Source: Shewanella polaris (GTDB lineage: Bacteria > Pseudomonadota > Gammaproteobacteria > Enterobacterales > Shewanellaceae). From it: a stretch of DNA of 64,000 nucleotides. The notes under the pieces are model-generated. The model worked only from the letters and a program-made list of their open reading frames with translations. It had not been told where the DNA came from and made no database searches. Position 1 is the stretch's first letter, and every line of letters starts with the position of its first letter. A program made the position numbers and the translations under genes. The DNA lies in the NCBI RefSeq assembly GCF_006385555.1, contig NZ_CP041036.1, positions 1,984,001-2,048,000 of the forward strand, written 5' to 3'. This document shows, one piece after another, positions 1-64,000 of the stretch.

Positions 1-1250
1 AAGCTGATGAGACCCGCTCCGCCAATAAACATGTTGATGGTATGGGTAAGTTTAATGCCGACGGCTTTGGCTAGAAACGGAATAACAATCGCAGCAATTG
101 CAGCAAAGCCGTTATATGACGCGAATAACATACCGACCCAATCTGCACCGTCATTATAGGCTTGTGATACCACATCTGTGGTGCCGTAATGGTACGACGT
201 AACGGCCGCTGTGGTGTAAATCCACATTGCGAATAGGGCAAACCAAGCAAAAAATTGTACCAGTGCTAGCTGACGCATGGCTTTTGGCATATGAAACAAA
301 TCATCGACAACATTAAACGTCATGCCTAATCCGTCGCGTGTTGCTGACGATTCAGTGTTGCTGTTTGACAGTTTGGCTAACTTACGCGAGCAGTAAAGTT
401 GCAGTGGTCCGAAGGTGAAAATACCCAAGCTTAAAATATAAAGTTGCTTATCAAGGTCCTGGGTAACAATTGCGAGGGTGAAAATGGCGCCAATCGCCAT
501 CCATAGAATCGCACCATTTTGATATTGTTTGGCTGTGCGCGTATTGACGTTAGTGTCTTGTGCGTCAGTGGTGTCTTGTTGATTAAATTCCGCTAATTGC
601 TCTGGAGAATATTCTTTGGTTGAAATAATGGTCCAACCCACGGTTAGCATTAGTACCGCGCCACCAAAGTAAAATGCATAGCGCACAGAGTCGGCAATTT
701 CGCCCGCTGGTGCGGTGTTTTCGACATCAAATACATTAGTTAAAATATATGGCAAGGCAGAGGCCACCACCGCGCCGATACCAATGAAAAAGCTTTGCAT
801 TGCATAGCCCTGGGTTCGTTGGTTTTTGGGCAGATTATCGCCCACAAAAGCCCGAAACGGTTCCATGGCGATATTGATCGATGCATCCATAATCCACAAC
901 ATACCCGCAGCAATCCATAAAGTAGGCGAGTGCGGCATGATAAAGAGTGACAATGTGGTTAATACTGCACCAATTAAAAAATACGGGCGACGACGGCCAA
1001 GGCTATTCCAAGTATTGTCACTTAAGTAACCAATAATAGGTTGTACAATGAGGCCGGTAAGCGGGGCTGCAATCCATAAAATGGGGATGTCATCAATAGA
1101 TGCACCTAACGTTTGAAAGATACGACTAACGTTGGCATTTTGCAGTGCGAAACCAAATTGGATCCCCAAAAAGCCAAAACACATATTGAAGATTTGCCAA
1201 AAATTAAGCTGCGGTTGTTGGGGGATATTTTTATGATTATTGCCAGACAT
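1..1250 (-). CDS. MFS sugar transporter (probable maltose/maltodextrin symporter), 3' end outside window
   Basis: Inner-membrane carrier, probably importing maltose or short maltodextrins with a cation. The visible 416 residues show repeated hydrophobic segments, an N-terminal stretch GFLGIQFGFALQNANVSRIF and the loop motif GYLSDNTWNSLGRRRPY, all typical of the GPH/SLC45-like sugar transporters found in marine maltodextrin loci. The start is the ATG whose complement is at 1248-1250. It follows the GH97 glucosidase gene on the same strand, and an imperfect copy of the shared palindromic operator lies about 380 bp upstream (1631-1644), so it is probably controlled with the sugar genes. The C-terminus lies beyond the left edge. 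Family assignment is firm; the substrate is inferred from context. Confidence 0.85.
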   Translation of the reverse strand, partial: MSGNNHKNIPQQPQLNFWQIFNMCFGFLGIQFGFALQNANVSRIFQTLGASIDDIPILWIAAPLTGLIVQPIIGYLSDNTWNSLGRRRPYFLIGAVLTTLSLFIMPHSPTLWIAAGMLWIMDASINIAMEPFRAFVGDNLPKNQRTQGYAMQSFFIGIGAVVASALPYILTNVFDVENTAPAGEIADSVRYAFYFGGAVLMLTVGWTIISTKEYSPEQLAEFNQQDTTDAQDTNVNTRTAKQYQNGAILWMAIGAIFTLAIVTQDLDKQLYILSLGIFTFGPLQLYCSRKLAKLSNSNTESSATRDGLGMTFNVVDDLFHMPKAMRQLALVQFFAWFALFAMWIYTTAAVTSYHYGTTDVVSQAYNDGADWVGMLFASYNGFAAIAAIVIPFLAKAVGIKLTHTINMFIGGAGLIS

Positions 1251-1701
1251 GTGACATCCTTTTTGGTAAGTCATTGTGCTTACTTCTTTTAATTCTATTG
1301 CTAATGTTAGTCTTACTGGTTTTCGTTTGTATCTTCAGTTTAAATATTTACAGCTAATCTGTTGCCAATTAGTCATTAGACCTATGTAACGATAGCCAAA
1401 AAAATAGCGAATACGCATCTCCCTAAGACGGGTATTCGCTAAGACCTGCGCTTTATTCATTGCCGACTTTCGTCAAATTATCAACGGATAAAGTTAAACA
1501 AGGTACTCTAAAACTGATGATCTCCATGGCCGAAGACTCACCAGAAACGACCTAATCCATTTCGTCCTGCAATCACAGATGAAATAGCTGGGTATATCCT
1601 ATCCTCGAGCTCGTTGTTGGTACAACTTAATACATACGTATTCATGCCTTTTGGATAACTTAACACATACGCTTTATTAACATTTTTAAGGCTTAATTTG
1701 C
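1251..1701. other. Intergenic region between GH97 gene and transporter
   Basis: About 450 bases with no convincing coding region. It holds the imperfect operator copy at 1631-1644 and would carry the promoter of the minus-strand transporter. I see no clear terminator for the GH97 gene here, so the two genes could also be partly co-transcribed. Confidence 0.5.
1631..1644. promoter_or_regulatory. Imperfect maltodextrin-regulon operator
   Basis: TACATACGTATTCA matches the 14-bp palindrome seen at 3878, 22848 and 22997 in all but two positions (TA in place of TG/TC at the left edge). The central TACGTA is intact. It lies upstream of the minus-strand transporter, far from its start, so it is the weakest of the four copies. 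Confidence 0.5.
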
Positions 1702-3801
1702 TTAAAGCGCTTTAAAACGAATTGCCGTACCACCACTGGCAGCTAATGATAAATTTAGGGTGTCTTTTGCTGTAACGTTTTTAGACTCAATCACATAATC
1801 ATAAGGGTTTGTTAGCCAATCCGCTTTATCTCCGTCACGATAAATTGTGGCTTGATAATGTTTACCTGGAGTTAAAAAGTTAAGCTTTAGCGTCAATTTT
1901 CGTGAGTTTTCATCTGTTAATGCGCCTAGATACCAGTCTTCTGTACCGCGTTGTTTTCTTGCAAAGGCAACATAATCGCCAATTTCACCCGCAAGGGCGA
2001 TACTGTCGCTCCAATCCGTTGGTACATCTTGAATAAATTGAAATGCATCTAAGCGTTGTACATAATTACGTGGTAAATCTGCAGCCATTTGAATTGGGCT
2101 GTACAACACAACATATAAGGCTAATTGTTTTGTGAGCGTGGTTTTGACTCGGTTAACCGCATCTAAACCTTCAGGCGCTAAATTAAAGATGCCAGGGGTG
2201 AAGTCCATCGGCCCAGCTAGCATACGAGTATAAGGTAGAATTGCCGTATGTTCTGGAGTATTGGGTGGGCTTCCCCATGCATTAAACTCTTGGCCTCGAG
2301 CGCCTTCGCGTGCTATCCAATTTGGGTAAGTGCGGCGCAGGCCGGTATCTTTAATCGGCTCGTGAGTATTAATGCTAATGCCACGTTTTGCGGCTTCGGT
2401 AACGCTATGTAGATATTCGTTAACCATAAATTGGCCATCGTGCCATTCATGTCTAACGATGCCATTTTCATCTATTCGTTTAATATCACCACCGTCCGCA
2501 ACATAACCTGTCTTAACTTGAGTTACGCCATGCTCTTGATACATATCATAGGCATCACTCATTTGATTACGATAATTGGTTACCGAGCCTGAGGTTTCAT
2601 GGTGACCGATTAAACGGACATTTTTACTGTGCCCGTATTGAGTAATTTCATCGATATCAAAATCAGGATAAGCTTTAGTAAAACTAAACACATCGCCGTT
2701 ATCGAACCAACTACCATCCCAGCCTTCATTCCAACCTTCAACCAATACACCATCAAACCCATATTGGGCGGCAAAGTCCATATAACGCATGGTTTCGCTG
2801 GTGGTCGCGCCATGCTTAGGTCCGCTTCCCCAGGTGTTTTCATCGAGGTGCATACCCCACCAAATGCCAACGTATTTACCTGGTTTCACCCAAGACACAT
2901 CACCTAATTTATTGGGTTCGTTAAGGTTAAGGATCAGGTCTGAGTTAAGCAGACCTGGGGCATCTTTAGCTATTTGAATCGTACGCCATGGTGTTGAAAA
3001 TCCAGGTTGAGTCTTCACGCGAATACCGTCCGACCATGGCGTTAAATCAGCACGTAAAATCCCGTCGCGACCTTGATTAAGCACCATAGCAGCATAGTCG
3101 GTGAGGGCGGCTTCATGGATACTCAGATGCACGCCATCGGCCGTTCTAAAGGTCATTGGTGTGTGGGCTCGGTCGATTTTATCAAGCGAAGTTGTACGGT
3201 ATAAATATTCGTAACGGTTCCAACCGCGCCCTGGGATCCACCATGCGGTAGTATGTTGTGGATCTGGAATCGTAAATTCAGTTAATTCGTCGGTAATATT
3301 CAGTTTGGGAGTGTTATTGAGTCCAGCTTGTTTTGGCACCAAGTAGCGAAAACCAATACCGTCGTTAAAGGCTTTAAATTCAATATCAAAATCGACTTTG
3401 CCGTTACTCAGGGTCGTCACTATGCGATTGTAATTATCACGAACATTCTCACGCTCACCCCAAGGTTGCTGCCAAGTTTGGTCAACACTGTTGGTGGTGA
3501 CATTTTTTATACTGAAATCTACCCCCAATTCACCTAATTGCTGAAATACCAAGCCAAGTTTACTCGGGTTAACCACGGTTTTACCGTTGAAGCTCACTTG
3601 ATATTCAGGATGACCATTGTCATCAGTCAAACTGATGTTGATGTGTTTGTCTGGGGATTCGACGTTAACCGTTTTAGCTTGCACTATGCTAGGGACGGTA
3701 AGAGTTGCAAATGCTATTGCACTAGACAACACGATAATATTGGGAATAAAGCTTAAATGAGCTGTTGAGGTCGTAGAATGAGTCGAGTTAACGCGCGCCA
3801 T
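1702..3801 (-). CDS. susB: Glycoside hydrolase family 97 alpha-glucosidase (SusB-like)
   Basis: Secreted or periplasmic enzyme releasing glucose from the non-reducing end of maltodextrins. The 699-residue product has a hydrophobic N-terminal segment ending near VPSIVQA that reads as a signal peptide, an N-terminal beta-sandwich, a TIM barrel and a C-terminal sheet domain. Around residue 480 it carries HEPIKDTGLRRTYPN, and about 20 residues later AREGARGQE; these match the inverting GH97 branch, in which the two glutamates act as base and acid. Length agrees with Bacteroides SusB (about 700-740). A good copy of the shared operator (3878-3891) sits about 77 bp before the start. The neighbouring transporter supports a role in starch use. 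Confidence 0.93.
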   Translation of the reverse strand: MARVNSTHSTTSTAHLSFIPNIIVLSSAIAFATLTVPSIVQAKTVNVESPDKHINISLTDDNGHPEYQVSFNGKTVVNPSKLGLVFQQLGELGVDFSIKNVTTNSVDQTWQQPWGERENVRDNYNRIVTTLSNGKVDFDIEFKAFNDGIGFRYLVPKQAGLNNTPKLNITDELTEFTIPDPQHTTAWWIPGRGWNRYEYLYRTTSLDKIDRAHTPMTFRTADGVHLSIHEAALTDYAAMVLNQGRDGILRADLTPWSDGIRVKTQPGFSTPWRTIQIAKDAPGLLNSDLILNLNEPNKLGDVSWVKPGKYVGIWWGMHLDENTWGSGPKHGATTSETMRYMDFAAQYGFDGVLVEGWNEGWDGSWFDNGDVFSFTKAYPDFDIDEITQYGHSKNVRLIGHHETSGSVTNYRNQMSDAYDMYQEHGVTQVKTGYVADGGDIKRIDENGIVRHEWHDGQFMVNEYLHSVTEAAKRGISINTHEPIKDTGLRRTYPNWIAREGARGQEFNAWGSPPNTPEHTAILPYTRMLAGPMDFTPGIFNLAPEGLDAVNRVKTTLTKQLALYVVLYSPIQMAADLPRNYVQRLDAFQFIQDVPTDWSDSIALAGEIGDYVAFARKQRGTEDWYLGALTDENSRKLTLKLNFLTPGKHYQATIYRDGDKADWLTNPYDYVIESKNVTAKDTLNLSLAASGGTAIRFKAL

Positions 3802-3877
3802 ACAAAATCCTTGTTGTTTATTATTTTATCTTTTCAACAAGCAATATATGACGCTTTTAGATTTTACAGCAAAGATC

Positions 3878-3891
3878 TGCATACGTATTCA
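3878..3891. promoter_or_regulatory. Maltodextrin-regulon operator upstream of GH97 gene
   Basis: TGCATACGTATTCA is a near-perfect 14-bp palindrome centred on CG, the shape expected for a LacI-family repressor site. It is identical to the site at 22848-22861 before the TonB receptor. Its position, 77-90 bp before the start codon on the minus strand, fits promoter control. The regulator (MalR in published Shewanella regulon reconstructions, as I recall them) is not encoded here. Confidence 0.8.
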
Positions 3892-4017
3892 GGGAGTGAA
3901 TGCAACGTTACTGCAAATAAAATGCTTCTCGATCTTCTATAAATTCATGATTAATCTAGTGTTATTGGAGAGAATAGAAGGATGCTAGATACAATTACTC
4001 ACCGCAGGAGATCACCA

Positions 4018-4614
4018 TTACAATCTCATATCTAACTCATTATGGATCAACACCACGCATTGCGACGCAAACAGCATTCTAGGCCCTAAATTTATGTGTT
4101 GAGTACCCAGTCGCTTTAAGCTATTAAAGCTCTTTTTAGGCATAGGAATATGATCTGTCAGTAGAAAACAAGGATTGTCAGCAAACTCAATTTCTCGTAC
4201 TGGAGTGCCTTTCTTCTCTAACATATACAGTTGATAGTCTTCGGCTAACTCTTGCACCAACTTTTCAAAGCTCACTGTACGCACGGTAATGCCAGGCTCA
4301 ACCTCACGCAATTGTTCTTTAGTCATCCCCTTTGATGCAGTTAATGCTTTGGCGATTTTATTAGTTAGATTCTGCTCATGAAAGCCACCAATATGACCTA
4401 ATTCACTTGAACGAAAGCAAATGGTGCGCGAAAAATCGAGGGTGCTTTCTAACACTAAATACACCACCACATCATCTCGATGAGATTGGGCGACAAAAAT
4501 AGTATTCATTAACGTATGGGCTAAAATTTCAGTGTGGGCCGATTGACCTATACCAGCCAAAAACTGCTGACTATCGACAGGAGCCGCTCTGGCTCGAACT
4601 ACAAAAGCGCGCAT
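4018..4614 (-). CDS. trmY: TrmY-like tRNA (pseudouridine-54-N1)-methyltransferase (DUF358)
   Basis: SPOUT-class methyltransferase; archaeal TrmY methylates N1 of pseudouridine 54 in the tRNA T-loop using S-adenosylmethionine. The 198-residue product begins MRAFVVRARAAPVD and contains VYLVLESTLDFSRTICF and, near the C-terminus, PCFLLTDHIPMPKK and GPRMLFASQCVVLIHNELD, which match the conserved parts of that family including the knot region. I moved the start 10 codons inside the longest frame, to the ATG at 4612-4614 preceded by AGGA, because family homology begins there. Bacterial members are scattered (Vibrio, Shewanella), and their target is not obvious since bacterial tRNAs normally carry T54. 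It is a single gene with no operon partner. Confidence 0.85.
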   Translation of the reverse strand: MRAFVVRARAAPVDSQQFLAGIGQSAHTEILAHTLMNTIFVAQSHRDDVVVYLVLESTLDFSRTICFRSSELGHIGGFHEQNLTNKIAKALTASKGMTKEQLREVEPGITVRTVSFEKLVQELAEDYQLYMLEKKGTPVREIEFADNPCFLLTDHIPMPKKSFNSLKRLGTQHINLGPRMLFASQCVVLIHNELDMRL

Positions 4615-4945
4615 TGTAAATCCTAATGAGGAAAATTGGAGCAATAAGTTTGATAACTGATTGGATAATCAATCAGCTATTGCGCATGATATTAACCGTA
4701 TTATCACAGCTTTACACCTGACTGTAACGCGTTTAAGGCATTAGGGTTAATTTGATTGTTAACTGGGTAGTACCTTTGCCTAATAAGTTTGTCTCAATAA
4801 CCACTAAACGTTATGTTATTAATACTGTTGAATCGATATTACCTAAAAAGTTAATCGCAACAATACAGGTCATAATATTACTTTTTTACACATGTAAATT
4901 TTGCTACAAACTTCATATTCTCAAATCACAAACTCAAGGATGTTT
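4615..4945. other. Intergenic region between divergent TrmY-like and GNAT genes
   Basis: AT-rich spacer of about 330 bases that must hold both divergent promoters. I recognise no gene, repeat or defined regulatory site in it. Confidence 0.4.
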
Positions 4946-5410
4946 ATGATAATTATTAGGAAAGCACTTGAGTCTGATGTTCAGGCTATTTACACCTTGA
5001 GAAATCGAGCCATTATTGAAAAATGCTCAGGTTTTTACAATTCACAGCAATTGGCATTATGGACTCAAGGCGATATTTCAGCTGTCTTGATTAACGATAT
5101 TGTGGATTCTTTCTACGTTTCATTACTTAATGGTAAGGTTATTGGTTGTGGTAAAGTTAACCTCGAAACCGGAATGATCGATGCAATTTTTGTTGACCCC
5201 GACTATTTTGGTCAAGGGGCTGCTAAGTTGATGTTGGCATTTCTCGAAAGACTTGCGTTAGAAAATGATCTGGAATTATTAACACTCGAATCTACGCTAA
5301 ATGCAGCAGGATTTTATTACGCTTGTGGTTTTGTGGGGGATGAAGTGTCGACTTATCATTCACCGCGAGGGATTAGCTTGGATTGTATTGCTATGCAGAA
5401 ATTTTTATAA
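4946..5410 (+). CDS. GNAT-family N-acetyltransferase
   Basis: Predicted cytoplasmic acyltransferase moving an acetyl group from acetyl-CoA to an unknown amine. The 154 residues start IIRKALESDVQAIYTLRN, continue with a beta-strand VIGCGKVNLETGMIDAIFVDPDYFGQGAAKLM that contains the acetyl-CoA loop (QGAAKLM in place of the usual Q/RxxGxG/A), and end with LESTLNAAGFYYACGFV, the usual GNAT motif B. I chose the ATG at 4946 because AAGGA lies five bases before it; an ATG two codons earlier overlaps that site. Single gene; no substrate can be inferred. Confidence 0.85.
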   Translation: MIIIRKALESDVQAIYTLRNRAIIEKCSGFYNSQQLALWTQGDISAVLINDIVDSFYVSLLNGKVIGCGKVNLETGMIDAIFVDPDYFGQGAAKLMLAFLERLALENDLELLTLESTLNAAGFYYACGFVGDEVSTYHSPRGISLDCIAMQKFL

Positions 5411-5638
5411 AGAGTGGTTAGTTAGAAACGACATAACGTGTGTTTATAGTTATGCGGTGTTGCTATCAGGTTTTGCTATAAGATGTTGATAATTATGGTT
5501 TATATTACTTGTTTTAGCGCTAATTTATTTCAGAATAACAGTGGTAAAAGGAAAAGATTTTGTCATCATCAATAAAATTTTTAGTTTTCTCCTTAGCCTT
5601 CAGCTTAGCTTATTCCGCTCACACAATAATCAGCTAGT

Positions 5639-6091
5639 TCATGATATCAATAGGTTATGAGATGAGGACGTTTCGGCCTCTTTTTGTACTTTAAGCAAGG
5701 TCATTAGTTGCGTATTGAGCATCATAATCTTGTTATCTATCATTTTAAGCTGATCTTGAGCTTGTGGTGAATTATCTCCAGCAAGATCTCGACGTTGTTC
5801 TTGTAACTCTTTTATTTGTTCTTTTAGCTTATCAATCAATTTTTCATTTTCAGTGCGCGTATCGGCTTGTTCACTTTGTTGAATTTCAGCGCTGGAGGCA
5901 TTTTTATGCATAGTGGCACCCAGTTCAGTGGATAATTTCTTTTGGCCTTCATCTGAAATAGAGACTGTATCAGATTGCGTATCCTGTGAGCTTGATGAGT
6001 CTAGTGGAACAAAATCAGATGTTAATCTGACTTGGGCTTTTTGCAGATTATCAGTAATCGAAGTCGTTGAGCCTAAACCTGAAACGTTCAT
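5639..6091 (-). CDS. Hypothetical coiled-coil protein with DTVSIS motif
   Basis: Unrecognised protein of 150 residues, no signal peptide or membrane segment. The N-terminal half is Ser/Thr/Gln rich and contains SDTVSISDEGQKKL, a short motif also seen near the start of FlgM and other flagellum-linked proteins. Residues about 80-135 (NEKLIDKLKEQIKELQEQR and following) form a heptad-like charged coiled coil. It stands alone, downstream of the PCMT-esterase gene on the same strand. A flagellar or surface role is only a guess from the motif. Confidence 0.65.
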   Translation of the reverse strand: MNVSGLGSTTSITDNLQKAQVRLTSDFVPLDSSSSQDTQSDTVSISDEGQKKLSTELGATMHKNASSAEIQQSEQADTRTENEKLIDKLKEQIKELQEQRRDLAGDNSPQAQDQLKMIDNKIMMLNTQLMTLLKVQKEAETSSSHNLLIS

Positions 6092-6184
6092 TGTTAAGCC
6101 TTTTCCAGAAGATGATATGTATTATCGACCTTGATGTAAAAGGCTTTAGTTATGGTTGATCACTTTAACCGTCATTATTTGTAT

Positions 6185-6210
6185 AAGCCCCATTGCATTG
6201 GGGCTTTTTT
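6185..6210. terminator. Rho-independent terminator-like hairpin
   Basis: AAGCCCCA - TTGCAT - TGGGGCTT followed by T residues. It lies 67 bases past the end of the minus-strand gene at 6277-8262. The T-run is best on the plus strand, so it may work in both directions. Confidence 0.65.
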
Positions 6211-6276
6211 ACCTTTAACAAAATAATCCGACTGTAGTGCAATTGATTAAGTCACAATATGTCCATTATTGATGCT

Positions 6277-8262
6277 CTAAAGACCAAATGGGAAAGTATC
6301 GGGCATACCTTGTATTGTTTCCTTTGCCAAAGGTTCTACTGCGCGGGTTTCATCGAACCAGATGTATTCATCAAATTGATTCGGTAACGAGGCGTAAAAA
6401 TAATGGCTTTGTAATTCGGTTTCAGGTCGATAAATGACACCTATGGCACGTTCGAGTCGTTCGGCAAGCAACTTTTTGCGTGTAATCTCTTTGAGTGGTT
6501 TACGCAAAGGTAATAAAAAGTTATCGGTAGAGACTTCATGGCATAAGCGTTCATAGCTGTCGATGTGTGCTGGTTGTACTTGTTTTATTTCCATCGGTCC
6601 TCCCCATTCAGAGGCGGCGGCTACCGTACCATGGTCCGTACCAAAACCGATATTATAGGCCTTGTCACCATATTCTTGCCTTGCAAGTTGTCCAATATTT
6701 AATTCACCACGGGCACTCATCTGTGTCGCTCTTGCATCTCCAACATGTGAATTATGTTCCCATATGACGGCTTTAGATTGTGGTCCTCTAAATTTAATAA
6801 CCGATTGTAAAGTGTCAAACATATGTTGGTCGCGCTGATTCCATGAGCTATTTTCGGCATAATACATGGTGCGATAATAGCGTTCAGCATCAGTGACTAG
6901 GCGGGCATTTTGCTCTGCATTGAAGAACTGTTCTCCATCTGCTTGAGAATATTCCATGCGTTTATGCAATAAATCCTTCAGCGTGGCAATGACATCCATT
7001 TCACATTCCCTATATTGTTTGGTCATTGTAACTTGTCCATACATACCTGGATCGCTTGCCCACGGCATTAGGCAGCCATAGCGTACTCGAGCCACCTCTG
7101 CTGTTTTAGGGTCTACTTTGTCTAGGTAGTTCAGTACTGCTTCGATTGAACTAAATAAGCTGTACAGATCGAGTCCATAAAAACCCACTTGATGACTAGG
7201 ATCTTTGGTTTTCTTATTGTGTGCTTTTAACCAGTGACTAAATTCCAGTACCGAATGGTTTGCCCACATCCATGTAGGAAAACGAGAAAAAGGTTTGCTC
7301 TCCAGCAAAGGATCAGGCTCTGTCCCATGTATATAATGATCTAAATGTGCCGCATCTGGCCAGTCGGCCTCAACTGCCACAATGGTAAAGCCTTTCTTTT
7401 CGATGAGTTCTTGTGTGATACGTGCACGCATTTCATAAAATTCGGCAGTACCATGAGAGGCTTCACCGAGTAATACCACCTGGCTATCACCGATGCGCGT
7501 CATTAAATTATCCAGATTAACATCATCAATACGGGCAAAATGTTCACTGGATTGATAGATCAATTCAGGCAAACTTGCTTCTGCTATGTTTTGTGCAAGT
7601 TTTGTTGCTGCTTCATCTTCCCAACCCGCAGCGCCAATCAAAGGTACAAACCGAACACTTCCTAAATCTTCTTGTTGATATTCATTTTCACCGATACGTC
7701 GAATACGCAGCAATGTTAGCGAGTGTAAATTTGATCCAACCGGAATGACCAAACGCCCACCGATGGCTAATTGTTGTTTAAGTGTTTCGGGAACGTCTGG
7801 CCCTCCTGCTGCAACAATAATGGCATCAAAAGGAGCGTGTTCAGGCCAGCCCAATGTGCCATCATCCTGTAATACTTGGACATTTTTGTAGTCGAGGTCT
7901 TTAAGTCGGATGCGTGCAGAATCGGCAAGAATTTTATGTCGCTCAATGGTATACACATAATCAGCTATTTCAGCTAAAACGGCTGCTGCATATCCGGAAC
8001 CGGTTCCCACTTCAAGTACGCGTTCATCGCCTTGTAATTCCAGTGCCGCAGTCATGAGGGCAACGATATAAGGCTGCGAGATTGTTTGTCCAGCCTCAAT
8101 AGGGAGTGGGGAGTCACTATAAGCAAACTCAACCAGTTCTGTAGGTACAAAATTCTCTCGTGGTACAGCATTGACGGCATCTAGTACCACTTGATTTTGT
8201 AAACCACGAGCCTGCAACTGATAATCTATCATTTGTTTTCTTAGGCTTTCGAATCTATTCAT
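6277..8262 (-). CDS. Fusion of protein-L-isoaspartate O-methyltransferase and erythromycin-esterase-like domains
   Basis: Two enzymes in one 661-residue chain. Residues 1 to about 215 are a PCMT domain: LPIEAGQTISQPYIVALMT, the SAM-binding motif VLEVGTGSGYAAAVLAEI, and FDAIIVAAGGPDVPE; PCMT repairs isoaspartyl damage in proteins. After a short linker, residues about 235-650 form an EreA/EreB-like hydrolase domain with VVLLGEASHGTAEFYEMR, VAVEADWPDAAHLDHYIHG and VIWEHNSHVGDARATQM, which carry the histidine and glutamate residues of the esterase active site. The full chain has no signal peptide. This fusion exists in other environmental bacteria; its true substrate is unknown and need not be a macrolide. 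Divergent spacer upstream; no operon partner. Confidence 0.9.
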   Translation of the reverse strand: MNRFESLRKQMIDYQLQARGLQNQVVLDAVNAVPRENFVPTELVEFAYSDSPLPIEAGQTISQPYIVALMTAALELQGDERVLEVGTGSGYAAAVLAEIADYVYTIERHKILADSARIRLKDLDYKNVQVLQDDGTLGWPEHAPFDAIIVAAGGPDVPETLKQQLAIGGRLVIPVGSNLHSLTLLRIRRIGENEYQQEDLGSVRFVPLIGAAGWEDEAATKLAQNIAEASLPELIYQSSEHFARIDDVNLDNLMTRIGDSQVVLLGEASHGTAEFYEMRARITQELIEKKGFTIVAVEADWPDAAHLDHYIHGTEPDPLLESKPFSRFPTWMWANHSVLEFSHWLKAHNKKTKDPSHQVGFYGLDLYSLFSSIEAVLNYLDKVDPKTAEVARVRYGCLMPWASDPGMYGQVTMTKQYRECEMDVIATLKDLLHKRMEYSQADGEQFFNAEQNARLVTDAERYYRTMYYAENSSWNQRDQHMFDTLQSVIKFRGPQSKAVIWEHNSHVGDARATQMSARGELNIGQLARQEYGDKAYNIGFGTDHGTVAAASEWGGPMEIKQVQPAHIDSYERLCHEVSTDNFLLPLRKPLKEITRKKLLAERLERAIGVIYRPETELQSHYFYASLPNQFDEYIWFDETRAVEPLAKETIQGMPDTFPFGL

Positions 8263-8618
8263 TGTTGATTCTCCTAATGTTAACTAATCAATTTTGACCA
8301 TTGATAATTAACTATATCAGTTGCTTTAACCCGATAAAGATTAGTGTATAAAATAGGCAGATTTAGTGAAATCAAAGCATAATCATTAACACTGCCAACC
8401 CAATTGGTTGACTAATATTTAACCGTTTTAGTCGTTTTGAGTTACTTTTAGTTATTTTCATGCATGAACGAGGAACCAAGATAAACTCCATCTTAATGTA
8501 GATGGATCATTTAACTAAAAATAATGTATTTGCGTTGTCTGCCAAGGATTTCCAGATCATATGAGTAACCGTGAGGGTTATATATTGAAAGAAGTAATAG
8601 GATTATCTTCATGTTTAA
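8263..8618. other. Spacer between minus-strand MFS and PCMT-esterase genes
   Basis: About 355 bases, AT-rich, with no gene I can support. It should contain the promoter of the PCMT-esterase gene. Confidence 0.4.
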
Positions 8619-9773
8619 TTAAGTTGGTTTCTTCCAAATCCAAAAAGCCAGTACCAACAAAAGTATGGTCATGCCAGAAAGCGAAAATAGGATAACCGTT
8701 TCAAATCCAAATTGTGTCCACAATTGGCCAACCACAATGGCTCCGAGCGAACTGGTTAATGCAACACCACCATAGAAGATGCCATAAACAAAAGCTTTGC
8801 TAATAGCATATTGTGATATATAGGCTCTGATTGTATTGAGTGACATAACCGTAAACATTCCCAATAAAATAAAACACAGCCATAAATATTCTTGCCATAA
8901 GGCTAGGATGGATAGGGTGCCAAATGCAAAGGCAATTAACAGCATTTTATGGTTGCCAATTTTGTCCGTTATAACACCGCTATAATAGCTGAATAAGGTT
9001 TGCGTTAACGTCAGGGTGATGATAAATAAAGGAATAGTGGAGATGGAATAACCCACTTCTTTAACTTTAATGATCAGAAACTGATCACTCAATATAAAAA
9101 ATAGGGAAGCAAAATAAATGATAATCAAAGGCAATAAGCGCATGTCTTGTTGATTGATTACCGCTTTGCGTTTTTCATCTTTAGCTTTAATTGAAACAGG
9201 AATATCTTTGACCAAAAATAACGCAATAGCGCTGGCCATGAGACCTGGGATCAAAGTGGCGGCGAATATTAGTCGAATGCTGTCTTTATCCAGTGTAAAC
9301 CACGTGAGGATGAGGAAAATACAGATAGCGCCGCCAAGTTCTCCTGCGATATCCATTGTTTTGTGAAAGCCAAAGGTTTTGCCGGAGCTATTTGTTTCAC
9401 TGAAGGCGCTGATTAATGCATCTTTGGGGGCGCTGCGGACGGCTTTACCCATACGCTCTACGCCACGGATGATTGCTACTCCTAGATAACCCTGCGTCAA
9501 TGCCAACATTGGCTTGGTAAGTGCGGAGATAAAATAACCGCTTACGACCAAAGGTTTCACTAGCGTAAAACGGTCACTTAGATAACCAAATAATATTCTA
9601 AAGAAATAAGAGATAAAGCTTGCCGCAGCGATAATAATGCCTAACTTATCGACGCCTTCGTTGAGGATATAAACAACATATAAAGGCAGTAGCGTTGTGA
9701 CCATAGACGATGCGAAATCAGTAAAAAAACTGACCCACCCGAGATAGATGATGTTGTTGTTAATATGCCGCAT
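8619..9773 (-). CDS. Major facilitator superfamily transporter
   Basis: Inner-membrane carrier of 384 residues with about 12 hydrophobic segments. The loop between helices 2 and 3 reads GYLSDRFTLVKP, the MFS motif A position, and the half-molecule repeat is seen again at GVITDKIGNHKM. The region GVERMGKAVRSAPKDALISAF resembles MFS members related to tetracycline/drug or phospholipid transporters rather than sugar symporters. The ATG start is at the expected distance from the first helix. No neighbour suggests a substrate. Confidence 0.85.
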   Translation of the reverse strand: MRHINNNIIYLGWVSFFTDFASSMVTTLLPLYVVYILNEGVDKLGIIIAAASFISYFFRILFGYLSDRFTLVKPLVVSGYFISALTKPMLALTQGYLGVAIIRGVERMGKAVRSAPKDALISAFSETNSSGKTFGFHKTMDIAGELGGAICIFLILTWFTLDKDSIRLIFAATLIPGLMASAIALFLVKDIPVSIKAKDEKRKAVINQQDMRLLPLIIIYFASLFFILSDQFLIIKVKEVGYSISTIPLFIITLTLTQTLFSYYSGVITDKIGNHKMLLIAFAFGTLSILALWQEYLWLCFILLGMFTVMSLNTIRAYISQYAISKAFVYGIFYGGVALTSSLGAIVVGQLWTQFGFETVILFSLSGMTILLLVLAFWIWKKPT

Positions 9774-10065
9774 AGTCGTTGAATTATCATCCTCGTGATG
9801 TGTCCGATAAGTCTTTAAATACCTACTTTGACCGACAAGTCATCAAAGAAGCAATAAGATCAGTATTCCTTGAATAGCGAACCTAATCGTTAATGGTTTT
9901 AGATTGTTATCATTGATCCAAATATAGCACTATGTATGGGATTGAAATACAGATAACAACAAGTAATAAATTGTAATTGATGAGTATAAAAAATAGGCGA
10001 AATTGAATTATAAAATGATGTCATTGATCAATAAGCAGCATAAAAAAAGGTTTTAAGATGAGGTT

Positions 10066-10330
10066 AGGGCCTGTTGATCTTTCAAGGTTATTTTTGCAGC
10101 GAATTGTTGGTCATTTGTACAAGACAGAGACTTTGTGGTGTAGTTATTCTACATAAAAAGTCGATAACGCAGTAAAAATGACCAACAAACGCTGCCCGAA
10201 GGGTTCGGCTAAAAACGTTTTACTCTTTGTTGAGCGAATTTAGCTTAGATTGCTAGGCAGCAATCCGCTCGCCTCGATTAAAACGTTTTTATCTCAAACA
10301 AAATTTAACCTGCAAAGATCAACAGACCCT
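10066..10330. mobile_element. 265-bp MITE-like element with 24-bp terminal inverted repeats and TA flanks
   Basis: The left end (AGGGCCTGTTGATCTTTC...) and the right end (...GCAAAGATCAACAGACCCT) are imperfect inverted copies over about 24 bp. A TA dinucleotide bounds each side, as in IS630/Tc1-mariner-type insertions. Inside is a second inverted pair (GTTGGTCATTT at 10106-10116, AAATGACCAAC at 10176-10186) and further arms around AAAACGTTTT, so it can fold strongly. It encodes no protein. Such folding, transposase-free repeats occur in many copies in Shewanella genomes. It sits in the spacer before the STAS-Usp gene. Confidence 0.8.
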
Positions 10331-10393
10331 AATGAGCAGTATGTTTTAACATAATTCTGGATGTGAACTATCCATAAATAGAAGGAAAATTCC

Positions 10394-11251
10394 ATGTTGC
10401 AATTTATACCTGTATTTGATGGCAATACCATTGCTGTGCGAGCGTCTGGTAAATTAACTCTTGAAGATTATCAGAACTTCTTACCTCAACTAGAAACTCA
10501 AATTAAACGATTAGGTAAAATATCATTACTTTTTGAGTTTGATAATTTTTCAGGTTGGGATTTAGATGCCGCCGTAGATGATTTTAAGTTTGGTATGAAG
10601 CATCTTAGTGATTTTGAACGCATAGCGATGGTTGGCGATAAGTCATGGGAATATTGGATGGCTTTTATCGCCAAGCCTTTCTTACTATCCAGTGAAGTGC
10701 GTTATTTTGACCGAGAAAACCTGCAAGATGCTTGGGATTGGTTGCGTGAAAAACAAGAGTTTGAAAAGTCTGCAGAACAATTGCAACCCTATAAAAATAT
10801 CGTGGTTGCTGTGGATTTTTCCTTGTATTCAAAACACGCTTGCAAACGTGCAATTGAACTCGCTAAATACTATCAAGCGTCATTAACATTGTTAAATGTT
10901 GTTCAAGAAGTTATCCCTTACACACTCTATGGTGATCCAGTGGGTAACAACTTTGTTGATATAAACATCATCGAAGAACAAAATAAACAAGGTATTGATG
11001 CCGCTGAGTTTCAGATGAAAGCTTTTGTAAATGATCTAGATGCAGATTTTCCCATTGAGGCCAAAGTAATTTGTGGTGAGGTAAATTATGGCATTGTGTC
11101 ATTTTTGGAAGCACGACATGTTGATTTAGCCATTTTTGGGGCAAAAAAGAAAAAAGGCATAAACAAGTTATTGGGCTCAGTGCCACATTATGTTCAAAAT
11201 CATAGTCGTTGTGAAATATTAATCGTTCCGGTTCAAGAGTCTGTGTTCTAA
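10394..11251 (+). CDS. STAS (SpoIIAA-like) and universal stress protein fusion
   Basis: Cytoplasmic two-domain protein of 285 residues. Residues 1 to about 122 match the SpoIIAA-like STAS fold (DUF3478): VRASGKLTLEDYQNFLPQLE, LLFEFDNFSGWD, and FERIAMVGDKSWEYWM. Residues about 133-283 are a Usp domain: YKNIVVAVDFSLYSKHACKRA at the start and a C-terminal VDLAIFGAKKKKGINKLLGS that corresponds to the ATP-binding G-x2-G-x9-G(S/T) region in changed form. The usual glycine spacing is not fully kept, so ATP binding is uncertain. ATG preceded by AAGGAAAA. The next two small genes follow on the same strand and may share its promoter. A stress or dormancy role is inferred. Confidence 0.85.
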   Translation: MLQFIPVFDGNTIAVRASGKLTLEDYQNFLPQLETQIKRLGKISLLFEFDNFSGWDLDAAVDDFKFGMKHLSDFERIAMVGDKSWEYWMAFIAKPFLLSSEVRYFDRENLQDAWDWLREKQEFEKSAEQLQPYKNIVVAVDFSLYSKHACKRAIELAKYYQASLTLLNVVQEVIPYTLYGDPVGNNFVDINIIEEQNKQGIDAAEFQMKAFVNDLDADFPIEAKVICGEVNYGIVSFLEARHVDLAIFGAKKKKGINKLLGSVPHYVQNHSRCEILIVPVQESVF

Positions 11252-11276
11252 CTTATTACAGCTAAGGAGTATTCAT

Positions 11277-11465
11277 ATGTCTGATGTACAAAATATAGAA
11301 ATTGAACGTTACCAAGACAATATCACTGAAGATATACGTAAAGTCGTCGAAAAATATCGTGAAATTATGGCGTGGGATGTGCCTGAAAATGACACAGTGG
11401 AAGCTGATAGGCTTATATTTAAAGCAATTCATTCTGCAATAGCAGGCATTGAAAAAAGCCAATAA
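11277..11465 (+). CDS. Small hypothetical protein, 62 aa
   Basis: Unrecognised acidic, helical protein (ITEDIRKVVEKYREIMAWDVPEND) without membrane segment or cysteines. It is credible as a gene because a clear ribosome site (AAGGAG at about 11262) lies before the ATG and it starts 26 bases after the STAS-Usp gene on the same strand, suggesting one transcript. No function can be proposed beyond possible link to that stress protein. Confidence 0.65.
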   Translation: MSDVQNIEIERYQDNITEDIRKVVEKYREIMAWDVPENDTVEADRLIFKAIHSAIAGIEKSQ

Positions 11466-11749
11466 AAGCCGAAACTGTGAAAAAGATCATTTAATAGAAA
11501 TAGCTGCTGCTGCATTTTTATATCCGCATGGCGGTTGATTTTATTGCCTATTTGTTAAATCAACTTTGTTAAGTTGATTATTGATTTTGTACTACTTTAC
11601 TGCTTATAGACTAGTTGTGAGGGCGGGTCATATTAATGTTAATACTGGTACCGAAAAAGGTATTTTCAGATTTTGTGGATAAGATCTGTATTTATAAAAA
11701 AATAATAAGTTATAAAGTATAAAATATTTACACCTTAATTGGAGATATA

Positions 11750-11992
11750 ATGTCTGAATCAGTACACGGCCATAAAGTAATGGAAATGATGCTAACCCAT
11801 GGCTCTGCGTTAACAAAGCAAGATCTTAAGACTATGATGCATTCTGAGTTTGGTGCTGATACTCGTTATCATACTTGTTCTGCAACCGAGATGGATGCTG
11901 AAATGCTTATTGAGTTTTTAGAAGGTAAAGGTAAGTTCATCTCGAGTGAAGGCGGCATTACCACTGCTGAAGATAAAATCTGTAATCACTAA
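11750..11992 (+). CDS. YecH-like metal-binding protein (DUF2492)
   Basis: Small cytoplasmic protein of 80 residues. It begins SESVHGHKVMEMMLTHG and contains RYHTCSATEMDAEMLIEFL and ends in ICNH; the spaced His and Cys residues match the YecH family, annotated as metal-binding. TTGGAG lies a few bases before the ATG. The gene stands alone, 284 bp after the 62-aa gene. Biological role of the family is not established. Confidence 0.85.
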   Translation: MSESVHGHKVMEMMLTHGSALTKQDLKTMMHSEFGADTRYHTCSATEMDAEMLIEFLEGKGKFISSEGGITTAEDKICNH

Positions 11993-12597
11993 ATCATTCA
12001 CAGTGACACAATGTAGCGCAGACCTAGTTTAATTTAATTAGGTCTAATGCAACATTATTTACAAGCTTAAAAAATCATTTGGGACTCAAAACCTAGGTCA
12101 CATTTACCATTTCTATAGAAGCGTTAATAATCTGCAACATTATGCTCACATCTACACATTATTTGGATCTAGTCATCAGTCCAGTGTAACTAGCCCTATT
12201 TGAACTTTATGAGGTTATTTAACTTTAGTCCTAGTTATGACTTTCATTCAATACACTTGATTTTTCGTGAGGGTAAATGACTGTCATTAATGATGAATAA
12301 ATAATATCCATCATCATTTACAATTCACTATGTGATCAATGTCAAACTTTAGTAAGAAGAAGACTCGTATTGTGTAGAGAAGGGTGTAGGTGTAATTTTA
12401 CATTTAGATATTGATTTATTACATCGCCCAAAATATTTCTGTTTAACTGCATGCTTTTGTAGACATTTATCGATTAAGTAGCCATTTACTCTTCGTCTTT
12501 TATTAATCGTTATTTACATCGTTGTGCAAAAGCCAGACATGGTTTGTTACTTAAAAACGCATGCCATTGGCTATATTGTTAACATTAAGGCTAACTC
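11993..12597. other. Long upstream region of the radical SAM gene
   Basis: About 600 AT-rich bases without a supportable gene. It holds a short inverted repeat around 12022-12050 (AGACCTA...TAGGTCT, no T-run) and the CRP-like site at 12331-12346. Its length suggests complex control of the downstream gene, but nothing else is recognisable. Confidence 0.4.
12331..12346. promoter_or_regulatory. CRP-like site
   Basis: TGTGATCAATGTCAAA matches the CRP consensus TGTGA-N6-TCACA in eight of ten key positions. It lies about 250 bp before the radical SAM gene. In Shewanella CRP controls much of anaerobic metabolism, which would suit this enzyme class. A single site by eye is weak evidence. Confidence 0.4.
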
Positions 12598-13911
12598 ATG
12601 AATAAATTCCTTTCATCCTCAAGATTGAATATTGCGACCAATAGCCTAGATTGGGTTATGGGTCAAACCATAAGGCATTCCTTAAATTTGAATGATGCTG
12701 TCGCAATTGATGAATTACAGCAGCTTAGTGTGCCAGACAAACCCATTGAAACGCTGTATATCCATATTCCTTTCTGTCATACATTGTGCCGCTATTGCTC
12801 ATTTCATAAAATCAAATTTAAGGAATCTCTAGCCAGAGAATACTTCAAGGCACTGAGACAAGAAATTAGGCAAGTTATAACCCAAGGCTTTCGTTTTAAT
12901 CGGGTGTATATCGGTGGTGGAACCACGACTATTTTAGAAGATGAATTAATCGAAACCATTGAGCTCATTAAGTCATTAACAACAGTGCGTGAGGTCACTT
13001 GTGAAAGCGATCCCATTTATTTTAAAGAAGGTAATCCGCATTTACTCAAAGGTTTGGTCGACCGTATGTCTATTGGAATACAAAGCTTTGACGATAATAT
13101 TTTAAAAATGGTTGGTCGCTTTGAAAAATTTGGCAGTGGGTTACAACAAGCTGAGTATGTCAGTCGTGCTATCGAGATAATACCTACGGTCAACATTGAC
13201 ATGATGTATGGCTTTAAAGTTCAAACACCTGAGGCAGTAGCGATTGATTTAGCACAAGCCATTCGGTTACATCCGGATCAAATCACCACGTATCCATTAA
13301 CGCTCGGTATTGGAAAAAATCGAAAAAAAGCTGGTTGTCTTGCTGGCGAACCCGAAGCGTTATGGCCTCAATTTCTGGCGGTAAAAGCAGCATTGGCTGA
13401 GCATTATGTGATGGAGTTTCCGTGGACCTTTAGTCGTAATTTTGGTCAGCCTGTTGAAAATAAATACGTACTTGATGGCGAAGACTGCTTCGGCGTTGGA
13501 TCTGGCGCTTTTGGTCGATTTGGTGAACAATTTAGGATCTCAAGTTTTGATATTCCAGATTATATTGATCGCATTAACACCGGACTATCTGGTACCTGTT
13601 ATACCAAGCCATTACAACATAAAGCACTATCACAACATTATTTTATGATGATGATGGGCTATGGCTTACTGGATAATCAACAGTGTAAAGCCCATACTGG
13701 TAAGTCTTTATGGCAGGCATTTCCATTAGAAATGAGCTTTTTAATTTCAGCAGGGGCGCTCAGAAAACAAGGTGATAATTACATTACCACCGATGAAGGG
13801 CAGTTTATTGCGCTTAAAATGTTCTCAGGATTTTTATCTGGAATGGACTATTTACGCGAACAAGCCAGAGAGTTACCAATCAATACAATAGACACCTTGG
13901 TGAGAGCATAG
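12598..13911 (+). CDS. HemN/HemW-like radical SAM protein
   Basis: Cytoplasmic [4Fe-4S] radical SAM enzyme of 437 residues. The cluster motif is HIPFCHTLCRYCSF, CxxxCxxC, inside the HemN-type sequence TLYIHIPFC. It is followed by YIGGGTTTIL (SAM-binding GGG), SIGIQSFDDNILKMVGR, the HemN-family QSF motif, and VNIDMMYGF. The C-terminal HemN domain (YFMMMMGYGLL) is present. Authentic HemN has a further Cys two residues after the third (CxxxCxxCxC); here that place is Phe, as in HemW and HutW-type proteins. So oxygen-independent coproporphyrinogen oxidase is unlikely; heme handling or another radical reaction is possible. It ends at a strong terminator. Confidence 0.85.
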   Translation: MNKFLSSSRLNIATNSLDWVMGQTIRHSLNLNDAVAIDELQQLSVPDKPIETLYIHIPFCHTLCRYCSFHKIKFKESLAREYFKALRQEIRQVITQGFRFNRVYIGGGTTTILEDELIETIELIKSLTTVREVTCESDPIYFKEGNPHLLKGLVDRMSIGIQSFDDNILKMVGRFEKFGSGLQQAEYVSRAIEIIPTVNIDMMYGFKVQTPEAVAIDLAQAIRLHPDQITTYPLTLGIGKNRKKAGCLAGEPEALWPQFLAVKAALAEHYVMEFPWTFSRNFGQPVENKYVLDGEDCFGVGSGAFGRFGEQFRISSFDIPDYIDRINTGLSGTCYTKPLQHKALSQHYFMMMMGYGLLDNQQCKAHTGKSLWQAFPLEMSFLISAGALRKQGDNYITTDEGQFIALKMFSGFLSGMDYLREQARELPINTIDTLVRA

Positions 13912-13938
13912 AATGCGCGCGATCAATTAAATATTATC

Positions 13939-13969
13939 AAAAAGCCACAGATGATTTCTGTGGCTTTTT
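13939..13969. terminator. Terminator after radical SAM gene
   Basis: A 13-bp perfect stem (AAAAAGCCACAGA / TCTGTGGCTTTTT) with a 5-base loop and T-run in both directions. It closes the radical SAM gene and could also serve the convergent amylase gene ending at 14090. Confidence 0.9.
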
Positions 13970-14089
13970 ATTAACTGTTTCGTTTGTGTTAATTGCAACA
14001 TCGGCTAATGATGCAAATAGCACTATAAGTCATTCTCTAAATTGTAGCTTGAAATAATCTTTATCGACGTAAGGTTTTGAGTGTCGACG

Positions 14090-16084
14090 TTATCCCTTAT
14101 TCATCACTTCAAGAATGACAGATTGCAATGGGGCCAATTTAATATCAACACTGGCACTGCTATCTTGATTAAGTATGAGCTCTTGACTGAGTTGAACGTT
14201 TTTTAACAAATCTGTCAGTTTTGCATTTCCCATAAGATGCCAAGTTTGTTTTAATGTCTTTGGTAACTTAAGGGTAAATTGTTTGCTTTGGCTTTGACTG
14301 AAATTACTGACAATGATCAACTGTTGGTCTGTGTTAAAACGACTGAAAGCGAATACATTGTCGTCATACCCAACAACCTGTTTTTGGCGTTGAAAGCTAT
14401 CTAATTCCATATAGTTACCGCTGAGAGCTGATGCTGTGTGGCTTAGATTTAATAACGTTTGATAATATGAACGTAGGGCTTTCTCATCAGCGGTTGATTG
14501 ACCGCCATCGAACTTACCGTTATTCATCCAACGTTGATGTGCAGGTACGCCAACATAATCAAAAATACTTGTTCGAGTAGGTTGACCAAAGCCTGCATTT
14601 TCGGCGCCTGGCTCGCCAACATCTTGGCCGAAATATAACAAGGTAGGCGAACGGCTTAAGGTGGTTGATATCACCATAGCTGGCAGGGCATTGCGTGAAT
14701 TACCTGCAAAGTCTGCAGTGTTAATACGTTGTTCGTCGTGGTTTTCTAAAAAGTGCAGCATATGCTGGTCTATATCACTGACTTTGGCTTGTTCCGTCGC
14801 AATGGTTGCCGTGCTGGCTTTACCCTGCATAATGGCTTTTAAGGTGTCGTACAAATCAACTTTGTCATACAAATAATCCATTTTACCTAAGTGAATATAA
14901 TTGCGATATAAATCGGGGTTATACACTTCAGCTAAAATAAACGCATCTGGGTTAGTGTGTTTAATGTGGCTGTTAAGATAGCTCCAAAATTCTACCGGTA
15001 CCATTTCAGCCATGTCGTAGCGAAATCCATCGACGCCTTTGGTTAGCCAATACTGGGCAATGTGCTCAAACTTACGCCATGAATCTGGGATATCATCGGC
15101 CGCTTGTGCTTGCCAAAAGGCTAAATGCTCGGCTGCGGTTTTATTAGCATAAACATTAGGCAGTGCAGGGAAGTCATGGTTACCATCAGGTTTCACTCCA
15201 TAATTAATTTTGACTGTTTCGTACCAATCATTGATGTCAGGTTTGGCTAAGCGCGAACCATTGCCGGTCCACTTGGCAGGTGACTCATGAAATTGACCGT
15301 CTTTGAGGGGATGTGTTTCACCACCTAGAGGTTGATAACCCTTTGACGCATCTGGGACTTGAAAGTCTTCACCCACCACATAATAGAAATTGTTGTGCCT
15401 GCTATAGACCTGAGTCTTATCATCGTTGGCGCCAAAGTCTGACTCGCCTTTAGGTGCTGAAATAGAATGATAATTCCGTGCAACATGGTTAGGTACGATA
15501 TCGATAATCACTTGCATGCCATTGGCATGAGTGCGGGCGATTAAGGCTTCAAATTCGGCCAAACGATTAGTCGGATTGTCAGCCAGATCTGGATTGACGT
15601 TGTAGTAGTCTTTTACCGCATATGGTGAGCCCGCGCGGCCTTTTACCACATCAGGATCATCATTACTAATACCATAAGCCGTGTAATCATTGATTAATGC
15701 ATGGTGTGGTATGCCGGTATACCAAACATGGGTGGTGCCAAGTGACTTAATATCTTGTAATGCTACATCAGTAAAATCGCTGAATTTGCCTACACCGTTA
15801 TCTGCAATAGTGCCCCATGGTTTGTTGCTGGTATTGGTGTTGCCATACAGGCGAGTGAACACCTGATAAACCACAGGTTTGGTTATTGTGTTGATGGCTT
15901 TGTTGTTTTCATCTGTGTTGATATCTGGCTGTTGATGAGTGGACTCTACTGATGCCGACTTCATCGACTGTGTTGATGTGTTCGCAGGATGGCACCCACT
16001 GATTGTTATGCTGATGCTTAAACCAATAGCACAGGTTAGAGAGTTGGGGTTAAGCAATGAAAAAACAGGTAAAAGTAATCGCAT
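14090..16084 (-). CDS. Secreted lipoprotein alpha-amylase, GH13
   Basis: Endo-acting enzyme cutting alpha-1,4 bonds of starch, predicted to be lipid-anchored. The 664-residue product has a signal sequence ending in the lipobox ITISGC, then a Ser/Thr-rich linker. The GH13 conserved regions are present: VIIDIVPNHV (region I), GFRYDMAE (region II, nucleophile Asp), AEVYN (region III, acid Glu) and FLENHDEQR (region IV). The C-terminal part is the usual beta domain. It lies downstream of the cyclomaltodextrinase-like gene on the same strand with a 100-bp gap, and could be co-transcribed. It would produce maltodextrins for the receptor and inner enzymes encoded nearby. Confidence 0.92.
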   Translation of the reverse strand: MRLLLPVFSLLNPNSLTCAIGLSISITISGCHPANTSTQSMKSASVESTHQQPDINTDENNKAINTITKPVVYQVFTRLYGNTNTSNKPWGTIADNGVGKFSDFTDVALQDIKSLGTTHVWYTGIPHHALINDYTAYGISNDDPDVVKGRAGSPYAVKDYYNVNPDLADNPTNRLAEFEALIARTHANGMQVIIDIVPNHVARNYHSISAPKGESDFGANDDKTQVYSRHNNFYYVVGEDFQVPDASKGYQPLGGETHPLKDGQFHESPAKWTGNGSRLAKPDINDWYETVKINYGVKPDGNHDFPALPNVYANKTAAEHLAFWQAQAADDIPDSWRKFEHIAQYWLTKGVDGFRYDMAEMVPVEFWSYLNSHIKHTNPDAFILAEVYNPDLYRNYIHLGKMDYLYDKVDLYDTLKAIMQGKASTATIATEQAKVSDIDQHMLHFLENHDEQRINTADFAGNSRNALPAMVISTTLSRSPTLLYFGQDVGEPGAENAGFGQPTRTSIFDYVGVPAHQRWMNNGKFDGGQSTADEKALRSYYQTLLNLSHTASALSGNYMELDSFQRQKQVVGYDDNVFAFSRFNTDQQLIIVSNFSQSQSKQFTLKLPKTLKQTWHLMGNAKLTDLLKNVQLSQELILNQDSSASVDIKLAPLQSVILEVMNKG

Positions 16085-16187
16085 GGGTTCTCGTTATTAT
16101 TCTAATTATTGAGCCTTAAGGCAACGGGGTTAGCTTAAACATTCAGTGCGAGTCAATTCAATATGATTGACTCACACTGCGCTGGCC

Positions 16188-18101
16188 TTAATGACTAAGT
16201 GCCAATATTGTTACGCCTTTTTGTGCCAGTTTTAGCGGTTGATTCAGTGCTTGTGCTTGTTTGTTAATGATGTCGATGCCTTGAGTATTGCCGTTAAAGA
16301 CTTCGGTAAAACGGCTTAGGTCAAGTTCAACAGCTTGTTCATTTTTGTTGTAAACAATTAATAAGGTTTCATCACCAAAATGACGACTTTGTACGTAAAT
16401 ACCGTCTTTAGGTACAAAATGATGTAAGTCTCCTTGCTGTATCGCTTGCGAGGTTTTACGGTAATTCAACAGTGTTCGCATAAAATTCAACGCTTGTTTT
16501 TGATCTGCATTTAAACCTTGATGACTAAAGACATTGACGCTGTCTTGCGGCCATCCACCAGGAAAGTCGGCACGCACAGCACCGTCGTTACGTTCTCCTG
16601 TTGGGCTTTGCATTAGTATTTCTGACCCGTAAAATATTTGTGGAATACGGTTACTGGTAAGCACATAGGCCATGGCTATTTTATACAGTTCAATATCGTT
16701 GTTCATTAAGCTGTAGATACGATTGGTATCGTGATTGCCTTCAAATAACACTAAATTGCTTGGGTTGGAATAAACTAAATCATTTGCCAGCATTTGATAA
16801 AGTTTAATGAAACCTGACTCCCACTGTTCTTTGTCGGTTAAGCTCGATATTAGGGCTTCATATACTGGAAAATCCATCATGCTGGGTACAAATGACTGAT
16901 AGCCATCGGTATTTTGTTTACCTGTTTGCCAATAACTAACCGTAACAGGATTAGCCGTCCACTCTTCACCCACAATATTAAAATGAGGATATTCATTCAT
17001 AATGGCTTTTGACCAATTGCTAAGGAAATGTTTATCCGCGTATGAATAGGTATCTTCCCTAATGCCACTTAATCCTGCATATTCAACCCACCAAATGCTA
17101 TTTTGGATTAGGTAGGTAGCCATGTGGGGATCGCGTTGATTTAAATCTGGCATAGTGACGTCAAACCAGCCATCACTGAAGTCGCTAATATCTGCGCTAA
17201 CAGCATAAGGGTCTTGTACAGTGGTGCGTCTGTGGCTTGAGTAACTAACATCGGTTGGATCTTTTAGCCAACGAGATTGGTCATTTATCCAAGTGCTGCT
17301 TGGCATACTGGTTATCCATTGATGACCAGACCCCATGTGATTAACTACGACATCTTGGATTATGCCAATGCCAAAGGTTTGCGCTTCTTCCACTAAGGCT
17401 TGATATTCTTGATTACTGCCAAAGCGTGGATCAATTTTATAAAAATTGGTGGTGGAATAGCCATGATATGAATATTTTTGTTGGTTGTTTTCAAGCAAAG
17501 GATTAATCCATAACTGAGTAACGCCTAAGTCATGTAAGTAGGGCAGCGCTTTGCGGATCCCCATAATATCACCACCATGACGGCCACCATCAAAACCACG
17601 ATTAGCTTGTTCAAGCATATCGGGATGGTTGTCATTATCTGGATTGCCATTAGCAAAACGGTCTGGAGTGATTAAATAAATCACATCTTTATTGCTAAAT
17701 CCTTGACGATCACGAGAGCCTTTTTTGCGGGCTTGTAGTGCATAATCAAATTGCTCGAGCAATTGATCGTCTTTAAATAAACCCAAGGTAAGCTGTTGTG
17801 GTGTGGCTTGGCTTAAATCTAAATTAACAAATAAATGGTCATTGCTGTCTGTTTTATTGATGCTGCTAAGGGTGACACCTTGAGCCTTGATTAATTTCAC
17901 TTGAGTGTCGCGAATATTATCCCCAGTAATCAACAGTTGTAACTGGGTTTGTTGCATCCCTGTCCACCATGACATGGGCTCTACGCTGAGGGCAGCACTC
18001 ACCGACATGGCGCAAGTGCTAAGGGCAAAACCGAATAATAAGCTTGATACTAGCTTGCTTACGCGGTGCTGGCAGGTTTGGGGTGAGCAAGGTAATGACA
18101 T
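16188..18101 (-). CDS. Cyclomaltodextrinase/neopullulanase-like GH13 enzyme
   Basis: Periplasmic enzyme expected to open cyclodextrins or cut pullulan/maltodextrins, like Bacteroides SusA. The 637-residue product has an N-terminal signal peptide (ending near MSVSA), a cyclomaltodextrinase-type N-terminal domain (VEPMSWWTGMQQTQLQLLITG, about residues 40-125), then the GH13 barrel with DVIYLITPDRFANG, IIQDVVVNHMGSGH, GIREDTYSYADK (nucleophile Asp), VGEEW (acid Glu) and FEGNHDTNR. The segment NRGFDGGRHGGDI is a known hallmark of this subfamily. It precedes the lipoprotein amylase on the same strand; the halogenase-like gene lies upstream. Confidence 0.92.
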   Translation of the reverse strand: MSLPCSPQTCQHRVSKLVSSLLFGFALSTCAMSVSAALSVEPMSWWTGMQQTQLQLLITGDNIRDTQVKLIKAQGVTLSSINKTDSNDHLFVNLDLSQATPQQLTLGLFKDDQLLEQFDYALQARKKGSRDRQGFSNKDVIYLITPDRFANGNPDNDNHPDMLEQANRGFDGGRHGGDIMGIRKALPYLHDLGVTQLWINPLLENNQQKYSYHGYSTTNFYKIDPRFGSNQEYQALVEEAQTFGIGIIQDVVVNHMGSGHQWITSMPSSTWINDQSRWLKDPTDVSYSSHRRTTVQDPYAVSADISDFSDGWFDVTMPDLNQRDPHMATYLIQNSIWWVEYAGLSGIREDTYSYADKHFLSNWSKAIMNEYPHFNIVGEEWTANPVTVSYWQTGKQNTDGYQSFVPSMMDFPVYEALISSLTDKEQWESGFIKLYQMLANDLVYSNPSNLVLFEGNHDTNRIYSLMNNDIELYKIAMAYVLTSNRIPQIFYGSEILMQSPTGERNDGAVRADFPGGWPQDSVNVFSHQGLNADQKQALNFMRTLLNYRKTSQAIQQGDLHHFVPKDGIYVQSRHFGDETLLIVYNKNEQAVELDLSRFTEVFNGNTQGIDIINKQAQALNQPLKLAQKGVTILALSH

Positions 18102-18226
18102 AGTTGATCATCCTATAGTATTTATTGTTATTAGTTTTATTATTGGCTTACTAAATTAACAGCTTGAGCCAATAGCTTACATTAAGTCGTTAAATATATT
18201 TAAAATCAGTCTATTACAGCAATTTA

Positions 18227-19810
18227 TTAAAGAGCTGCAATATAGTCTTCATGACTAGACATCTGGTCAACGGTACTGGCAATGACTTTACGGATATTGG
18301 CTAAGTAGTCGTTGAGATCAATTTGTCTAACCGCTTGGGTAAGGGGATGGAAATCTGTTGGCGTAATGCCTTGTCCTAACATCACCTGTACCCATGCCGC
18401 TTCGGTAAATAATTCATCTTGATGCCTGAAAACCGTTGCAGTCGATTTGAATAAATCGATTCTACGTTGCAAGCTTTCGGGAATGTCCATGTCGCGACAT
18501 TGCTGCCATAAACCGTGTTCACCGTCGGCAGATTGTTTTGCATTAAGGTGATAGTGCAAAATAATAAAGTCGCGAATTTGTTCAAACTCAGTTTGTGATT
18601 GGCGGTTAAACTCATCAATGTGCTGAAGGGTAATACCGTTTTGTGGAAATAATTTGGTCAAACGAATGATAGCCGATTGGACTAAATGTAAGCTGGTGGA
18701 CTCTAGTGGTTCTAAAAAACCACTCGATAAGCCAATAGCAACACAGTTTTTATGCCATTGCTTGGTGCGTCTACCAGTTTGAAAGTTAATTTTACGTGGT
18801 TCGGCTAACGATTTTCCATCTAAGTTTGTCAGCAATAACTGCTTTGCTTGCTCGTCTGTCATAAATTGACTGCTATACACAATGCCATTACCCGTCCGAT
18901 GTTGCAGCGGGATACGCCATTGCCAACCAGTATCGTGTGCTATTGCTTTAGTGTAGGGAATAATGGGCGATACGCTTTCGCAAGGCACAGCATATGCGCT
19001 ATCGCACGGTAACCAATGTTGCCAGTTTTCATAATCCACACCCAGAGCTTGGCCAATTAAGATCGCCGAAAATCCTGAACAATCAATAAATAAGTCGCCG
19101 CGGATACTTTGGCCATTTTGTAAGGTAACCGTTTCAATATTGCCATCGATGGTAAGTTCGGTGCTGGCAATCGTGCCTTCAACTCGCGTTACGCCGCGCT
19201 GATCACTGTATTGATGTAGCAAGTTGGCGTATAAGTTGGCATCAAAGTGATAAGCATGAGTAATACCACTCATTTGAGCTTGTGAAATAGTTTGAATCGG
19301 TTGAAATTTATTGTGTTTAGCTGCTTGATAATTAAGTGAGTATTGCCAAAAGTCATTTGGATTGTATTGGCTGCCTTCGACTTGTGAACGATTTATTTCT
19401 GGATATTTGGCATGAGGGCTATTGGTTTCTGAACCATTGGTTTTTACATTATTGGCTCGCGAGCTTAACCAATAATGGTGGAATGCAGTAAACCCTAAGT
19501 CACGACCAATATTGCCGAAAGCGTGCATATAAGCATCGCCTTGTTGATACCAGTTTTCAAACTCAATACCTAATTTATAGGTTGCTTGGGTTGCTTTTAT
19601 AAAGTCGCTTTCACTGATCCCCAATACACTATTAAAAATCTGTAATGGCGGAATAGTGGCTTCGCCCACACCAATGGTGCCTATAGCGTCGGATTCGATA
19701 AGGGTGATATTGAGTTGGGATTTAAACAGTTTTATGAGCATGGCAGCGGTCATCCAGCCTGAGGTACCGCCGCCTACAATGACAATGTTTTTAATGTTAT
19801 TTTGATTCAT
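18227..19810 (-). CDS. Tryptophan-halogenase-like FAD-dependent protein
   Basis: Flavoprotein of 527 residues of the tryptophan 7-halogenase family. It starts with the FAD-binding IVIVGGGTSGWMTAAML, has GVGEATIPPL, and the family hallmark WxWxIP as GWQWRIP around residue 290, plus GLSSGFLEPLESTSLHLVQ at the C-terminal substrate side. Such genes often sit beside carbohydrate TonB receptors in Shewanella, Xanthomonas and Caulobacter without any product being known. Here it follows the TonB receptor on the same strand, separated by a terminator (19856-19890). Whether it halogenates anything is open; the active-site Lys and Glu of PrnA could not be placed with certainty. Confidence 0.9.
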   Translation of the reverse strand: MNQNNIKNIVIVGGGTSGWMTAAMLIKLFKSQLNITLIESDAIGTIGVGEATIPPLQIFNSVLGISESDFIKATQATYKLGIEFENWYQQGDAYMHAFGNIGRDLGFTAFHHYWLSSRANNVKTNGSETNSPHAKYPEINRSQVEGSQYNPNDFWQYSLNYQAAKHNKFQPIQTISQAQMSGITHAYHFDANLYANLLHQYSDQRGVTRVEGTIASTELTIDGNIETVTLQNGQSIRGDLFIDCSGFSAILIGQALGVDYENWQHWLPCDSAYAVPCESVSPIIPYTKAIAHDTGWQWRIPLQHRTGNGIVYSSQFMTDEQAKQLLLTNLDGKSLAEPRKINFQTGRRTKQWHKNCVAIGLSSGFLEPLESTSLHLVQSAIIRLTKLFPQNGITLQHIDEFNRQSQTEFEQIRDFIILHYHLNAKQSADGEHGLWQQCRDMDIPESLQRRIDLFKSTATVFRHQDELFTEAAWVQVMLGQGITPTDFHPLTQAVRQIDLNDYLANIRKVIASTVDQMSSHEDYIAAL

Positions 19811-19855
19811 TGCTATCGCCTTTGTCGCACTGATAAACGTTATTGTCGATATTAT

Positions 19856-19890
19856 AAAAAAGCCCCTGTAAAAGGTTACAGAGGCTTTTA
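19856..19890 (-). terminator. Terminator/attenuator between TonB receptor and halogenase-like gene
   Basis: On the minus strand TAAAAGCCTCTGTAA pairs with TTACAGGGGCTTTT around a short loop, followed by a T-run. It ends receptor transcription and may let a minor part of it continue into the halogenase-like gene 46 bases further on. Confidence 0.85.
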
Positions 19891-19917
19891 GTCGATTTAC
19901 TTCATTCTACAAGCCCA

Positions 19918-22638
19918 TTAGAACTTGTAGTTTGCGCCTAACATAAAGTTACGACCGTAGTTTTGATAATCACGGACTAAACGTTGATCATCACCTGTGT
20001 AAGAGGTAAATGGCTCGTTGGTTAAGTTGTTTACTTGGAACTGTACCGATAAACCGTATAACGCATCGATACCGCTTTCAGTAAAGTCATACCCAATTTG
20101 TGCATCAACAACCGTTTCAGCTTTAATGTTAACGTTTTCACGTTGTAGGCTGATTTTAGTGACTTCACCTAAGAAGTCACTACGATAGCGTGAGCTGATA
20201 CGTGCTTCAAAACCAGAGTTTTCATAGTAAACCGTCGCATTGAAGGTTTTTTCTGAAAGGCCTGGTAGCGTTGTTGGATCACTGTCAGCCGTTTCTTTTA
20301 CTTCACTGTCGTTGTACGAACCACTTAAGATGGTACCAAAGCCACTTAATTGCTCAACAAAAATACCGAAGTCGATAGATAGCGAGGCTTCAATACCTTG
20401 TACATAACCACCATTACCGTTAAGAGGTTGGCTAACATTACCAATTGGGTTGTCACCTGGGTTTTGTGGCAAAATAGTGCTGAAGTCAAAGTTAGTTTGC
20501 TGATCATAAACGTAGTTTTCTAAGTCTTTATAGAAAACCGCCAATGAGAAATAACCTTGATCACTGAAGTAGTTTTCGTAGCTGATGTCATATTGACGTG
20601 CTAACCAAGGACGTAGCTCAGGATTACCTGCGCCACCAGACCAATTAACACCGTCGTTTGGATTTTCGTTGTAGCTAAAGTTTACGTTAGCGTTCATTTT
20701 ATCCATACGCGCACGGGTTAAGGTACGTGCTGCGGCAAAGCGTAGCATTTGACCATCGGCAATTTCAAAGCCTAGGTTCATACTCGGTAGCCACTCTAGG
20801 TAAGTGTCACCAGCTGTGCGAGGTGTTAATGTGACCACACCATCTTCAACTGTCGCGACGGTACCGTCTGAACTTTGGTCTGTATGAACCGCTTGAATAC
20901 CGACATTACCCGTTAATGGAAAACCAAATAACTCAGATTCTAAGTTTGCTTTAACAAAAAAGGTAGAGACCTCTTCTGTAACAGACCAAGAGTTGGTTGC
21001 ACGTGATAAATCGACATCTGCAACGTCTGTTTCGGTATAACCCCCGTCGTTATAAAACGCTAATGAGTCATAACTGAGTACGTCGCCCATGCCGAAAAAG
21101 TCGAGTGAGGTTGGTGATAACAAATACTGTTCTGGAACTGATACTAAGTAGTTATCAGTACCGTCATAACCCGCTAACGTTAGGTAATAACCTTTGTCTA
21201 ACTTGCTTTTATCGCGATTAGTGCGGTTAACACCAAACTCGACGCTGCGCACATCACCTTGGTCAAACACGTATTCTGCACTTAAACGGAATGATGTTAA
21301 TTCATCATCAATTTCTGGTTTATTAATAAAACCATCTTGAGTATTGGCACCAAGCGGGCTACCCCAACCGAGTGGATCGCCTAACTTAATCAGATTAGGA
21401 TCAGCATAATTAAGATCATGAGTGAAGTCATAGCCGCCATTACCATTGTAGTTAAAACCAAGATCATCAACGGCACCAACACCTGTTCCACGGCCTGTGC
21501 CTGTGTAACTTTCCATACCAATATCAGTACGTTCAGCTTTTGATAAAGCGATATCGGCTTCAATGCTCCAGCTGTCATTGATGGTGAACTTATTGTTCCA
21601 ACCAATTGACAGTGATTCGGCATCACGCTTGTTGACGTCGTTTCGGATAACAACTTCGGCACCAATAATGGTTCCTTGAGTCACTAAACCATCTTCAGTA
21701 GCAGTGGATGTTACGCCACCATTAGTACCCCAAGCGGCAGGGATTTCGATACCACGTAAACGTTGGTCATCAGTAAACTTGGTGTAATACACATCGACTA
21801 CCGAAGTAAATTTATCGTTAGGTGCATATTCGAAAACGGCTAACACGCCATCACGTTCTAATTCGCTTGAACGCACAAACGGTTTTGCGCCACCTAATAC
21901 ACTGTCACCAGCATCATTTTCTGGGTAACCCCAGGCTTGCCAGCGTTCTTCTTGGTTTGGTGACATCATGCGGGCATAACCTAACGCAATACCGATAGTG
22001 TCGTCTGCAAACTGGTCGATGTATGAAATGCTGCCACGATAACCTGTGTCGCTAGAACCACTGTTTAATGAACCTAAATCGTTCATTTCGCCGCGCAATG
22101 ACATGGCAATAGTTTGCTCACCATGGGTTAGCGGGCTAATGGTTTGCATATCTACCGTGCCGCCGATGGCTTGAGCCATTACAGAAGCATCAGGGGTCTT
22201 ATACACCACAACACGATTTAATAATTCAGAAGGGTATTGGTCAAACTCAACACCACGGTTGTCGTTAACCGAGGCTTGTTCGCGACCGTTTAACGTCGCT
22301 GTAGTAAAATCAGGACCTAAGCCACGGATAGAGATAACGTTGGCGCGTCCATCTAAACGCTGTGCGGATACACCGGGTAGGCGAGCAAGTGATTCTGCAA
22401 TACTGACATCAGGTAATTTACCAATATCTTCAGCAGAAATGGCTTCAACAATGGATGACGAAGACATCTTTAGTGATTGTGATTCTTGTAAGCTGCGACG
22501 AATACCAGTGACTTTTACCACTTCAATATTTTCGTCGGCAGCTTCTGTAGTGTTAATGTCATCAGCGGCATAAGCACTCATGCTTGCACCTGCGGCAACT
22601 AACGCCAGCGTAAGTAGGCTCGGTTTAAATAGCAACAT
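19918..22638 (-). CDS. TonB-dependent receptor, probable maltodextrin receptor
   Basis: Outer-membrane gated channel of 906 residues. A signal peptide ending in AYAAD is followed by a TonB-box region (IEVVKVTGIRRSLQESQ), the plug domain (KLPDVSIAESLARLPGVS and ISIRGLGPDFTTATLNGREQ), the beta-barrel, and a C-terminal end in Phe (GANYKF), as outer-membrane barrels require. Size and motifs match the large sugar receptors of Shewanella and Caulobacter (MalA type). The operator at 22848-22861 lies about 210 bp upstream, in a spacer shared with the divergent GH13 glucosidase. It most likely imports maltodextrins produced by the lipoprotein amylase. Confidence 0.93.
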   Translation of the reverse strand: MLLFKPSLLTLALVAAGASMSAYAADDINTTEAADENIEVVKVTGIRRSLQESQSLKMSSSSIVEAISAEDIGKLPDVSIAESLARLPGVSAQRLDGRANVISIRGLGPDFTTATLNGREQASVNDNRGVEFDQYPSELLNRVVVYKTPDASVMAQAIGGTVDMQTISPLTHGEQTIAMSLRGEMNDLGSLNSGSSDTGYRGSISYIDQFADDTIGIALGYARMMSPNQEERWQAWGYPENDAGDSVLGGAKPFVRSSELERDGVLAVFEYAPNDKFTSVVDVYYTKFTDDQRLRGIEIPAAWGTNGGVTSTATEDGLVTQGTIIGAEVVIRNDVNKRDAESLSIGWNNKFTINDSWSIEADIALSKAERTDIGMESYTGTGRGTGVGAVDDLGFNYNGNGGYDFTHDLNYADPNLIKLGDPLGWGSPLGANTQDGFINKPEIDDELTSFRLSAEYVFDQGDVRSVEFGVNRTNRDKSKLDKGYYLTLAGYDGTDNYLVSVPEQYLLSPTSLDFFGMGDVLSYDSLAFYNDGGYTETDVADVDLSRATNSWSVTEEVSTFFVKANLESELFGFPLTGNVGIQAVHTDQSSDGTVATVEDGVVTLTPRTAGDTYLEWLPSMNLGFEIADGQMLRFAAARTLTRARMDKMNANVNFSYNENPNDGVNWSGGAGNPELRPWLARQYDISYENYFSDQGYFSLAVFYKDLENYVYDQQTNFDFSTILPQNPGDNPIGNVSQPLNGNGGYVQGIEASLSIDFGIFVEQLSGFGTILSGSYNDSEVKETADSDPTTLPGLSEKTFNATVYYENSGFEARISSRYRSDFLGEVTKISLQRENVNIKAETVVDAQIGYDFTESGIDALYGLSVQFQVNNLTNEPFTSYTGDDQRLVRDYQNYGRNFMLGANYKF

Positions 22639-22847
22639 TCATCTTTCCCCTTTTGTGGATACTTAACACCTAGATGTTCAGGTCGAGTGTTAGTGTCCTT
22701 TTGAATTTTTGGTTACAGTCTTTTTTGTGTTTTTCCTCAGCATGCTTAATTAACTTTATAAGTGACTGCATAAGTGCTGAAGTTATGACCAAATTGTTGC
22801 GCAACAGTGACGATACTACTCCCAGTACTGTTTTGCCGACAATATTA

Positions 22848-22861
22848 TGCATACGTATTCA
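22848..22861. promoter_or_regulatory. Maltodextrin-regulon operator, receptor side
   Basis: TGCATACGTATTCA, identical to the copy before the GH97 gene. It lies in the 505-bp divergent spacer, about 210 bp before the TonB receptor start, and 136 bp from the second spacer copy. Confidence 0.82.
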
Positions 22862-22996
22862 ACGTTATTAAGCGCTAATTATTAGCTGAATTTTACAAAT
22901 TTGAAACAACTTAAAGATGCTCGATATCGCAGTTAGTTTATTGTATTTATGAGATATTATTTGTATTTTTCATGTGCGTTCAGCTAATGATTTCTT

Positions 22997-23010
22997 TGCA
23001 TACGTATGCA
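22997..23010. promoter_or_regulatory. Maltodextrin-regulon operator, glucosidase side (perfect palindrome)
   Basis: TGCATACGTATGCA is a perfect 14-bp palindrome, 134 bp before the GH13 glucosidase start. Centre-to-centre spacing to the previous copy is 149 bp, so a dimer of dimers could loop the divergent promoters. Confidence 0.82.
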
Positions 23011-23143
23011 GGTGTATTGAACCGGATTTCCTTATTCACGTATCCTCGGGGTAATACAAAATAACTGATGGCTGTTACTCAGTCGCAACATCAAGGTAAC
23101 TCACCGATTAATTTTTGGGTTGGCTTAATTCTAAGGGGAAGTA

Positions 23144-24778
23144 ATGGATCAGGTAACTTGGTGGCGCGGCGGAGTGATATATCAAGTCTACCCCCGTAGC
23201 TTATTAGATTCTAATGGTGACGGTGTCGGTGATTTACAGGGCATTATCAATAAACTTGATTATATTGCCAGCCTAAATGTAGATGCGATTTGGATTTCAC
23301 CTTTTTTTAAATCGCCAATGAAAGATTTCGGTTATGACATTAGTGATTATCTTGAAATTGATCCAATGTTTGGCACCATGGCCGACTTTGATCAACTTAT
23401 CGACAAAGCTCATCAATTAAATATTAAAGTGGTGATTGACCAAGTGTTAAGCCACACCTCAGATCAACATGCTTGGTTTGAGCAAAGTCGCCAAAGTCGT
23501 GATAATGATAAAGCAGATTGGTATGTATGGGCCGACCCGAAAGATGATGGCAGTGCGCCTAATAATTGGTTGGCCATTTTTGGTGGTTGTGCATGGGAAT
23601 GGGAACCTCGCCGTCAGCAATATTATTTACATAACTTTCTTAAAAGCCAACCTGATATTAATTTCTATTGCCCAGAAGTACGCCAAGCGGTATTAGACAA
23701 TGTTGAGTTTTGGCTTAAAAAAGGTGTGGATGGTTTCCGTCTTGATGCGATTACTTTCTGTTATCACGACGAAAAATTGCGTGATAACCCAGCAAAACCC
23801 AAAGATAAGCGTCAAGGTCGCGGCTTTAGTGAAGATAACCCTTATGCCTACCAATATCATTATTACAACAATACTCGACCGCAAACGGTTGTCTTTATAG
23901 AACAACTGCGAGCATTAGTTAATCGTTACCCAGGTGCTGTCACTTTAGGTGAAGTGTCATCAGAAGACTCATTAGCCACCATGGCGGAATATACTCAGGG
24001 CGATGACCGTTTGCATATGGCGTACAGTTTTGAACTATTAACTGATGATTTTAATGCGGCTTATATTCGCCAAACGGTTGAAGAACTTGAAGCCAGTATT
24101 GGTGATGGTTGGCCATGTTGGGCCATAGGTAATCATGATGTTAAACGGGTTGCTTCCCGTTGGGGGAAAGACAGTACTAACCCAACGATGATAAAAATGC
24201 TCAACGCGATGTTATTTTCACTACGTGGCAGTGTGTGCAGTTATCAAGGCGAAGAATTAGGCTTAACCGAAGCATCTATTGAGTTTAATCAGTTACAAGA
24301 CCCATTTGGTATTGCTTTTTGGCCGATGTTTAAAGGCCGCGATGGTTGTAGAACACCCATGCCTTGGGAAAAAGATGCACCTAATGCGGGTTTTAGTGAA
24401 GCAACACCTTGGTTACCGATAGATCCTGCACACAATAATAGTGCTGTTGATGTACAAGAAGCCGATCAAGATTCAATACTGAACAGTTACCGGCATTTTT
24501 TACAGTGGCGCAAACAGCAAAATTTGTTGATTGACGGTGATATTAACTTTGTTGATAGTCATCCTGATGTACTTGCGTTTATCCGCAGCAAAGGTCAGCA
24601 ACAAATGTTAGTCCTGTTTAACTTGTCTAATAATCAACAAACCTTTGAATTAGATGAGCTAACATTATCTTCGATTTTACAAGGTCATGGGTTAACCTGT
24701 GGCTTACAAGATAAGCAACATCCGGAAACTATAGTGCTACCAAGTTTTGCCAGCTTTTATGGATTGCTTACAAATTAA
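23144..24778 (+). CDS. Alpha-glucosidase, GH13 (oligo-1,4/1,6 type)
   Basis: Exo-acting glucosidase of 544 residues without signal peptide, so cytoplasmic. It opens WWRGGVIYQVYPRSLLDSNGDG, the start typical of GH13 subfamily 23 alpha-glucosidases, with VVIDQVLSHTSD (region I), GFRLDAITF (region II, nucleophile), LGEVSSEDS (region III, acid) and AIGNHDVKR (region IV). The C-terminal part is the short beta domain. It is preceded by AAGGGGAAGTA as ribosome site and by the perfect operator copy. It ends at a terminator and is followed by the glucose transporter. It would convert imported maltose and maltodextrins to glucose. Confidence 0.93.
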   Translation: MDQVTWWRGGVIYQVYPRSLLDSNGDGVGDLQGIINKLDYIASLNVDAIWISPFFKSPMKDFGYDISDYLEIDPMFGTMADFDQLIDKAHQLNIKVVIDQVLSHTSDQHAWFEQSRQSRDNDKADWYVWADPKDDGSAPNNWLAIFGGCAWEWEPRRQQYYLHNFLKSQPDINFYCPEVRQAVLDNVEFWLKKGVDGFRLDAITFCYHDEKLRDNPAKPKDKRQGRGFSEDNPYAYQYHYYNNTRPQTVVFIEQLRALVNRYPGAVTLGEVSSEDSLATMAEYTQGDDRLHMAYSFELLTDDFNAAYIRQTVEELEASIGDGWPCWAIGNHDVKRVASRWGKDSTNPTMIKMLNAMLFSLRGSVCSYQGEELGLTEASIEFNQLQDPFGIAFWPMFKGRDGCRTPMPWEKDAPNAGFSEATPWLPIDPAHNNSAVDVQEADQDSILNSYRHFLQWRKQQNLLIDGDINFVDSHPDVLAFIRSKGQQQMLVLFNLSNNQQTFELDELTLSSILQGHGLTCGLQDKQHPETIVLPSFASFYGLLTN

Positions 24779-24788
24779 TATGACTAAG

Positions 24789-24816
24789 CCGAAATACTAA
24801 GGTATTTCGGTTTTTT
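24789..24816 (+). terminator. Terminator after GH13 glucosidase
   Basis: CCGAAATAC / GTATTTCGG 9-bp perfect stem followed by six T residues. It lies 10 bases after the stop codon, so the transporter that follows probably has reduced read-through or its own promoter. Confidence 0.9.
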
Positions 24817-24887
24817 AAATCATTATAAAAATCCGAAATACCGTAAATAAAAACAGCTAACAATAACTAACAAGAAGAGAGCACATT

Positions 24888-26153
24888 ATGGCTTCAGCAA
24901 TGCAAAGTACACATCAAACAACGGTTACTGGAGGCAATGGTAATTACCGATTTGCACTAGTGTCGTTGACGTCACTGTTTTTCATGTGGGGATTTATTAC
25001 CTGTTTAAACGACATTTTGATCCCGCATTTAAAAGGGGTGTTCTCATTAAATTATACCGAAGCTATGTTGATTCAATTTTGCTTCTTTGGGGCGTACTTT
25101 TTAGTTTCATTACCTGCGGGTAAGTTGGTTAAAAAATTAGGTTATCAAAAAGGTATCGTGACAGGATTGGTTATTGCCTGCATTGGTTGTCTACTGTTTT
25201 ATCCTGCAGCAGTCTTTGCTACTTATGGATTGTTTCTCGGGGCCTTATTTGTATTAGCATCTGGGATCACTATTCTTCAAGTGGCAGCTAATCCCTTTGT
25301 GAATGCCTTGGGCTCAGTTGAAACAGCATCTAGTCGTTTAAACCTAACTCAAGCATTTAACGCATTAGGCACTACGGTTGCACCTTACTTTGGCGCAGTG
25401 TTGATCTTGTCGGTCGCCTCTGGTGCCGTTGATGGACTGAGTCATGCACAAGCCGAAGCTGAAGTGGTTAAGCTTCCATACCTTATTCTGGCCGGGATGC
25501 TAGGTTTACTTGCATTGATATTTTCTAAATTGAATTTACCTACAATTGCTGAACACAATGATAATTCTGATAGTGGTGTGGTCACTCATAATGGCAAAAC
25601 CAGCGCCTTACAAAGCATTCATTTGGTATTGGGCGCGATTGGTATTTTTGTTTATGTTGGCGCAGAAGTGTCTATTGGCAGTTTTTTAGTGAGCTTTTTA
25701 GGCGAACAAAATGTGGCAGGCTTACAAGAAGCTGATGCGGCTAAATACATTACCTATTATTGGGGCGGGGCCATGATAGGTCGCTTTGTTGGTTCTGTGA
25801 TTATGCAAAAAATCCCAGCAGGAACCATGTTAGCGTTTAACGCTTTTGTTGCGGCAGCATTGGTGTTAGTGGCCATGAACAGTACTGGTGCAGTGGCCAT
25901 GTGGTCAATCTTGGCTGTAGGACTGTTTAATTCTATTATGTTCCCAACCATATTTAGCTTAGCACTGCGAGATTTAGGTCCACACACCTCACAGGGTAGC
26001 GGCATATTATGTTTAGCCATTGTTGGCGGCGCAATTGTACCGCTATTACAAGGTGTAATGGCAGATAGTATGGGGCTGCAACTGGCGTTTGTTTTACCCG
26101 TTGTGTGTTACGCGTTTATTTTATTTTATGGTGCTAAAGGCTCAAGAATGTAG
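24888..26153 (+). CDS. glcP: Glucose/galactose MFS transporter, FHS family (GlcP/GluP-like)
   Basis: Inner-membrane proton- or sodium-coupled hexose importer of 421 residues. It starts, after a polar tail, with [24 protein letters not shown] and has [22 protein letters not shown] and [13 protein letters not shown], hallmarks of the FucP/GluP group; 12 helices are evident. It lies downstream of the GH13 glucosidase on the same strand and would import glucose released in the periplasm by the GH97 and other enzymes. The start follows AAGAAGAGAG. The glucose assignment is inferred from the locus. Confidence 0.9.
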
Positions 26154-26188
26154 TCCCGTATTGACAATATATTTTAATTCTAATGATC

Positions 26189-26211
26189 AGCGGCTTTCGG
26201 GCCGCTTTTTT
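26189..26211 (+). terminator. Terminator after glucose transporter
   Basis: AGCGGC - TTTCGG - GCCGCT followed by a run of six T. It lies 36 bases after the stop codon and closes the sugar locus. Confidence 0.9.
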
Positions 26212-26426
26212 GTGTCATCTTAATACTGTTACGCTAACAACGACGATTTAATAATCAGTACATCACTGACTTTTTGATGTCTCAATACCTTGGTCACATA
26301 AAACTGTATATAGACCAATTTTTATCTATTTTAAGCAGTAGCTGTGGGGACTAAAGGCCGATATTGCCTTGCTATCAGCAGCGTTAATCCCTATGATCAG
26401 CACGTTTTTAAATTGACCGTAATATT

Positions 26427-27653
26427 ATGAGAGAGCCCATGTTGACTTATCCGCTGTCAGGCAGTTCATCAGAGTTAGTATTAAATGTACTCACTATGGT
26501 GTTAACCCGAGGAAAACCATTAGATAGAGCCTATTCAGAGCATTTTTCTGGTTTAACCCTTAATCCATCAGAACAAGCTCGGATCACCCAAGTCACTGGC
26601 GATATTTTACGTCGTTTAAATTTATACTGTTTTCTGGTTGATATTAAACCAGAAGAGTTTGATCGTTTAGGATCAAAACTACTCAATGGCTGGCATATTT
26701 TTCACGGCTTAGATTTACCCAAAATGCAGTATTCGTTGCAAGTTGAACAAGCCGTATTTGATGCTAACCTTGAAATCGCAAAGGCAGATCCAGTGTTGTG
26801 GGATGGCTGTCCACAATGGTTGGATGAACTTGGGCAAGCTCAACTTGGTGATAAGTGGCCTGCTGAACGCGCAGCACTTGCTGAGCAACCTAAGCGTTAT
26901 CTACGCGTGAATGAGCTTAAATGTGATCGAGAAAAGCTGATTGCTCGTCTACAAAAAGAAGGCGTAACCTCTGTACCGTTAAGCGATGTAGCTTCCGCGG
27001 TTGAGGTGACATCCGACTCAGCATTGTTCCGTACAGATGCATTTAAAGATGGCTGGTTCGAACAACAAGATGCTGGTTCGCAATTAGTTGCTAATGCAGT
27101 GGATGCTAAACCGGGTATGCGTGTTGTTGATGCTTGTGCTGGCGCGGGTGGTAAAACATTACATATTGCAGCACAAATGCAAGGTAAGGGCCGTTTATTA
27201 GCCATGGATATAGAGCAATGGAAACTCGATAACCTTAAAACCCGTGCTAAACGTGCTGGTGCACATAACGTTGAAACACGTATTATTGCCAGTTCAAAAA
27301 CCATTAAACGCCTTAAGTTTTCTGCTGATCGAGTGTTGTTAGACGTGCCTTGTTCAGGGCTTGGGGTATTAAAACGAAACCCAGATTCAAAATGGCGTGA
27401 TACCCCAGAGCGTTTGCCAATATTGGTTGAACTGCAAAAGCATATTTTGCAAAGCTACAGTCGCATGGTCAAAGTAGGAGGCATATTAATTTATGCAACT
27501 TGCTCCATTATGCCAGAAGAGAATCGTAATCAAATCGATGCATTTCTAGCAGAAAATCCGCAGTTTACCCTTATCGAAGATGAAAATATCTTGGTGTCAG
27601 AGCGTGGTTTTGATGGTTTCTATTTGGCCAAAATGGAACGTCTATCTGAATAA
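26427..27653 (+). CDS. RsmB/NOP-family RNA cytosine-C5 methyltransferase
   Basis: SAM-dependent RNA m5C methyltransferase of 408 residues. The N-terminal half is a NusB-like/helical region; the catalytic part has VVDACAGAGGKTLHIAAQM (SAM motif I), VLLDVPCSGLGVLKRNPD (motif IV with the PC active-site cysteine) and LIYATCSIMPEENRNQI (motif VI TCS cysteine). Length is close to RsmB but the sequence lacks RsmB's usual start; such proteins are annotated only to family in Shewanella. The start is ATG at 26427; an ATG four codons later is equally possible. Single gene with a terminator downstream. Confidence 0.85.
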   Translation: MREPMLTYPLSGSSSELVLNVLTMVLTRGKPLDRAYSEHFSGLTLNPSEQARITQVTGDILRRLNLYCFLVDIKPEEFDRLGSKLLNGWHIFHGLDLPKMQYSLQVEQAVFDANLEIAKADPVLWDGCPQWLDELGQAQLGDKWPAERAALAEQPKRYLRVNELKCDREKLIARLQKEGVTSVPLSDVASAVEVTSDSALFRTDAFKDGWFEQQDAGSQLVANAVDAKPGMRVVDACAGAGGKTLHIAAQMQGKGRLLAMDIEQWKLDNLKTRAKRAGAHNVETRIIASSKTIKRLKFSADRVLLDVPCSGLGVLKRNPDSKWRDTPERLPILVELQKHILQSYSRMVKVGGILIYATCSIMPEENRNQIDAFLAENPQFTLIEDENILVSERGFDGFYLAKMERLSE

Positions 27654-27746
27654 ACGTTATATAGACTTTGGTTTTTATGCTTTGTAATAAGATGATTTTC
27701 TAATTATTGTTAATATTATCTCTGAGCATGTAATGTTTACTCAAAT

Positions 27747-27777
27747 AAAAATGCCGCATTAAATATGCGGCATTTTT
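27747..27777. terminator. Bidirectional terminator between methyltransferase and ald
   Basis: AAAAATGCCGCAT / ATGCGGCATTTTT, 13-bp perfect stem with a 5-base loop and T-runs on both strands, in the gap between convergent genes ending at 27653 and 27815. Confidence 0.92.
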
Positions 27778-27814
27778 GTCAATCTAGATAAGCATTTATT
27801 ATCTCGACCTGAAA

Positions 27815-28930
27815 TTAGTTAAGCATGCTTTTAGGTTCAGTGAACTCAAGATTTAATGCTTCAGCTACTTCTTTACAAACTATCTTACCGTGGATAACGT
27901 TTAAGCCATTTAATAAATGTTTGTCATTTAATAATGCCTGTTTGTAACCTAAGTTAGCTAACTTAATAATATAAGGTAGAGTGGCATTGTTTAATGCGAA
28001 TGTAGACGTTCGCGCAACAGCACCTGGCATGTTAGCTACGCAGTAATGTACTACGTCATCAACAATAAACGTTGGGTCTTGGTGAGTAGTAGCGTGTGAT
28101 GTTTCAACACAACCACCTTGGTCAATAGCAACGTCAACAATCGCACTACCTGGTTTCATACGCTTAATCATGTCTTTAGTCACCAATTTTGGCGCAGCAG
28201 CACCTGGGACTAATACACCACCAATAACAAGATCGGCTTCTAACACATGGCGTTCAATCGCATCAGCTGTTGAGTAAATCGCTTTAACTGCAGAACCAAA
28301 TTGAACATTTAAACGGCGTAAAGCATCAATGCTTCGGTCTAATACCACTACGTCGGCACCCATACCAACAGCCATTTGTGCTGCGTTAGTACCAACCATA
28401 CCGCCGCCGATAATCACAACTTTTGCTGGCTCAACACCAGGAACACCACCAAGTAACATACCACGGCCACCCAATGATTTTTCAAGTGCGCGGGCACCCG
28501 CTTGAATCGACATGCGGCCTGCTACTTCTGACATTGGAGCGAGTAGGGGTAATCCACCACGGTCATCAGTGACTGTTTCATAAGCAATACACACAGCACC
28601 GCTACTGATTAAATCTTTTGTTTGTGGTAAATCTGGTGCAAGATGCAAATAAGTAAACAGAATTTGGTCTTGGCGTAACATTGAACGTTCAATTGCAAGT
28701 GGCTCTTTAACTTTAACTATCATCTCCGATTTTACAAACACTTCAGCAGCTGTTGCTAAAATCGAGGCGCCTGCGTCAATATAGTCTTGATCTGTAAATC
28801 CAATACCTAAACCCGCTTCTGATTGAATAAATACATCGTGACCTTTATTGGTCAATTCGCGAACGCTTGAAGGAACCATACCTACACGGTATTCATGGTT
28901 TTTGATTTCTGTTGGAACACCAATAATCAT
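27815..28930 (-). CDS. ald: Alanine dehydrogenase
   Basis: NAD-dependent oxidative deamination of L-alanine to pyruvate, in the cytoplasm. The 371-residue product starts MIIGVPTEIKNHEYRVGMVP and contains the nucleotide-binding VVIIGGGMVGTNAAQMAVGMGADVVVLD, and VDVAIDQGGCVETSHATTHQDP, all characteristic; length equals the family norm. The start was set 10 codons inside the longest frame, at the ATG (complement at 28928-28930) preceded by GAGG. A 10-bp hairpin sits in its leader (28952-28973). It is divergent from lrp; Lrp control of ald is common in this group. Confidence 0.95.
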   Translation of the reverse strand: MIIGVPTEIKNHEYRVGMVPSSVRELTNKGHDVFIQSEAGLGIGFTDQDYIDAGASILATAAEVFVKSEMIVKVKEPLAIERSMLRQDQILFTYLHLAPDLPQTKDLISSGAVCIAYETVTDDRGGLPLLAPMSEVAGRMSIQAGARALEKSLGGRGMLLGGVPGVEPAKVVIIGGGMVGTNAAQMAVGMGADVVVLDRSIDALRRLNVQFGSAVKAIYSTADAIERHVLEADLVIGGVLVPGAAAPKLVTKDMIKRMKPGSAIVDVAIDQGGCVETSHATTHQDPTFIVDDVVHYCVANMPGAVARTSTFALNNATLPYIIKLANLGYKQALLNDKHLLNGLNVIHGKIVCKEVAEALNLEFTEPKSMLN

Positions 28931-28951
28931 TTTTTGAGCCTCGATTGAAAT

Positions 28952-28973
28952 TAAACCCACTCAAGTGGGTTTA
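28952..28973 (-). promoter_or_regulatory. Hairpin in the ald leader
   Basis: TAAACCCACT - CA - AGTGGGTTTA, a perfect 10-bp stem 22 bases before the ald start codon. There is no T-run after it on the minus strand, so it may be an operator or mRNA structure rather than a terminator. Confidence 0.5.
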
Positions 28974-29108
28974 GTTGTTATAAATTGTGACCTGATCGTG
29001 TTACCTTCAGGTAACTCTAGTATAGTGTTGCTTTAGTAGATTATGCTGCTATAGTTTCTAAAATAATAGAGTTAAATATTGTTTTATGGATAAAACATGG
29101 TTAAATAT

Positions 29109-29606
29109 ATGGCAAATAATAAAAGCTTTTCAGTGAAAGATTTAGACCGCATTGATCGTAACATTTTGAATGAGCTGCAAACGGATGGTCGTATTTCAAA
29201 TGTTGAACTATCAAAACGAGTAGGATTAAGCCCTACACCCTGTTTAGAAAGAGTGAAAAGACTAGAAAAACAGAAGTTTATTACAGGCTATACCGCAACG
29301 GTTAACCCACATTTTCTAGGTGCATCGTTATTAGTGTTTGTAGAGATTACCCTTAATCGTGATACTCCTGATATATTTGACCGATTCAACCGCGCGGTTC
29401 AATTGCTTGATGATATTCAAGAATGTCATTTAGTCTCTGGTGATTTTGATTATTTATTAAAAACAAGAGTGTCAGATATGTCGGCATATCGGCGTTTATT
29501 AGGTGAAACCCTACTGAAACTTCCTTCAATATCAGATACTCGTACTTATGTTGTAATGGAAGAGGTTAAACAAACCAGTAAAGTTGCGTTGTACAATTTA
29601 GGTTAA
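29109..29606 (+). CDS. lrp: Leucine-responsive regulatory protein
   Basis: AsnC/Lrp-family DNA-binding regulator. From the start used here it has 165 residues; the helix-turn-helix is DLDRIDRNILNELQTDGRISNVELSKRVGLSPTP in effect (residues about 9-45), followed by the RAM effector domain (VFVEITLNRDTP and HLVSGDFDYLLKTRV). Near identity with enterobacterial Lrp in these stretches makes the name secure. An ATG four codons upstream (29097) is also possible; neither has a good ribosome site. It is divergent from ald and followed by a terminator before ftsK. Confidence 0.95.
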   Translation: MANNKSFSVKDLDRIDRNILNELQTDGRISNVELSKRVGLSPTPCLERVKRLEKQKFITGYTATVNPHFLGASLLVFVEITLNRDTPDIFDRFNRAVQLLDDIQECHLVSGDFDYLLKTRVSDMSAYRRLLGETLLKLPSISDTRTYVVMEEVKQTSKVALYNLG

Positions 29607-29645
29607 TGACTTCGGCTGCAATACCAGCCAAACCAGCAAACCCTG

Positions 29646-29696
29646 AATGGTGAATTATCTTCCGTTGTTGGAAGTCATATTCACCATTTTTGTTTT
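29646..29696 (+). terminator. Terminator after lrp
   Basis: Outer arms AATGGTGAAT / ATTCACCATT with a smaller inner hairpin (CTTCC / GGAAG) between them and a T-rich tail. Confidence 0.8.
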
Positions 29697-29877
29697 GTAT
29701 TGCTTGTGCTGAAAAACTAACCAAGTATAGATTCATTTGTAATGCTTTTGAGTTTTAGGATTAATTCGACATAACAATCGATTGAGCTTCATATAATCAA
29801 GGTGCATAATCACTGCAAATACAGTGATATTCTGTTATATTACTCCTTATTTTTCACTCTTTTATGGATGTTTTCGT

Positions 29878-32487
29878 TTGACTCAGGAAAATAGTCTAAG
29901 AACACTCAGTGGCCTACAACGGTTACTTGAAGGTGGTTTAATTCTTTGTTGCATGGTTGCAACCTACATTCTATTGGCGCTGTCCAGTTTTAACCCGAAT
30001 GATCCGGGCTGGAGTCAGTCGCATTTTCAAGGTGAAATCCACAATTGGACCGGTGCCGTTGGCGCATGGACCGCTGATGTGCTGTTTTATTTTTTTGGTT
30101 TTATGGCCTTTTTAATTCCCATTATTATTGCCACTACAGGCTGGTTTATTTTTAATCGTGCACATCGCTTATTCGAAATAGACTTTTTTTCTGTTGGGTT
30201 AAGAATCATTGGCTTTATTCTCATGTTGTTGGCTTTGGCTGCGCTGTTCAGTATGAATGCCGATAATATGTTTGTTTTTTCTGCTGGTGGTGTTGCTGGT
30301 GATGTGATCAGTCAGGCAATGTTGCCCTACTTTAATAAGTTAGGTACCACATTATTATTAATGTGTTTTATTGGTGCCGGCTTTACCTTAGCTACCGGTA
30401 TTAGTTGGTTAACCATTATAGAGTTAACGGGGTTAGGGGCTATTTGGTGTGCCAAAAAATTATGGTCGCTACCGCAATTGTTTAAACATGAACGTGAAAC
30501 TGAAGATACTAAAGGTTTTATGTCATTAGTGGATAAGTTTACCCAGCGTCGTGATGAAATTGATCAACATGATCAACCGTCAATAGACGTTGAACCCGCT
30601 GTGGACATTTCTGAAATTGCTGAAAAGAAACGCCGCTTTTTTAGTCGTAAAGCAAAACCGACAGAAGATATCATAGTGTCAGACATTGATGACCAAGAGC
30701 TTGATGTCGATGATATTGATGAGCGCCAAGAGCCGTCGATGCAACTTGATAACGATGAAGCACCATTTGCACCTTGGATAGCCAGTAAAGATGATGTCAA
30801 TATTGATGACCAGGACATCAATGACGGCGCTATCAATAACCCAGATTTAACTGACGATTCATTTGATGAAGCCTTTGCTAAACCTCATTCAACTGGCGCT
30901 TTAGTCGCACAAAAACAGCCTAAAAAAGAAGTCAAGATTGTTGATGGCGTTGTGGTGATTGATGGGCAAAGCCCACAAGTACGTCAAAAGATGGATCCAC
31001 TCCCCAGCATTACCTTACTCGATGTTCCTGATCGTAAGAAAAACCCTATTAGTGAAGCAGAGTTAGATCAGGTAGCTCGGTTAGTTGAACTTAAATTGGC
31101 GGATTTTAACATTATCGCCAATGTAGTAGGGGTTTACCCTGGGCCTGTTATTACTCGTTTTGAACTTGAATTAGCCCCAGGGGTTAAAGCGTCTAAAATC
31201 ACTAATTTATCGAAAGATTTGGCTCGTTCATTATTGTCCGAAAACGTGCGCGTTGTTGAAGTCATTCCAGGTAAAGCCTACGTAGGCCTAGAGTTACCTA
31301 ATAAATTTCGTGAAACAGTCTTTATGCGTGATGTACTAGATTCAGCAGCCTTTAAAGAAAGTAAATCAAGCTTGTCAATGGTGTTAGGCCAAGACATTGC
31401 TGGCGATCCAGTCGTGGTTGATTTAGGCAAAATGCCGCATCTATTGGTTGCAGGAACCACAGGTTCTGGTAAGTCGGTGGGTGTGAACGCGATGATCACC
31501 AGTTTACTGTATAAATCGGGCCCTGATGATGTCCGTTTTATTATGATTGACCCTAAAATGCTTGAATTGTCTGTGTATGAAGGTATTCCACATTTATTGT
31601 GTGAAGTTGTTACCGACATGAAAGAAGCGGCCAATGCACTGCGCTGGTGTGTAGGCGAAATGGAACGCAGATATAAACTAATGTCGGCATTAGGGGTGCG
31701 TAACCTTAAAGGTTACAACATAAAAATTAAAGAAGCGGCAGCCAAAGGCGAGTACATTCCCGATCCATTATGGAAGTCGTCAGAAAGCATGTTAGACGAT
31801 GCGCCGCCGTTAGAAAAACTGCCTTCTATTGTGGTTGTTGTCGACGAATTTGCAGACATGATCATGATCGTAGGTAAAAAAGTAGAAGAACTGATAGCCC
31901 GTATCGCGCAAAAAGCTCGAGCGGCAGGTATTCACTTAATATTAGCAACACAACGTCCGTCAGTTGATGTGATCACTGGTTTGATTAAAGCCAATATTCC
32001 GACTCGTATAGCTTTCCAAGTATCGTCACGTATTGATTCTCGTACTATCCTTGATCAACAGGGCGCAGAAACGCTGTTAGGAATGGGTGATATGTTGTAT
32101 TTGCCACCGGGTACGGGTTTGCCAAATCGTGTTCACGGGGCATTTATTGATGATCACGAAGTTCATAAAGTGGTTGCAGACTGGTGCGCTCGTGGTAAGC
32201 CGCAATATGTTGATGAAATTCTTAATGGCGCTACCGATGGTGAACAGGTGTTGTTACCTGGTGAAACCTCAGACAGCGAAGAAGAGTTGGACGCTTTATA
32301 TGATGATGCCGTGGCATTTGTGACCGAAACTCGCCGTGGTTCAATTTCTAGCGTGCAACGTAAATTTAAAATTGGTTACAATCGCGCCGCCCGTATTATT
32401 GAAATGATGGAAAGCCAAGGTATTGTGACAGCCCAAGGCCACAATGGTAATCGTGAAGTGTTGGCACCGCCACCACCGAGGAATTAA
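29878..32487 (+). CDS. ftsK: DNA translocase FtsK
   Basis: Septum-anchored DNA pump for chromosome segregation and XerCD activation. The product (869 residues from this start) has an N-terminal domain with four to five membrane helices (residues about 10-190), an acidic linker rich in Asp, and the motor: Walker [16 protein letters not shown], Walker [11 protein letters not shown], plus [12 protein letters not shown]. The C-terminal gamma winged helix ([23 protein letters not shown]) is intact. I chose TTG at 29878 since homologues begin [20 protein letters not shown]; the ATG 18 codons earlier adds a stretch without homology. The linker is short compared with E. coli. It overlaps lolA by one base. 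Confidence 0.95.
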
Positions 32488-33140
32488 TGGTAATGATGAA
32501 CAAACGTTTTGCGGTATTAAGTCTATTATTGACCACAAGTTTAAGTTGTTTTGCCGCTACGGCTGATGACGCAACCGAATTACGCGCCAAGTTATCAAAT
32601 ATTGATAGCTTACATGCGACATTTGCCCAGCAAGTGACAGACATAAACAATAAGCCCATTCAAACCGGAAGCGGTGTATTTGCGCTTGCGTATCCTAATC
32701 AATTTTACTGGCATTTAACTCAGCCAGATGAGTCATTGATTGTGGCTGACGGTGCTAATTTGTGGATTTTTAATCCCTTTGCCGAAGAAGTCACTGTGAT
32801 GGATGTGGCCCAAGCGGTCGATGCATCACCAATGGCTTTATTGGTTCATCGAGATGAAGCGACATGGGCTAAATACTCAGTTATCAAGCAAGACGTTAAA
32901 GGCACATTACATTGTTTTGATATCCAACCTAAAAAGCTCAATAGCAATGTGGTTGCGGTAAGTGTGTGTTTCGACGCGGATCAATTAGTTAAATTTAACT
33001 TAACTGATGAACAAGGAAACTTGAGCCAATTTACATTAACTCAGCAGCGCTTAGTAAAAGATAACGAAGCCGATATCTTTAAGTTTGCCGTGCCTGATAA
33101 CGTTGATATAGACGATCAACGTTTAAAGCAAACTAACTAG
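32487..33140 (+). CDS. lolA: Outer-membrane lipoprotein carrier LolA
   Basis: Periplasmic chaperone moving lipoproteins from LolCDE to LolB. The 217-residue product has a signal peptide ([19 protein letters not shown]), then [19 protein letters not shown], and [26 protein letters not shown], the LolA core. The A of the start codon is the last base of the ftsK stop, with GAGGA four bases before; in-frame ATGs at 32493 and 32496 are alternatives. Its place between ftsK and rarA is conserved in gammaproteobacteria. Confidence 0.95.
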
Positions 33141-33148
33141 GTTGTTTG

Positions 33149-34480
33149 ATGGCTAATTTAGGTTTTGATTTTGCCCCAGACTTTCGCCCCTTGGCTGCTC
33201 GCATGCGCCCAAGAGACATTAGTGAATATATCGGTCAGGCACATTTGTTGGGTGACGGTCAGCCACTGCGTAAAGCTCTGGAAGCTAACCGCGCACATTC
33301 AATGTTGCTATGGGGGCCGCCAGGGACAGGAAAAACAACTTTAGCAGAATTAATTGCTCATTATGCCAACGCCCATGTTGAACGTATATCCGCGGTTACA
33401 TCTGGTGTAAAAGACATTCGTGCAGCAATAGAACAAGCAAAAGCTATCGCCCAAAGTCGTGGTCAACGTACCTTATTATTTGTTGACGAAGTCCACCGTT
33501 TTAATAAAAGCCAGCAAGATGCTTTTCTACCCTTTATTGAAGATGGTACAGTTATTTTTATTGGTGCAACCACCGAAAACCCCTCATTTGAAATCAATAA
33601 CGCCTTATTATCTCGGGCGCGTGTTTACCTTATTAATCGCTTAACCTCAGACGAAATTAGTTTAATTGTCACTCAAGCATTAACCGATGTTGAACGCGGT
33701 TTAGGCAAACGCCAGTTAACACTACCTGCCGATGTCACTAAGCAGCTTGCAGATATTAGCGATGGCGATGCTCGTAAAGCGCTTAACTTGCTGGAACTCA
33801 TGAGTGATTTAGTCAGCGATGGCGGCGAATTTACCACCGAAATGCTCACTCAGGTCGCTGGACATCAAGCTGCGGGTTACGATAAAAATGGTGATCAATT
33901 TTACGATTTAATTTCAGCCGTGCATAAGTCAGTACGGGGCTCAGCACCCGATGCCGCTTTGTATTGGTATTGCCGAATTTTAGAGGGTGGTGGCGATGCT
34001 TTGTATGTTGCACGTCGATTACTGGCTATTGCCTCAGAAGACATTGGTAATGCCGATCCCGTTGCCATGACGGTTGCATTAAACGCTTGGGATTGTTATC
34101 ACCGCATAGGCCCTGCCGAAGGTGAACGTGCTATTGCACAAGCTGTTTTATACATGGCCAGTGCGCCCAAGAGTAATGCCGTTTATAGCGCTTTTAACCA
34201 AGCTCGAGAGCTGGCCAAACAAACGGGACACGAACCAGTTCCTAATCATCTGCGTAATGCGCCAACCAAATTGATGAAAGAAATCGGTTTTGGTAAAGAA
34301 TATCGATATGCGCATAATGAGCCGGGTGCTTATGCCGCAGGTGAAAATTACTTCCCTGAGTCATTACAACATAGCCAATTTTATCAGCCCACTAATAGAG
34401 GTTTTGAGAAACGCATTCAAGACAAAATGGCACAATTGAGCCTGCTTGATCAGCAAAGTGAGGACAAACGCTATGATTAA
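33149..34480 (+). CDS. rarA: Replication-associated recombination protein RarA (MgsA)
   Basis: AAA+ ATPase acting at stalled replication forks. The 443-residue product has [23 protein letters not shown], Walker [14 protein letters not shown], Walker [17 protein letters not shown], sensor 1 [12 protein letters not shown] and the C-terminal MgsA tetramerisation part ([19 protein letters not shown]). The ATG at 33149 is preferred; a TTG one codon earlier is possible. It starts eight bases after lolA and overlaps crcB by eight bases, so ftsK-lolA-rarA-crcB-serS reads as one operon. Confidence 0.95.
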
Positions 34481-34847
34481 TGTGTTGCTCGTTGCATTAG
34501 GAGGCTCAATTGGTGCAGTTTTACGCTATCTTTTGTCAATTTTTATGATCCAGCTATTTGGAAGCAGTTTTCCTTTTGGTACACTGTTAGTCAATCTATT
34601 GGGATCGTTTTTAATGGGCGCCGTTTATACATTAGGGCAGCTGAGTCATGTTAGCCCTGAAATAAAATCGCTTGTCGGCATAGGCCTATTAGGCGCGTTA
34701 ACCACGTTTTCGACTTTCTCAAATGAAACCTTATTGCTGTTGCAAGAAGGCTTATGGTTTAAAGCTATTTTAAATGTGTTGTTGAATGTCACCTTATGTC
34801 TCTTTATGGTGTATTTAGGTCAACAACTTATACTTTCTCGCGTTTAA
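34473..34847 (+). CDS. crcB: Fluoride ion channel CrcB/Fluc
   Basis: Small inner-membrane fluoride exporter, active as an antiparallel dimer. The 124 residues form four helices with [33 protein letters not shown] and [19 protein letters not shown], the polar and Phe residues of the fluoride pore. The ATG at 34473 lies inside the end of rarA, so translation is coupled. I see no fluoride riboswitch, as expected for an internal operon gene. Confidence 0.94.
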
Positions 34848-36152
<1,305 letters not shown>

Positions 36153-36256
36153 TTGCATTATTTGCAAATTGTGTTTTTGCTAGTCGTATTCCATATTGGT
36201 TGCGGCTAGCTTTTTAACACTTTGTGGTAAAAGTCAGATGTGTTGATGGTAATTTA

Positions 36257-36521
36257 TACCAATCCTATTAAATATGTGATCTTTCAGCGGGAGTTCAAAG
36301 TGCTGTAGGCAAGGCAGATGATTGAAGCGAATAGTGATTCTATTTTGAAAGCATCTAACGAAGCATAAAGGACTTTGAAACCCGCCAGAATGGAGTCTCT
36401 CAGGTATTCCACTTCTGTGTTGCATCGATTTAAAAGGGAACAACCATTTCTACATCAATGCGCCTTGAATTGAAAAACCAGAGAGACTCTGAACTGACCA
36501 GATATTTAATAGGATTGGTAT
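36257..36521. mobile_element. 265-bp MITE-like element with 19-bp perfect terminal inverted repeats
   Basis: The left end begins TACCAATCCTATTAAATAT and the right end is its exact complement, ATATTTAATAGGATTGGTA. No open frame worth calling is inside; the interior has short self-complementary arms, such as GAGTCTCTC / GAGAGACTC. It lies in the spacer after serS. It is unrelated to the element at 10066 by sequence, although the lengths agree by chance. Confidence 0.85.
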
Positions 36522-36631
36522 TATTAATGTTGTAAGGCGTAAATAGCTGTTGCAACTAAACATGCTAGAGCGCATCATGCATATTAATTCTACATTGTAT
36601 TGAAAATGGTGTGACACTCTAAGTCGATCAC

Positions 36632-36650
36632 TTATTTATAAGGATTGGTA
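36632..36650. repeat. Solo end of the 36257 MITE family
   Basis: TTATTTATAAGGATTGGTA resembles the right terminal repeat of the element at 36257-36521, 110 bp further on, without a partner end nearby. It may be a relic of an older or overlapping copy. The rest of the 36153-36872 spacer has no gene I can support. Confidence 0.5.
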
Positions 36651-36820
36651 CAACCAGTCATGGCTTCAAGTCGGCGTGATAATCGTAGGCTTCTCTATTC
36701 ATTAGTTATCTTTTTCTTTCTCTCATTGGTAATTATTGAATTAGCTCAAGCAGCATTTATAGTACTAGAAAATATTTTTCCCAAATAACCCCAAATGGGT
36801 TATTAAATTTGATAAGTCAT

Positions 36821-36858
36821 AAAAAATCCCGCTTAAGGTACCTTAAGCGGGATTTTTT
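36821..36858. terminator. Terminator at the end of the tus operon
   Basis: An 18-bp perfect stem (AAAAAATCCCGCTTAAGG and its complement) with a 2-base loop and T-runs on both strands, 15 bases past the tusE stop. Confidence 0.93.
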
Positions 36859-36872
36859 GTAAGTTTTCTGCG

Positions 36873-37211
36873 TTATAAGCATTTTGCCGGTTTAGGTAAA
36901 CCGGCAATTTTGGTTGCTTGCTTAGCAGGTCCAACAGGAAACAAGGTATACAAATATTTAGAATTACCTTTATCTGCCCCTAAACGTTGACCAATAGCTT
37001 TAACCAATACTCGAATGGCTGGGCTAGTTTTGTACTCAAGATAAAAATCACGCACAAAACGGATAACTTCCCAGTGTTGTTCGGTTAACTCAATATTCTC
37101 CGTTGCTGCTATAACAACGGCCATTGACTCTTGCCAGTCTGATACATTCTTTAAATAACCTTGATGATCAGTTTCAATTTTCTGGCCATTAAATTCAAAA
37201 AAGTTTACCAA
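36873..37211 (-). CDS. tusE: Sulfur relay protein TusE (DsrC family)
   Basis: Accepts persulfide sulfur from TusBCD and hands it to MnmA for 2-thiouridine in tRNA wobble position 34. The 112 residues contain [31 protein letters not shown] and end in GLPKPAKCL, with the penultimate Cys that carries the sulfur. It overlaps the end of tusB by seven bases and is last in the operon. Confidence 0.95.
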
Positions 37212-37513
37212 GTGATCACCTTATCGTGTAACAAAGATTGCTCAACAAATTGTGAATAATCAATAATATCAAAACTGCTGGTTGTGTTATTGGCAAAGGT
37301 AATCATCAAGCGATCCATTAAACCTCTTGCTATTACATCATCTTGTAACACAAACAGCTTTACGTCTGCTAAAGCTTGTTGCCAATGGGTTTGTAATAAA
37401 CAATTCACCGCATCGCTAGACAATAAAACACTGTCTGTAGGGTGAATATACCGCAGGCATGTAGTTAAGGCATCGTCGGTCATTGCAGACGTTTGGATAT
37501 GATGTAATATCAA
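37205..37513 (-). CDS. tusB: Sulfur relay protein TusB
   Basis: Smallest subunit of the TusBCD hexamer in the 2-thiouridine sulfur relay. The 102 residues begin [23 protein letters not shown] and fit the DsrH/TusB family in length and position. It overlaps tusC by four bases (start inside tusC stop) and tusE by seven, so translation is coupled. Sequence conservation in this family is low; the operon makes the call safe. Confidence 0.92.
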
Positions 37514-37866
37514 AATACTAACACCTCATCAGCCGCTTGCAGGGTTTGGGTTATCACCTCTGGTGTGACCACTGTAGCGGGAATACTAAGATCATCGGGT
37601 TGTAGCCCTAATGTGGTCATAGATACTGCACACACTAAAACGGTATCAATATCATAAAGAGATAACGCTTTAAACGCCGACACATAATCTTTAGACCCAG
37701 CCTGTTCGGGCGTTTGCCCTACCAGTAAATGTAATACAGCTTCATTGGTAAATACCAGACTCACTTGTTGCTCAAAGCTAGCGCTAAGCATGGCAAAATC
37801 TAACCCTTCACGTGTACTTGTTGTACCAAAAGGGGCATGCCTAAAAATAATCACCAGTGATTTCAT
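37510..37866 (-). CDS. tusC: Sulfur relay protein TusC
   Basis: DsrF-family subunit of TusBCD, structural partner of TusD. The 118 residues begin MKSLVIIFRHAPFGTTSTREGLDFA, the conserved TusC start, and end in DEVLVF. It follows tusD by 19 bases and overlaps tusB. Confidence 0.93.
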   Translation of the reverse strand: MKSLVIIFRHAPFGTTSTREGLDFAMLSASFEQQVSLVFTNEAVLHLLVGQTPEQAGSKDYVSAFKALSLYDIDTVLVCAVSMTTLGLQPDDLSIPATVVTPEVITQTLQAADEVLVF

Positions 37867-37885
37867 CGTCTATTCCACTCATACC

Positions 37886-38275
37886 TTAAAAGCTAATCAA
37901 TCTATCTGCTTGTTCAATACCAACCACTAATTCACCTAAACCGCCCATGGTAAACGTTTCGCTGCTATTCCATTGTGGTTTTCCATTCTCAACCGCATCT
38001 GGTGCAGACAATATGCCGCGCCGCAGAGCCGCTGACACACAATTGGTTAGTGGTATTGAATGTTGTGATGACAATGATCGCCAATTGGAATGCATATCAA
38101 TTTCGTCAGATGCAGGACAGGTGAGGGCGTTACTGTTGGTTACGCCATCTTGATAGAAAAAGACGTTGATAATTTGATGGCCATTAGCTAATGCGCTTTG
38201 GCAAAATGATAACGCGCGAAAACTGGCTGTAGAGCCATAAACACTGCCGTTTACTTGAATGATGAATTTGCTCAT
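37886..38275 (-). CDS. tusD: Sulfur relay protein TusD
   Basis: DsrE-family subunit that carries the active persulfide cysteine of the TusBCD complex, taking sulfur from TusA. The 129 residues begin MSKFIIQVNGSVYGSTASFRALSFC and contain FFYQDGVTNSNALTCPASDE; the Cys in ALTCPASDE is at the place of the catalytic cysteine (Cys78 in E. coli). First gene of the operon; a terminator separates it from yccA. Confidence 0.95.
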   Translation of the reverse strand: MSKFIIQVNGSVYGSTASFRALSFCQSALANGHQIINVFFYQDGVTNSNALTCPASDEIDMHSNWRSLSSQHSIPLTNCVSAALRRGILSAPDAVENGKPQWNSSETFTMGGLGELVVGIEQADRLISF

Positions 38276-38282
38276 TATAAAA

Positions 38283-38309
38283 AAAATGACCCTAATGTAG
38301 GGTCATTTT
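38283..38309 (-). terminator. Terminator after yccA
   Basis: AAAATGACCCTA / TAGGGTCATTTT stem of 12 bp with a 3-base loop; on the minus strand it is followed by a long T-run. It lies 31 bases past the yccA stop and just before tusD. Confidence 0.9.
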
Positions 38310-38340
38310 AACGTAATTTACTGATGAACTCTATCGGCGA

Positions 38341-39000
38341 TTAATCGTCGTTGCCAATACCCATTAAATGTAACAGGCTTATGAACAAGTTTAAAAAGTC
38401 TAAGTACAATGAAATCGTCGCACGAACGTAGTTTGTTTCGCCGCCATTCACGATACGACTGGTGTCATATAGAATAAAACCGGTCATTAACAATGCAATA
38501 CCTGCATTCATTGCCATAAATATTATTGAGCTACCAACGAAGATATTAATGACCATCGCACCGATCATCACTAATAAACCCGCAAATAAGAAGCCGCCCA
38601 TAAATGAGAAGTCTTTCTTAGTGGTTAACGCATACGCTGAAAGCGACACGAAAATGATAGAGGTTAAGCCTAACGCCTGCATAATTAAGCCAGGACCATT
38701 TGCCATACCAGCATAATGATTAAGAATGTAACCGAGCGACGCGCCTTGCATGCCTGTAAAAGCAAATACCCAAAAGATACCAGCAGAACTGTCTGCTTTT
38801 TTTAGGGTCACAAATAATAACACTAAGCTACCTAGCGATAAGCCTAAAGACATCATCGGCCCAAGGTTGATAGCCATAGCTAAACCCGCGGTTACAGCAG
38901 AAAAAGCCAATGTCATCGCAAGAAGCATGTAAGTGTTTTTTAACAGTTTATTGACTTCGGTCGTCGATAGACTGGGTGATATTACAGATTGTTGATTCAT
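38341..39000 (-). CDS. yccA: Bax inhibitor-1 family protein YccA
   Basis: Inner-membrane protein with seven hydrophobic helices, 219 residues; in E. coli YccA modulates the FtsH protease at the membrane. The UPF0005 signature is seen at MQGASLGYILNHYAG and the C-terminal YLDFLNLFISLLHLMGIGNDD, which keeps the usual two acidic residues. Gene order yccA-tusDCBE is conserved in gammaproteobacteria. Confidence 0.92.
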   Translation of the reverse strand: MNQQSVISPSLSTTEVNKLLKNTYMLLAMTLAFSAVTAGLAMAINLGPMMSLGLSLGSLVLLFVTLKKADSSAGIFWVFAFTGMQGASLGYILNHYAGMANGPGLIMQALGLTSIIFVSLSAYALTTKKDFSFMGGFLFAGLLVMIGAMVINIFVGSSIIFMAMNAGIALLMTGFILYDTSRIVNGGETNYVRATISLYLDFLNLFISLLHLMGIGNDD

Positions 39001-39202
39001 TATCGTCTCCAGGTGTTAACTCAATGATTTGCTCAACGAGAAAAAATATTTTTCACTCTGAAGCTAAATCCTTTTGTATAGGGTAAGCAATGTACATTAA
39101 ACAAAAATTAATTCATAACAAACATCATCTTAATAGTCGCTAATTTAACATAAACGCTTGTATAAGTAATGTTATTAACAAAAACATATTTAAGTTGTTA
39201 AA

Positions 39203-40105
39203 TTAACTAAGCCATTCTTTTTTTAATTTTTCGGTATCGCCTAGGTGATCAATCACCCACTGCATAGCTGGGGTCATATTGGCATTATTCCATGCCAAAC
39301 AGCAGGCGGTGTCTTGCTTTGGTGTGGCGAGCTGTTTTTCTATCAGCGCACCGGCTTTAATAAAAATATCAGCCAAATGATATGGCATATAGCCCACACC
39401 TAAGCCTTCTCTGAAACAATTTATCGCTCTGATCCAATCGGGTACCACAATTCTGCGTTGATTATTCAACAACCAGTTTGGTCTATGGGCAATATTATGA
39501 GCAGTATCTTGCAAGCATATTGACGGATATTGTAATAACTCTTCATCTGTTAACGCATGTTCTGCTTTGGCTAACGGGTGATTTTTACCGACTAAAAATG
39601 ACCACTGGATCATCCCCATATCACGCGACTTAAAGGTGCCACCCACTGGAATGCTTGAGGTTGCCCCTATGGCGATATCGCTCTTGCCTGTGGACAATGC
39701 TTCCCACACACCGTTATACACTTCTAAGCGTATTATCAATTCGATATCGGTAAAATGGCGATAAAAATCAGCAATTAAGCCACTAATTTTGTCAGCACGA
39801 ACCATGTTGTCAATTGCAATTGACAGCGAAGGACGCCAGCCATTGGCAACTTTTTGAGTATCTCGTTTAATGTTATTTAGTTTGGTCATGATCTCGCGCG
39901 ACTGCGCGACAAAATGTTCACCCGCAGGAGTTAAACTGACACTACGATGGTGGCGCTCAAACAGTATTACCCCTAAATCATCTTCAATTTGTTTAATGGC
40001 ATAACTCACCGCAGAGGGCACTTTATTCAATTTATTCGCTGCGGCGGTAAAACTGCCCACACGGGCTACAATATCTATCATCTCGAATGCTTGTTCTGAA
40101 AGCAT
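39203..40105 (-). CDS. punR: LysR-family regulator, PunR-like
   Basis: Transcription factor with N-terminal winged helix and C-terminal effector domain. The 300-residue product (from the start used) reads MLSEQAFEMIDIVARVGSFT, then VPSAVSYAIKQIEDDLGVILFERHHR, aligning closely with E. coli PunR (YdhB), which activates the purine nucleoside transporter punC. Other shared stretches are SIAIDNMVRADK, GKSDIAIGATSSIPVGG and DTACCLAWNNANMTPA. I moved the start 16 codons in, to the ATG (complement 40103-40105) after AAGGA, because homology begins exactly there. No punC is adjacent on this side. Confidence 0.85.
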   Translation of the reverse strand: MLSEQAFEMIDIVARVGSFTAAANKLNKVPSAVSYAIKQIEDDLGVILFERHHRSVSLTPAGEHFVAQSREIMTKLNNIKRDTQKVANGWRPSLSIAIDNMVRADKISGLIADFYRHFTDIELIIRLEVYNGVWEALSTGKSDIAIGATSSIPVGGTFKSRDMGMIQWSFLVGKNHPLAKAEHALTDEELLQYPSICLQDTAHNIAHRPNWLLNNQRRIVVPDWIRAINCFREGLGVGYMPYHLADIFIKAGALIEKQLATPKQDTACCLAWNNANMTPAMQWVIDHLGDTEKLKKEWLS

Positions 40106-40420
40106 CTCGCTATCCTTGGCATTGGCAAAATTACTTGCTGTAAAGGTAAACATTAAGCCTAATCAAATCAAGCAAAGTCGCTATTATCAGCTGTTTAATC
40201 ACATTTTAAATGGCAAAAAGGTCAACTTAAGTTGATTAGTTCAATTCGACTGTCATCGGACTCGTTTTAGCGCTTCGTAAGCTGTGGAGGCTTAACTATA
40301 ACGAATACAGTATCTCGATACCGTAATTGCCGTTAACTTGCGTGTTTAATCACCACTTAACAAAATATTTGCATTTTACCCTTTACACAAAACAGTCATT
40401 GGCATATTATTCGCCCGCTC
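40106..40420. other. Spacer between PunR-like gene and tRNA-Ser
   Basis: About 315 bases that must contain the divergent promoters of the regulator and the tRNA. No gene or repeat recognised. Confidence 0.4.
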
Positions 40421-40510
40421 GGAGGGATGGCAGAGTGGTCGAATGCACCGGTCTTGAAAACCGGCAACGGTTTATCCCGTTCTAGGGTTCAAATCCCTAT
40501 CCCTCCGCCA
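40421..40510 (+). tRNA. tRNA-Ser (anticodon UGA)
   Basis: A complete 90-base serine tRNA with encoded CCA. The acceptor stem GGAGGGA pairs with TCCCTCC, the D-arm reads TGGCAGAGTGGTCGAATGCA, the anticodon stem-loop is CCGGT-CTTGAAA-ACCGG with anticodon TGA, a long variable arm follows (class II), and the T-loop is GGTTCAAATCC. It is directly followed by a strong terminator and by repeats that restart from its 3' end. Confidence 0.97.
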
Positions 40511-40786
40511 CATTCAAATAAAAAGGCCTTATCGAAAGATAAGGCCTTTTTATTTGGGCGAAAGATAGGGCTTTGAACCCACGGGTTCCTCTTTATTAAA
40601 GCAAGCTATCCCTCCGCAAGATTTAACAAAAAACTTATTGAAAGATATGACCGTTTATTGGCTGAAAGATAGGGCTTTGAACCCACGGGTTCCTCTTTAT
40701 TACAAGCAAGCTATCCCTCCGCAAGCTCCAACACCAAATGCCAAATCGACAAATGTAGGGCCTTTTTGTTTGGGCGAAAGATCAAT
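40497..40786 (+). repeat. tRNA-anchored tandem repeats (three units of about 107 bp)
   Basis: The last 14 or so bases of the tRNA (CTATCCCTCCGC at 40497) recur at 40606 and 40711, giving unit lengths of 109 and 105. The first two units end in an almost identical 60-base block, from GAAAGATAGGGCTTTGAACC to CTCTTTATTA(C)AAGCAAG. The third unit decays after GGGCGAAAGATC (about 40786). The hairpin core GGCCTTTTT...GGGCGAAAGAT is found fully in unit 1 and worn in units 2 and 3. This is the same architecture as the rtT repeats after tyrT of E. coli. Confidence 0.88.
40516..40555 (+). terminator. Terminator of tRNA-Ser
   Basis: An 18-bp perfect stem (AAATAAAAAGGCCTTATC and complement) closed by a GAAA tetraloop, with a T-run in the right arm. 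It starts six bases after the tRNA CCA and belongs to unit 1 of the tandem repeat. Confidence 0.93.
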
Positions 40787-41291
40787 TATGGGTGTCACGA
40801 TAATTGCCTTGCAAAAATCGGCTGAGAAATGATGAAACGTACTTGCGACATCATTTCTCAGCAGCACTTATCAAATCCTACGGGCAAGAGGGAGTACCCC
40901 TTAACCCTAATAGCCACATGCTGTGCATGTGAAAAAATTAAAAGCGTGAAAGAAAAATCAATATGCACACTTTTATGTGGTACGTACTGTTTTTATGTAC
41001 AGTTATAATGGGGGGGCATCGATTTACGCTAAAAAACGATTTAAAATCGATCTTTAGTTGTATCGTATTTAAAATAGAAAAATCATAATTATCTGATATT
41101 GTTATATTTAATTTTTCGGACAGTGATCACAAACTCTACTTTACGCGCAAGCTCGGTTTGTTTTTGTCTGATAGGCACAATTAATTGCTTTACTTCAATA
41201 AGATAGCAAATGTAGGATGTTATTAATCAATAACTTGAATGGCCGACTTTAAATTCACTTTGCCGTTCAATAAGCTGTTACTGGTAAAAAT
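40787..41291. other. AT-rich spacer before the HIT gene
   Basis: About 500 bases without a supportable gene. It contains a small palindrome (CGATTTAAAATCG, near 41036) and nothing else I recognise. Confidence 0.4.
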
Positions 41292-41726
41292 ATGCATGAA
41301 CCTGCAAAATATAACTGTCCATTTTGCCGAATTTTAAGTGACGAAAGTGAAAGCTCTATTGAACTGATTTTCGAGTCAAAATTTTCGGTTGGTTTTCTCG
41401 GGCTTCGCGGAAATGAAAAATCTGGACCAACTGTATTAATTGCTTCAAAGAAACACTACGAAAATATTTATAGCCTTCCACCAGAGGTTGTAGCAGATTC
41501 CTTTGTACTGGCTCAGAATGTAGCTGTAGCTTTAAAGGAGGAGTTTCAGGTAGATGGCACCACTATTTGGCAGCATAATGAACCAGCCGGAGACCAAGAT
41601 GTGTGGCACTTTCATTTGCATGTTAAAGGGCGGTTGGAAGGTGATTCATTGTATAAGGAAACTGCATATGAGCTTACATCGGAAGAAAGGCAATTTATCC
41701 GAGCTAGGCTTAAGAATTACCAGTAA
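41292..41726 (+). CDS. HIT-family (histidine triad) protein
   Basis: Predicted nucleotide hydrolase or transferase of 144 residues. It starts with a zinc-type pair CPFC and ends the core with WHFHLHV, the HxHxH triad motif, preceded by TIWQHNEPAGDQDV, typical for HIT proteins. Start ATG at 41292 has only a weak ribosome site (GGTAAAAATATGC). The stop codon TAA is also the first base triplet of an attC-like sequence, so the gene may be an integron cassette. Family call is firm, the cassette origin is tentative. Confidence 0.88.
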   Translation: MHEPAKYNCPFCRILSDESESSIELIFESKFSVGFLGLRGNEKSGPTVLIASKKHYENIYSLPPEVVADSFVLAQNVAVALKEEFQVDGTTIWQHNEPAGDQDVWHFHLHVKGRLEGDSLYKETAYELTSEERQFIRARLKNYQ

Positions 41727-41788
41727 CAAACACGCGCAGTGGATTGGTTACGCTGCGCTCCACCAACCTCTGGCGTAAGCGTTATGTG
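41724..41788 (+). repeat. attC-like recombination site
   Basis: The segment starts TAACAAAC at the HIT stop codon and ends GCGTTATGTG, as marine integron cassette sites do. Inside, ATTGGT and ACCAAC form inverted arms around TACGCTGCGCTCC. The end GTTATGT fits the GTTRRRY core in all but one base. No integrase gene is in the window, so this would be a relic or mobilised cassette. Confidence 0.45.
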
Positions 41789-41797
41789 TAGAAAACT

Positions 41798-42514
41798 ATG
41801 ATCTGCAAAGGGTGTAATCAAGATAAAAAGCTTGTTAAAGCACATGTGATTCCTGAATCGTTTTTCAGGGATTTAAGGGCGGATGAAAAAACTCTCAAAT
41901 TAATATCTAACGTCGAGGGCGTGCATACTAAAAAGGCGCCGATTGGTGTATATGACAAGGAAATTTTGTGCAGGGAATGTGAGGATAAATTCCAAACTCT
42001 AGACGACTACGCAGCCAAGCTGCTTATTGATAATTCAGAAATCGAAGAGCTCAAAAAGAATGGCTCTTTGGTTGGGTATAAAATTCCAAAAATTGATTAC
42101 GGTCTACTCAAGCGGTTCATAATCAGCTTGTTATGGAGAGCCTCAATAAGTAAGCAAGGATTTTATAGCAAAGTAAATTTAGGGGCCTTAGAAGAGAAAG
42201 CTAAAAAACTGATTTGGGAAGAATCTCCAGGTGAAAAAGATGAGTTTTCATTCGTTCTAGCAAAATTCGATGACGAAGGAACTATATCGAAAGCAATGTT
42301 AGATCCTTATCAGGAAAGGTGGTATGGAAAACGTTACTATCGTTTTTACATTGGAGGTTTTGTCCTCTATGTTAAAGCTGACTCACAAGTAACTCCTGAA
42401 CAATGGGCAAAGTTTATCCCCAGCGACGACAACTTGTATGTTGTATCCAGAGGAAAAATAGAACAATCAAAGGAGTTCCCGGTGTTGCTAAGTGGCTTCA
42501 ATACAAACACATAA
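41798..42514 (+). CDS. Putative HNH-like zinc-finger protein
   Basis: Unassigned 238-residue protein. C3 and C6 (CKGC) and C58 and C61 (CREC) form a split zinc-binding set, and between them KAHVIPESFF carries a histidine in the manner of HNH nucleases. The rest is mixed alpha/beta without membrane segments. The pair GTTATGTG (41781) and CACATAAC (42508) flanks the gene as an inverted pair, which supports cassette origin. AT content seems higher than that of the core genes. Nuclease or defence function is possible but not shown; the metal-binding asparagine of a full HNH motif is not evident. Confidence 0.65.
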   Translation: MICKGCNQDKKLVKAHVIPESFFRDLRADEKTLKLISNVEGVHTKKAPIGVYDKEILCRECEDKFQTLDDYAAKLLIDNSEIEELKKNGSLVGYKIPKIDYGLLKRFIISLLWRASISKQGFYSKVNLGALEEKAKKLIWEESPGEKDEFSFVLAKFDDEGTISKAMLDPYQERWYGKRYYRFYIGGFVLYVKADSQVTPEQWAKFIPSDDNLYVVSRGKIEQSKEFPVLLSGFNTNT

Positions 42515-43387
42515 CACATATGAGCCTTCCGCCAGTCAATAGGCGCGCCTAACTTATTTGACTGCTTTTGCAGTCAAATACCTTTAGTATCCAAGATGGT
42601 CAATCAACAAATTCATCTACTTCGTCTGTCAGTTAGCTGTCAAATCATCGTGCTTTTAGCAACAACAGCATGCAAACGCATATAGATTCTCTCTTAGTGC
42701 GATTTCTTTAAAAATAAAGAATGCTGCCTGACGCTTTTCATTCCTTTTAAATATCAGCGGCACTACGACTAAATGGATTTAGGAGGTAGAGCGACGCAGG
42801 AGACCAAAGCCGAGACATTTATCGGTTAACCCTAAGATGGCACTATTCAAGTTGAGGTGCTTTGTGCACAGTTAGTTTCAGGCTCATTTAGGGTGTAAAC
42901 GATTTTGTTGATTACATTGTTTGATGCACGCCAATAAGGTGTCATTCTTTACAAAATCAAGTGCAGGTGATGTAGCTTAAATAGTATTTGGCATAGTGAT
43001 GATGGTGAGAAATCATTGCTTCATCAAACACTAATATGGCTCTGTTTATTAGCTTCGGTTTTCTGCTGTGCCGAATTCTGCAAATGAGAGATAAACCAGT
43101 TATTTAGCGTTACGCTATAGTCGTATCGATAAAAGCCGATGAGTTAATCACATCAATCTTAACCCTCGCCAAAGCCATGAAAGCGAGTTATGTTATTTTA
43201 CAAAAATTGGGTGATTTTGTTTTCGGTTCTAAGCAATGGGAGATGTTGGCAATAGTTATTGGCTATATTTACTCACTTTAGTTATTGGTATTAGCTTTTC
43301 GCAATTGCTATTGGCCATAAAAATAGCCAGAACAAATGAACTGGCTATTAGATGTAAATTGATTTGCTAAAGTGGTGGTTATAGTGG
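42515..43387. other. Gene-free accessory spacer with hairpin
   Basis: About 870 bases. It contains a perfect 11-bp hairpin with TTTT loop at 42555-42580 (TATTTGACTGC and complement), which could end transcription of the HNH-like gene. A stop-to-stop frame at 43108-43281 without a good start (AMKASYVILQKLGDFVFGSK) might be a gene remnant. No other content recognised. Confidence 0.5.
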
Positions 43388-44320
43388 TTATAGTGGTTTT
43401 AGTTTGCCCTTAGCATCGGCAATTTTTAAGTAGTTTTTAGATTGCATAAACTCAGCAAGCTCAGTTTCAATTCGCTCAAAACAGCTTTCGCCTTCTTTTT
43501 CAAAACAGGTGGCTATTTGCACAGCATCTGCACCCGCTAATAAATATTCAAATGCATCGATACCGGTTTTAATGCCGCCAACACCAATGATTTGCACATC
43601 ATCATCGAGTAATTCACGAAAGGCACGGACATTGGCCAAACCGATAGGTTTAATGTAATCGCCACATAAGCCACCAAAACCACCCTTAGGTTTGATAATC
43701 GGTTGTTCTGTATACGGGTCAATCACTAAAGTATTGCCAATAGAGTTTATGCAGGTAATGAATTTAACTGGATATTTTTTAATGATATTGGCCACTGCAA
43801 TAAAGTGTGACATATCAAAATAAGGGGCTAATTTAATCCCAATCGGTTTATTGCCTAGTGCTGTAATGGCAGCAAGGGCTTTATCAGTTTGCTCAAAATC
43901 ATAGGCGACCTGTGCTTTACCCGGGATGTTAGGGCAAGAGAAGTTAACTTCAATTAAATCAACATCACTATTTTGAAAAGCACTGACCATTTCAATGTTG
44001 TCTTCAACACTGAAACCTGAAACGCTGACGATGACAGGTTTACCTAGCGCTTTTAATTGTGGAACCATTTCTAAATAGGCCTTGTAACCTAAGTTAGGTA
44101 ACCCCATTGATTGGATAGAACCTAAAGGTAAATCTTGATATCTAGGTTCAGGGTTTCCTTCGCGAGGTTTAATAGTGCAAGATTTTGTTACCACTGCTGC
44201 TGAAGCTGATTGAGCAATGGTTTGCAGTTCATCCCAAGTGGTACATTTAGGGCCAGAGGCATTCATCAAATAACTTTCTAGCGGTATTCCTGCAATTTGA
44301 GTGGATAAATCGATGTTCAT
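43388..44320 (-). CDS. pyrD: Dihydroorotate dehydrogenase, class 1A
   Basis: Cytosolic flavoenzyme oxidising dihydroorotate to orotate in pyrimidine synthesis, using fumarate as acceptor in class 1A. The 310-residue product has MNASGPKCTTWDEL, GLPNLGYKAYLE, VNFSCPNIPGKAQVAYDF, with the active-site Cys that marks class 1, and VQIATCFEKEG at the C-terminus. The start was moved 32 codons in, to the ATG (complement 44318-44320) after AGGA, as homology begins there. Gammaproteobacteria usually carry membrane-bound class 2 PyrD, so this copy is probably an acquired or second enzyme; it lies in the accessory zone without pyrimidine neighbours. Confidence 0.92.
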   Translation of the reverse strand: MNIDLSTQIAGIPLESYLMNASGPKCTTWDELQTIAQSASAAVVTKSCTIKPREGNPEPRYQDLPLGSIQSMGLPNLGYKAYLEMVPQLKALGKPVIVSVSGFSVEDNIEMVSAFQNSDVDLIEVNFSCPNIPGKAQVAYDFEQTDKALAAITALGNKPIGIKLAPYFDMSHFIAVANIIKKYPVKFITCINSIGNTLVIDPYTEQPIIKPKGGFGGLCGDYIKPIGLANVRAFRELLDDDVQIIGVGGIKTGIDAFEYLLAGADAVQIATCFEKEGESCFERIETELAEFMQSKNYLKIADAKGKLKPL

Positions 44321-44416
44321 GAAGCGTCCTCTTGACTGAATTAGTATGGATAAAACAATACGACCGCTTTGTGGTGATAAGAGCTTATAGGAAGATTCAC
44401 CGTCAAATTGCGTCAT

Positions 44417-45112
44417 AGTTTATTCAGCAAGACAATAGAGACTTTGATTAGAAACAAGAAAGAAGCAAAAGAGACAATAAATTTGTAATAGTGTTAACTT
44501 GACCAGATCAGGAAGTTACGGGCTTTGTCATTACCTAGCAGGTAAAATACAACTGCTTCAGAACAGATTAGTATGGCTACCCACAATAGTTGGTCAAATA
44601 ACAGGCAATAATCTACGCTTTATTTATGCTTCCTAAATGCTACTTAAAGATGGCCAGACCAAAATAGACAATCGTTAGCTTAGTAAAATTATGAGGGGCA
44701 ATTTTAAGTTACACCTGATTTGGGCGGTGAGGCTATAGAATATCTCCCTAAAAGAGGCTTCTAACGTCTATTTGCAAATAAAGTTAATTGATCAATGTGA
44801 CTGATAATATGCCATATATGGCATTGTTAAGACATAATCTGATTATTCAATAGAAGCTCCTCATGTTTCACTAAGCCCGTAAGGTTACGCTTTTTTATTA
44901 ACAAAATTGTACTAACCACAATCAATCATTATTGATTTTTTGCAGTCGGTTTATTATTCAATATAAATATACCGATGAATATAGACCAATAAGTTATAAA
45001 GAAGGGTTGGACTTATAACCACTGCAAGAGAATAATCCACGGTTCATTTCATACCAACTCAAAAATGCGCAGTGTATGAATGCCTACTTTTCATTTCTTC
45101 TGGATTAGCACC
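44417..45112. other. Spacer before YeeE/YedE gene
   Basis: About 700 AT-rich bases. Its only recognisable content is the small RAYT-type remnant listed at 44650. Promoters of the divergent pyrD and YeeE/YedE genes must lie here. Confidence 0.4.
44650..44684 (+). pseudogene. RAYT transposase N-terminal scrap
   Basis: The translated piece MARPK-stop-TIVSLV matches the start MAKPRQTIVSLEDTP of the better-preserved remnant at 48289, with about 80 percent identical bases, but has an internal stop and is cut after about 11 codons. Confidence 0.55.
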
Positions 45113-46366
45113 ATGGATAAAAAACAAGCTTCATTTGGCATTATTATCGCCATATCTTCTCTCCTTTTAGGGGCAGTGCTCCTTGACAGTTCATCGCTCT
45201 TTTTGCGTTTATTGTTCGGTTTAAGCCTTGGTTTTGCCTTAACAAAGGGGTCTATAGGTTTTGCCGGCAGTGTTAACCGTGCGTATCGCCGCGGTTCAAC
45301 GCAATTGTTGCAGACATTAATGTTTATGTTTGTTATTACCGCCATTATTAATGCGGGTTTACTTCTGAATGCCAATCCCGGCAGCTATAATTTATGGGTA
45401 AACCCTATAAACCTGGGCTTAGTGCTGGGGGGCGTCATGTTTGGTGCCGGAATGAGTCTTTCAAGCTGCTGTGCCACGGGGGTGATGGTTGAATTGGTGA
45501 GCGATATTCCGCGTGCATTGACGACATTATTTTTTTTTGGTGCTGGGGTGTTTTTTGGTTTTCCATTGCAGGCGACACAAACATGGATAACAACCACGTC
45601 ATTCTCTTCCAGTAGTTTTGCTGGGAAAGGGGTATTCCTGCCGGATCTATTTACCTGGGGGCCTTTGAACGGCTATTTTATTTCAATTCTAGTGAGCATC
45701 GCTTTTGCTTTGATCGTGGTTTTTTTCGCTAAAAAATATCAAAATTACCGTCATGCGAAAGGGACATTCTTGGGTGTTGTCGGTGAAACTGCACGTCAAG
45801 AAATGCCCCAAAAACATACTCAGCAGCATTTTACTTTATTTAGTGTTGAAACCTATCATAGATGGATTGGTAATCTATGGGAAATGAAAACAGCGGCGCT
45901 GGTGATATCTTTGATCTTCGGTATTATGATGGTCTCAACGGGTGCAGGGTGGGGGGCATCAACACCCTTCGGCATCTGGTTTGGTAAAGTGTTAATGGTT
46001 TTTGGCATGGGTGCAAATGATATTGCTGACTTTACTTATCGACCTGCCGGTATGTTTACTACTCCGTTTTTCGAGCATAGTATTTCAGTGCAGAATTTTG
46101 CCATTATGGTGGGGACATTAATTGCTGTTCTGCTGATGGGTAAATTTTCATTCTCATTTAAAATCAATCATTCTGCAAAACAATTTGCCCTTTTTGCTTT
46201 AGGAGGGTTACTGATGGGCTTCGGTACTCGTTTTGCCAACGGCTGTAATGTCGGCGCCTTATTCACACCGATTGCCAATCTTTCATTATCCGGTTGGATT
46301 TACTTGGTATTTTTACTTTCTGGGGGAGTTTTAGGTAATAAACTTCATCATTCCCTGATTAAATAA
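45113..46366 (+). CDS. YeeE/YedE-family transporter (thiosulfate/sulfur-compound type)
   Basis: Inner-membrane protein of 417 residues (from MDKKQASFG), with about 10 hydrophobic segments in two repeated halves. Each half carries the family motif: VMFGAGMSLSSCCATGVMVEL and LMGFGTRFANGCNVGALFTPI, with the conserved cysteines that pass thiosulfate in TsuA. The longest frame starts 11 codons earlier; I prefer the ATG at 45113. No TusA-like or sulfur gene is next to it. Substrate is inferred from family only. Confidence 0.87.
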   Translation: MDKKQASFGIIIAISSLLLGAVLLDSSSLFLRLLFGLSLGFALTKGSIGFAGSVNRAYRRGSTQLLQTLMFMFVITAIINAGLLLNANPGSYNLWVNPINLGLVLGGVMFGAGMSLSSCCATGVMVELVSDIPRALTTLFFFGAGVFFGFPLQATQTWITTTSFSSSSFAGKGVFLPDLFTWGPLNGYFISILVSIAFALIVVFFAKKYQNYRHAKGTFLGVVGETARQEMPQKHTQQHFTLFSVETYHRWIGNLWEMKTAALVISLIFGIMMVSTGAGWGASTPFGIWFGKVLMVFGMGANDIADFTYRPAGMFTTPFFEHSISVQNFAIMVGTLIAVLLMGKFSFSFKINHSAKQFALFALGGLLMGFGTRFANGCNVGALFTPIANLSLSGWIYLVFLLSGGVLGNKLHHSLIK

Positions 46367-46531
46367 TATCGATCTCTGTAGAGAGCTAGTTTCTAATTAG
46401 AAGCCGATAGGGGTCGTTTGGTCGTAAATAAATGATCTTTTTTAATGCTTTTGTATGAAACGAGAAGATTAGTAAGTAGCACAGAACGGTTGCTCTGTGC
46501 TATTTATCAAAACTAAAGATTCGAGAATTAA

Positions 46532-46909
46532 CATGGCCAATAAAGTAGATAGGTGCACAGGAAGATTTATTCGCCGCCATTCATGGCGTTCACCCTTCGG
46601 GCCAGCTAAAGCTGTTTTAATCCATTCCCGATGAATTTGCGGGAAGGGCTGTTTAAATGCCAAACGTTACTCGACGAAACAGCAGTTCTAATCTGTATGG
46701 CTTATGTTGACCAATATTTATTAATACAAAGGTCTATTCGGTCCCAAATGACCAACACTCTAGAAGCTTCAGACCACACCAGCATTCAACGCCGCATTGC
46801 TCAACATTTTAAATCTAGCACTAAGTTTGTTGATAATTTACATTCATTTTTACGTGTTTCAATAGCGCTGAAGACTGCCGCAATCAAAGCTAAAAAGCCG
46901 TTATGTTAA
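46532..46909 (+). pseudogene. RAYT (REP-associated tyrosine transposase) C-terminal remnant
   Basis: ANKVDRCTGRF is followed, after an insertion of about 70 bases (46569-46637), by REGLFKCQTLLDETAVLICMAYVD and DHTSIQRRIAQHF. These match the family pattern NKxDxxTGRFWEGRFKSQxLLDExALLxCMAYVDLNPVRA...SDFTSIQxRI. The N-terminal half with the HUH motif is missing and the frame is broken, so this is a dead copy. An open frame for the last 92 residues remains from 46631. Confidence 0.8.
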
Positions 46910-47554
46910 TTATCATGAAAATGGCTTGGTTTCTTTGTAGCGAAAAATTGAATATGAGATTTGATGATCGGGAGGGACTTAGCATGTGGCAAGGTTAGAA
47001 CGTTTAAGCCCTAACATTATTTAGAACTAAAATTCTATTTAACTGTGCTTAGCTTAATTTTCCCATAAAATGCCAATTAATATTTCTCTTGTGCAGAAAG
47101 CTTGATTTGATAATTATATAACCCATAGCTAATGAGTTAGTTTTTATGGAGTGATAATGACTTTTGGCTTATTTAAAATTAAATAACCCGATAAGTAAGC
47201 TTAAAGTAATAAGGAAGGTCTATGTGGCTGAACTTAATTTATTGCTTTACATCAAAGATACAGAATTTAGGATCTATTCGTCAATAACTTAAATGATCTG
47301 CTTTATCTGGCGTGCTGTTGAATAAGTTGTTAGGTTATAATGAAGATAGGGTGTCAGAATACAGTTGAACAGGTCAAGAAATTTTTATTGGTATAAAATT
47401 TTTAAGTATCGAACAATAACATGACTAAACTTGTTGGATATAAAGTTAAAGGGTAATATCAAAAAAACATACTAGATGAGAGATTACAAATAAGTAGTTA
47501 CTTATTCATATCATATCCATTGACCCATAGGGCTAAACTGAGAGTAATATAATT
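46910..47554. other. Spacer before DUF6789-like gene
   Basis: About 645 AT-rich bases. No gene, repeat or transposase piece recognised in it. Confidence 0.4.
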
Positions 47555-48010
47555 ATGTCGTTTAACTTATCTGCAATTTTTAAAGGTATTATCGCCGGAT
47601 TTATTGGCACACTGGTGCTAACGGGTCTAATGATTCTTAAGAAAAATATGGGTATTATGCCCGGGTTAGATCCAGTTCACATGATGTCCACTATGGCCGC
47701 CGAAAAAATGGGGACCGAAGTCAATCTGATGATTGGCTGGGTCATGCACTTTGTTATTGGTTCGGTGGCCTGGGGAACAGCCTTTGCAGTCCTTAATGGT
47801 GTACTACCTGGTCGTTCACAAATCATTAAAGGGATTGTTCTGGGTGTCGCTGCGTGGTTGTTAATGATGATTGGCCCTATGCCAATGAGTGGTGCAGGAT
47901 TCTTTGGTTTATCTATGGGAATCATGGCGCCGGTAATGACATTGATGTTACATATTGTTTTTGGGGCTGTTATGGGGTTAGTGTTTTCGAAATTGGGTGG
48001 AAAGGTCTAA
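47555..48010 (+). CDS. DUF6789-like membrane protein
   Basis: Small inner-membrane protein of 151 residues with four hydrophobic segments: residues about 8-26, 58-80, 90-115 and 122-145. The features GLDPVHMMSTMAAEKMG, IGWVMHFVIGSVAWGTAF and the Gly/Met-rich third segment resemble the DUF6789 family as I remember it. No function is known. It is a single gene flanked by long spacers and transposase remnants. Confidence 0.75.
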   Translation: MSFNLSAIFKGIIAGFIGTLVLTGLMILKKNMGIMPGLDPVHMMSTMAAEKMGTEVNLMIGWVMHFVIGSVAWGTAFAVLNGVLPGRSQIIKGIVLGVAAWLLMMIGPMPMSGAGFFGLSMGIMAPVMTLMLHIVFGAVMGLVFSKLGGKV

Positions 48011-48111
48011 CAAACGCATCTTATTAACATGGCCATATATGGCTATGTATTTGCCGAGAAACCGGCCGATCTGTCAAACGGTATCGAGCTGGTAGCATAG
48101 GCCAGTAACAA

Positions 48112-48134
48112 TAAAGCCCGCAGTGCGGGCTTTA
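48112..48134. terminator. Terminator-like hairpin after DUF6789-like gene
   Basis: TAAAGCCCGC - AGT - GCGGGCTTTA, a perfect 10-bp stem about 100 bases past the stop codon, with a short T stretch. Confidence 0.7.
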
Positions 48135-48288
48135 AAATTAGTCCGATAAATTAACATGGTCACCCACACCGGACGACTAAATAATTAACAGTGAACTACG
48201 CTTCAAATAACATGGCCCATCCCAAGTGGCTAAATAGTAAACACTCAATTAGGCTTTAGTTAACTTTATCTTTAACAGGTAACCTAAG

Positions 48289-48425
48289 ATGGCCAAACCT
48301 AGACAAACCATCGTTAGCCTAGAAGATACGCCTTACTATCACAGCTGTTCTGGTTGGTACGTAAGGCTTTTTTGTGCGGAATTGATAATTCAACAGGCGA
48401 GAATTTTGAACGTCGTCGCGAGTAG
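48289..48425 (+). pseudogene. RAYT transposase N-terminal remnant, frameshifted
   Basis: Starts MAKPRQTIVSLEDTPYYHSCSGWYVR, then needs a frameshift into FLCGIDNSTGENFERRRE before a stop. This matches the usual N-terminus of RAYT/Y1 transposases (MARPRxxxVSLxDTPYYHxxSRxVRRAFLCGxDxxTGxxYEHRRxW), including the HUH-side region. Only the first 45 or so residues remain. Confidence 0.8.
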
Positions 48426-48612
48426 AATTTATAATCAAGAAATGAACAACTCTGTTGGTGAGTAATTGAAAAATCAATTAATAAATAATGGGTTAAACAG
48501 ATTTTTATAGTGAGTAATTTTGGGGGAAGGTAATTTAACAAAAATATCCGCAATATCACTTTAGTTTGTTTTATTAATTTAGGACTTGCTAAATAGATTT
48601 CAGTTTAAAAAA

Positions 48613-48638
48613 TACAACCTACAACCTACAACCTACAA
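48613..48638. repeat. Short tandem repeat, 7-bp unit
   Basis: TACAACC three times in a row followed by TACAAG. It lies in the 48426-48905 spacer, which has no other feature I can support. Confidence 0.8.
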
Positions 48639-48905
48639 GTCAATCAGATGTTAAAAGCGTTCCCCCTATTGCGACGTCAATGGATATTCATTCCAATACA
48701 CAACTAAATTTAGAACATACACAAAAATAAGCATCTAGCAGAGGAAATATTCATTAGTGAGCATTTATTGTCCACTATTCACTACATCATTGAGTTGCAT
48801 CAAGGATTGGCTGAAATATTTGGCTTAGATTTATTAGATAAACCTATTTTTATTAGGTGGTGGGTTTTCGGATCTTTTCAAATCTAATTGTAAAGAGAGA
48901 CATCT

Positions 48906-49253
48906 ATGAAAAACTTTCCTGAACACTATAAAGAGCTCGGTACTTGGATGGAAAAACTTGGAGTCGCCATTCCCCAGACAATGCAAGGCTTTGCTGAACT
49001 GCATAAGGCATCTATTGCTCCAGGAGCGCTAGACAGTAAAACTAAGGAACTGATTGCCCTTGGCATAGCAATAACGGTTAGATGCGATGGATGTATTACG
49101 TTTCACGTCCATGACGCATTACAGGCAGGAGCCAGTAAAGAAGAAATAGCTGAAACTGTGTCAGTGGCTATGCTTATGGGTGGTGGTCCATCAATGGTCT
49201 ACGGAATAGAGGCCATGCAAGCTGTCAGTCAATATCAAGAGCAAGGAATATAA
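48906..49253 (+). CDS. AhpD-like carboxymuconolactone decarboxylase family protein
   Basis: Small protein of 115 residues with the AhpD-type redox motif: CDGCITFHVHDAL, CxxC followed by H, preceded by the ELIALGIAITVR helix that supplies the acidic partner. AhpD-like proteins act in peroxide defence. AAAGAGAGACATCT precedes the ATG. It is the first of three same-strand genes (with 49381 and 50076), though 127 bases separate it from the next. Confidence 0.9.
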   Translation: MKNFPEHYKELGTWMEKLGVAIPQTMQGFAELHKASIAPGALDSKTKELIALGIAITVRCDGCITFHVHDALQAGASKEEIAETVSVAMLMGGGPSMVYGIEAMQAVSQYQEQGI

Positions 49254-49380
49254 TCTAATTAGAACAGAAGCTTATTATTCAAAACCAAGCACAAAATAGA
49301 AACAACATTAAGTAAAAATTCAGATGTTAATACTTATTTTTGGGCTGCTGAGTGGTTTGATATTGTATAGGAGAATAGTG

Positions 49381-50064
49381 ATGGGTACAGTTAACAGTGA
49401 TACAAATAATAATCGTCAACATCTTGAAGGTGACATTAAAGAAGCGGTTGAGGCCGATGGTAATATAAGAGAAAACGTACGTCGTATTACCCTTAAAGCA
49501 TTGAGTGACGGTAAATTAGATCTCGATGAGATTACTCAGGTTACCAGCAGCGTGGTGAAAGGCGCCGGTTTAGGTGCTGTTATTCATGGCCATGATGGTC
49601 AGGACAAGTTAGCAAAAGCCGTGTCGGGTCTTGATGATGCCTTATGTTCTGCCGCGGAGGCATCAAAATTAGCCGTGGAAGAAGCCAGTTCACATGTTAA
49701 AACATTTAGTAAACAAGATTTTCAGCGTTCTATTAATGACCTTAGTGAACTCGAAACCATGTATTTAGATACGTTGAAAGAGGCCGCAAAAGAGACAAAT
49801 GAGACGGTATCTGAAACTTTAAATGATTTGGTTCGTCATGGTCGTTTAACGGGTACAGCAGTCGGCCAAAAAGCGACAGAAATCGTAAAATTATTAAATT
49901 ATCAAATAAGTGATAGATTAAGTGAAACAGTGACCGCGGGAGTCGATTCTGCTTCGAAAGTAACCAGCAACATCGCTTATGCGGCAGCAGGTTTTCTTGA
50001 CGCGATTGCACAAAAATTGGACGAGAAGTTAGCATCCAAGTCTTCAGACAATAAACATCAATAG
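49381..50064 (+). CDS. DUF6781-like helical protein
   Basis: Unassigned cytoplasmic helical protein of 227 residues. The sequence DIKEAVEADGNIRENVRRITLKALSDG and the repeated Ala/Ser/Lys-rich amphipathic helices (SAAEASKLAVEEASSHVK, and YAAAGFLDAIAQKLDEKL) suggest coiled-coil or membrane-surface binding; I recall such proteins as DUF6781, next to UbiB-family kinases. Start chosen at 49381 because AGGAG lies just before it; the longest frame starts 19 codons earlier with a hydrophobic piece that may be spurious. It is 11 bases before the UbiB gene. Confidence 0.75.
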   Translation: MGTVNSDTNNNRQHLEGDIKEAVEADGNIRENVRRITLKALSDGKLDLDEITQVTSSVVKGAGLGAVIHGHDGQDKLAKAVSGLDDALCSAAEASKLAVEEASSHVKTFSKQDFQRSINDLSELETMYLDTLKEAAKETNETVSETLNDLVRHGRLTGTAVGQKATEIVKLLNYQISDRLSETVTAGVDSASKVTSNIAYAAAGFLDAIAQKLDEKLASKSSDNKHQ

Positions 50065-50075
50065 ATAGGTGAGCC

Positions 50076-51758
50076 ATGCTTTGGGAGACATTAAGTACCG
50101 CTCGAGATATTGGCCGACTGAATGAACTTGCTTCGGTCTTAATCCGTTATGGTTTCGGCGATGTGCTACGTAGACTTGGTTTGGCGAATATGTTTAATGG
50201 CGCCGGTAAAGCAATGCATTGGAAGCATACTTCAGACATCACCAATTTAGAATCTCCCGTCAGGTTTTGTCATGCATTGACTGAAATGGGGCCTACCTTT
50301 ATTAAACTAGGACAAATTCTTGCCACTCGATCGGATCTATTTCCTCCAGAATGGACTACTGAATTTGAAAAATTACAGAATCAAGCTCCTCCGGTGCCAT
50401 TTGAGTTAATCAATAAACAACTTCAGCAAGATCTAGGGTGCAGTCCACAAGAAGCTTTTGCAGAATTTGATCCTACACCTTTTGCCGCCGCATCCATTGC
50501 GCAGGTTCATCGAGCTCGCTTACAAGATGGGACAGAAGTGATTATTAAGGTTCGCAGGCCAGGGATCCGACCGATAATGGAAGCAGATTTACGTTTACTT
50601 GCCCGCATTGCTGAGCTGATGGAGTCAGAGTCAACGGCTTTACGACGTTTTAGACCCCGTGAGGTGGTACGTCAATTTACCCACTCTTTACGGCGTGAAT
50701 TGGATTTATTAGCTGAGTGTCGTAATGCTGAAAGAATGGGCAAAAATTTTATTGGTGATCCAAATATTGTTATTCCTAAAGTATATTGGTCGTGGTGCAG
50801 TGAACGTGTCAATGTTCAAGAGTTTATTGATGGCATCCCTGGACGAAATATCGCAGCAGTGGAGAAGGCGGGATTAGATAGAAAACTGTTAGCTAAGTAT
50901 GGCGGTCAAGCTGCGTTGAAAATGATTCTGATTGATGGTTTTTATCATGCGGATCCTCATCAAGGTAATATTTTTTATCTGCCTGAAAATCGCATCGCAT
51001 TTATTGATTTTGGTATGGTTGGACGATTGTCTATGGATCGCCGACATCAAGTTGTACAACTTTTACATAGCATGGTTGAGATTGATGCTCCTCGTGTTGT
51101 TGATGTATTGCTGGGGTGGGCTGGCGATCCTCCGCTCAATTGTGAAAGTCTTACTTTTGAAGTAGAAGAGTTTGTTGATAAATATCATGGTGTGTCGTTA
51201 AAAAACTTCCATTTGAGCATGATGCTTACTGAGTTGATGTCACTGCTTAGAGAACATGGACTTAGCTTACCCCCGGATATCATTATATTGATTAAAGCAT
51301 TGATAGCTCTCGAAGGTGTTGCTTTGCAGTTAGACCCTGACTTTAATATGGTAACGGAAGCAAAGCCGTTATTACGCCAGCTAATGTTAGAACGAAACGC
51401 ACCAGATGCAATGGCGAAGAGAGGTTGGCAAGCTATTGTCGACACCACTGAGTTGATAACCGGATTACCGCAAGATTTACAACAACTATTACGTTCCGCG
51501 CGTAGTGGCAGATTCCAGTTACATGTTGATGTCACGCGTTTAAAAACCTTTGGCAATCAACTTGATCGTGCCGCTAGCAGAGTGGCCGTCGGTAATGTGG
51601 TCGCGGCGATGATTATTGGTTCTTCTATTGTGATGACCGTTGACGGAGGTCCGACGTTATTTGGCTTGCCATTATTTGGCATACTCGGATTTATGGGCGC
51701 TGTGGTTGGTGGAATATGGTTGTTGTTCTCTATCTGGTCTAGTGGACGCTGGAGGTAA
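50076..51758 (+). CDS. UbiB/AarF-family (ABC1) atypical kinase
   Basis: Membrane-anchored member of the UbiB family, 560 residues. It has the KxGQ motif in TFIKLGQILATRSDLFP, the Ala-rich loop FAAASIAQVHRARL, the lysine in VIIKVRRPG, the catalytic HADPHQGNIF and IDFGMVG metal site, and two C-terminal membrane helices (VAAMIIGSSIVMTV, FMGAVVGGIWLLF). It lies outside any ubiquinone operon and so is a paralogue; family members support coenzyme Q synthesis or lipid trafficking by ATP use. It is co-transcribed with the DUF6781-like gene (11-base gap). Confidence 0.9.
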   Translation: MLWETLSTARDIGRLNELASVLIRYGFGDVLRRLGLANMFNGAGKAMHWKHTSDITNLESPVRFCHALTEMGPTFIKLGQILATRSDLFPPEWTTEFEKLQNQAPPVPFELINKQLQQDLGCSPQEAFAEFDPTPFAAASIAQVHRARLQDGTEVIIKVRRPGIRPIMEADLRLLARIAELMESESTALRRFRPREVVRQFTHSLRRELDLLAECRNAERMGKNFIGDPNIVIPKVYWSWCSERVNVQEFIDGIPGRNIAAVEKAGLDRKLLAKYGGQAALKMILIDGFYHADPHQGNIFYLPENRIAFIDFGMVGRLSMDRRHQVVQLLHSMVEIDAPRVVDVLLGWAGDPPLNCESLTFEVEEFVDKYHGVSLKNFHLSMMLTELMSLLREHGLSLPPDIIILIKALIALEGVALQLDPDFNMVTEAKPLLRQLMLERNAPDAMAKRGWQAIVDTTELITGLPQDLQQLLRSARSGRFQLHVDVTRLKTFGNQLDRAASRVAVGNVVAAMIIGSSIVMTVDGGPTLFGLPLFGILGFMGAVVGGIWLLFSIWSSGRWR

Positions 51759-52133
51759 GCAGATTATTACTCATACCCATAGATAAACATAGCCTTGCAT
51801 AATTGTCGTTTTGTAACTATTTTACATTAACCTCATCAAGGATTTTTATCCTGTATTTACACATCACTCTACAGCCATCAAAAATCCCTTTCATTGGTAA
51901 AATGCCTGACTAATGTTGGTATTTAACTCCACTCATATTAGCGATTGAATTTCTGTAATTATTTTAGTCTCAGCAAAGCGTCATTAGATGTTTTTAAATA
52001 TACAACAGCATATGAATCATAAATATTAAAATGATTAGAAATCGATAAGGAACTAAAAATAATACAACAAACATGGAATTTTGAGGAATATAGCCTATAT
52101 AGATAAGTAGATCTTTATATTGGAGAAATAAAA
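51759..52133. other. Spacer before chemoreceptor gene
   Basis: 375 AT-rich bases holding the promoter region of the chemoreceptor; no recognised site. Confidence 0.4.
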
Positions 52134-53807
52134 ATGGACTTTAAAAGTCGTGGAAAGCTACTTCTGTTAACAATGCTGCCACTGATCCTTATTACCTTAC
52201 TTGTCACAATCACTTTTTACTTAAACGGAATTACAGATCTTGAGAATCAAGCCATTGATTATAAAAAAGAGTTGGTGGCAAGAAATCAAACCTTCCTCAA
52301 AGCCAATTTGCGCATGGGACGAACTGCCATAAAGGCTCTTTATGACACCGATGTGAACGGTAATAATAAAGAGCAAGCCAAGCTAATTCTTAAAAATATG
52401 CGCTTTGCCGATGATGGTTATTTTTTCGCTTATGATTCAAAAGGGGTTAATACTCTCCACGCCGTAAAGCCAGAACTAGAAGGCAAAAATTTATATGCTC
52501 TAAAAGATGAAAATGGTGTGCCTGTAATAGCAGGGTTAATTGATGCTGCAACCAAGGGCGAGGGATTCCTCGATTTCTCATGGAATAAACCGTCCATTAA
52601 TGCGCAAGCACCAAAACTAGGCTATGCCGAATACATAGATAAATGGGATTGGGTATTGGGTACGGGTATCTATGTCGACGACGTTAATGACCAAGTCACT
52701 ATATATATTGAAAAGAGGCAAGCCTTACTGACTGAAGATTTAAGCTTTGCGATTATGATTGCCATTCTGGGACTCGTTATTACTGCAAGTACCGTTATTT
52801 TTGTCGTCAATCGTTCTCTTATTCCATTAAGTTCGATGCTCGATAAACTCAATGAAATCGCACATGGTAATGGTGATTTAACCGGACGCCTGCAAACTCA
52901 AGGTAAAGATGAAATTGCCGAACTTGGTGATGCCTTCAACCAGTTTATGGATACCTTACAACCGATTATAACAGAGGTAAAAAATAGTTCGGTTTCAGTA
53001 CAACAAGCGGCAAAGAGTCTCGATTTACAAACCAAAAACTCAGTAAAAACGATGCATATACACAGCCAAGAAACAGAAAAAGTCGTCTCGGCCATTACCG
53101 AGATGGCAGCGACAGCACGAGAAGTGGCAAATAATACGAATACAACCTCAGATGCCATCAGCTCTGCTAATAGTCAGATTAATAGCGCTCAACAAGAAGT
53201 ATCTCAAGCTATTGATAGTATTCATCAGCTTGTTTCTGAGGTGAATACCACTTCAGATGCGATTAAATCGTTAAGCGAACAAACTGATCGTATAACTAGT
53301 GTGACTGACGTCATTGGTAGTATTGCAGAGCAAACTAATCTTTTGGCACTTAATGCTGCGATTGAAGCCGCCAGAGCGGGCGAGCAAGGGCGGGGATTTG
53401 CAGTAGTTGCCGATGAAGTCCGTACACTTGCAAGCAGAACACAAGCCAGTACTCAAGAAATTAATCAGATGCTGACTAACTTACAAATTGGTGTTAAAGA
53501 AGCCGTGATAACGATGTCTGCAAGTCAACATCGTGGTGAGCAAACGATCCATGACTCTTCAGTAATACAAACTCGACTATCTGATATACAAAACGTTGTA
53601 GGTGAAATTCATGATATGGGGATGCAAACCGCAACGGCAGCGGAGGAGCAAAGTGTAGTGGCCGAAGATATCACCAAAAATCTGACTCATATTCAAGATA
53701 TTGTCTTTGAACTGAATGATGATCTAGAAAAAGCCGCAACCATTAGTTCTTCATTAGCCATCTCAGGCAGTCAATTGAATGAACTTGTAGGACACTTTAA
53801 AACCTAA
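52134..53807 (+). CDS. Methyl-accepting chemotaxis protein with single Cache sensor
   Basis: Inner-membrane chemoreceptor of 557 residues: helix at residues about 11-30, periplasmic sCache_2 domain ([50 protein letters not shown]), second helix about 200-222, HAMP (about 223-275), and a signalling domain with the invariant hairpin tip [20 protein letters not shown]. It should send binding of a small ligand, often a carboxylate or amino acid, to CheA. Single gene with its own terminator. Confidence 0.95.
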
Positions 53808-53850
53808 TATTGATTGGCTCGATAAAGTTAATTGAGGTAAAAGTTAAACA

Positions 53851-53884
53851 AAAGCCCCACCATGAATAATGGTAGGGCTTTTTG
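53851..53884 (+). terminator. Terminator after chemoreceptor
   Basis: AAAGCCCCACCAT / ATGGTAGGGCTTT imperfect stem (one mismatch) with a 5-base loop and T-run. Confidence 0.85.
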
Positions 53885-53984
53885 ATTTAAATGTGTAAAA
53901 ATGCCTGAATATGAAACAGTGTGACTAAGTATCGATAAAGCATGATAATAAAGATAATCCTAAATGCCTATTTAGGTTCACAAT

Positions 53985-55064
53985 TTAAAAACTATATTGA
54001 GCACGCAGTGAAAAGGCATCGTCAGCGTTATATGTTTCTCCATCATCTTCGAGTTTGGCTCTAATATAGTTGACCTTGAACATTAAATTTTCGTTGACCA
54101 GATAGTTAACACCAACGGAGAAGGTTTGAGCCTTACTGTTTTCTTCTATTAAGTTAAACTGGCTCAGTCGCCAAGTAAGTTCCCAGTCGTTATTAGCTTT
54201 AATGCTGCTAAGTTTGCCATTTTTGTAGTGGCGATTTTTACCCGATAGGGGATAGCTCATTTGATAGTAGCCACCTTCATAGTGATGGGTTCCTTTTGTA
54301 GGATCGTCAATATCAGCTTGTATCCACTCCGCCATGGAGACAAAGCCTTGGTACTGCCACATCAATTCAATACCCGCAAGCGATTCATCATCTGCGTTTA
54401 GTCGGGTCCCTTCTAGTAATGAATCACTGGAATAAACCTCTAACGGTTCATTAATCCGAAATTCATCGCCCCCTAAGTGGCGTTCGCTTAACGCGGCACC
54501 AAGATGGATGAAGTTATCATCGGGATCGACTAGAGCCCATGTCAGTCTACCCGTAACCCCATAGTTATCTGCAGAATCCTCGTCTTGAAAATAGCCAATA
54601 TCCCAATTAACGTTACCTTCTTTACCGCTTAGATTAGCTCCAACACTGCGTCCTGGTGCCAGAGCTTCAGTGACCATACTGCGCTCTATCATAAAGGTAT
54701 TACGAGAGCCGGTGAGTTTCTCTAAACCAAAGGGCTCTTTTTGTTTACCCACTGTAATAGTCGCCCAGTCCCAGCCTTGGTATTGAAGATAGGCATCCTT
54801 AATCTCTACAGCATCACCATCAGACAGATCAACTTGAAATTTACTTTTCCAGTTGTCACTAAATTTGATTTTTGTGCTTAATCGCGCCCGACGCACATCT
54901 GATCCGTAATTATCAGATTCATCATCTTCTAGGAAAAGATCTGAGAATTGATCATGATCGAGCATGATATAACCTCCCCATTTGAATTCAGGGTAATCGG
55001 CTGCTGAGCTACTGGATGCCAACAACAATAATGTTGGCGTTAAATAAGATATGAGTTTTTTCAT
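53985..55064 (-). CDS. OprO/OprP-like porin (phosphate-selective type)
   Basis: Outer-membrane beta-barrel of 359 residues. The signal peptide ends near SSSAADY, followed by FKWGGYIMLDHDQF and VRRARLSTKIKFSDNWKSKFQVDLSDGDAVEIKDAYLQY, the pattern of the OprO/P family, and KEPFGLEKLTGSRNTFMIERS. It ends ...LRAQYSF with the C-terminal Phe for insertion. It is the last gene of a three-gene operon with DUF4956 and VTC-domain genes, overlapping the former by four bases. In this setting import of phosphate or polyphosphate is a fair guess. Confidence 0.88.
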   Translation of the reverse strand: MKKLISYLTPTLLLLASSSSAADYPEFKWGGYIMLDHDQFSDLFLEDDESDNYGSDVRRARLSTKIKFSDNWKSKFQVDLSDGDAVEIKDAYLQYQGWDWATITVGKQKEPFGLEKLTGSRNTFMIERSMVTEALAPGRSVGANLSGKEGNVNWDIGYFQDEDSADNYGVTGRLTWALVDPDDNFIHLGAALSERHLGGDEFRINEPLEVYSSDSLLEGTRLNADDESLAGIELMWQYQGFVSMAEWIQADIDDPTKGTHHYEGGYYQMSYPLSGKNRHYKNGKLSSIKANNDWELTWRLSQFNLIEENSKAQTFSVGVNYLVNENLMFKVNYIRAKLEDDGETYNADDAFSLRAQYSF

Positions 55065-55687
55065 GAATGCGTCTCTATTTGACTGTTAGGACTGGAGGCA
55101 TGATCTTTCTGTAGTATATCGGACGGAGTGTAGTGCACGATGAGCTCAGCGGTATCTCTGAGAAAGTCGATATGCTCAATATCCACGCTGGTAACTTGCA
55201 AACCAGTGCGTTCACGCAGATCGGCCAGCAATAGCGCCCTATTTTGAGGCTTAATATTATCGATACGTTCGTATGAGATCCGCTGTATTTGATTGTGCCC
55301 TTGAAAAAAGCGGGTATCGACCAGAAAAGCAATAAAACACAAAGATCCATTGATTGAAAACAACTCTAATATAGGCAGTTTACTAACAGCAGATAACAGT
55401 GCAATGGCAGTAACCAAAAACAGGTAAGTCATCTCTTTTATTGAGATGGTATCCGTGCGATAGCGCAGCATGCCGAACACGGCAAACAAACCAAAAGCAA
55501 ATTCCATCGACATGTCGATGCCGTGTAGTAAGAACGTGATTAAAAATATACCAATGCCAAATAAAACGAAGGATCCAGCCACGTTAGCGTTCTTATTAAT
55601 ACGGTAATAGCAACCGTAGCAAAGTATAACGATGGAAATAAAATTCACTAAAAATAGAACAAGAAAATCATACGTAATTTCGGTCAT
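55061..55687 (-). CDS. DUF4956 membrane protein
   Basis: Inner-membrane protein of 208 residues with five to six hydrophobic segments in the first 135 and a soluble C-terminal part of about 70. The signature GLFAVFGMLRYRTDTISIKEMTYLF is the DUF4956 hallmark. These proteins are regularly next to VTC-domain polyphosphate polymerases in bacteria, as here, and may form the membrane part, in place of the yeast VTC membrane subunits. It starts one base after the VTC gene and overlaps the porin gene. Confidence 0.9.
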   Translation of the reverse strand: MTEITYDFLVLFLVNFISIVILCYGCYYRINKNANVAGSFVLFGIGIFLITFLLHGIDMSMEFAFGLFAVFGMLRYRTDTISIKEMTYLFLVTAIALLSAVSKLPILELFSINGSLCFIAFLVDTRFFQGHNQIQRISYERIDNIKPQNRALLLADLRERTGLQVTSVDIEHIDFLRDTAELIVHYTPSDILQKDHASSPNSQIETHS

Positions 55688-55688
55688 A

Positions 55689-56483
55689 TCAATAACTCCA
55701 TGGCGCAGTAGGATGTTGTTGGTTTAAAGAGGACAGTTTCATCAGAGTGGGTTTAAAACGGTTATATTTAATTCCTTGTTGATAAAGCAGTACACAGCCG
55801 ATGCAGTATTTACTGAAAGAGATAGGGGAAAAATTATGGGTAGGCATCATCTGATAAAATGGAGAATTTTTTGAATATTTTTTTTGCTTTAGCTCGACGA
55901 TAAAAAAACCATCGAGTTCAATGCGCTCCACTCCATTAGAAGACTGATACCAGAGGTTATAGTCTATAGTAAGGCGTTCAGGGATGGCCTCATTGGCTAG
56001 TGCAATACGTTCATAGCCACCTTGTTGAGACACGCTTAAATCGTCAAAATTGACACCAAGATGTTTACGAATAAATGATTGGTTATCATCATCGCACTGG
56101 ATACTTTCGTCGCAACGGACACGGCTTTTGATGGTTCTTTTATGATTGTTTTTAAATTTTACTTCTAGGAATTGGGTATCCGTGTCTAAATAAGTACGCT
56201 TACGAACTTTAAAGCGGTTTAACTTGCCATTGTGGTGATCTTTGTAGAAATTCATCTCCTGTGTATCAAAGTATTGGTTGAAGTAGTTTGCCGTACGTTT
56301 GCCATTGATTTGTAAGACGCTGTAATGAGAGCGAGCCGCTTTGAGTAGATCAGGTAAAACATCTAGCGGTAAGATAAATTTAGAATCTACTCTATCTTGC
56401 AAATTAGCATGATGTAGATCGGCAAGACTGTGTCCTTCATATGTCGTCAGCAATTGCTCGATGGTATGGTTATCAGTTTTCAT
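55689..56483 (-). CDS. VTC-domain polyphosphate polymerase-like protein
   Basis: Cytoplasmic protein of 264 residues with the triphosphate-tunnel fold of yeast Vtc4, which makes polyphosphate from ATP. Visible tunnel strands are RVDSKFILP, NYFNQYFDTQEMNFYKDH, FKVRKRTYLDTDTQFLEVKFK, TIKSRVRCDE, LTIDYNLWYQ and IELDGFFIVELKQKK; together they line the tunnel with Lys/Arg and place Glu residues for metal. It is the first gene of the operon with DUF4956 and porin genes. No separate Ppk gene is in the window. Polymerase activity is inferred by family. Confidence 0.88.
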   Translation of the reverse strand: MKTDNHTIEQLLTTYEGHSLADLHHANLQDRVDSKFILPLDVLPDLLKAARSHYSVLQINGKRTANYFNQYFDTQEMNFYKDHHNGKLNRFKVRKRTYLDTDTQFLEVKFKNNHKRTIKSRVRCDESIQCDDDNQSFIRKHLGVNFDDLSVSQQGGYERIALANEAIPERLTIDYNLWYQSSNGVERIELDGFFIVELKQKKYSKNSPFYQMMPTHNFSPISFSKYCIGCVLLYQQGIKYNRFKPTLMKLSSLNQQHPTAPWSY

Positions 56484-57575
56484 TAGTGTTGTTTACCTGT
56501 AACCGTGTTGGATTTTTTATGCTGAGGTTTGTCCGGTCGCTAGCGCATTTAATACGGTATTGATCATCACATACGGGAAAATTTTGTAGAGTGTTGTTAT
56601 CTTGTCTATTAAACATTTACCTTCCTTATGTAGTTAAGCTTTTACCCGATAGCTTGATAAGAAACCTTTATCTAATTTAAATCATACAAATAGATTGTGC
56701 AGAAAGGATGAGGGAAGTGTGGAGATAGCTTGTAGAAAGCAATAAATGATAGTGCTATCGCATTCTTTGTTGTGCTTAGTCATTGTAAGAATGGAACTCG
56801 ATTGACTGTGTGAGAGTAAATACTTAACTTATATTGATTTTTTGACTCGCGAGCTAAATTTAAACGTGAGCAGTATAATCAATCGAGGTAAAATGGCGCT
56901 AAAGAGAAATTGAGTTACTGTTATTACTCGACATTGGCAACAAAAACACCAATAAAATTAAACAGTTAACAACGTCAGTATCGTAAGCATAGACAGCCCG
57001 ATTTTGTGGGTTACTTTAGTATCACAACTTTCTGCTATATTGATTGCAATCAGCATTTTTGATTCCAGTAACAGCTATTATAACCGTTATATATTGATGA
57101 GCCTGTTTGATTATTTTTCGTTGCTTTACCATTTTTATACAACAATTATAATACAGTTTATGAAAGCATTAGTTTGACTTTTTATTAATTTAAAAATCAA
57201 TACGGGGTCATTTATTGACTGTTCTATTTATAATCCTTAAAGGTCTTTTTAATAATGGAATACATCCTAGACTTATATTTAAATAAGATATTTTAATCAA
57301 TTAGCTACTCAGCTTTAATGTTAACAATGTAAATAAAACTATTTTCATTTTTATTTACATTATTAATAACATGGTTAATACACCGTAATACTAATGAAAA
57401 ATGAAACATATCTCACAGATTTTTATTTAATGATAGGTTAGTCGGGTGCAAGGTAGTGATCACGTATTTAGAAAATATTAGATCTAAGTCGATATCGATA
57501 ATCGCTACAATTGAAGTTGTTATATAACGTATTAAAATAGATTAATCATTAAATTATATACATGGCAGTACTAAT
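56484..57575. other. 1.1-kb regulatory spacer before the TonB-ECF locus
   Basis: Very AT-rich spacer with no coding frame I can support. It holds the promoter of the minus-strand VTC operon and of the TonB receptor. Recognisable parts are the long inverted repeat at 57326-57361 and the palindrome GTTATATAAC at 57529-57538. I did not find a cobalamin or TPP riboswitch by eye. Confidence 0.5.
57326..57361. promoter_or_regulatory. Inverted repeat upstream of TonB-ECF locus
   Basis: AATGTAAATAAAA and its exact complement TTTTATTTACATT, 13 bp each, are separated by 10 bases; weaker symmetry continues outside (GTTAAC / AATAAC). It is about 215 bp before the receptor start. It could be an operator or an mRNA hairpin. 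Confidence 0.5.
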
Positions 57576-59528
57576 ATGATCTCTAGGAAAACTACTTTTA
57601 AACTTTCAACTGTAACCTTGGCTATTGGACTTTGTTTTACAGTACAGGCTGATGAAATTAGCCGTGATCCTTTACTTAATATCAATGAAGTCATTGTTGT
57701 TCATGGTGACGGTGGTCAACCCAGAGATATGGCTACGACTCATTGGAGCATCAATGATGAAGAGATCCGAGCTTCAGGAGCCCAAACGTTAGAACAAGTT
57801 CTAAAGAATGTGCCCGGGGTTTACATTCGTGTGGGCGGAGATGGTACACCAAGAGTTGATATCCGAGGTTTTAAGAGTCGTCATGTCACATTACTTGTTA
57901 ATGGTGTGCCAATGAGCAGTGCCGGTGACGGGCAATTTAATCCTAGCGTTATTCCTACCAGCCAAATTGCATCAATAGAAGTATCTGTTGGACCAACTTC
58001 GGTACTTTATGGACCAAGTGGTGCTGGTGGTGTTATCAATATTATTACAAAGCAGGGTAGCACAGCTCCATCTTTGTCAGGTCGCCTAGAATCGGGTGAA
58101 AACGACACCTTTAATGGTGATATTAGTGCCGCTGGTTCAGGTGATGATTGGCAGGGGTTAATGAGTGTAAGTCGACAACAAACTGATGCTTACCCAATGT
58201 CAGATGATTTTGAAGCTACAGAATATCAAGACGATAACTTGCGTGAAAATTCAGATAAAGAAGTTACCAATGTTTATGCTCAAGGAAGTTATTGGTTATC
58301 TGACAAAACCCAACTTATTACCAATATGGCATTTCGTAATGGCGATTGGGGCAAACCGTCTCGCGATGGTACAGGTACTGGAAGTGTGAAGTTTGAACGT
58401 GTTGATGATTTTGATGAACATACTTTACAGTTAGGTCTAGCTCATGAATTTAACGATACTTTTATTATTCGTGGCTTTGGTTATCACAATCAAACCGATA
58501 TGTTAGAAGCGTCTTACAAAGATGAAACCTACCTAGATTTAAAAGAAACCCAAGATAGTAGTTCCGTAGTACAAGGTATTAATTTACAGCTGATTACTGA
58601 TTTGAAAAATGTCGGTTTATTGACAACGTCTGTTATTGCGGAAAAACAAAGCTGGGAATCAACGATTGCGATTGATGATCCAGACAACATAGATGATTCT
58701 GCTTGGTTATATACCGCAGCTGCAGAGTATCAATATCATTCTGAACTGCAATACGGTTTTACATTAGGTGCAGCTTTTCATTCCCTAGATAATTCAGACA
58801 GTACTGACGATAACTATTCAGCTATGGCGTCGAGTTATTGGCAAGTTGCCAAAGATTCACGTTTAAGTTTAAGTGTTGCACGTAAAGTCCGTTTCCCATC
58901 GATGGAAAACTTGTATTCATTATCCGCTGGTAATAGTGATTTAGAAGCAGAAGAGTCTAAGCACGTAGAGCTTGGCTTAGAGCAGAATTTACCTGCAGAT
59001 ACTGATTTTTCATTATATGGCTATTACACCGATGCTAAAAATTATATCGCCAAAGATAACGATGATTTTTATCAAAACATGGATCGTTATAAATTTAAAG
59101 GGATTGATTTTCAAATTAATAACAATAGCATTGATAAGTTAGATTTACGTTTTTCATATAGCTATCTTGATTCGGAGGAAATGGACGATGATGATACGTT
59201 AGATTCATTACAGTACCGTCCACGTCACCAACTGCGTTGGCAAGTAAACTATGAGCTTCCATTTGAACTTAAGATGAATATAAATGTAGAGCGTATATTA
59301 GATCAAGTATATGCCGCCAAGGTGAAAATTGATGGTAAAACTCAATATCAACAGCAATCACTTGATAATTATACATTAGTTGATGTGAATTTTGCTTACC
59401 CTCTCATTAATGAGAAGTTAGAGCTATACATACGTTCAACCAACTTGTTAGATGAAAATTATTATCAGAGTGAGTCTTTACCTCAAGCGGGACGTCAGGT
59501 CTTTGTTGGCGTGAACTGGCAGATATAA
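57576..59528 (+). CDS. TonB-dependent receptor of the ECF-linked locus
   Basis: Outer-membrane receptor of 650 residues: signal peptide ending near FTVQA, a TonB-box-like stretch INEVIVVHGDGG, plug domain with LEQVLKNVPGVYIRVGGDGTPRVDIRGF in effect and PTSVLYGPSGAGGVINIITK, then the barrel (ESKHVELGLEQNL) and terminal VFVGVNWQI. Size and plug resemble cobalamin/siderophore and metal receptors more than sugar receptors. The ATPase gene of an ECF transporter begins one base after its stop codon, so it clearly serves that transporter. Substrate is unknown. Confidence 0.92.
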   Translation: MISRKTTFKLSTVTLAIGLCFTVQADEISRDPLLNINEVIVVHGDGGQPRDMATTHWSINDEEIRASGAQTLEQVLKNVPGVYIRVGGDGTPRVDIRGFKSRHVTLLVNGVPMSSAGDGQFNPSVIPTSQIASIEVSVGPTSVLYGPSGAGGVINIITKQGSTAPSLSGRLESGENDTFNGDISAAGSGDDWQGLMSVSRQQTDAYPMSDDFEATEYQDDNLRENSDKEVTNVYAQGSYWLSDKTQLITNMAFRNGDWGKPSRDGTGTGSVKFERVDDFDEHTLQLGLAHEFNDTFIIRGFGYHNQTDMLEASYKDETYLDLKETQDSSSVVQGINLQLITDLKNVGLLTTSVIAEKQSWESTIAIDDPDNIDDSAWLYTAAAEYQYHSELQYGFTLGAAFHSLDNSDSTDDNYSAMASSYWQVAKDSRLSLSVARKVRFPSMENLYSLSAGNSDLEAEESKHVELGLEQNLPADTDFSLYGYYTDAKNYIAKDNDDFYQNMDRYKFKGIDFQINNNSIDKLDLRFSYSYLDSEEMDDDDTLDSLQYRPRHQLRWQVNYELPFELKMNINVERILDQVYAAKVKIDGKTQYQQQSLDNYTLVDVNFAYPLINEKLELYIRSTNLLDENYYQSESLPQAGRQVFVGVNWQI

Positions 59529-59529
59529 G

Positions 59530-60885
59530 ATTAAATTACTTGAGCTAAAGAATGTTAGCGTTAGCTATGGCAGCCATTTACCAAAGGTATTGCAAAATAT
59601 CAACTTGGTGATTAGTCGTGGTCAATGCCATTGCGTGAGCGGTCCAACAGGATCGGGTAAGTCTAGTTTATTAAATTTGCTTGCAGGTGTGCTCAATCAT
59701 CCACATGACGGTGACATTTGGTCTAATCCTCAACTTCTTGCGGGTCTTGTGACTCAAGACCCGCAAACCCAACTATTACGCAATACTGTGGGTGCCGAAG
59801 TGGCATTTACTCTGGAAAATATTGGTGTACCTGCGAAGGACATGTTACCGAAAGTTCAATTAGCGTTAAGACGTGTGGGTTTACATATGCGCCTTGATAC
59901 TAAAGTGAACACTCTTTCGCTTGGTCAAAAATATCGTCTTATAATGGCTTCTCAGTTGGTATGCGAACCTAATTTACTCTTGCTAGATGAGCCTTGGGCA
60001 CAATTAGACGACAAGGGGGTAAGTGAGCTTTTGGCTGTACTGCACAATCTTATCCAAGATGGTATGGCTCTTGTGTTGGTAGAGCACAACCCTCATGCCT
60101 TTGCTGACATTATTCAATATTATTGGCAGTTTGACGACGGGGATTTATCCGAAGGTATTTATAGCATCAACAGTGATCTTAGACCGCAACTCGGTTCGCA
60201 ACAAAAAAGTTGTAGAAAGGAAGAGGAGGAGTTTATAGATGATGTGGTTATTAGTGCTAAAGCGTTTGAATTTAGATTTGATGGCAATCCTAAGTTGTTT
60301 ACCTGTCCACAAGATTTAACATTATATGCAGGAGAAATTGTTAGCTTAATTGGGGATAATGGCTCGGGGAAAACAAGTTTATTGAGGGCATTAGCTGGCG
60401 TACTCAGTTTAAAGAAACGGTTGCCTTTAACTGTCTTAGAACGGACTCCAAAACTTGGGGTTTATGGGGCTGAACTGGGTTTTTTAATGCAAAGACCGAG
60501 TCGACAATTATTTGAAACTAATGTGTTAGCTGAAATGCAATTTAGCTTAAAGCGTTTTGATCTTCCCCAAATTCGTGCGACGGAAATGCTGGAGGAGCTT
60601 GAATTAACTACATTATCTAATTTGTCACCACATACATTGTCATACGGTCAACAGCATATCATTGCCCTTGCATCGTTAGCATGTTTACAACCTAAGTTAT
60701 TGTTATTAGACGATCCTCTGGCGGGAATGGATAAGTTTTACTACAGCAAAGTGTGGTACTTGCTTGAACGTTTGCAATCTCAGGGCTGTACTATTTTACT
60801 CAGTAGTCATAGAAGCATTAAGCATCATGCTATTTCTCGGCAATTTGGCCTGCGTGAAGGTCTGTTACAAGAGGAGAGTATTTAA
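59530..60885 (+). CDS. Duplicated ECF transporter ATPase (EcfA-EcfA' fusion), probable ATT start
   Basis: Two ABC nucleotide-binding domains in one chain of about 451 residues. Domain 1: IKLLELKNVSVSYG with A-loop Tyr, Walker A GPTGSGKSS (about 38-46), signature LSLGQ (about 130), Walker B LLLLDEP. Domain 2: Walker A GDNGSGKTS (about 275), signature LSYGQ, Walker B LLLLDDP with Asp in place of the catalytic Glu. Homology begins right after the receptor stop, yet the only possible start in frame there is ATT at 59530; the first TTG (59590) would remove the first strand and A-loop. A TGA at 59512 rules out an earlier start. Translation is probably coupled to the receptor. Confidence 0.88.
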   Translation: MKLLELKNVSVSYGSHLPKVLQNINLVISRGQCHCVSGPTGSGKSSLLNLLAGVLNHPHDGDIWSNPQLLAGLVTQDPQTQLLRNTVGAEVAFTLENIGVPAKDMLPKVQLALRRVGLHMRLDTKVNTLSLGQKYRLIMASQLVCEPNLLLLDEPWAQLDDKGVSELLAVLHNLIQDGMALVLVEHNPHAFADIIQYYWQFDDGDLSEGIYSINSDLRPQLGSQQKSCRKEEEEFIDDVVISAKAFEFRFDGNPKLFTCPQDLTLYAGEIVSLIGDNGSGKTSLLRALAGVLSLKKRLPLTVLERTPKLGVYGAELGFLMQRPSRQLFETNVLAEMQFSLKRFDLPQIRATEMLEELELTTLSNLSPHTLSYGQQHIIALASLACLQPKLLLLDDPLAGMDKFYYSKVWYLLERLQSQGCTILLSSHRSIKHHAISRQFGLREGLLQEESI

Positions 60886-60898
60886 ATGGGAAATAAAA

Positions 60899-61585
60899 AT
60901 GAAGGCTAGAGGCCGATTGGGTGGTATCCAATGGTTTAATACATGGGGTCCAGAACGTCGGGAAACCGTGAGTTGTGCATTGTCATTACTATTGGTGTGC
61001 GTGCTATCTGCTTGTGCTTTTGTACTACCTACATCTTTATTGTTATTTCTGGTCGGGATCAATGGACTATTAGTCATTCATGGCTTGTTATGTCGCGGTA
61101 ATATATGGGGCGTGGTTAAACTTGCTTTAATCCAACTCATCATCACTTTGGGTTTGTATTTAATGCTCTATGGTATTGGATCATTAATTGATGGTTCTGT
61201 GGTCGTGGTACGCATTGTATTGGCAACCATTCCCAGTTGGTGGCTTTGTATTACTGTTGCACCAGAGCGCATTGGCGAAGTGCTGAGTTCATTTTTACCC
61301 AAAAAATGGGCCTTTGTGGTCGCAGCCTCCTTAAGCTTACTGCCTTATATGTTAGATGAAATCCGCGAGATATATCAGATCCAGTGTCTACGAGGTGCGC
61401 GTATCACACCCAAGGCACTGCGTAACCCCAAAAATTGGTCTGAGCTAGTTTATTGTGTGCTCTTTCCTGCATTGATCCTGTTATTAAAGTTATCACACCA
61501 AATGGCGGTAGCGGCACACAGTCGTCATTTTGGTCAACATCCACGACCAACACATTGGCATTCACCTAGAGAAAACGATGAATAA
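60899..61585 (+). CDS. ECF transporter transmembrane component (EcfT)
   Basis: Inner-membrane scaffold that joins the two ATPase domains to the substrate-binding subunit. The 228 residues show hydrophobic segments at about 27-60, 68-82, 88-112 and 200-215, and the cytoplasmic coupling helix QIQCLRGARITPKALRNPK with the Arg-Gly motif typical of EcfT. The start ATG at 60899 is 14 bases after the ATPase gene; the longer frame begins inside it and lacks support. It overlaps the next gene by eight bases (ATGAATAA). Confidence 0.85.
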   Translation: MKARGRLGGIQWFNTWGPERRETVSCALSLLLVCVLSACAFVLPTSLLLFLVGINGLLVIHGLLCRGNIWGVVKLALIQLIITLGLYLMLYGIGSLIDGSVVVVRIVLATIPSWWLCITVAPERIGEVLSSFLPKKWAFVVAASLSLLPYMLDEIREIYQIQCLRGARITPKALRNPKNWSELVYCVLFPALILLLKLSHQMAVAAHSRHFGQHPRPTHWHSPRENDE

Positions 61586-62117
61586 TAAACGTTCTTTGAG
61601 TCTCCAAGACTCTCTATTTGTGGGCTTTTGTGCCACATTGCTGGTTGCATTAACTGGGTTATTAAGGCTGAATATTGGCTTGTCAGGACATACGATGTTT
61701 TTAACCAGTTTTTTCTATTTAATTTGTTACGGGGTGTTAGGTCGTTTCGGAAGTATTACGGCCTGTGGTGCTATTGCTGGGTTTGTCGCTATGGCTCTAG
61801 GTGTTGGTAAAGGAGGACCTTTGATCCTGTTGAAGTTTATATTACCCGCCATCAGCATGGATTTAGTTGCGCTACTTTTGCCATTAAGTATGAACATTCA
61901 TTGGCGCTGTGTGATTCTAGGAATTTCAGGCTGTATTGCCTGGGCTGGGAAAGTGGCACTGGCTAACATGCTTGCTGGAATGGCACTGGATGTAATGTTC
62001 ATTCAATGGGGTATCAGTATATTGCAAGGCGGTTTCTTTGCCATATTGGGAGCATTATTGGTGCCTCCGGTACTCGCTAGGCTGAAAGCTCATGATTTAC
62101 TAAAAACAGATAGATAA
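61578..62117 (+). CDS. ECF transporter S component-like membrane protein
   Basis: Inner-membrane protein of 179 residues with about six hydrophobic segments, the right size for an S component, the part that binds the substrate. Notable stretches are LNIGLSGHTMFLTSFFYL in the first extracytoplasmic loop and AMALGVGKGGPLILLKFILP. It begins inside the end of the EcfT gene, so the two are translationally coupled. I cannot match it with any known vitamin-specific S component (BioY, ThiT, RibU and others); the substrate is unknown. Confidence 0.8.
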   Translation: MNNKRSLSLQDSLFVGFCATLLVALTGLLRLNIGLSGHTMFLTSFFYLICYGVLGRFGSITACGAIAGFVAMALGVGKGGPLILLKFILPAISMDLVALLLPLSMNIHWRCVILGISGCIAWAGKVALANMLAGMALDVMFIQWGISILQGGFFAILGALLVPPVLARLKAHDLLKTDR

Positions 62118-62251
62118 CGTTAATTTTGGACAAAGAACTGTTTGATATCAAATCAGTGAAACATTCTGATTTCGGCTCCTAAATTTCATCTTTTAGCCCG
62201 AATTAAGAAGAAAAAATACTATAGAGTTATTAACAAAATTCAGGATATAAA

Positions 62252-62989
62252 ATGAAAAACTGGCTGATTTGTATCGACGATACCGATGATATAGGCACTA
62301 AAGGCACTGGTGAAATAGCCGAAGAAATAGCACAAATACTTGCTGAGGTTTCAGGCGGGAAAGTATCTTTTATTACTCGTCATCAGTTGTTTGTGCACCC
62401 TGATATTCCCTATACATCCCACAACAGTGCTATGTGTTTTCATTTGTGTTCACCATTACCACAAGATGAAATTCTTAAGCTTGCAGTCGCTCATTTAGTC
62501 GCTGAATCTGCACCTGCAGCAGACCCTGGGATTGCCATTCTTGACACTGGCTCCGTATTTGATGCATCTGCGCTGATAGACTTTGGCCGTAAAGCTAAAT
62601 CAGAAGTTATCACTAAAGCCACGGCTTATGCATTGGCCGAGCAACAGAACATAAGTTTGACGGAACATGGCGGAACGGGCCAGGGTATTATTGGAGCTTT
62701 AGCCGGATTAGGTTTACGTTTGTTGGGCAATGATGGACGCGTTAAAGGAAAAATTAAACTCGGGCAGTCTGACGAGGTTCCACATGAATTAAGCGTGGCC
62801 GATATTCTTGCTAAAACAGGCCTTGATGCAGTTATGAGCACCGATGAGTATCAACTCAAGCTTGATGAGACGGTCCAACTTAAAGGCAAAGTGAAGGCGG
62901 TTTATCTTAATCATAAGTTCGTATTGTTAGTTAATCGAGACGCTAATGTGTGGTGCAATGCCAGTAAACAAGTTTTACAGCATTATTGA
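62252..62989 (+). CDS. TiaS-like protein with IDDTDD motif (stand-alone kinase-like domain)
   Basis: Cytoplasmic protein of 245 residues beginning MKNWLICIDDTDDIGTKGTGEIAEE. The (I)DDTD motif and following Thr/Gly residues match the N-terminal ATP-using domain of archaeal TiaS, which attaches agmatine to C34 of tRNA-Ile2. The C-terminal part VQLKGKVKAVYLNHKFVLLVNRD resembles a small OB fold. TiaS has about 420 residues with a zinc ribbon at the end; here the ribbon is missing. Bacteria use TilS for this tRNA, so another substrate, perhaps related to the transported compound, is likely. It follows the S component by 134 bases on the same strand. Confidence 0.75.
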   Translation: MKNWLICIDDTDDIGTKGTGEIAEEIAQILAEVSGGKVSFITRHQLFVHPDIPYTSHNSAMCFHLCSPLPQDEILKLAVAHLVAESAPAADPGIAILDTGSVFDASALIDFGRKAKSEVITKATAYALAEQQNISLTEHGGTGQGIIGALAGLGLRLLGNDGRVKGKIKLGQSDEVPHELSVADILAKTGLDAVMSTDEYQLKLDETVQLKGKVKAVYLNHKFVLLVNRDANVWCNASKQVLQHY

Positions 62990-63021
62990 ACAACTATCCT
63001 GACACTCGGGGAGGTATAAAA

Positions 63022-63261
63022 ATGGACCCAATATCAGTTCGAAAGGAATTTGAGCAAAATGGAACCCAATGGATTTTTCGGACGGGATTGGGACAATATG
63101 GCAAGGCTAGAGCAGTGGCACTGCAATGTCATTTTTTTACTGCTGATGATGAAGATGAACAAATTGATGATGAACTGCGTTCTTGTTATAACTGTCAATA
63201 TCGCCGATGGACAATGACTAGCTTTGAATGTGTTGCATTAAATAAAGGTATCATTAAATAA
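63022..63261 (+). CDS. Small cysteine protein, possible zinc-binding partner
   Basis: Unrecognised protein of 79 residues with four cysteines: C36, C55, C58 and C70 (QCHFF, SCYNCQYRRW, FEC), a plausible single zinc or cluster site, and an acidic stretch DDEDEQIDDE before it. The ATG at 63022 follows a strong GGGGAGG; an in-frame TTG at 62986 overlaps the TiaS-like stop but lacks a ribosome site. It is 32 bases after the TiaS-like gene and must be co-transcribed. It could supply the zinc ribbon missing there; that is only an idea. Confidence 0.75.
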   Translation: MDPISVRKEFEQNGTQWIFRTGLGQYGKARAVALQCHFFTADDEDEQIDDELRSCYNCQYRRWTMTSFECVALNKGIIK

Positions 63262-63756
63262 GATAAATGCTGCATTCAATACCATTTGCTTTATTTCAGT
63301 CACCACTATTTTTTTCATTTATTTAAACCACTAATAGAACCCAAATGGCTATTTTTGTAAAACCGAAATAGCCATTTTGATTCAATTGTGTTTGTCTGGA
63401 ATCTCGATTATTTCTTGTTTGTTTATTAAATAGACTAATATTATCTATCAATTTAGTATCTTAACAGTATACATCTGTATCTGAGTTCATTAAGCTTACC
63501 GACCAAGTTTTTGATGCTCCGTTAAACATATCAGCAAAAAATGATGGGTTGGAATGGTAATTTCTCTATTATCGCAGAGCTTTAAAATAAAATTCCAATT
63601 AAATCATTATGAACTAAGCTTGGTTGACAATACATCTGATCTGGTTTTTTTCGAAGTTCTTATTTAATAAATACAACACATTAGGCTACCAATGTCGTTT
63701 AGCCAAGTTTGGTAACATATATTGATAAAATATCATCACATACAAAGGTTTTTACA
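63262..63756. other. Spacer between TonB-ECF locus and chemoreceptor
   Basis: About 495 AT-rich bases with the terminator at 63343-63382 and otherwise nothing recognised apart from the expected chemoreceptor promoter. Confidence 0.45.
63343..63382 (+). terminator. Terminator of the TonB-ECF locus
   Basis: AAATGGCTATTT / AAATAGCCATTT, a perfect 12-bp stem with an 11-base loop, about 80 bases past the last gene of the run. Confidence 0.75.
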
Positions 63757-64000
63757 ATGAGAATAATAAGTCGTTTGTACTTTGGGTTTGCAACTCTACT
63801 GGTAATTATGGTTGGTATAACCTTGTTTGGTTTGGTGAAAATTAGTATCGCAGATAACAATTTAACTAAATTATCAGAGCAATCTGCTGTTGAGCAGCGC
63901 CAAGCGATTAATTTTAGAGGTAGTGTACATGATAGAGCTATTTCAATTCGAGATTCTGTTTTAGTTAATAATAAAGGTTTATCGAAGAAGCATCAGGACG
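63757..64000 (+). CDS. Methyl-accepting chemotaxis protein, N-terminal part
   Basis: Only the first 81 residues are in the window: MRIISRLYFGFATLLVIMVGITLFGLVKI, a membrane helix, followed by a polar helical periplasmic stretch (NLTKLSEQSAVEQRQAINFRGSVHDRAISIRD) typical of four-helix-bundle (4HB) chemoreceptor sensors. Signalling domains lie beyond the right edge, so the call rests on this N-terminal pattern. Confidence 0.8.
   Translation, partial: MRIISRLYFGFATLLVIMVGITLFGLVKISIADNNLTKLSEQSAVEQRQAINFRGSVHDRAISIRDSVLVNNKGLSKKHQD

Follow-up and report, generated by a model that had tools for sequence, protein, structure and literature searches.

The locus studied here raises the question of what a TonB-dependent outer-membrane receptor, an ECF-type transporter and two further proteins, one of them TiaS-like, do together in one run of six genes in Shewanella polaris. 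Our tentative answer, to which we give a probability of about 0.4, is that the operon would be an import-and-trap system serving tungsten (W) or molybdenum (Mo) enzymes, formate dehydrogenases above all, and that the imported compound would then be phosphorylated or otherwise activated.

In the window, i.e., the whole 64,000-nucleotide stretch of DNA that was analysed, the six genes occupy positions 57576–63261 on the + strand, in the order receptor (TBDR), double ABC ATPase (EcfAA), EcfT, S component (EcfS), TiaS-like protein and Cys protein (Table 1). Open reading frames and family searches agree with the original prediction, which had described a same-strand path from the receptor to the cytoplasm with four of five junctions tight or overlapping: the intergenic gaps are, in operon order, 1, 13, −8, 134 and 32 bases, and only the 134-base gap is not tight. 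The weakest point of that description is the terminator said to close the run; a hairpin does fold 3′ of the last gene, but it is absent from the terminator-like list given by a pattern scan.

Table 1. Features of the six-gene operon and its flanks, in positions of the window.
Feature	Position	Strand	Basis
TBDR, TonB-dependent outer-membrane receptor, 650 aa	57576..59528	+	Plug 1.5e-25
EcfAA, two fused ECF-type ATPases, 451 aa	59530..60885	+	two ABC_tran stretches
EcfT (CbiQ family), 228 aa	60899..61585	+	CbiQ 6.6e-11
EcfS, S component, 179 aa, six predicted helices	61578..62117	+	nearest solved fold 5edl
TiaS-like protein, 245 aa, putative TCKD (kinase-type) domain and C-terminal stretch	62252..62989	+	TiaS_TCKD 4.3e-4, under the Pfam cut-off
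Cys protein, 79 aa, four conserved Cys	63022..63261	+	core C-x2-F ... DDEDE ... SCxNC ... RRW ... C
Hairpin 3′ of the last gene, possible terminator	63341..63379	+	folding, −14.7 kcal/mol
Upstream region of the operon, without the GACA-N3-TGTC operator	57155..57575	+	comparison with 20 relatives

The six-gene set is more than a chance arrangement, because it is conserved in the family. EcfS, TiaS-like and Cys genes stand side by side in 51 of 51 Shewanellaceae loci inspected, a count that, like the co-occurrence counts below, ignores kinship. These comprise 38 loci from 31 distinct genomes including the source genome of the window (the best 30 genus matches and 8 relatives found among named genomes, all Shewanella) and 13 further loci from 11 further genomes, picked by hand with weak matches included. 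The last two genes had been tied to the ECF genes from the outset, and rather than occurring mostly away from them, both adjoin ECF genes throughout the Shewanellaceae loci examined. Within the genus, 76 of 117 genomes have the TiaS-like gene; it was also matched in 11 of 295 order genomes sampled (all Shewanellaceae), in 4 of 369 class genomes (source genome counted) and in 4 of 398 phylum genomes (one outside Shewanellaceae); it was matched in pieces in three genomes (G054, G097 and G098). One Shewanella operon (L055) has no TonB receptor, and menF lies directly before its ATPase gene.

Among the part of the literature-search matches considered, no description of this six-gene system was found, in keeping with the earlier view that no system of such make-up had been characterised, and none of the paper titles listed named an ECF system or a TonB receptor that serves W/Mo enzymes. 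A cobalt ECF transporter is described in one source (PMC13119186) and a tungsten-specific cofactor pathway with MoeA1, MobB and FdhD in another, whose available text includes no such importer (PMC13197769). What appears to be new here is a putative GACA-N3-TGTC operator before the operon, which is common with formate dehydrogenase and W/Mo genes in the relatives.

Eight loci outside Shewanellaceae were inspected: L050 and L073 from one genus, L052 from the same family as these, L067 and L074 from another single genus, L051, L075 from a haloarchaeal plasmid, and L076 from a Pimelobacter simplex plasmid. A receptor related to that of the operon adjoins the TiaS-like gene in five (L050, L052, L067, L073, L074) and an EcfS-like protein is adjacent in six (the same five and L076), although what links these EcfS-like proteins to the Shewanella EcfS is only position, size and a GH motif, and a Shewanella-only EcfS profile did not match them. 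EcfT had no match in any of the eight loci, and where EcfA was matched, the hit was the tupA-linked ATPase (L050, L073) or an ATPase belonging to a FecB-type importer (L075). In one other gammaproteobacterial genus, the TiaS-like gene has as neighbours the genes of a TonB receptor, of an S-like membrane protein and of a Cys-protein relative. Such a relative follows the TiaS-like gene in L067 and L074; the four cysteines, already noted in the original prediction, are kept in both of these outside relatives and in 26 of 26 aligned Shewanellaceae proteins. In L051, the neighbour of the TiaS-like gene is a regulator with a PBP_like domain. The L076 plasmid (pC-N39, 3.8 kb) carries three annotated genes, including the TiaS-like gene and a divergent EcfS-like gene.

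In a comparison of the 420 bases upstream of the receptor between the window and 20 relatives (L055, having no receptor, was excluded), a palindrome with the core GACA-N3-TGTC was found 140–170 bp upstream of the operon in 19 of 20 relatives, the exception being L053; the core occurred in 38 of 6300 dinucleotide shuffles. In the 14 genomes scanned, GGACAWWNTGTCY had 114 strand-matches and the reversed control pattern 49, each palindrome being counted twice. All 31 distinct exact sites in five complete genomes (G000, G015, G036, G039 and G042) were inspected, and 28 of them are at loci of formate dehydrogenase, hydrogenase, tupA, modA or a TonB receptor, the operon included. Ten belong to the formate dehydrogenase cluster (5 with fdhD and a DUF3305 gene on either side; 5 within, rather than upstream of, a ferredoxin-like gene's listed frame), four precede a second formate dehydrogenase with a TGA in frame, three precede modA-type binding proteins and one tupA, four precede the TonB–ECF operon, one a TBDR–FecB–FecCD set and two another TBDR, three precede [NiFe] or [FeFe] hydrogenase genes, and three are unrelated. 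About 100 bp before the receptor, the upstream regions of the relatives also share a second conserved element, roughly AGTCGATCTnGGTT.

The putative membership of the operon in a formate/W/Mo regulon, which concerns the relatives, is well supported by these sites and is the best-supported part of our reading. The original prediction had proposed import and processing of a scarce cofactor- or nucleobase-like compound; the conserved uptake-processing unit upholds the general idea, whereas the operator common with formate dehydrogenase, tupA, modA and hydrogenase genes points to W/Mo–formate metabolism rather than to nucleobases. The regulon may be about formate or hydrogen and not about metal, since 3 of the 31 sites are unrelated and 3 are at hydrogenases, enzymes that require no W or Mo. 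Of 12 dehydrogenase loci inspected in 12 genomes, 11 have an exact site in the stretch that separates fdhD from its divergent neighbour (L122 does not), and 10 encode an HTH_17–PBP_like protein next to fdhD (L103 and L119 do not). The PBP_like domain of this protein gave a match to the C-terminal region of a MoeA fusion model, and the protein is a candidate reader of the operator. At L129, L133, L134 and L137, the formate dehydrogenase with the operator upstream is split by an in-frame TGA into frames of 193 and 794 aa; this TGA is probably a selenocysteine codon.

Genome content and gene order also place the operon near tungstate uptake. TupA (E <= 1e-60) is encoded in 107 of 117 genus genomes, including all 76 with the TiaS-like gene, and the 10 genomes without TupA are also without the TiaS-like gene (hypergeometric 1.3e-5, kinship ignored). 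The distance between the two genes is 10.4–19.2 kb in 55 of 61 genomes with both on one contig. In the class sample, where the threshold was E <= 1e-25 and no match exceeded the family's own cut-off, TupA is found in 94 of 369 genomes; of those that carry the TiaS-like gene, 4 of 4 have it (P 0.004), or 3 of 3 (P 0.016) when the source genome is left aside, two of the three being from one family. The usual Shewanella order is an HD-GYP gene, the operon, menF, yhhQ and then a sensor kinase gene, and in the source genome the sensor kinase gene is followed by a response regulator gene, tupABC, mobA, mobB-moeA and moaA. SO4718 is named as a tungstate transport regulator in a table of 2009 (PMC2667191), and SO_4719 and SO_4720 are named TupA and TupB in a paper of 2018 (PMC5826389). 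Strain MR-1 may retain only part of the operon, because its SO_4711 is given as a phosphodiesterase (PMC10017123) and SO_4712 as an ABC ATPase (PMC2535785).

The operon probably helps to make tungsten or molybdenum enzymes, because its operator is common with formate dehydrogenase and tungstate/molybdate uptake genes in the relatives. In the proposed mechanism, TonB energy would carry a scarce compound across the outer membrane through the receptor, EcfS would bind it, and EcfT and EcfAA with ATP would drive its passage through the inner membrane; in the cytoplasm, the TiaS-like protein with ATP would phosphorylate or otherwise activate it, and the Cys protein would act as a helper of the TiaS-like protein. 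The kinase-type nature of the TCKD domain favours phosphorylation. The compound would most likely be organic and cofactor-like, because the S component resembles vitamin S components most, and a pterin-type substrate would be our guess. The conserved operon, the common operator in the relatives, the linkage to tupABC, the fold of the EcfS model and the similarity to TCKD are observed; what we infer is which compound is imported, which reaction it undergoes, how the Cys protein takes part and which regulator reads the operator. Some results speak against this reading: the operon contains no known salvage enzyme, five of the ten dehydrogenase-cluster sites fall within a listed frame, the window copy is without the operator and remote from tupA, and the reversed control pattern is itself not rare. 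Compared with the TupABC/ModA–formate dehydrogenase regulon of Shewanella, the operon in the relatives has the operator and neighbourhood in common, but the importers of that regulon use a periplasmic oxyanion-binding protein, whereas the operon would provide a TonB/ECF route. If the reading is true, formate dehydrogenases would have an import route in addition to TupABC and ModABC, the TiaS-type kinase domain would have a function other than on tRNA, and for an orphan marker family of methanogens there would be a hypothesis open to testing in an easily handled bacterium.

A somewhat doubtful alternative is that the operon imports the metal as a tungstate or molybdate chelate (a metallophore complex), which the TiaS-like and Cys proteins would free or store with ATP. 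TonB receptors usually serve metal complexes, and the operator common to the operon, tupA and modA-type genes suits metal import, as do a second operator-bearing TBDR with a FecB–FecCD importer in the source genome and the haloarchaeal TiaS-like gene of L075, which is back to back with the gene of a FecB-type binding protein. The modelled likeness of the S component would slightly favour an organic, pterin-type substrate over the metal itself.

A narrower and improbable version of organic import is salvage of the W/Mo pterin cofactor or a fragment of it, in which the TiaS-type kinase domain would re-phosphorylate the compound brought in by TonB and ECF. The best NCBIfam match of the TiaS-like protein is methanogenesis marker protein 11 (TIGR03280; 1.8e-11), confined to model positions 133–282 of 292 and, at 43.7 bits, far under the curated cut-off of 255.8; the same family is best in 6 of 6 relatives scanned, with a near tie with TiaS in L075. 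If such salvage is true, the function of methanogenesis marker 11 and of its relatives in archaea may be similar, and an orphan methanogen family would thereby gain one.

Import of a corrinoid by a BtuB-like receptor and S component, as in solitary BtuM systems (PMC6072759), is still less probable. The receptor is BtuB-like, with the B12 receptor as the top NCBIfam match for the window copy and for those of L067 and L052, and both systems pair a TonB receptor with an S component. However, the window receptor scores 172.5 bits against the BtuB model, whose curated cut-off is 599.7, the operon has ECF ATPases and a T component in addition, no cobalamin riboswitch was found in the window stretch or 13 loci scanned, and the regulon is that of formate/W/Mo.

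The transporter proteins bear on a further, very unlikely reading, namely a YkoEDC-type importer of thiamine or hydroxymethylpyrimidine with a new kinase. EcfT matches PF02361 with 42.7 bits (cut-off 25), as a T component of the CbiQ/EcfT family; the ATPase has the paired ABC_tran stretches of ECF ATPases, with ECF_ATPase_2 as its top NCBIfam match, under that model's cut-off; and the predicted model of EcfS has the ECF S-component fold. YkoEDC is an ECF importer for thiamine precursors, YkoD is also a fused double ATPase, the nearest solved fold to the EcfS model (5edl) is presumably YkoE, and an aminopyrimidine would fit a cytosine-type kinase domain. Against this, EcfS matched no Pfam or NCBIfam family, the YkoE-type model included, up to E 0.5 (one chance bacteriocin match aside), and the original prediction, which a clear place of EcfS in a known vitamin family would have contradicted, stands on this point; an Rfam scan of 56400–64000 gave no match, so neither a TPP nor a cobalamin riboswitch is found there, and five operon-bearing loci scanned contained no riboswitch. 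The outer-membrane receptor and kinase-like partner also set the operon apart from YkoEDC, and its regulon is unrelated to thiamine.

Use of the imported compound by the TiaS-like protein to modify a tRNA base, as its putative TCKD homology to TiaS, the archaeal tRNA(Ile2) agmatidine synthetase, could suggest, is hardly credible: judged by family searches, the part apparently common to both is the ATP-using kinase domain only (~160 of the 420 residues of TiaS), no zinc ribbon (as originally predicted) or further TiaS domain was matched in the protein, FLD (PF08489) had no match anywhere in the source genome, and absence of a match to the gene in 41 of 117 genus genomes would be odd for codon reading.

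Features of the relatives need not hold for the window strain. No exact GACA-N3-TGTC site was found upstream of its operon or elsewhere in the window. At the usual site in the source genome (L105, C1:4512001-4528000, 1155-1446), the HD-GYP gene and menF are side by side with no operon between them, and the operon is at a new chromosomal place, far from tupA. Among the source-genome stretches inspected, the HTH_17–PBP_like gene was found only in L104 (not in L103, L105 or the window), where the copy at 9827–10732 has an in-frame TAA and lies near the operator-bearing TBDR–FecB–FecCD set. The window operon is not called dead, because all six frames are intact. Its ATPase frame has ATT at the aligned start, vs ATG in 4 of 5 relatives inspected; the fifth, L006, has GTGATG. 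The TBDR–FecB–FecCD–ATPase set of L104 (2467–7903) has its ATPase fused to an NTPase_1 domain and is a second operator-bearing importer with a nucleotide-using domain. Upstream of the operon, at 53985–56483 of the window, VTC-domain, DUF4956 and porin genes form a tight run on the − strand.
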